The position numbers and the translations under genes are program-made. DNA of 22,822 bases, taken from IMG/VR virus record IMGVR_UViG_3300032820_000131, positions 1 through 22,822 of that record. One strand, given 5' to 3'. Below are positions 1-22,822 of the stretch, in pieces. Below the pieces are notes generated by a model. That model did not search any database, was not told where the DNA came from, and was given only the letters and a program-made list of their open reading frames with translations. The number at the start of each line of letters is the position of its first letter. The stretch's first letter is position 1. This DNA comes from a virus.

Positions 1-3000
1 TGGAGCTTCTACTAAATGCTGTTGTTGATCTGGTAAACGTCCAATCTTTAAGGTATCACCTTTCTTAACTGTTTCAATAATTTCTCTATCAATAACATCA
101 GCAGCACCACTTCCTTTATAGAAGATTACCTTGGAAGTATCATCTTTCTTCGGTGCTTCTGTGAAAGTAACTATACTACCACCATCAAATTTATATCCTT
201 TACCAGGAACTTGAAGGATGTCATTAATCCAAATAAGAAGAACATCTTGAACATTAATTTGAGATCCTTTACGTGAACGAATTGAAATCAAATCTCCACC
301 ATTTTCAGTTAATTGGAAAGTAGTTGTATCACCATCAAAATCATCATCCCAATTATCGAGTACTTGAAGAAGTCCAACAGACCATCCAGTAAATTCATCA
401 TTAAAGGTTTCTGTTATTTCAACAAGGAATTCTTCATAAGAAGAAGTAGTTGGAATACCGGTTGTTCCACCAATAGGAACAGTAAGGAATTCGCCATTTC
501 CATAACCATATCCTGTTTCATCAACTCTAAAATTAACAATACTGGATCCTTGTCCTACCACTACATCAATAGTAGCAGCAGTTCCAATTCCACTATAACC
601 AGAAGCATATTGTAGAGTCATATTGGAATAAGAAGTAGGATCGTCAAATACCACATCCATTGATCTCTGTAAAGATCCACCTCTTGCATAGAAGTGTTCT
701 AATGTCGAAACTCCTGTATTAATCTCAAAAGTCTTATTATCCAAAACTCTTAAAACAGTGGTTCCCCCCGAAGCAGGATCAGTCTTACTTGCAGAGAAGT
801 TATTTGCCCTAGGAGCCATAATTGCTCCCTGAACAGAACCTAATCCCACATAATAAGATGGAACAGTAGAGATACCAATATTAACTTCAAATTCAGTAGT
901 ACTATTAATAGCAGTAATATCTACACCACTATAAGTAGGATCGGGTTTTCTAGGATACCTATGAGTTGTAATTCCACCATCCTTAGCACAAGTAAATTTA
1001 AGAGATTCAGTAGCAATTTTAATACTATTTCCCTGACTCAGACCATGATCACCAATTGTCATCGTCATGATACCAGTGCTAGGACTATAATCTGCAGCAG
1101 TTACATCATACTTGATTATAGTAGAGACACCTACATTTAAAGTAATAGTATTAGCACTAACAGTAGTAATTCCTAAGCAGGTACTAAATCCAGGATCACT
1201 ATATCGTGGATAAGTATGCAGAGTCGCATAATCATCCATGGAACATCTAAAGGTTAAACTATCTTGTTCAACCTTCACAGATTCTCCCATCTTATGAAGT
1301 CCGCCAGCAGAAGCAGATACAAATGTATGAATTCCAGTGTAAGAAGAAGGAATAGTATCTAACACTTGAACTTCAAATGAGGTGCTACCTATACCTGAAA
1401 TAGATCTCCACTTTCCACTAAATGGATCGGTAGTACTTCCTGAACCAGATCTTGGATATGTCTTATTAGCAGTATGTCCATCTAATGCACAAGTGAAGGT
1501 TAATGAATCATTATCAAAACGAACTTTATCTCCACTAGAGAATGAATTTGCAGTACCAACAAAGACCGTCATAATACCTGATACAGGATTATACTGAGCA
1601 GCAGTTACTGTGTGAGTACTTGGTCCAGTAAGACTATGATTACCAATAGTTAAAGCCAGTTGTCCACTAGATGCAGTATAACTAGCATCTGAAACATTAT
1701 AGTAAGATAATGGAGATGAACCCACATTAACAGTAATAGTTGAACTTCCTACCCCAGTAATTGCTGTAACTCCCATTCCTGTAATAGGATCACTGGAACG
1801 AGGATATGCATGAGCACTTGTATTTGAATCTAATGAACAAGTAAAGACTATGGCATTTGTAGAGAATCCTACAGTATCATCTGTGGTGTACGTATGACCT
1901 GCTCCAACCGTCAATACTAAATCACCAGTTGATGCATCATAAGAAGCAGCAGTAGGAGTGGTAGTACCTATTCCTGTTACCGTAACTCCACCACCAACAG
2001 CACTTACAAAAGTATGAGTGTAATTACCACCAGTAACTACGGCACTGCTTGCTGCACTTACAAATTGATGAGTGTAGTCCCCACCTGTAATTACTGCACT
2101 GGTTCCTACACCAACGAATGTATGAGCAAATTGATCAGCAGGACCACCATAACCAACATTAACGGTAATCTTTCCATCATTAAGGGTAATACCATTTGTA
2201 GTCGATCCTACAAAAGTATGAGTACTTGTATTAGTTGAAGGTGTTACACTTAGAACTTGGATTCTAAAAGTATTAGTAGTCTTATTAGAAATCTCTACCC
2301 ATTGTCCAGCAATTGGATCTGTCTCTCGTGGATAAGTATGAGTTGTTTCATTATCATCTTTCGCACAAGTAAAGGATAATGAATTAAGTGCTAATTTAAC
2401 CTTATCACCATTAGATAAACCATGAGAAGGGACTGTAAGCGTCATAACACCTGTGGTAGGGTTATATGAGGCATTTGTTACTGTACTCTTAGTTCCGTCT
2501 CCTGTAATAGCAACTGCGGTATCATATGCTAAGTCTTGACCTCGTGGATAATAATGAGTAGATTCTCCATTATCTAAACCACAAGTAAATGCAAGTCCAG
2601 TAAAGATAACACGACTTGTTTTGCCAGTAGTATTATATCCATGAGGACTAGCAGTTGTAACTGTCATAATACCCGTAGCGGTATTATATCCTACGGCACT
2701 AATACCCAAACGTGGTGAATATGCACAAGTGAATGCAATACCAGAAAGATCTATCTCATCTCCTAATGATAATTCATGAGGAAGATGAGTAGTAACTGTT
2801 GTAAGACCTTGAGCAGTGCTATAACCTACATGGGCAATACTCTTTGCCTTAGAGAATACATAAGGGTTAGTTACAGCAACACCAGTTATGTAACCATCAC
2901 TAATTGCAGCAGTACCAATAGCAACAATATTTGTTCCTGTTAAACTTTCTTGTTGAATGGAAACATTAACTGTTTGAATACCTGATCTATATCCAGAACC

Positions 3001-6000
3001 AGTATATCCAAGACTAATAGAACTGACAGTACCAGCAGTGGAAACAATTGCCGTTCCACCCGCTGCCACTAGTGGTTGATATCCAAATCCTTCACTAGAT
3101 CCAACACTAACAATAACTCCACCCATTGGAAGATTTGAACCGCCTGGATCTGAAGCAATAGAAGTCGCAGTTCCAGTAAAGGTTATAGAAGAAATGCCAG
3201 CACTTTCTGCAATAGTATACTGATAAGTACTTCCATTGGCCTGGAAAATATCATTAACAAGAATGATAGAATCAGTTTGAATACCTGTTACATTTGCACC
3301 ATTAGATTCTAAGGTAAAGGTATTATTAATTCCGTTAAATTGATTAGAAAGACTGTCAAATATATAATTCTCTGTATAGGATTCATTACTACCCCCAGTC
3401 TCACCTGAACGCATAAAGGTTCTTCCTTGGAAATGAGATCCAGTTGATATTCCAACCCAATCCCTATCATCAGGTGGATTGGTAGTACTACTTATAGGAA
3501 CATTCCCATAAGGTGCCTCAGTGAACGTTAGAAGGTTGTTAACGATGTTATAGTTACCAATAACCTTAGTTACTAGTGCATCGGTAGCATGACCCACCAG
3601 GGTCGTTCCTAACCACTCTCTACGCACTCTAATTTTATTGGTGCTACCAATACCAACTCCTTCAATTTTCATAATCTCATCATCAATCTTAATGAGATCG
3701 GCACCAAAGAATGAGGTTATTCCACTAAATTCTGCAATATTCTGAACTCCCAAAAGTTCATTAGAAAGAGTAGTTGTAACAGCAGTAGAGACAACAGGTG
3801 ACTGAATGATATTATCCAGTGCCATCAATACTTTTTGATTCTGTTTCTGAGAAATAAATCTATGAGAAGTACCAATACCCACGCTGGTAATATCTACTGT
3901 CTCTGGTACAATCTTTAATGCTTTTTCTGCTGTTTCAGCAATCTTAATAGTATCATCATTAACTTTAACAACGAATACTTCTGAAGGTAAGAAGGTCGTT
4001 GTACCCACTCCAACAAATCCGTCAGTGGATGCTATTCCGATACCAGAATTAGAAGTTCCTACATGATTATAAGTAATTTTCTCACCAGTAACCCAGAAGT
4101 GATTAGGTACTGTAATAGTATTATCAGCCGTGTCTACTAGTCCACCATCATTTGCTAAGAAATATCTTTCAAAGATATTATAGTTCTTATGTGTTAAATT
4201 GAATGATCTCTTAATATCTCTTTCAGTACCAGTATAAGTCTCAAATCCACTTTCGATAGTTGCATTAGTAAAGTCAATTTCATCCTTAGATGCAACAACA
4301 TTCTTTAATGCATTCATATAAGTCTTAACTTCTACCGCAATACTTGCATTAGGTTGGAAGTATAAAGAAACCGTTCCTAAACCACTAATTCCAGTAGACC
4401 AATAACCTAAATCAGAATGAGTGTTAACAGTTGCATATTCAGTATCATAAGTTTGAACGCTAACAGAAGGATCTTCAATATAATTATCAACAACAATAAT
4501 TTCCGATGTTTGATAATGATTATTAGTTGTATCGGTAACTTGAACTAAGAAATGTGCTCCCTCATAATCATTTGAATACTCAGCAACAGGTACTGCTATA
4601 GGAGTTCCAGAAGCAGCAATATCTTTTGTTCTGGCCTCTATTAAAGCATGGTTCATTTGAATAGTACCAATACCAGAAGAGGTCTGTGCTATTGCAACGT
4701 AAATTGTATTAACAACACAAGTTGTACCGATACCAGCATTAGGAACAAAATCAAGTTTTAAGTCAGTTCCATCGATATAAGGATAATAAGTTCCATAACC
4801 AGCTCCCGAATAACCACCAGGAACAGTAAGTAATTCTCCATATTCTAAAATCTGAACATCCGATCCATCATGAAGAAGATTAATTTCATCAAACTGCCAT
4901 TCACTACTATTGATATCACCAGTACCACTGGCATCAGGGGTAATCTCAACCAACACCTTCACAGAACGATATGTGCTTGCAATACCTACAATATTAGTTG
5001 TGGTGCCAGTAGGAACCTTAGTACTAGAAGATTGAATTATTGCAACATCACTTAAAGCAGTAGTTCCTATTCCTAAGAAATTATCATTTAAATTATAAGA
5101 AAGACATGTAATATCATAATCATTAACACTAAACTTATTAGGATACCATTGTAATTGTCCTAAATCACCACTAATGGCAAAATCAAAGGAACCTTGATCG
5201 TATTCAGTTTCAACTCTTCCATACTGGTTAATATATCCAAATGCCCCATCATGTAAAAGATCAACAATCATTAATTGTCGTTCTTGGGTATATCTTTGAT
5301 CTACCACATAAGTAATATATTTTTGTGCTCTTATATCTGCTAACTTAAATGTATCTACGACACTATACTTGGTGGCCCGTGGATTACTATTGAAAGTCCC
5401 ACTCATATCATCAATAGAAAGAACTCTGTTACCCACAGATTCCTGATAATCCATCAAAATTCTATTTGAGAATATTATTTCATCAGAAACAATAGTAGGA
5501 AGATTTAATGAATTCTCCGTAACCAAATCAAAGTCTTGAACACAGTTGAGATCACCATATCCTATTAAATCTGTTACAACTTCAAGAGAAGTTGTTTGAG
5601 TGGTTAATCCCACTCTCATTGAACTGTCTTTATTAGTTGTCTCCATCTGATAATCGGAGAACTTCTTAAATCCAGCAGTATGATTTATAGAACTTACTAC
5701 ATCATTCCATTTTTCCTCTGCAACTCTTGATCTTAATGCATAAGAGAAATTTTGATAGTAATAACTATCTTGAACTCTTTGCATATTATAGTTAAGAACA
5801 CCTGAATCAGTTTCCCATCCATGCAATACCTTAGATGTTGCATCTAAATTCATAATAGAATTAAAGGATCTTATAGAAGTAGCAGTTCCTTGAGTATTAG
5901 ATGAATCTCCACGAATGACTTCACCAACTTTAAAATCATCAGCAGATGATATTTTTAATATTTCATTATTAAGATCCCATTGTTCTACTGTACCAGAAGC

Positions 6001-9000
6001 AGAAGCAGATGTAACTGTTTCTCCTTCTAGGTATTCCTGAGTTGTTAAATTAATATCAAATACTGGGAAATATTTTTCTGGAATAATTCTACCAGAAGAA
6101 TTAGCAACATCAAATGTACCAATATCTACACCCTCATCAATTAATGATGACATGCTATATGTTATAGTAGCACCTACACCACCAATATTCTTATCAAGTG
6201 AAGTGACTGTGAAAAGTGCATGATTATAATCCGCTGAATTAAAGTTCTTTCCAGTAGATCCTACACCAACACTAATACCCTCTATAAGGAATTTGTCATT
6301 TATTTCAAATGGGAATATATTTGCCGTACTAAATCCTACTGATAATTTAACAAACGCATCTCTAGTAACAGTATTAAATCCAACAGTACTAATACCAACA
6401 CCATTACTATTTTCTACAGGAATAATAGTTGGAGGATATGCTCTACTCAATCCAGTTGGATTTCTGTAAATAGTAACTTGTTGATCTCCTAATTTATAAC
6501 GAATATCAACATTAGAAACTTGTTTCTTACTTTTACCATCAAAAACAAGAAGTTTAGGAGGTGCTTGATATCCTCTTCCTTGGGATGTTATTCCAATAGA
6601 TTCAAAAGCAGCAAGATGATCTATATCAACAATTTGAGGAAGTAATATACTAGGTTGTAAAGTAGTATCAGATGGGAAATTATATCCAATATTATTAATC
6701 TCAGTCCTCTTAATAGAACCCACAGAAGTACTAGAAGGTTCGATAACTGCGGTAGTTCCTACAACGGAAGTAACAGTAGAAATTCCAGGAATAGTATAGT
6801 AATTTGCTCCCTTATCAATTACATTAAACTTCTTAATTGGTCCTAATGCACTACTAGAAGTAGTGTCATATATTACAGTAGAAACAGTGGATGCATAAGA
6901 AGGTTGTTCAGGTAATTGAGCAATAGTATATGTAAAATCAGTTGTAGAAGAAGTTGTAATAACCTGTTCTCCATTATAAAGTGAATATTCAGTTATAATC
7001 TCATTTCCTGCATTAACATCTTCATCTACTACAATTTCTTTCTTAACATTAGGAAGATCACTTTCATAAGTATAATCCAATTTATAATACAGAGTGGGAG
7101 TATACTCATTAATACTTACATTAACCTTAGCACCCACAGCTCCTACTGTTCCTATTCTATCAATTGCAAAGTTAGGATCTGCGGGAGATTTATACCATAG
7201 ATTAGTGAAATTCTTATCAGTATAGAAATTAAGTTCAAATGCAGGATAGGTTGTACCTTGGATTGTATAAGATAATGAAGAATCAGATACATCAAATGAA
7301 GCCGTTGAATCTTGATAGAATCTAAGTTGTGGATTTATGGAGTTAATATTTCCACTGGCTGTACTTGCAACTCCAACAATAGATGGTTTAGATAAAGTTG
7401 AATTATAATGGGTATCAGATAATTTAAAGTTATTCTCATCAGTTCTTACAATATAATATATTCCATTATTTTGTAATCCTTCTATAATAGAAGTATCCGC
7501 AGTATAAAGAACTTTTTGTCCTGTTACAAATCCATGATTGGTTATTGTAAATGTATCAGTAGAAGTATTAACACCGGTGGCAATAAATGATTTGGGATTA
7601 ACTAATAATCTTCTACTATAATCATTATACTTTAAGGTAATATCAGTTGTAACTCCTGGATTTACATCAATGGTTACCTTATCATTATTTGTTAGACCGT
7701 GTGTAGACCCCCCAGAAACGGTTACAAGGTTCCTTGAAACTTCCGCAGTAATTGGATCATAATTAGTCTTAAGACTATGGTATACATCCGTTCCGAGACC
7801 TGTGAAGAAGAACGTACTTGAAGCGGTAGTAGCAATTCCTACCCAAGTGCCTGTGGTACCCATTCCAACGGTAACACTGGATAATCCTATTAAAGTATCG
7901 TTAATTTTAGCAACATAAAGAGTGTCACCATCAGACAATGTAGATATTCCACTAGGATAAGAAGCTTCCTGACGTAGAACTACTAATCCACTTCCACCAT
8001 TAGGAGAATAAGTGATTTTATCATTACTTTGTAAATTATGACCAGGAATATAAAGAGTTTTTGTAGGTACAAAGATCTCAGTAATTCCAGTTCCTGGATT
8101 TGAAAGAGAAATAGTAGTTCCAATACCAACAGCAGCAGTTGTACCTAATCCAACTGTTTCAGATGGATTGAAATAAATCTGTCTATTCCTTCGAGCATTA
8201 TAAGTGGTATTAAATCCAGCATTAATAGTTAAACGACGTTGATCTTGATATAAGAAAGAAGTAACAGTATGAGCTGCACCTATGGTACCATCAACTGCTC
8301 TTAAAACTCTAATCCTATCAAATTCTGGTTGTACATTAAGAACCTTTACTCTCTCAGAAGCAATCTTTAAAATATCATTAGGTTCAATAGCAGGATAAGA
8401 AAGATTACCACTCACATTGAAAAATGTTACAAATCCTGTTGTACCGGTAACTGCAATTCCTGTATTATCATAAGTTCCAATACCAGTTACAACAAATCTA
8501 TTTGTAGAAACCCCTATATTATAAATTCCTCCAATATTAGAAGATGTTGTTGAAAGTCCACTAACAGTAACAGTATCAACATTCTTAAAATTATGAGGAT
8601 TATCTGCTCTTAAAATATATTCTCCCCTAGTATTACCAGGATAAACCTGAACATTACTAATAGTACTAGATGCAACACTTATACTATTAACATCTTTACC
8701 ACCAATAACAGAAACCTTTGCAACAGCTCCATATCCTTGAGTATCTGTATTATCAAAAACAGCTGAATCTCCTACTTGATAAAGGGTACCGCCTGTTAAG
8801 ATTCCTACATTTTCAATAACCCCAGGAGTTACAGATTTAATATCAATAGTTTGAGATAACTTATCAGGAATATAACAATATTCATATTGGAGATCACCTT
8901 CTATTAAATTATAAGGTGCAGTATTCCTCACCCATGAAGAATTATCTAAATCGATACTATCTTGATTTGATGCATAACTAAAGTTGAAATCATGAGGAAT

Positions 9001-12000
9001 AGAATGATAATTAGCCCCTATTAAGTATGGGAAAACAGGTCTCTTATATCCATTAAATACTCCACCTGAATCTGCGGATCCATTGTTAATAGTAGTAAAA
9101 TAAGCATAGGTTCCTTTGGGGAATTCAGGAGTTATACAGAATCTTCCATTATTCTCATCCAGAACAGTTGGATCTTCGACATCTTTATAAACATAATCTT
9201 CAACAAAGAATCCTTGAGGATATAAGGAAGTAGGTGGTCTTTGATCAGGTGAATCAAGACTATAACCACTCTGCATTTGAGCAACTACTCCTCCCGACCT
9301 CTTGACATATCCATAAGGACCATATATTGGATTCCCATCATATGCCCATCCCAATATAGGAGAATGTTGATCGGATTCAACTTCTCTTCCACCTAGAATT
9401 TTTAAATCTTTATCTCCATATAACGTTACTCCTCCTTGATCGGTAGCATATACCGACTCTCTAAGTTTTCTAGGTGCATATAAAGCAGAATACTGCAATC
9501 CTCTATCCACATTAAATTCTTGGGGAATATATCCATCATCAGCAGTAAAGTTGGCAAAATGTCTTTCAAATAAATTAATCGTCCAAGTTTGAACATCAGG
9601 ATCAAATTCAACGCCACTTCCAGGAAATTCTACGTTAATACTCGTAGTTGATTGAGAATATCCATTACCTCCATGAATTACATTAACAGCACTAATCTGG
9701 TCATTCACCATAACAGGAGTAATAACTGCACCTATTCCATCTCCATTAATAGTTAAAGTAGGAGGACAATTATATCTTTCCCCTGCTTTTAAAACTACTA
9801 CTTCTGTAATAACTCCATTAGCTACAATGGGAGATAATTGAGCATCATCTCCTGATGATAATCGGACTAAAGGTTCTCTATTAAGATTAATAATCTCCGA
9901 ATTTCCATATCCAACTCCACTACTCATTAAATGAACAGAAGTTATTTCTCCTCTGAATATGGGCTGAATATCACATTCAAATGTTTCTGTACCAGTAGAT
10001 GCTATACCAACATTACCAATTACTTGTATAGAAATTTCTGGATAATTAAAAGTTTGTGTTCCTACACCAACAGAAGTAAAATCAATATACTGTTTTGACT
10101 TATAATAAAAATCTTTATTCGTTGTTCCTATACCCACAGATGATAGTTTAAAATTATCACTATCAATAGCAGTTACATAATATTCAGTACTTGCAGAAAG
10201 ACCTCCGATTACACTATCAGTAGTCTCTACATAATTGATAACTTCTCCTGATTTATAATCATGATTACTAATATTAATTTGATTTAGAGCTGTATTAATA
10301 CCTGCTGCACTTTTAACAGTTCTCTTTTTATTTTCATATCCAGAACCTGAATTAAGTACATTAATACCTTCTACAATGGTTTTCTTATTATAAGACTGAA
10401 TATATTGCTTACCTATTCCATGAGAAGTCAAGGAAATGGTGTTAATCCCTATTAAAGCATCTCCTTCATTAGAATGTAATTTAACACTTGTTAATCCAAC
10501 CAAAGAAACATAATAAGCAGAATCCGTAGTGATTCCGCCAATAGGTTGTTGATTATTAGTGTCATAAATGACTCTTTCCCCAGAACTAAACTTATGATAA
10601 GTACCAAATCCAATAGTATCTAAATTTAAGTTAACTTCGGGATAAACTTCTCCACCTTGAGAATTAAAAGAGACTGAATGAGTTGCTTCCTTCATATTGG
10701 CAGAAGCTAATGCACCAGATCCATTACCCCCCTCAATTGTTATAATAGGAGTTCCTTGATAATCAAATCCCCCATCTAAAATACGAATATCTTTTAAATT
10801 TCCAGAAACTGCCACATATCCCGTTGCACCTATTCCAGTATTATCACTAATATTCAACAAAGGTGGATTTATAATATCATAATCAATACCAGAATTTACA
10901 ACATCAATTTTATTAATTTTTCCGTAATTAATAGAACTTCTAGACTTATAATTACAAATCTGAACCCCATTAATTAACATGCCTGTCAATCCGGGCGCAG
11001 TTTCAGTTATATTACCATCTTCATCGGGAGAAACGAATTCTCGCAACAAATTTTGAGATTCTAAAATTTTATGCTTAAAACTAGATGGTAAAATCTTGCA
11101 ATTGGTTACATCAATACTATTATCCAGAGAAATGAATGTACCAGTACTAATATTTGTTCTATTTTGTGCTAATTTGATATTATTAGCATCTACACGATAT
11201 ACAAAATAAATTTTTTCATTTGGAGGGATTCTATCTTTAACTTCTTGCGATCCAACTAATCCTGTAACAATATATCCAATATCTCCAGCAAATAAAGAAG
11301 AATTAACCTTTACACCTGTTTTTTTCGTACCAGTAGAAGTGAAATATTCATAATTAACCTTCTCAGGTATATAATAAACTATTTCTCCTGTATAAAATCC
11401 ATGATCACTAAATGGACTTATATTCCATTCTTCTCCAATATAAGTTCCTGTAAAAGTAACAGTTTGGGAGTAAACATCAAGAGGTTGATTATCGTATGAA
11501 GGAAGAGAAGGAGAAGCAACTAAAAGTTTACTATTATTTTTATAAACATTCTGAATATTAGCTGTATATAAAGAAGAAGAAGGAAAACTACTAGAATTAA
11601 CCGTTAAAATATTACGTTTAATATCCCAAGTTGTATTAAGATTTAAATTTCCTTGTCCTCTAATGACAATAGACTTCGCAGAAGGAATATTAATAATACT
11701 AGTAATCTTTTGTGCATCGTTAGCATCAATAAGAGTTGCAGCATCCCCTATTCTGAAATAATGATTTACACTAAGAGTAATTTCATAAGTTAAATCAGAA
11801 GAATCTAATAATTTAACACTTTTTACCTTATAACTAGGAGCAACATTATAAAACCAGTTCTTAGATTTAAATTTAGTGTCTTCAACACCTAAAGTTCTTA
11901 TTTTAGCAGTATCTCCTTTGGAATAATAATAAGTATTGTCTGTAATATCATATTTACCTAAAACGGCGTTAATTCTAACCCTAATTGGATCATTTGGATC

Positions 12001-13194
12001 ACTAAAAGACTGACCATACGCAAAAGTGTTGATTCCAATTGATGTTGCATTAGCAATAGTACTTGTAATATTATCCAAACCAAAGAATTGGTTTAAAGAT
12101 TTGGATTTATAAGAAGCAATGCCTGTTGTACCATCCTTATACTCAATATAAAGGTCTCCAGTCGCTCCAAAACCCACTGTGGAGTCAACAATAAGCGAAG
12201 TAACACCAGATCCCACTTCCCCTATAAGACGAGTCTTTGGTGAAACGTTAAATTCTCCATAAATTGCACCATCAACCCTAATATCTCTATTATATCCTGC
12301 ATCAATACTTAATTTATAATAAGTTTGACCAAATCCAGCTTCAATGGGTTCTACTGATGTAATAGGAGCATAGGCTTTATTAATATCACTTTCAAAAGGT
12401 TCTTGAAATAAGGTAGAATGTTCAAGATCTAATGGATTACCACTAATTGATTCTACTACAAGATCATTTGTAACTCTATAATTAGCATTTGAAGGTGTAA
12501 AGAGAAAATCTCTTGGTCTCACAATTCTTACATCTTCATTATATAATGCTCTAAATAAAATTTTAAAAGAGTTATCACTACCTTTACTTAAATAAAAATC
12601 CTTTGCTTGTTTAATAAAAATATTCTGATCTAAATCAGAATGAAGCTGTCTATCATCAAATCCAGGAGTAAATTGACGTTTTGTTTTTAATAAGAATTGG
12701 TGTAAAAATAAAACACTTAAATTGGTAATCGTAGCACCGGCGTTATGAGAACGTCGAGAGGTATCTTTAAAAACTAATTGATCAGACGCTGCATCTTTGT
12801 GATAAGATGTGACTCCACTAAAACCTCTTATACATCCACTAAAAGAAGAATCTGTTTTACTTGTATATGTAATAACCTCATCATCTATCTGTATTAAACC
12901 ATAAGTATCAGGAAATCCTCTGGTTCCTGTGGGAGATTTTTCTAAATCAACATTTATCGTCCTACCGTATGAAGTAAGACCATCATCTAAAATAACAGAA
13001 GTTTGAAGATTTGTCTGTTCCTGAACCTTAATATATTGATCAATATTTTGCAGTAGATCCAAAGGACCACTTTGATATTCTTGACCCTGATAATAAGATT
13101 TAAAGAACTCAGCAACTAAAGGAAAGTCCTCCTGCACATAAGCAGGAAGCTGATTCTGAACTATGTTACTAAACTTAACTCTATTTTCTGGCAT
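1..13194 (-). CDS. Giant virion structural protein with YHYH domain (C-terminus beyond window)
   Basis: The frame opens at an ATG one base after the gp6 stop and reads to the left edge as 4398 codons with no stop seen; the end lies outside the window. The N-terminus (MPENRVKFSNIVQNQLPAYV) resembles the start of large structural proteins found beside gp6 in marine T4-like phages. The chain is rich in Gly, Ser, Thr, Val, Ile and Asn, as in beta-rich tail proteins. Visible parts are an IDDE motif near residue 105, recurrent 'YYV..vd.n.fkL' motifs in the first 2000 residues, a YHYH-type domain near 1270-1410, another DDE motif near 3171, and seven FTC...YPR repeats at about 3480-4090. There are no long coiled coils and no enzyme signature I can defend. 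T4 has gene 7 in this position, but no gp7 homology is visible. It is probably a baseplate or tail-fibre-network component, inferred from context, and late expressed with gp25 and gp6. Confidence 0.85.
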   Translation of the reverse strand, partial: MPENRVKFSNIVQNQLPAYVQEDFPLVAEFFKSYYQGQEYQSGPLDLLQNIDQYIKVQEQTNLQTSVILDDGLTSYGRTINVDLEKSPTGTRGFPDTYGLIQIDDEVITYTSKTDSSFSGCIRGFSGVTSYHKDAASDQLVFKDTSRRSHNAGATITNLSVLFLHQFLLKTKRQFTPGFDDRQLHSDLDQNIFIKQAKDFYLSKGSDNSFKILFRALYNEDVRIVRPRDFLFTPSNANYRVTNDLVVESISGNPLDLEHSTLFQEPFESDINKAYAPITSVEPIEAGFGQTYYKLSIDAGYNRDIRVDGAIYGEFNVSPKTRLIGEVGSGVTSLIVDSTVGFGATGDLYIEYKDGTTGIASYKSKSLNQFFGLDNITSTIANATSIGINTFAYGQSFSDPNDPIRVRINAVLGKYDITDNTYYYSKGDTAKIRTLGVEDTKFKSKNWFYNVAPSYKVKSVKLLDSSDLTYEITLSVNHYFRIGDAATLIDANDAQKITSIINIPSAKSIVIRGQGNLNLNTTWDIKRNILTVNSSSFPSSSLYTANIQNVYKNNSKLLVASPSLPSYDNQPLDVYSQTVTFTGTYIGEEWNISPFSDHGFYTGEIVYYIPEKVNYEYFTSTGTKKTGVKVNSSLFAGDIGYIVTGLVGSQEVKDRIPPNEKIYFVYRVDANNIKLAQNRTNISTGTFISLDNSIDVTNCKILPSSFKHKILESQNLLREFVSPDEDGNITETAPGLTGMLINGVQICNYKSRSSINYGKINKIDVVNSGIDYDIINPPLLNISDNTGIGATGYVAVSGNLKDIRILDGGFDYQGTPIITIEGGNGSGALASANMKEATHSVSFNSQGGEVYPEVNLNLDTIGFGTYHKFSSGERVIYDTNNQQPIGGITTDSAYYVSLVGLTSVKLHSNEGDALIGINTISLTSHGIGKQYIQSYNKKTIVEGINVLNSGSGYENKKRTVKSAAGINTALNQINISNHDYKSGEVINYVETTDSVIGGLSASTEYYVTAIDSDNFKLSSVGIGTTNKDFYYKSKQYIDFTSVGVGTQTFNYPEISIQVIGNVGIASTGTETFECDIQPIFRGEITSVHLMSSGVGYGNSEIINLNREPLVRLSSGDDAQLSPIVANGVITEVVVLKAGERYNCPPTLTINGDGIGAVITPVMVNDQISAVNVIHGGNGYSQSTTSINVEFPGSGVEFDPDVQTWTINLFERHFANFTADDGYIPQEFNVDRGLQYSALYAPRKLRESVYATDQGGVTLYGDKDLKILGGREVESDQHSPILGWAYDGNPIYGPYGYVKRSGGVVAQMQSGYSLDSPDQRPPTSLYPQGFFVEDYVYKDVEDPTVLDENNGRFCITPEFPKGTYAYFTTINNGSADSGGVFNGYKRPVFPYLIGANYHSIPHDFNFSYASNQDSIDLDNSSWVRNTAPYNLIEGDLQYEYCYIPDKLSQTIDIKSVTPGVIENVGILTGGTLYQVGDSAVFDNTDTQGYGAVAKVSVIGGKDVNSISVASSTISNVQVYPGNTRGEYILRADNPHNFKNVDTVTVSGLSTTSSNIGGIYNIGVSTNRFVVTGIGTYDNTGIAVTGTTGFVTFFNVSGNLSYPAIEPNDILKIASERVKVLNVQPEFDRIRVLRAVDGTIGAAHTVTSFLYQDQRRLTINAGFNTTYNARRNRQIYFNPSETVGLGTTAAVGIGTTISLSNPGTGITEIFVPTKTLYIPGHNLQSNDKITYSPNGGSGLVVLRQEASYPSGISTLSDGDTLYVAKINDTLIGLSSVTVGMGTTGTWVGIATTASSTFFFTGLGTDVYHSLKTNYDPITAEVSRNLVTVSGGSTHGLTNNDKVTIDVNPGVTTDITLKYNDYSRRLLVNPKSFIATGVNTSTDTFTITNHGFVTGQKVLYTADTSIIEGLQNNGIYYIVRTDENNFKLSDTHYNSTLSKPSIVGVASTASGNINSINPQLRFYQDSTASFDVSDSSLSYTIQGTTYPAFELNFYTDKNFTNLWYKSPADPNFAIDRIGTVGAVGAKVNVSINEYTPTLYYKLDYTYESDLPNVKKEIVVDEDVNAGNEIITEYSLYNGEQVITTSSTTDFTYTIAQLPEQPSYASTVSTVIYDTTSSSALGPIKKFNVIDKGANYYTIPGISTVTSVVGTTAVIEPSSTSVGSIKRTEINNIGYNFPSDTTLQPSILLPQIVDIDHLAAFESIGITSQGRGYQAPPKLLVFDGKSKKQVSNVDIRYKLGDQQVTIYRNPTGLSRAYPPTIIPVENSNGVGISTVGFNTVTRDAFVKLSVGFSTANIFPFEINDKFLIEGISVGVGSTGKNFNSADYNHALFTVTSLDKNIGGVGATITYSMSSLIDEGVDIGTFDVANSSGRIIPEKYFPVFDINLTTQEYLEGETVTSASASGTVEQWDLNNEILKISSADDFKVGEVIRGDSSNTQGTATSIRSFNSIMNLDATSKVLHGWETDSGVLNYNMQRVQDSYYYQNFSYALRSRVAEEKWNDVVSSINHTAGFKKFSDYQMETTNKDSSMRVGLTTQTTSLEVVTDLIGYGDLNCVQDFDLVTENSLNLPTIVSDEIIFSNRILMDYQESVGNRVLSIDDMSGTFNSNPRATKYSVVDTFKLADIRAQKYITYVVDQRYTQERQLMIVDLLHDGAFGYINQYGRVETEYDQGSFDFAISGDLGQLQWYPNKFSVNDYDITCLSYNLNDNFLGIGTTALSDVAIIQSSSTKVPTGTTTNIVGIASTYRSVKVLVEITPDASGTGDINSSEWQFDEINLLHDGSDVQILEYGELLTVPGGYSGAGYGTYYPYIDGTDLKLDFVPNAGIGTTCVVNTIYVAIAQTSSGIGTIQMNHALIEARTKDIAASGTPIAVPVAEYSNDYEGAHFLVQVTDTTNNHYQTSEIIVVDNYIEDPSVSVQTYDTEYATVNTHSDLGYWSTGISGLGTVSLYFQPNASIAVEVKTYMNALKNVVASKDEIDFTNATIESGFETYTGTERDIKRSFNLTHKNYNIFERYFLANDGGLVDTADNTITVPNHFWVTGEKITYNHVGTSNSGIGIASTDGFVGVGTTTFLPSEVFVVKVNDDTIKIAETAEKALKIVPETVDITSVGIGTSHRFISQKQNQKVLMALDNIIQSPVVSTAVTTTLSNELLGVQNIAEFSGITSFFGADLIKIDDEIMKIEGVGIGSTNKIRVRREWLGTTLVGHATDALVTKVIGNYNIVNNLLTFTEAPYGNVPISSTTNPPDDRDWVGISTGSHFQGRTFMRSGETGGSNESYTENYIFDSLSNQFNGINNTFTLESNGANVTGIQTDSIILVNDIFQANGSTYQYTIAESAGISSITFTGTATSIASDPGGSNLPMGGVIVSVGSSEGFGYQPLVAAGGTAIVSTAGTVSSISLGYTGSGYRSGIQTVNVSIQQESLTGTNIVAIGTAAISDGYITGVAVTNPYVFSKAKSIAHVGYSTAQGLTTVTTHLPHELSLGDEIDLSGIAFTCAYSPRLGISAVGYNTATGIMTVTTASPHGYNTTGKTSRVIFTGLAFTCGLDNGESTHYYPRGQDLAYDTAVAITGDGTKSTVTNASYNPTTGVMTLTVPSHGLSNGDKVKLALNSLSFTCAKDDNETTHTYPRETDPIAGQWVEISNKTTNTFRIQVLSVTPSTNTSTHTFVGSTTNGITLNDGKITVNVGYGGPADQFAHTFVGVGTSAVITGGDYTHQFVSAASSAVVTGGNYTHTFVSAVGGGVTVTGIGTTTPTAASYDASTGDLVLTVGAGHTYTTDDTVGFSTNAIVFTCSLDSNTSAHAYPRSSDPITGMGVTAITGVGSSTITVNVGSSPLSYYNVSDASYTASSGQLALTIGNHSLTGPSTHTVTAAQYNPVSGIMTVFVGTANSFSSGDKVRFDNDSLTFTCALDGHTANKTYPRSGSGSTTDPFSGKWRSISGIGSTSFEVQVLDTIPSSYTGIHTFVSASAGGLHKMGESVKVEQDSLTFRCSMDDYATLHTYPRYSDPGFSTCLGITTVSANTITLNVGVSTIIKYDVTAADYSPSTGIMTMTIGDHGLSQGNSIKIATESLKFTCAKDGGITTHRYPRKPDPTYSGVDITAINSTTEFEVNIGISTVPSYYVGLGSVQGAIMAPRANNFSASKTDPASGGTTVLRVLDNKTFEINTGVSTLEHFYARGGSLQRSMDVVFDDPTSYSNMTLQYASGYSGIGTAATIDVVVGQGSSIVNFRVDETGYGYGNGEFLTVPIGGTTGIPTTSSYEEFLVEITETFNDEFTGWSVGLLQVLDNWDDDFDGDTTTFQLTENGGDLISIRSRKGSQINVQDVLLIWINDILQVPGKGYKFDGGSIVTFTEAPKKDDTSKVIFYKGSGAADVIDREIIETVKKGDTLKIGRLPDQQQHLVEAP
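940..2745 (-). repeat. Seven degenerate FTC..D....H.YPR protein repeats
   Basis: Seven copies of a motif with consensus 'slxFTCaxDxxxtxHxYPRxxDP' occur at about 2705-2745 (short form FTCAYSPR), 2535-2600, 2315-2385, 1790-1850, 1435-1505, 1195-1260 and 940-1010. Six of them keep the Cys, Asp and Tyr-Pro-Arg, and most keep the His. Spacing is irregular (about 200-430 bp). Between copies lie 'THTFVSA'-like strings and a recurrent 'tPSTGiMTlTvg..H.ls.GdkVk' linker. The DNA itself is diverged, so this is an old protein-level repeat rather than a recent tandem duplication. Confidence 0.8.
8960..9380 (-). other. YHYH-type domain inside the giant structural protein
   Basis: Around residues 1272-1412 the giant protein contains GWAYDGNPIYGPYGY, then NGRFCITPEFPKGTYAYF, then GANYHSIPHDF. 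This order of an aromatic/Gly-rich motif, a TPE-P-GTYAYF motif and a His-containing motif is characteristic of the YHYH family (Pfam PF14240). That family is found in environmental bacteria and recurs in large marine phage structural proteins. Its biochemical role is not established. The clustered His, Asp and Tyr residues would suit metal or ligand binding, but that is inference. Confidence 0.7.
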
Positions 13195-13195
13195 T

Positions 13196-15136
13196 TTATG
13201 ATCTTACTAATGTCCCGTTTTGATAACTTGATGTTACTGTATATGAGGATGCAGCGGGATCAAGTCCTGATGCAATATCATCAACAACCATTTCAAAATT
13301 ACTACTACTAATATCTAGTTGCAAATAAAGATCCTGTAATCCGATAACATCATTGGATTTAGGACATGCAGATATTTCAACAATACTTTGACCATCTTTT
13401 AATTTACCAGAAAGAATGTTAACTGGATTCAAGGTTACAATTCCACTCTTATAATTAATAGTTCCCACATTTCTTCTAACAATAGTAGGACTAGTAGAAT
13501 TTATAGTAGGAACGGTAAAGAAGAAAAGAGATCCGTTTTCTCCATTGGTATTGGGTAAATCAGAAAGGTAAATTTCTGTTGAAATACCCTGAATTCTAAA
13601 AGCCGTGGATTTTATATTATATCCACTCATACTTTTAATATGAAACTCATTACCAAATCCAATTGAGTACTCTGCAAGGGAATTTAAAGCACATCTCATA
13701 TTACGACGCATTTGAACTGTCGTAATATTAGAAGTAACTGCCTGATCACTCTCATCAATTACTTTTAAGAATTTACTATACTTAAATCGAGCACCATATC
13801 TATTTAATTCAGTAGAATCTGCATAGGAAGTAGCATTTTCTTGTACTAACGTAGAAACATACTCTCCTGAAGGTGCAAGATTGCTGTTATAATAGATTTT
13901 TGAGTCTACTTCCAGATAAAGATACTTTAAATCAAGTATTTCTGGAACAATTCCTGCTACTGCATACTTTTTAAGCTTAGTTTTAATGCTTTCCTTCATC
14001 AAATTAGGTAAAAAATCACCTGTTCGAGGTTTTATGCTGATAAAAACCTTTCCATATTGAGGTGGAACCAATTCTTCCCCTCCAAATACTGAAATTGACT
14101 CTGTTTCAGGATAAATTTTTGCAGGAATTAGCGTTTCATAGTCATTTGAACTTACTGCACGGTTTTGAGAAGCATAAACACGAGGTGCAAACTTTTTAAC
14201 AGAGTCTACAGTCTCAATATTCTCACCACCAGACGATTGTGAGAGAGTAGTAATCAAAGAAATCCCAGAAGTGACAGAATAACTTAAAGAATTTCTAATA
14301 TAACTCAATTGTCCAGCAAAAGTGAAGGAATTAATACCATTTGCAGCATCTCCACTAGAAATAATGTAATCTACAGTGATATAATTCCCTTCTTCTATCT
14401 TTTTACCGAAAATATTATCCCCAAAAAAGATTTCATACTGTTCATCTTGAATTTCTTGTAAAAAATAGACCTTTGAATCGCCCGTAATGTTAAAAAGATC
14501 ATTTTTGGAACTATATTTTGTTCCTCCCGTAGAAGAAGAGTTACTTTTTACTGTTACAACCATTAAATCAGTGTCAATTCCGGCATTAGGTAAGATAAAT
14601 TCCTGATTTGGATTTAATGAACTATATGTAAAGGCAGTATTTAAGAGTGTTCCTTCATAAACCGTAATATTATCAAAATTTGCAAAAGAATTTCCACTTG
14701 CATCTGTAACAATAGGTACAGTAATGTCTTCTAAAATAGAAAATATATAAGCACTATTCCCAAAGGTTCCCGCAGTCGCTGCCACAGGACCTTTACTGAG
14801 GGTCAGAGTGGCGGGAGCAGGTGTTACACTAGTTACATCAATAAAGAAACTAATAGTTGCTGTGGACGCTTTACGAGACCTTGGAAGGTATCCTATATTT
14901 CTTGCCAAAGAAACTACATTTTCTCTTAAAGTAGCACTATCAATGAATACTTCATTGGTCACCATATTTGCATTATATGATGAAATGTAAGTATTATATG
15001 CCATTAAATCAATTAAGGTCGATAAATTAGACCCCTCAAAGTCATAACCAGTAAAATTAGAATTTGATCTAACATAATCGGTTAAAGATGTCTTAATTTG
15101 ATCAAAATTAAGATTAGAGAAATTAACTAATGGCAT
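13196..15136 (-). CDS. 6: Baseplate wedge protein gp6 (baseplate J-like)
   Basis: This 646-residue protein matches T4 gp6 in length (about 660) and in context. gp6 dimers build the ring of the baseplate wedge that opens on contraction. The N-terminal part is typical of the cyanophage gp6 group: a helical start (FDQIKTSLTDYVRSNSNFTGYDFEGSN), the LIDLMAYNTYISSYNANMVTNEVFIDSA segment, and NIGYLPRSRKAS ahead of a beta-rich middle. A central 'FFGDNIFGKKIEEGNYITVDYIIS' stretch and the following helices fit the baseplate J fold. The ATG follows the gp25 TAA with no gap (TAAATG), and no separate Shine-Dalgarno is seen, so translation is probably coupled to gp25. The stop is followed one base later by the giant gene's ATG. 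Confidence 0.92.
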   Translation of the reverse strand: MPLVNFSNLNFDQIKTSLTDYVRSNSNFTGYDFEGSNLSTLIDLMAYNTYISSYNANMVTNEVFIDSATLRENVVSLARNIGYLPRSRKASTATISFFIDVTSVTPAPATLTLSKGPVAATAGTFGNSAYIFSILEDITVPIVTDASGNSFANFDNITVYEGTLLNTAFTYSSLNPNQEFILPNAGIDTDLMVVTVKSNSSSTGGTKYSSKNDLFNITGDSKVYFLQEIQDEQYEIFFGDNIFGKKIEEGNYITVDYIISSGDAANGINSFTFAGQLSYIRNSLSYSVTSGISLITTLSQSSGGENIETVDSVKKFAPRVYASQNRAVSSNDYETLIPAKIYPETESISVFGGEELVPPQYGKVFISIKPRTGDFLPNLMKESIKTKLKKYAVAGIVPEILDLKYLYLEVDSKIYYNSNLAPSGEYVSTLVQENATSYADSTELNRYGARFKYSKFLKVIDESDQAVTSNITTVQMRRNMRCALNSLAEYSIGFGNEFHIKSMSGYNIKSTAFRIQGISTEIYLSDLPNTNGENGSLFFFTVPTINSTSPTIVRRNVGTINYKSGIVTLNPVNILSGKLKDGQSIVEISACPKSNDVIGLQDLYLQLDISSSNFEMVVDDIASGLDPAASSYTVTSSYQNGTLVRS

Positions 15137-15538
15137 TTATCTAGTTGGCTGCAAGGCGAATGATAGTTGTTGTGCAGGAGCATCGACTCCTATAATTTCA
15201 TATACAATAACAGTATCAAATTCACCTGTCTCAAAATTAGGTGTTACTGTCAGTTTAACTAAACTAACCCTTGGTTCATAATTTACAATAGAGGTTGTTA
15301 TTTCATCTTCAATTTGAGAAGCAGTTAATACATCTAAATTTTCAAAAAGTAACTTTGAAACATTTGATCCAAAATTTTCATTAAAGAATTTCTCACCAGG
15401 TAATGTAAGTACAATATTTCTGATAGAACGAGCAATTGCATTCTCATTTTTAATGACAATAAGATCGTTATTAAGCGGATTTTGCTTAAATGTCATACTT
15501 ATGTCCTTAAAACCTTGACTAACTCTTTCTACAGGCAT
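15137..15538 (-). CDS. 25: Baseplate wedge protein gp25
   Basis: The 133-residue product is the size of T4 gp25 (132) and carries the family's marks: NAIARSIRNIVLTLPGEKFFNENFG (residues 33-57) and the conserved Glu-Pro-Arg in NYEPRVSL (88-90) of the GPW/gp25 fold. In T4, gp25 nucleates sheath assembly and binds gp6 in the wedge core. Here the gp6 gene follows directly, which supports both calls. The start codon sits about 30 nt after an AATAAATA late-promoter octamer. No strong Shine-Dalgarno is visible in the AT-rich leader. Confidence 0.94.
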   Translation of the reverse strand: MPVERVSQGFKDISMTFKQNPLNNDLIVIKNENAIARSIRNIVLTLPGEKFFNENFGSNVSKLLFENLDVLTASQIEDEITTSIVNYEPRVSLVKLTVTPNFETGEFDTVIVYEIIGVDAPAQQLSFALQPTR

Positions 15539-15568
15539 TTATTACAATAGTATAAAGTTATTATATTT

Positions 15569-15576
15569 TATTTATT
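15569..15576 (-). promoter_or_regulatory. Candidate T4-type late promoter before gp25
   Basis: The minus strand reads AATAAATA, one base from the T4 late consensus TATAAATA, in a very AT-rich stretch. It is 30-37 nt upstream of the gp25 ATG, giving a leader of about 20-25 nt. No sigma-70 -35 box accompanies it, which fits recognition by a gp55-type late sigma factor. It would drive gp25, gp6 and the giant gene. Confidence 0.65.
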
Positions 15577-15584
15577 AAGGATTG

Positions 15585-15758
15585 TTAGGTAATAATCATA
15601 GTATGGTCGTCATAATCTAGTCCATCGTCTTCATAAAGGTCATTTTGCACCAATGTATCTCTTTTTTTAGGTATTATTCTATCATTTGAAATTTCACGAA
15701 GCATCTTTTGGTGTTGGTGGTTCGCTAAATTGTCTAAAAAATCATTAGATTCAGTCAT
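15585..15758 (-). CDS. Small acidic hypothetical protein (57 aa)
   Basis: The frame encodes MTESNDFLDNLANHQHQKML and ends ...LDYDDHTMIIT, 57 residues. The N-terminal half can form a helix; the C-terminal half is acidic (LYEDDGLDYDD). The start is supported by AAGGTAG seven bases upstream of the ATG. It lies between the terminator at 15774-15798 and the late promoter of gp25, so it is either expressed by read-through or from an unseen promoter. I do not recognise a function; the position suggests a phage-conserved small protein next to the baseplate genes. Confidence 0.65.
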   Translation of the reverse strand: MTESNDFLDNLANHQHQKMLREISNDRIIPKKRDTLVQNDLYEDDGLDYDDHTMIIT

Positions 15759-15773
15759 TTTACTACCTTAGTA

Positions 15774-15798
15774 TTAAAAAAAGACCCTTTCGGGTCTT
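15774..15798 (-). terminator. Rho-independent terminator with GAAA loop
   Basis: A perfect 7-bp stem AAGACCC/GGGTCTT (15781-15798) with a GAAA tetraloop on the minus strand is followed by seven T residues. It lies 5 nt after the stop of the 50-aa gene, so it ends that leftward transcript. On the plus strand the following sequence is only loosely T-rich. Confidence 0.85.
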
Positions 15799-15803
15799 AT
15801 TAT

Positions 15804-15956
15804 TTATTTTCCTTGTCCTCGGTACTTTTTCTTTGCTTTGTTTCGAGAGGAAGCCGCAAACTTGGTATGTTTACCGCATCCTTGTCGAGTTTTCTTCGGG
15901 GTTGATTCTATAAATTCAGAAGTACCCCATGCACCCTGCTTAGTTTTTACTGCCAT
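15804..15956 (-). CDS. Small basic conserved phage protein (50 aa)
   Basis: The 50-residue product begins MAVKTKQGAWGTSEFIESTP and ends KAKKKYRGQGK. It is strongly basic, with Lys/Arg clusters at 21-24 and 39-46 and a single Cys27. I recognise this type of short basic protein as common near the baseplate genes of T4-like cyanophages, but its role is unknown; nucleic-acid binding is a guess from charge only. It starts 24 nt after the glycosyltransferase-like gene, without a clear Shine-Dalgarno, and is closed by a terminator right after its stop. It is probably the last gene of the transcript that starts at the 16825 promoter. Confidence 0.8.
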   Translation of the reverse strand: MAVKTKQGAWGTSEFIESTPKKTRQGCGKHTKFAASSRNKAKKKYRGQGK

Positions 15957-15979
15957 AATTTAATCGAGAAACGCTATTT

Positions 15980-16801
15980 TTAAATGATTCGAGTTTTTTC
16001 GTGACCCACTCTTATACGAGGATCGCACCATATATCCCATCCCTTCTCGATTGCATCGAGGCAGAATGAAACGTCTTCCCCACACATATCCTGAACTGCG
16101 CCAGATTCAAACTGTTGCATCTTAGGAGCAAACCAAGGATATTCAAGATCTTCAAATACTCCTTTCTTAATAAGAACCCAACCAAAACCAGTATAATCAA
16201 CTGTGAAAGGTTTCTTTCTTTTCGAGATGCTTTCGACGGTTTCGTGATTCATAACACCACCGTTCTTGCGGAATTCATCTTCCTCTAACCAATGAGCAAC
16301 AGAGGTAGTGCTCCCATCCTCAGTGGCATACCAACCAGCAGTAATAGAACGTTGGTTAAGAAGTTCTTCGTTCCAACTTACAATATTCCCTGTCTCATCG
16401 GTTGTTGCTGCTTCTGCTGGAACTGAGACATCACATAACTGCCAGAATTTGTTTGTGTCAAAGACTATATCCGAGTCAATCCATAATTGATAATCATACT
16501 TTAACTTTCCGTCCCAAGGAATCTGATCAGGTCCTCTGAGAACATTTGCTCCAAGACACTTACATCTTGCAAAGTTAACCATTGAAGAGTAGTCCTGAGA
16601 TATCTGGATAGACATACCATTCTGAACCATGTCAAAGCATAACTGCACAAAGTTTTTCAGAAAGATGTATGAGCATCCACGACCTGGAAGACAGAATACA
16701 ATAGTCTTCCCTTTCATTCTTTTTTTAATTGCCTCTATATCCCATTCATCCTTCTTCTTAGGTTTGGGAGCATTGGCTTTAACAGTAAATCCTTTTGCCA
16801 T
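15980..16801 (-). CDS. Glycosyltransferase-like protein (GT-A type, 273 aa)
   Basis: After a Lys-rich N-terminus (APKPKKKDEW) the chain has a Rossmann-like start KTIVFCLPGRGCSYIFLKNF (32-51). DYQLWIDSDIVFD (103-115) contains the Asp109-x-Asp111 motif that binds metal and nucleotide sugar in GT-A enzymes. Near the C-terminus, CGEDVSFCLDAIEKGWDIWCD (240-260) and VGHEK (265-269) match the acceptor-side acidic motif and the metal-binding His. No signal peptide or membrane segment is present, so it would act in the host cytoplasm, on DNA bases, virion proteins or cell glycans; the substrate cannot be read from sequence. A consensus sigma-70 promoter lies 24 nt upstream. An AAGG lies about 12 nt before the ATG, somewhat far for a good Shine-Dalgarno. 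Confidence 0.72.
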   Translation of the reverse strand: MAKGFTVKANAPKPKKKDEWDIEAIKKRMKGKTIVFCLPGRGCSYIFLKNFVQLCFDMVQNGMSIQISQDYSSMVNFARCKCLGANVLRGPDQIPWDGKLKYDYQLWIDSDIVFDTNKFWQLCDVSVPAEAATTDETGNIVSWNEELLNQRSITAGWYATEDGSTTSVAHWLEEDEFRKNGGVMNHETVESISKRKKPFTVDYTGFGWVLIKKGVFEDLEYPWFAPKMQQFESGAVQDMCGEDVSFCLDAIEKGWDIWCDPRIRVGHEKTRII

Positions 16802-16824
16802 AATAGTTTAATACCTTCACTTCA

Positions 16825-16853
16825 ATTATAGAGTAATTATATCTATATGTCAA
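16825..16853 (-). promoter_or_regulatory. Perfect sigma-70 promoter (TTGACA-17-TATAAT)
   Basis: On the minus strand TTGACA (16848-16853) and TATAAT (16825-16830) are separated by exactly 17 nt. Transcription would begin near 16818, about 17 nt before the ATG of the glycosyltransferase-like gene. The -35 box includes the TGA stop of the upstream 83-aa gene. Host RNA polymerase should use it early in infection. Confidence 0.85.
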
Positions 16854-17101
16854 TAACTATCACCGCCCTCTGGTTCTTTCCAAGTAACCGAACCTCCTGA
16901 TCCTCCTATACCTGCTGATACCTTCTCAAATGTTATATCTTTCTCAGCATAATCTGTCCTCATCAACCCAACCAGTGCTTTCAATTGAGTAAATGTTTCC
17001 TTAAATTCTGATTCATTTAAACTGTGATATACGCATTCACCTTTAATGTATATGTGATAAACTTCTTGGTCGCCCGTTATATTAGCGGTATATCCTGACA
17101 T
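16850..17101 (-). CDS. Conserved small phage protein (83 aa)
   Basis: The 83-residue protein contains EVYHIYIKGECVYHSLNESEFKETFTQLKALVGLM, a pattern (two YH motifs, then an amphipathic helix ending in LVGLM.TDY) that I recognise as a recurrent small protein of T4-like cyanophages with no assigned function. The tail, GIGGSGGSVTWKEPEGGDSY, is Gly-rich and flexible. A degenerate late-type octamer (TATAAAAA, 17119-17126) lies about 18 nt upstream, and a stronger sigma-70 promoter lies near 17297-17325. There is no strong Shine-Dalgarno. The stop codon lies inside the -35 box of the next promoter. Confidence 0.82.
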   Translation of the reverse strand: MSGYTANITGDQEVYHIYIKGECVYHSLNESEFKETFTQLKALVGLMRTDYAEKDITFEKVSAGIGGSGGSVTWKEPEGGDSY

Positions 17102-17290
17102 ATTTTCTGGGGGAATTTTTTTTATATAGCAAACCTAAGAAGGTCAAAAAATTTTTTCGTGATTTTTTTATATACAACTCGCACGTACCCACTTTTGTAG
17201 GTTAGGGACTTTCACTTTTTTTAAACGGGGGCAACGCGACGCGCCACGCTAACAACGAAGGGGCGCAAATCACTGTCATATAACTGTCAC
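17102..17290 (-). other. Long leader or small-RNA candidate with GC-rich island
   Basis: No open frame of interest lies between the 83-aa gene and the sigma-70 promoter at 17297-17325. The predicted RNA would run about 190 nt before the ATG. Its first half crosses a GC-rich island (17226-17266) with short complementary arms GCGCC (17241-17245) and GGCGC (17262-17266). The second half is extremely A/T-rich, including an A6T6 palindrome (17145-17156). It may be a structured 5' leader or a separate small RNA. No known riboswitch fold is recognised. Confidence 0.4.
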
Positions 17291-17296
17291 TAACTC

Positions 17297-17325
17297 ATCA
17301 TAACATATAAGGTATTAAGTGTCAA
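17297..17325 (-). promoter_or_regulatory. Sigma-70 promoter (TTGACA-17-TATGAT)
   Basis: The minus strand carries TTGACA (17320-17325) and TATGAT (17297-17302) with a 17-nt spacer. The predicted start is near 17290, feeding the long leader and the 83-aa gene, and possibly the genes beyond it. Confidence 0.75.
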
Positions 17326-17369
17326 CAACTGTGTAAACACTAAGTAACAATTAGTGAGTGCATATTATA

Positions 17370-17398
17370 AAGGGCAGAGTGTTAGTAACTCCGCCCTT
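17370..17398 (-). terminator. Hairpin terminator after the 42-aa gene
   Basis: An 11-bp stem AAGGGCGGAGT/ACTCTGCCCTT with a 7-nt loop is fully paired on the minus strand if one G-U is allowed (on the plus strand that position would be an A-C mismatch). This points to leftward RNA. It is followed by TTTATAAT, a weak U-tract. It lies 23 nt after the stop at 17422. Confidence 0.6.
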
Positions 17399-17421
17399 AT
17401 TTGTCCTTTAATTGTTGTTAC

Positions 17422-17550
17422 TTATAGTGGGGTAGATTGCACCTCATAAAGATCATCTAATACAGCAAGGATTTCATTACCATTTGATGCACTATCTAGA
17501 AGAAATTGTGCGAAGTTAGGTGATACAAACTGTGCGCTACTGTTTGACAT
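17422..17550 (-). CDS. Very small hypothetical protein (42 aa)
   Basis: The frame encodes MSNSSAQFVSPNFAQFLLDS and ends ...VLDDLYEVQSTPL, 42 residues with acidic, helix-prone character. An AGGA in TTAGGACACTTAAAATG, 10 nt before the ATG, can serve as Shine-Dalgarno. That same segment is an inverted partial copy of the repeated GGACACTT motif. The gene is bracketed by the repeated element at 17618-17644 upstream and the hairpin at 17370-17398 downstream, so it looks like a one-gene transcription unit. Function unknown. Confidence 0.6.
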   Translation of the reverse strand: MSNSSAQFVSPNFAQFLLDSASNGNEILAVLDDLYEVQSTPL

Positions 17551-17617
17551 TTTAAGTGTCCTAATTAGGGTTGACATTGTGATACTTTACTCAGGCATAA
17601 TTGCAAGAGTACTGTAT

Positions 17618-17644
17618 ACTATAAGGACACTTTATCCGACCCCC
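17618..17644 (-). repeat. Repeated upstream element, copy A
   Basis: On the plus strand it reads ACTATAAGGACACTTTA, two variable bases, CGACCCCC. It matches copy B (20136-20162) at 25 of 27 positions. Read in the direction of the genes it contains AAGTGTCCTTATAGT, with TATAGT able to act as a -10 box, 68 nt before the 42-aa gene. There is no sigma-70 -35 box at the right distance. A 9-bp inverted copy, AAGTGTCCT, lies at 17554-17562 next to that gene's start, so the leader could fold back on the element. Confidence 0.7.
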
Positions 17645-17650
17645 ACGTTA

Positions 17651-17824
17651 TTACCAACTGACGGGATTTGACAGATCTTCAGTAATACTTTCTACGGACT
17701 CATTTGGTTCCAATTGTAATACTTTACGCCAGTCAATTTGCCTTGGATTAAAATCATCTTCTACTGTAATATCCAACGTTATTCTATACCTTTGCTCTGT
17801 ACGGTTGTAGTAAGAAACTGTCAT
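17651..17824 (-). CDS. Small conserved phage protein (57 aa)
   Basis: The 57-residue product begins MTVSYYNRTEQRYRITLDIT and continues VEDDFNPRQIDWRKVLQLEPNES. The beta-strand-like start followed by 'D.NP.QIDW' and a short helix looks like a folded protein that I associate with small cyanophage hypotheticals; function unknown. No Shine-Dalgarno is evident. A strong sigma-70 promoter lies about 30 nt upstream. The repeated element A follows directly after its stop, so it is probably monocistronic. Confidence 0.7.
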   Translation of the reverse strand: MTVSYYNRTEQRYRITLDITVEDDFNPRQIDWRKVLQLEPNESVESITEDLSNPVSW

Positions 17825-17854
17825 CGGATTAAAGGGGATGAGTGTTAATAATTC

Positions 17855-17883
17855 ATTCTAACATACAGTATAATAACTGTCAA
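17855..17883 (-). promoter_or_regulatory. Sigma-70 promoter (TTGACA-17-TAGAAT)
   Basis: TTGACA (17878-17883) and TAGAAT (17855-17860) on the minus strand are separated by 17 nt. The predicted start is near 17848, giving a leader of about 24 nt for the 57-aa gene ending at 17651. Confidence 0.75.
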
Positions 17884-18003
17884 TATGTGTCAGTTATTTA
17901 TGTGTCTTATGTAACAATAATCGAACCTAAACTATCGGTTCTAGTTTATACTGAACTGGTTTGGTATTAGTGCTACAAAATGTTAACGAGGGTATTGTAT
18001 ATA

Positions 18004-18032
18004 ACGCTCGCTCGTGTTATACTACGCTCGCT
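18004..18032 (+). repeat. Direct repeat of ACGCTCGCT
   Basis: ACGCTCGCT occurs at 18004-18012 and 18024-18032, a 20-bp period or about two helical turns. A partial copy, GACGCTGAG, follows at 18041-18049. Such phasing fits protein binding on one DNA face, but two copies are weak evidence. Confidence 0.5.
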
Positions 18033-18091
18033 AAGATACTGACGCTGAGTGACATTTAAATGACTTAATTACCTTCCTATTTCTAACACTT

Positions 18092-18139
18092 TTATTCCAC
18101 ATATTAACACCCCTTTATACACACTTATTCCACATATTA
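18092..18139 (+). repeat. 15-bp direct repeat TTATTCCACATATTA
   Basis: Exact copies lie at 18092-18106 and 18125-18139, 33 bp apart. Each contains TATTCCACA, one base from the TTTTCCACA box. The spacer and the following bases carry complementary CCCCTT (18110-18115) and AAGGGG (18141-18146). Confidence 0.8.
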
Positions 18140-18267
18140 CAAGGGGTTTTATACAACATTGTGGAAAAGGTTTAAATCGCTCATGTATATTTAATTTGCT
18201 ATTTATTAGGGTTAAATATACTTAATTTAAGGGTTTTCCACAGATTCCACATACAAATTGTGGAAAA
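18093..18267. other. Cluster of DnaA-box-like sites (TTTTCCACA)
   Basis: Exact TTTTCCACA occurs at 18234-18242 (plus), 18160-18168 (minus) and 18259-18267 (minus). Near matches TATTCCACA at 18093-18101 and 18126-18134 and GATTCCACA at 18243-18251 are on the plus strand. TTTTCCACA is the DnaA-box form used in cyanobacteria (E. coli consensus TTATCCACA). The sites at 18234 and 18259 form a perfect 9-bp inverted repeat with a 16-bp spacer. Six sites in 175 bp in an AT-rich region is the pattern of a DnaA-dependent origin or a DnaA sink; which one cannot be told from sequence. Confidence 0.6.
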
Positions 18268-18325
18268 CTATGTATTACTTAGTAGAAGGATTAACACTCT
18301 TCCAATGATAATAAAGAACAAGAAA

Positions 18326-18523
18326 TCAGTGATCCTTTTTGTTAGTTTTGTCATTCAAATTACCTTCTGATTGTTGATTAATTAGGTCATGATATTTGTC
18401 ATTATAGTATTCTCTTTCTGCATCATTTATCCATGGATTATGTCTATGAATACTACAATAATCTAACCACTGTTTATTACTCCAATCTCGTTTTACATCC
18501 TTTATATAATCATTTAATGACAT
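18326..18523 (-). CDS. Small charged hypothetical protein (65 aa)
   Basis: The 65-residue product begins MSLNDYIKDVKRDWSNKQWL and continues DYCSIHRHNPWINDAEREYYN, with several Trp and Tyr residues and a hydrophilic tail rich in Asn, Lys and Gln. The composition is protein-like and matches its neighbours. It starts 18 nt after the preceding gene. An AGG about 10 nt upstream is only a weak ribosome-binding site. It is the last gene of the leftward cluster before the gene-free region. Function unknown. Confidence 0.65.
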   Translation of the reverse strand: MSLNDYIKDVKRDWSNKQWLDYCSIHRHNPWINDAEREYYNDKYHDLINQQSEGNLNDKTNKKDH

Positions 18524-18541
18524 ACGATTGCGCCTACTATG

Positions 18542-18754
18542 TTACTCTGAGTCTTGGTAAATATCCTCTTCTAATTGTTCTAAATCAATTGGAAATTCTT
18601 TCAGTTTACAATCAACTAATGCCTTCATCATTATATAAAATTGTTCACCAGATACTTGATTTTCATCACAAAAATGTTCACTTGTATCTTCAATTAGTTC
18701 CAACAAACTAACAGCGTTTTGTTGTAATCTTTGGATTTCGTTGTTGTTGAGCAT
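18542..18754 (-). CDS. Small acidic helical protein (70 aa)
   Basis: I choose the ATG at 18754 (MLNNNEIQRLQQNAVSLLEL). An in-frame ATG at 18802 would add 16 residues that lie fully inside the 54-aa gene read in another frame, where that other frame looks more protein-like. The product is acidic, with helix-prone stretches and the ending LEQLEEDIYQDSE. No domain is recognised. Neither start has a good Shine-Dalgarno, so coupling to the overlapping upstream gene is likely. The two genes overlap by 47 nt with this start. Confidence 0.65.
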   Translation of the reverse strand: MLNNNEIQRLQQNAVSLLELIEDTSEHFCDENQVSGEQFYIMMKALVDCKLKEFPIDLEQLEEDIYQDSE

Positions 18755-18872
18755 GACGTAATTCAGTGATAGTTGGATAATTAATTGGGTTAAACTTTCC
18801 ATAACGAAAGTTATAATCTATAAGAATATGTTCATATAGATCTTTATACTTTGGATGAGAATAATCGTTCAT
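18708..18872 (-). CDS. Small hypothetical protein (54 aa) with ATGA overlap
   Basis: The frame encodes MNDYSHPKYKDLYEHILIDY and ends with a basic tail, QQQRNPKITTKRC (54 residues). Its ATG overlaps the TGA of the preceding 42-aa gene in ATGA form, the classic sign of translational coupling and good support that both small frames are real. It overlaps the following gene's start by 47 nt. Aromatic and charged residues dominate and no domain is recognised. Confidence 0.65.
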   Translation of the reverse strand: MNDYSHPKYKDLYEHILIDYNFRYGKFNPINYPTITELRHAQQQRNPKITTKRC

Positions 18873-18997
18873 AAGTTATTAAGTTTGAATAGGGTTTTTA
18901 ACGGAATTGATGTACTACCAACACCTACATTTTGCGATGGATTCTTAATAGAATAGAAGATAGAATCACTTGGTTTGTTGTTACTTTGTTTAGTCAT
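18869..18997 (-). CDS. Very small hypothetical protein (42 aa)
   Basis: This frame encodes MTKQSNNKPSDSIFYSIKNP and continues SQNVGVGSTSIPLKTLFKLN. It is polar with a basic end and no membrane segment. Support comes mostly from architecture: its TGA overlaps the ATG of the 54-aa gene (ATGA), and it starts 8 nt after the upstream gene's stop. Function unknown. Confidence 0.55.
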   Translation of the reverse strand: MTKQSNNKPSDSIFYSIKNPSQNVGVGSTSIPLKTLFKLNNL

Positions 18998-19005
18998 GAT
19001 GTTTA

Positions 19006-19137
19006 CTAATAGTTATGTAAAGTACGGTACGGTTTATAACAATATTGTCTTTGTCTTTCTTCTTCTTGTTTATACTTTTCTACCAAAGATGTGTATTCCT
19101 TAGTATTAAGTATAGGTGGTAATTCAGGTTTGTTCAT
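19006..19137 (-). CDS. Very small charged protein (43 aa) with ATGA overlap
   Basis: The product begins MNKPELPPILNTKEYTSLVE and continues KYKQEEERQRQYCYKPYRTL. After a Pro-rich start there is one strongly charged helix. Its ATG overlaps the TGA of the preceding gene (ATGA at 19134-19137), so translation is probably coupled. No family is recognised. Confidence 0.6.
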   Translation of the reverse strand: MNKPELPPILNTKEYTSLVEKYKQEEERQRQYCYKPYRTLHNY

Positions 19138-19307
19138 AGGTAAGAAGTGAGTGAATGTAGAGTGTTATGTGTAAATGAACAATGTGTAATCTCTTGCTGA
19201 AAAGTATTACTTACCTTATCAATTAGACTACTGTAATTATTACAATACCACAAACCGATTGCATCCTTTATGTTACAATCAGTGATGAGAATCATTCGTT
19301 GCTTCAT
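19134..19307 (-). CDS. Small hypothetical protein (57 aa)
   Basis: The start at 19307 (MKQRMILITDCNIKDAIGLW) is preferred over the in-frame ATG at 19322. GGAG lies 9 nt before the 19307 codon, and this start sits directly after the TAA of the 81-aa gene instead of inside it. The protein has a hydrophobic first strand, a short helix, three Cys and a Ser/Thr-rich tail. Its TGA overlaps the next ATG. Function unknown. Confidence 0.6.
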   Translation of the reverse strand: MKQRMILITDCNIKDAIGLWYCNNYSSLIDKVSNTFQQEITHCSFTHNTLHSLTSYL

Positions 19308-19309
19308 TG

Positions 19310-19555
19310 TTAATGACTCCATGTGAATTGTGGGTTTTCAAGTATAATATCTCTTACTCTTTCTCTATCTAAACTATCACCTTCTCCCCAAGAATAATGA
19401 ACATATTCTAAATCACCTTTTAATATTCTATCTTCATATACATTAAAGGCATCAAATATGTCTTTCTTTGTTAAACCTTTAATAGGGTAAAGATCACTAT
19501 CTGGTGCATAAAATGACCAAACATAATCTATAAATTCATGTAAAGAATTAAACAT
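19310..19555 (-). CDS. Conserved small phage protein (81 aa)
   Basis: The start at 19555 is chosen because GGAGGT stands seven bases before it; an upstream in-frame ATG at 19615 would lie within the preceding gene. The protein begins MFNSLHEFIDYVWSFYAPDS and contains LYPIKGLTKKDIFDA and a Trp-Gly-Glu-Gly-Asp-Ser segment followed by DRERVRDII. I recognise this SLHEF-DYVWSFY...KGLTKKDI pattern from small cyanophage proteins without known function. It overlaps the 52-aa gene by 8 nt. Confidence 0.82.
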   Translation of the reverse strand: MFNSLHEFIDYVWSFYAPDSDLYPIKGLTKKDIFDAFNVYEDRILKGDLEYVHYSWGEGDSLDRERVRDIILENPQFTWSH

Positions 19556-19706
19556 GATTAGCACCTCCAAAATAGTAATCTTCGTTATAAAGATATGAGA
19601 CTGAATTGTCATCATAACCTAAAAACATTTCATCAAATAGTTTGCTTCCAAATTGTTCATAACTCTTGCAAACTTCGTTATATTCAGTTGTAGTTAAGAT
19701 CCGCAT
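19548..19706 (-). CDS. Small acidic hypothetical protein (52 aa)
   Basis: The frame encodes MRILTTTEYNEVCKSYEQFG and continues SKLFDEMFLGYDDNSVSYLY, with an acidic, Tyr-rich C-terminal half. Its last codons contain the GGAGGT ribosome-binding site of the following gene, and the two overlap by 8 nt. It begins 23 nt after the terminator at 19729-19760, without a visible promoter or Shine-Dalgarno, so read-through or an unrecognised promoter must supply its RNA. Confidence 0.6.
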   Translation of the reverse strand: MRILTTTEYNEVCKSYEQFGSKLFDEMFLGYDDNSVSYLYNEDYYFGGANHV

Positions 19707-19728
19707 GAGTTTGTAATAATAAAGGACA

Positions 19729-19760
19729 GAAAAATAGGGAAACTAATTGTTAGTCTCCCT
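19729..19760 (-). terminator. Rho-independent terminator after the 115-aa gene
   Basis: The minus strand forms an 11-bp stem AGGGAGACTAA/TTAGTTTCCCT (one G-U pair) with a CAA loop, followed by ATTTTTC. It starts 7 nt past the stop at 19768 and closes the unit that begins at element B. Confidence 0.8.
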
Positions 19761-19767
19761 GACAATG

Positions 19768-20115
19768 TTATGCAGTAATGAGTGAATCAGCATCTAACAA
19801 AATCATACCATCTCTGAAAAGTGTGGTCTGGTCATTATAATTAACGAACCAATCCCAGTTTTTCTGAAATACTTTACAACCATATTTTACCTCTTCCAGT
19901 ATAGCATTTAAACGTGACTTCGTAGTGTTTGTAGTGTATCCACAGGAGTCAATTTTAACTGCTCTGGTTTCATGGCAAAAGGTTGCAATGTGATGACCAT
20001 GTAGAAAGATTTGACTGCAATTTGTGTTTGAGTTGTAAGAAACCGAAGTGTTAGAACCTGCCCAGTTGCCTTTGTTGCTAACTGCGAAGTTCATTTGTCT
20101 TTCGATTTTTCTCAT
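19768..20115 (-). CDS. Conserved phage protein (115 aa) with FLHGHHIAT motif
   Basis: The 115-residue product contains NTNCSQIFLHGHHIATFCHE, KIDSCGYTTNTTKSRLNAIL and VFQKNWDWFV. The combination 'sntSvsyns..i.LHGn.IAt...TTKSRLNA.L' followed by 'vFQK.w.W.v' is familiar from T4-like cyanophages, where it is a hypothetical protein. No catalytic motif is certain. The His-Gly-His-His cluster and four Cys could bind metal, which is inference. An alternative start is Met8 (MNFAVSNKG). The gene is a single unit: element B lies 20 nt upstream and a terminator directly follows. Confidence 0.82.
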   Translation of the reverse strand: MRKIERQMNFAVSNKGNWAGSNTSVSYNSNTNCSQIFLHGHHIATFCHETRAVKIDSCGYTTNTTKSRLNAILEEVKYGCKVFQKNWDWFVNYNDQTTLFRDGMILLDADSLITA

Positions 20116-20135
20116 AAATGCTTTGTGTATCCTAC

Positions 20136-20162
20136 ACTATAAGGACACTTTAAACGACCCCC
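20136..20162 (-). repeat. Repeated upstream element, copy B
   Basis: ACTATAAGGACACTTTA, two variable bases, CGACCCCC on the plus strand; 25 of 27 positions match copy A at 17618-17644. In gene direction it gives AAGTGTCCTTATAGT starting 35 nt and ending 21 nt before the ATG of the 115-aa gene. If TATAGT is a -10 box the leader would be only about 10-15 nt. Confidence 0.7.
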
Positions 20163-20436
20163 CTTAATTGTTATTATATCCCTTCAATAATTCTTTATAG
20201 TATCTCTCGAACAAACTGCACAGAGTTAGTTATATAATCTCACAATTTGACTTCTATTGTTTATAACAAAGCATTACAAAAAAAATCGCTTTCGCATCTC
20301 GTTCTGTAAGACTTACTGAGTATATGTTATACTATGAAAGACGAAATATACATTCAATGTTATTACATTCCTCCGTTAATTACTAGGTTAATAATAAGAA
20401 TTATTGTCACACCTTGTATAAACCACAGAGTGAATT
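20163..20436. other. Intergenic region with weak signals
   Basis: No credible gene is visible. On the minus strand there is a moderate sigma-70-like pair, TTGAAT (20352-20357) and TAGTAT (20329-20334), 17 nt apart, which would give a leader of about 200 nt for the 115-aa gene. A ribosome-binding-site-like AATTAACGGAGGAA (20368-20381) is followed only by ATG TAA. The same 14 bases occur before the real start at 20866, so this may be the remains of a lost gene. Confidence 0.4.
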
Positions 20437-20628
20437 TCATATAATAAAATATGTTGCGTCTTCATCATTTAACTTATCTGATGCTTGCACCATTTCAATA
20501 TTACCACCTATTCCGTTATAATCAATCTCTTTAAATTCTGAGTCTTCAATATCATATACTACCGCATTATATGATAATTGATTCTCATTTAACTGCTTTA
20601 ATCTTTCAAGTAATTCTTTATATGTCAT
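20437..20628 (-). CDS. Conserved small acidic phage protein (63 aa)
   Basis: The 63-residue protein begins MTYKELLERLKQLNENQLSY and continues NAVVYDIEDSEFKEIDYNGI, then GGNIEMVQASDKLNDEDATYFII. An N-terminal helix with strands after it and an acidic surface is the form of a common small cyanophage hypothetical ('MTY.ELLE.L..L...QL....V.'). No enzyme motif is seen. An extended -10 promoter lies about 30 nt upstream and no Shine-Dalgarno is seen. Confidence 0.78.
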   Translation of the reverse strand: MTYKELLERLKQLNENQLSYNAVVYDIEDSEFKEIDYNGIGGNIEMVQASDKLNDEDATYFII

Positions 20629-20654
20629 GGGGAAATTGAGATCTCTTGTTATTA

Positions 20655-20683
20655 ATTATATCATAAAAATAGAGAGACTGCAA
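20655..20683 (-). promoter_or_regulatory. Extended -10 promoter (TGATATAAT) before the 63-aa gene
   Basis: The minus strand has TGATATAAT (20655-20663), a consensus -10 with the TG extension, and a weak -35 TTGCAG (20678-20683) 17 nt upstream. The -35 lies in the loop and stem of the preceding terminator. Predicted start near 20648. Confidence 0.5.
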
Positions 20684-20694
20684 ATAGTCTCTCT
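20664..20694 (-). terminator. Rho-independent terminator (9-bp stem)
   Basis: A perfect AGAGAGACT/AGTCTCTCT stem (20671-20694) with a 6-nt loop is followed on the minus strand by ATTTTTATG. It begins 2 nt after the stop of the gene ending at 20696 and closes the multi-gene unit to the right. Confidence 0.85.
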
Positions 20695-20695
20695 A

Positions 20696-20866
20696 TCATA
20701 ATATGGAATTTAATTCTATCTCTTTGTATATTGGTTCTTTATAATCAATAGGTTTAATCTTCCTTCTAATTGTATTCCAAAACTCATTCTCACTATCATC
20801 TATAATGTCTAATTGCTCTAAACAAATTAGATTATTCAGTGCATGATATTCAGTGTTGTTTAACAT
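20696..20866 (-). CDS. Small acidic hypothetical protein (56 aa)
   Basis: The start at 20866 (MLNNTEYHALNNLICLEQLD) is fixed by GGAGG four bases upstream. An in-frame ATG at 20926 would lie inside the 27-aa membrane gene. The protein continues IIDDSENEFWNTIRRKIKPI and ends DYKEPIYKEIELNSIL: a helical first half and an extended tail. It is the last gene of the unit and is followed by a strong terminator. Function unknown. Confidence 0.72.
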   Translation of the reverse strand: MLNNTEYHALNNLICLEQLDIIDDSENEFWNTIRRKIKPIDYKEPIYKEIELNSIL

Positions 20867-20943
20867 TTTTCCTCCGTTAATTTGAGATAGATGAATACAC
20901 ATAGGGCAAATAGATTGTAACCCCAAAATAATAACATAACCAT
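20860..20943 (-). CDS. 27-residue single-span membrane protein
   Basis: The frame encodes MVMLLFWGYNLFALCVFIYL followed by the charged end KLTEEKC. Residues 1-20 are an uninterrupted hydrophobic segment long enough to span the membrane. The ATG overlaps the TAA of the preceding gene (TAATG), and GGAGAGG stands 7 nt upstream, so initiation signals are good. It overlaps the next gene by 7 nt and supplies that gene's ribosome-binding site. Small phage membrane peptides can act on host membranes or lysis timing, but no such role can be assigned here. Confidence 0.6.
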   Translation of the reverse strand: MVMLLFWGYNLFALCVFIYLKLTEEKC

Positions 20944-21113
20944 TATACTTCCTCTCCTAATTTGTTAAACTCTTTATCAAGAATAGGAACATATAATATG
21001 CCACTATCTGTTAATCTATCTCGCATACATTGAAACCATTGATTATTAACATCATGTTGATCTGATGTTAAATCAGTAAAGTAACTTTGTGACCATTGTT
21101 GATAAGTTGCCAT
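20943..21113 (-). CDS. Small hypothetical protein (56 aa)
   Basis: The product begins MATYQQWSQSYFTDLTSDQH and continues DVNNQWFQCMRDRLTDSGIL, ending in LGEEV. It is Gln- and Trp-rich with a central helix. GAGG lies seven bases before the ATG. The stop shares a base with the start of the 27-aa gene. No family is recognised. Confidence 0.68.
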   Translation of the reverse strand: MATYQQWSQSYFTDLTSDQHDVNNQWFQCMRDRLTDSGILYVPILDKEFNKLGEEV

Positions 21114-21126
21114 AGTTAATCCTCAA

Positions 21127-21348
21127 TTAGTTTCTAATAGATTTGTTTGCCTTATCGTCAGTTGATTCTAATAACTTACCTACCTTATATTCATATCCTT
21201 CGCAATACTCAACCTCCTCATAATGTTTGCAATGTTCAAAATCAGATGCGATTCTTTTCGCTTCTGTTTTATTATTTGCACCAACTGTTACTGAATAATA
21301 TACAATTTTCTTTGCCTCAAATGTGTAACTGTTTAATAGTTCAGTCAT
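21127..21348 (-). CDS. Small conserved phage protein (73 aa)
   Basis: The 73-residue protein contains YTFEAKKIVYYSVTVGANNKTEAKRIASDF, a pattern of two beta strands followed by a helix (strand-'yysV.v.A.n..eA..ia') that recurs in small cyanophage proteins. The second part, HCKHYEEVEYCEGYEYKVG, is rich in Glu, Tyr and Cys, followed by a charged tail. The start is supported by GGAGG about 9 nt upstream, within the end of the 86-aa gene, which it overlaps by 8 nt. Function unknown. Confidence 0.78.
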   Translation of the reverse strand: MTELLNSYTFEAKKIVYYSVTVGANNKTEAKRIASDFEHCKHYEEVEYCEGYEYKVGKLLESTDDKANKSIRN

Positions 21349-21601
21349 TAGGATTGTCCTCCTTGATTAATAGTTTTGGATCTGGTAAAAGTGCAATTTC
21401 AACTAACTCCTCATATAATCCTTCATCTTCATCATAATAATTAATTGTCTCTTTTAACTCACTATCTGTTAATTTACTGTAATCTTCTGTGAGCAAATCT
21501 GTTATCCATGCCACCATAGTTTTGGTGTCTAGATTATCAACTTGCAACTCAACAAATGATTCAATTAGTTCATCTTTTTGTTGTGAAGTTAGGTTTTTCA
21601 T
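21341..21601 (-). CDS. Conserved acidic phage protein (86 aa)
   Basis: The protein begins MKNLTSQQKDELIESFVELQ and continues VDNLDTKTMVAWITDLLTED, then a DSELKETINYYDEDEGLYEELVE stretch. It is strongly acidic and mostly helical. The 'LTSQQKDELI..F.EL.VDN.D...L' start is familiar among T4-like cyanophage proteins of unknown role. AGGAGG lies 8 nt upstream, and the ATG shares a base with the previous gene's TAA (TAATG). Confidence 0.82.
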   Translation of the reverse strand: MKNLTSQQKDELIESFVELQVDNLDTKTMVAWITDLLTEDYSKLTDSELKETINYYDEDEGLYEELVEIALLPDPKLLIKEDNPND

Positions 21602-21777
21602 TAATACTCCTCCTGTGGAATGAATGGTAGAAATTTATCATAATTGAAGGTATATCCGCTAATCTTATTATTACCATTATTATTCAAATATGCTTGCATT
21701 TCTTCACATAAATGAACAGGATTTAGATCACTGTCATTATCAACATTAATCCGAACTGTGAAAGTTGCTTGTGTCAT
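21601..21777 (-). CDS. Small hypothetical protein (58 aa)
   Basis: The product begins MTQATFTVRINVDNDSDLNP and continues VHLCEEMQAYLNNNGNNKIS, ending PFIPQEEY. The start is strand-like and is followed by an 'LNP..L.EE.Q..L' helix, similar in layout to the 57-aa protein at 17651 (which has 'DFNPRQIDW'). Its ATG overlaps the previous TGA (ATGA) and its end carries the ribosome-binding site of the next gene. Function unknown. Confidence 0.7.
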   Translation of the reverse strand: MTQATFTVRINVDNDSDLNPVHLCEEMQAYLNNNGNNKISGYTFNYDKFLPFIPQEEY

Positions 21778-22007
21778 GATAATACCTCTTGATGTGTTAA
21801 ACTACCTGCATATTGTGTTTTATTAAGTATGCAGAACTTGTGAATATTAAAGAGTTTATCATAATCTACATCTGACCAATCATCCCACTCAGAAACATAA
21901 TCAGAGCAGTCAAAATCACCAGTTCCATCTACATTTAGTGGGCAAGATTGAAACTCATAGTTATCATCTACCCAAAAGATTCTACCGAATGTTTCTGATT
22001 TATACAT
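21774..22007 (-). CDS. Acidic Trp/Asp-rich hypothetical protein (77 aa)
   Basis: The 77-residue protein begins MYKSETFGRIFWVDDNYEFQ, followed by SCPLNVDGTGDFDCSDYVSE and a WDDWSDVDYDKLF segment. It is strongly acidic with three Trp and three Cys. The motif 'GRI.W.DDNYEFQS.P...DG..D..' is compatible with a beta-sheet protein. GGAGG about 9 nt upstream sets the start, within the previous gene, which it overlaps by 8 nt. Strong negative charge could suit a DNA mimic or a protein-binding inhibitor, but that is speculation. Confidence 0.75.
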   Translation of the reverse strand: MYKSETFGRIFWVDDNYEFQSCPLNVDGTGDFDCSDYVSEWDDWSDVDYDKLFNIHKFCILNKTQYAGSLTHQEVLS

Positions 22008-22251
22008 TAGAATAGTCCTCCTGATTGATAAATTGTGCTGGCATATATTCGGATGTAACTGAATACTTACAATCCTTAATATATTCCCTTACTTGATAAT
22101 AAAACTCTTGACGAGATATTATCATTTTCTTTTGAGTATCACCTTTAAATGATAATACTTTGAGCATACGATTGGAGATCAATTTGTTATCCCAAGTTTT
22201 AACAGGATAGAAATCAACAACCATATTACCGTCCCTTGATGTAATTTCCAT
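22000..22251 (-). CDS. Hypothetical protein (83 aa)
   Basis: I take the ATG at 22251 (MEITSRDGNMVVDFYPVKTW), eight bases after GGAG. A longer reading from 22323 would pass through the upstream gene and its terminator and is rejected. The protein continues DNKLISNRMLKVLSFKGDTQ and ends with PAQFINQEDYSNV. It has a strand-rich first half and a helical REYIKDCKYS segment; no domain is recognised. It is the first gene after a terminator and heads a run of eight tightly packed genes (22251 to 20696). Confidence 0.72.
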   Translation of the reverse strand: MEITSRDGNMVVDFYPVKTWDNKLISNRMLKVLSFKGDTQKKMIISRQEFYYQVREYIKDCKYSVTSEYMPAQFINQEDYSNV

Positions 22252-22275
22252 GATGTAATCTCCATAATAAAGTGA

Positions 22276-22305
22276 ATAAAAAAGGAATACGATTACTCGT
22301 ATTCC
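22276..22305 (-). terminator. Terminator whose loop contains the stop codon
   Basis: A perfect 9-bp stem GGAATACGA/TCGTATTCC with a GTAA (GNRA) loop is followed by TTTTTTATT on the minus strand. The first arm is the last coding bases of the 57-aa gene and the TAA stop occupies the loop. Confidence 0.85.
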
Positions 22306-22466
22306 CAGAAAGCAGGTTCGCAAACTTTATCAGTTAGAGAACAGTAATCATCGTTGTTAACATTCTCTGGAAGACCCATATCGTTGAAGTATCTTATTAT
22401 TTCAACGAGTGCAGTTTCTTCTGCTTCGGTGATACGAATGTTGCGAAATGTTGTTGAATCAGACAT
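22293..22466 (-). CDS. Small acidic hypothetical protein (57 aa)
   Basis: The frame encodes MSDSTTFRNIRITEAEETAL and continues VEIIRYFNDMGLPENVNNDD, ending AFWEYE. It is a helix-forming acidic protein. Its last three codons form the left arm of a terminator hairpin. No Shine-Dalgarno is seen in the A/T-rich upstream bases. It starts 34 nt after the 51-aa gene and probably shares its transcript. Confidence 0.68.
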   Translation of the reverse strand: MSDSTTFRNIRITEAEETALVEIIRYFNDMGLPENVNNDDYCSLTDKVCEPAFWEYE

Positions 22467-22499
22467 AATTAGAAAAAAAATAAATGAGGTTTGTGTTAA

Positions 22500-22655
22500 T
22501 TATTGGCAAAGATCTTCAAATCTTTGTTGTGCTAATACTTCGGCAGAAAATTGTAACTCTTCCTCATTAAATTGTAGAGGATTGTTGTTAGTTACTTCTG
22601 CCAATGCCTCTTCAAATAAATCTTCTAATAGTGTTTCATTTGCGAGAGTTGACAT
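22500..22655 (-). CDS. Small acidic helical protein (51 aa)
   Basis: The protein begins MSTLANETLLEDLFEEALAE and continues VTNNNPLQFNEEELQFSAEV, then LAQQRFEDLCQ. It is almost all helix and very acidic. It is the first gene leftward of element C and of the hairpin at 22688-22729, with a leader of about 80 nt. No Shine-Dalgarno is visible. Function unknown. Confidence 0.65.
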   Translation of the reverse strand: MSTLANETLLEDLFEEALAEVTNNNPLQFNEEELQFSAEVLAQQRFEDLCQ

Positions 22656-22687
22656 AAATTTGAAATTGAAATTGAACTGAGGAAGTA

Positions 22688-22729
22688 AACAATCATCCTA
22701 ACTCGTTTACCGAGTCTAATTAGATTGTT
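22688..22729. other. Nested inverted repeat in the leader of the 51-aa gene
   Basis: Outer arms AACAATC (22688-22694) and GATTGTT (22723-22729) enclose inner arms ACTCG (22701-22705) and CGAGT (22711-22715) around a 5-nt loop. It could fold in DNA or in the leftward RNA between element C and the 51-aa gene. There is no U-tract, so it is not a normal terminator. Confidence 0.5.
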
Positions 22730-22736
22730 CCCCCTC

Positions 22737-22751
22737 ACTATAGGGACACTT
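22737..22751 (-). repeat. Repeated upstream element, copy C (core only)
   Basis: The core ACTATAGGGACACTT differs from copies A and B by one base (G for A). The flanking CGACCCCC is not kept; a different GC-rich sequence takes its place. In gene direction it reads AAGTGTCCCTATAGT, 82 nt before the 51-aa ATG. Confidence 0.6.
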
Positions 22752-22756
22752 GGATC

Positions 22757-22822
22757 GGGGCGCCCCCCGGGTTGGGTGGGCTGGGGGATCGGGTGTTGGT
22801 TGGTTACGGTTTCGTGGCACGA
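22757..22822. other. GC-rich block with G-quadruplex pattern at the right edge
   Basis: A 10-bp palindrome GGGGCGCCCC (22757-22766) is followed by five G-runs (22769-22771, 22774-22776, 22778-22780, 22783-22787, 22791-22793) with 1-3 nt loops on the plus strand, a canonical G-quadruplex pattern. The last 11 bases, TCGTGGCACGA, form a small inverted repeat. Base composition contrasts sharply with the AT-rich genome. No gene is seen. Confidence 0.6.

Follow-up and report, generated by a model that had tools for sequence, protein, structure and literature searches.

An array of DnaA-box words lies in a short non-coding region upstream of the gp25-gp6 baseplate genes in the viral DNA analysed here, and it is found at the same position, with a conserved layout, in many T4-like cyanophages. 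The preliminary description had treated the boxes as a feature of one such phage; they belong instead to a family-wide module, which also comprises an AT-rich core and two divergent promoters. The box words match those of host oriC regions. Taken together, the array, the AT-rich stretch and the opposed promoters suggest that these phages use or hijack the replication starter of their host. From sequence comparisons, we conclude with moderate confidence that T4-like cyanophages carry in this element a control module which resembles a replication origin and would bind host DnaA.

For T4-like cyanophages, there is no settled view of how DNA synthesis starts. Syn9 was predicted to have a single theta origin, and the passage of PMC2984593 that cites this prediction gives no site. 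In the open-access literature searched, outside of which the primary Syn9 genome paper lies, neither a cyanophage DnaA-box array nor a T4-like DnaA-box origin was found.

The box array in the window

The window, that is, the whole stretch of 22,822 nucleotides analysed, is an isolated virus record, the 22.8-kb fragment IMGVR_UViG_3300032820_000131. Its convincing genes all lie on the minus strand and comprise those for a giant gp7-like protein, gp6 and gp25, as well as small genes. Since the closest records by gp6 are the Synechococcus phages S-SM2 (71%) and Bellamy (69%) and one marine single-cell virus, the window is assigned to the T4-like cyanophages (Kyanoviridae); its host is presumably a cyanobacterium. 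The host marker psbA gave no match on the contigs, fragments that may not reach the psbA region. The giant gp7-like baseplate protein, comparable to that of P-SSM2, corresponds to an ORF of at least 4,398 aa (1-13194, minus strand). A 273-aa glycosyltransferase-like protein (15980-16801, minus strand; phrog_1574) has at least 593 relatives and is very common in marine viral contigs. The features of the element, in the direction of these genes, are as follows.

18259..18267, minus strand: DnaA box 1, TTTTCCACA, exact match; anchor (+0, gene sense) for the relatives
18243..18251, plus strand: weaker middle box GATTCCACA, near match, within the inverted pair
18234..18242, plus strand: DnaA box 2, TTTTCCACA, exact match; in inverted orientation to box 1, their starts 25 bp apart
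18169..18233, no strand: AT-rich interbox core, putative unwinding region; mean A+T of 75% over 58 relatives, consensus ATAAATAgcaaatTAAATaTA
18200..18207, minus strand: late-promoter-like octamer AATAAATA of T4 type (NATAAATA), in the AT-rich core
18160..18168, minus strand: DnaA box 3, TTTTCCACA, exact match; 99 bp from box 1
18126..18134, plus strand: DnaA box 4, TATTCCACA, near match, in the direct repeat copy 18125-18139
18093..18101, plus strand: DnaA box 5, TATTCCACA, near match, in the direct repeat copy 18092-18106
18026..18035, minus strand: conserved motif CTTAGC, next to the point where the transcript of the reverse promoter would start; part of the promoter or adjoining it
17995..18023, plus strand: reverse sigma-70 promoter, TTGTAT-17-TATACT with extended -10 (TGT), aimed back through boxes and core
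17855..17883, minus strand: forward sigma-70 promoter, TTGACA-17-TAGAAT with extended -10 (TGT)
17651..17824, minus strand: 57-aa ORF behind the forward promoter, absent from the ORF list
17422-17577, minus strand: 51-aa short ORF just downstream of the box region, absent from the ORF list

The three exact copies of TTTTCCACA and three near matches described earlier within 175 bp (18093-18267) were confirmed at their coordinates. The 15-bp direct repeat is TTATTCCACATATTA, and the perfect 9-bp inverted repeat is formed by the sites at 18234 (+) and 18259 (-). The region had also been called gene-free and AT-rich. The former holds for about 17.88-18.32 kb, with the two short ORFs lying just downstream. 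The latter is correct but not extreme: the A+T content of the core is conserved, yet the interbox stretch, within the least stable 3.4% of the window, is not its minimum.

Six box-like words in 175 bp compare with a maximum of three, reached once, and typically one in 300 dinucleotide shuffles; the host box word is thus denser in the array than by chance. A chance cluster is ruled out by these shuffles and by recurrence in relatives picked without regard to boxes. The three exact TTTTCCACA sites of the array are the only ones in the record which, being a fragment, does not allow the boxes of the whole phage genome to be counted.

The identification of TTTTCCACA as the cyanobacterial DnaA box proved sound: it is the established box, tested in vitro in Cyanothece (PMC4674748), and it matches host oriC words. 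In Prochlorococcus-type genomes and other members of the family, the region upstream of dnaN contains TTTTCCACA, ATTTCCACA, AATTCCACA and TATTCCACA; the small-genome host genus examined (30% GC, genomes of 1-1.7 Mb) is taken to be Prochlorococcus. Host DnaA very probably binds the array. DnaA is essential in S. elongatus and dispensable in some other cyanobacteria (PMC7198777).

Conservation in cultured phages and environmental relatives

An inverted TTTTCCACA pair occupies the same place in ACG-2014g, P-SSM7, Syn19, S-RIM8, S-SSM5, S-SZBM1, S-RIM32, S-IOM18, S-RIM12, Syn9, S-PM2, S-SM1 and Syn33. S-SM2 carries TTCTCCACA and two TTTTCCACA there, and Syn1 has a three-box cluster in a single orientation. 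The pair-bearing cultured Kyanoviridae span many genera. The pair lies at about 52,565 in Syn9, at 50,629 in Syn19 and at 19,231 in S-PM2. Exact sites number two to eight in whole cultured genomes and form a cluster nowhere but at or close to the locus upstream of gp25-gp6; phages of 170-200 kb have one array per genome. The preliminary description had named three outcomes that would speak against its proposal. Two of these, further clusters elsewhere and lack of conservation, did not occur, since comparison of the syntenic region finds the array at the same position in many relatives and since no second array of this kind was seen in the genomes and long contigs examined.

The boxes of the inverted pair are absent from P-SSM2, P-SSM4, P-HM1, P-RSM4, S-SSM7, Bellamy and SynMITS9220M01. 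Among these, Bellamy and SynMITS9220M01 keep a similar AT-rich core and both promoters, with homologues of the 57-aa ORF behind the same forward promoter. As P-SSM2, P-SSM4, Bellamy and SynMITS9220M01 do without boxes, DnaA is not obligatory across the whole family. No DnaA-box cluster was found in T4 or in the SAR11 myophage HTVC008M.

Environmental relatives were sampled independently of the boxes, as 80 viral contigs encoding the neighbouring 273-aa protein. At least three boxes within 220 bp were found in 14 of the 20 contigs having at least 2 kb of upstream sequence. The commonest layout, in gene sense, is +0, -24/25, +99, -133, -165/166. In relatives, the box 4 position (+133) is occupied by TATTCCACA or TTTTCCACA, and the box 5 position (+165 to +167) by TATTCCACA, TAATCCACA or TTATCCACA. 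An extra box at the middle-box position is seen in other relatives, as GTTTCCACA (contig L007), TTTTCCACA (S-PM2 and S-RIM32) or ATTTCCACA (S-SZBM1). Other layouts have boxes of a single orientation at 0, 22, 42 or at 0, 33, 64, and in one an AT-rich core splits the pair. Direct-repeat arrangements, some with TTATCCACA variants, occur in contigs L032, L035, L050, L052 and L071; what is kept is therefore the word and not a hairpin.

Scanning IMG/VR for a box, an inverted box and a box retrieved 61 stretches with the three-box layout of the window (window-type). The outer spacing is 99 bp (total span 108 nt) in 54 of 60 window-type stretches, in a search that allowed 92-105 (span 101-114), so that the boxes are invariant by design and the spacing was free. 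Box spacing stays fixed while mean identity in the 66-nt interbox stretch is only 63% among window-type relatives. A second scan, for an inverted pair with CTTAGCACG, added 116 stretches with the simpler inverted pair, including records of some cultured phages; the pair is spaced by 23 bp in 85 of 111. An over-specific pattern scan of viral sequences gave no match. In bacterial genomes, the inverted pair is scattered over phyla among the matches listed.

The IMG/VR assemblies often break about 100 bp or less from the array (L007, L103, L138, L141, L012), probably because of population diversity or of the inverted repeat. The 15-16-nt loop between the inverted boxes (L087-L143; 18243-18258 in the window) occurs in both orientations among relatives, with three exact reverse-complement pairs, for instance GTTATTGATACTTTC and GAAAGTATCAATAAC, as if it flipped by fold-back or by recombination between the 11-12-bp arms. 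In S-RIM32 (L151) and S-PM2 (L330), runs of short repeats (like AAATCTCAAAA) just downstream of the pair replace the usual forward promoter.

Promoters and possible roles of the element

Downstream of the pair come the core, further boxes (window-type only), the CTTAGC motif with the reverse promoter, the forward promoter and the small genes. The reverse promoter stands at the same position in nearly all of 58 window-type elements, with a mean score of 11.8 against 9.3 (sd 0.8) in shuffles. Its best versions read TTGACA-17/18-TGN-TATAAT (window-type best, TTGACA-18-TGT-TATAAT); the -35 of the copy in the window is weak. It has no annotated gene to serve, since the annotated neighbours run forward in the gene tables of the cultured phages examined. 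On the forward side, a TTGAC promoter follows the inverted pair in 87 of 92 elements of the cultured type. Divergent promoter pairs as such were rejected as a unique signature, because they are found elsewhere too in most genomes. The NATAAATA octamer is present in 54 of 58 window-type cores (2.4 expected) versus none of 86 cultured-type elements.

An origin-like module fits these data best because of the fixed geometry, the AT-rich core, the promoter directed into the core and the single copy per genome. Host DnaA would occupy the oriented boxes on both sides of the core. As at origins that depend on transcription, the reverse sigma-70 promoter, whose predicted course is into the putative unwinding region, could help duplex opening, provide a primer transcript, or both. 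The next step would be loading of the phage replisome, at an early stage of infection and ahead of recombination-dependent replication. Duplex opening, priming and origin firing at the element are plausible on these grounds. Several observations agree with an origin: the cluster is non-random, spacing is fixed despite spacer drift, the words are those of host oriC, the reverse promoter is gene-less, and T4 and HTVC008M are without a cluster.

Other observations count against it. T4-like cyanophages are described as encoding a full T4-type replisome (PMC2984593). Some relatives are box-less, DNA less stable than the core is present elsewhere in the window, the neighbourhood of oriF (uvsW, uvsY) is not kept, and the late-promoter octamer of window-type cores points toward transcription. 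The proposal of a host-type origin gains from the host oriC words and the single conserved array, but the GC-skew switch looked for at the element was absent from six complete box-bearing genomes and two long contigs. This is a weak test, since transcription bias dominates skew in T4-like cyanophages. GC skew was set aside as origin evidence: in box-bearing genomes and box-less controls alike, the maximum after detrending is mostly located close to the border between early and late genes. The missing switch, the full phage replisome and the box-less relatives call for caution. Tentatively, and somewhat less probably than the module itself, a large share of ocean T4-like cyanophages would rely on host DnaA to fire one dedicated origin of replication, some lineages having lost the boxes and kept the rest.

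The array might instead act as a decoy or datA-like sink that stops host initiation by titrating or inactivating host DnaA, with no phage origin involved. A lytic phage benefits from halting host replication, and multi-copy phage DNA would multiply the two to six boxes of each array. However, simple titration could work without fixed spacing, orientation, an AT-rich core or a promoter, all of which are conserved, and there is just one array per genome; we consider a sink unlikely, though it may be a structured one like datA. A similarly low probability is given to a transcription switch, in which box-bound DnaA would repress or activate the divergent early promoters, and the late core promoter in window-type elements, and would time expression of the small-gene and gp25 region. 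DnaA is a known bacterial transcription factor, two strong sigma-70 promoters are present with small genes downstream, and the octamer is frequent in window-type cores. Against such a switch, the first box is upstream of the forward promoter by about 140-230 bp in cultured-type elements and by about 270-390 bp in most window-type ones, the reverse promoter lacks a gene, and the octamer is missing from cultured-type elements.

That the words are recognised by some other protein, of phage or host, or belong to an RNA hairpin, their match to the DnaA box being coincidental, seems very unlikely. The inverted pair can form a hairpin, the two loop orientations suggest cruciform or fold-back events, and some relatives are without boxes. 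Nevertheless, the direct-repeat arrangements are unable to form a hairpin, and the variants TTATCCACA, TATTCCACA and ATTTCCACA fit the DnaA-box pattern and host oriC usage. A hairpin or RNA element was rejected as the main function given these direct-repeat versions, the lack of any Rfam family near threshold and the absence of a terminator-like site.

The module provides a concrete, testable locus in cultured phages for the start of DNA synthesis, with the natural box-less relatives as a ready comparison. It would tie the phage's replication to the initiator of its host, and by that route perhaps to the host's cell cycle as well. An origin fired by DnaA would be a mode of starting replication not known in T4-like phages. 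If the element is a DnaA sink or switch instead, very abundant marine viruses would possess in it a device for host takeover.

Comparison with known systems

Like the element, T4 oriF (the uvsY origin) has a promoter running into unstable DNA, and it lies near gene 25 (rep_origin 115321 on the T4 map). However, oriF uses a middle promoter, T4 has no DnaA-box cluster, and oriF adjoins uvsY, which in cyanophages sits elsewhere with uvsW. The element does not occupy a position between uvsY and gene 25: the cyanophage homologues of uvsW lie at a great distance from it, as does uvsY in Bellamy, where it was found. A second SF2 helicase is encoded a few kb upstream of the element in Syn9, Syn19, S-RIM8, S-SM1, P-SSM7, Bellamy and the long contigs G002 and G003. 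As this helicase is not UvsW, synteny with oriF through uvsW/uvsY was rejected; because that neighbourhood is not conserved, positional homology to oriF is not shown.

DnaA-box origins are known from temperate phages and plasmids, such as the lambda region, P1 oriR, F and similar replicons. These likewise place host DnaA boxes beside AT-rich DNA, and transcription may activate the origin. They differ in being temperate or plasmid-like and in having their own initiator (O, RepA); neither an initiator nor an iteron array was seen at the cyanophage element. E. coli datA and DARS are also small non-coding DnaA-box clusters of fixed geometry, but they are chromosomal, assisted by IHF/Fis, and lack the AT-rich core and promoters.

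Cyanobacterial oriC differs from the phage element, which resides in a genome with its own replisome, has much stricter spacing, is flanked by divergent promoters, and has phage small genes and gp25/gp6 as neighbours, with neither dnaN nor dnaA beside it. Both nevertheless have TTTTCCACA-type boxes in mixed orientations within a non-coding stretch, and some Cyanobiaceae oriC regions likewise contain two convergent boxes spaced by about 20-23 bp.
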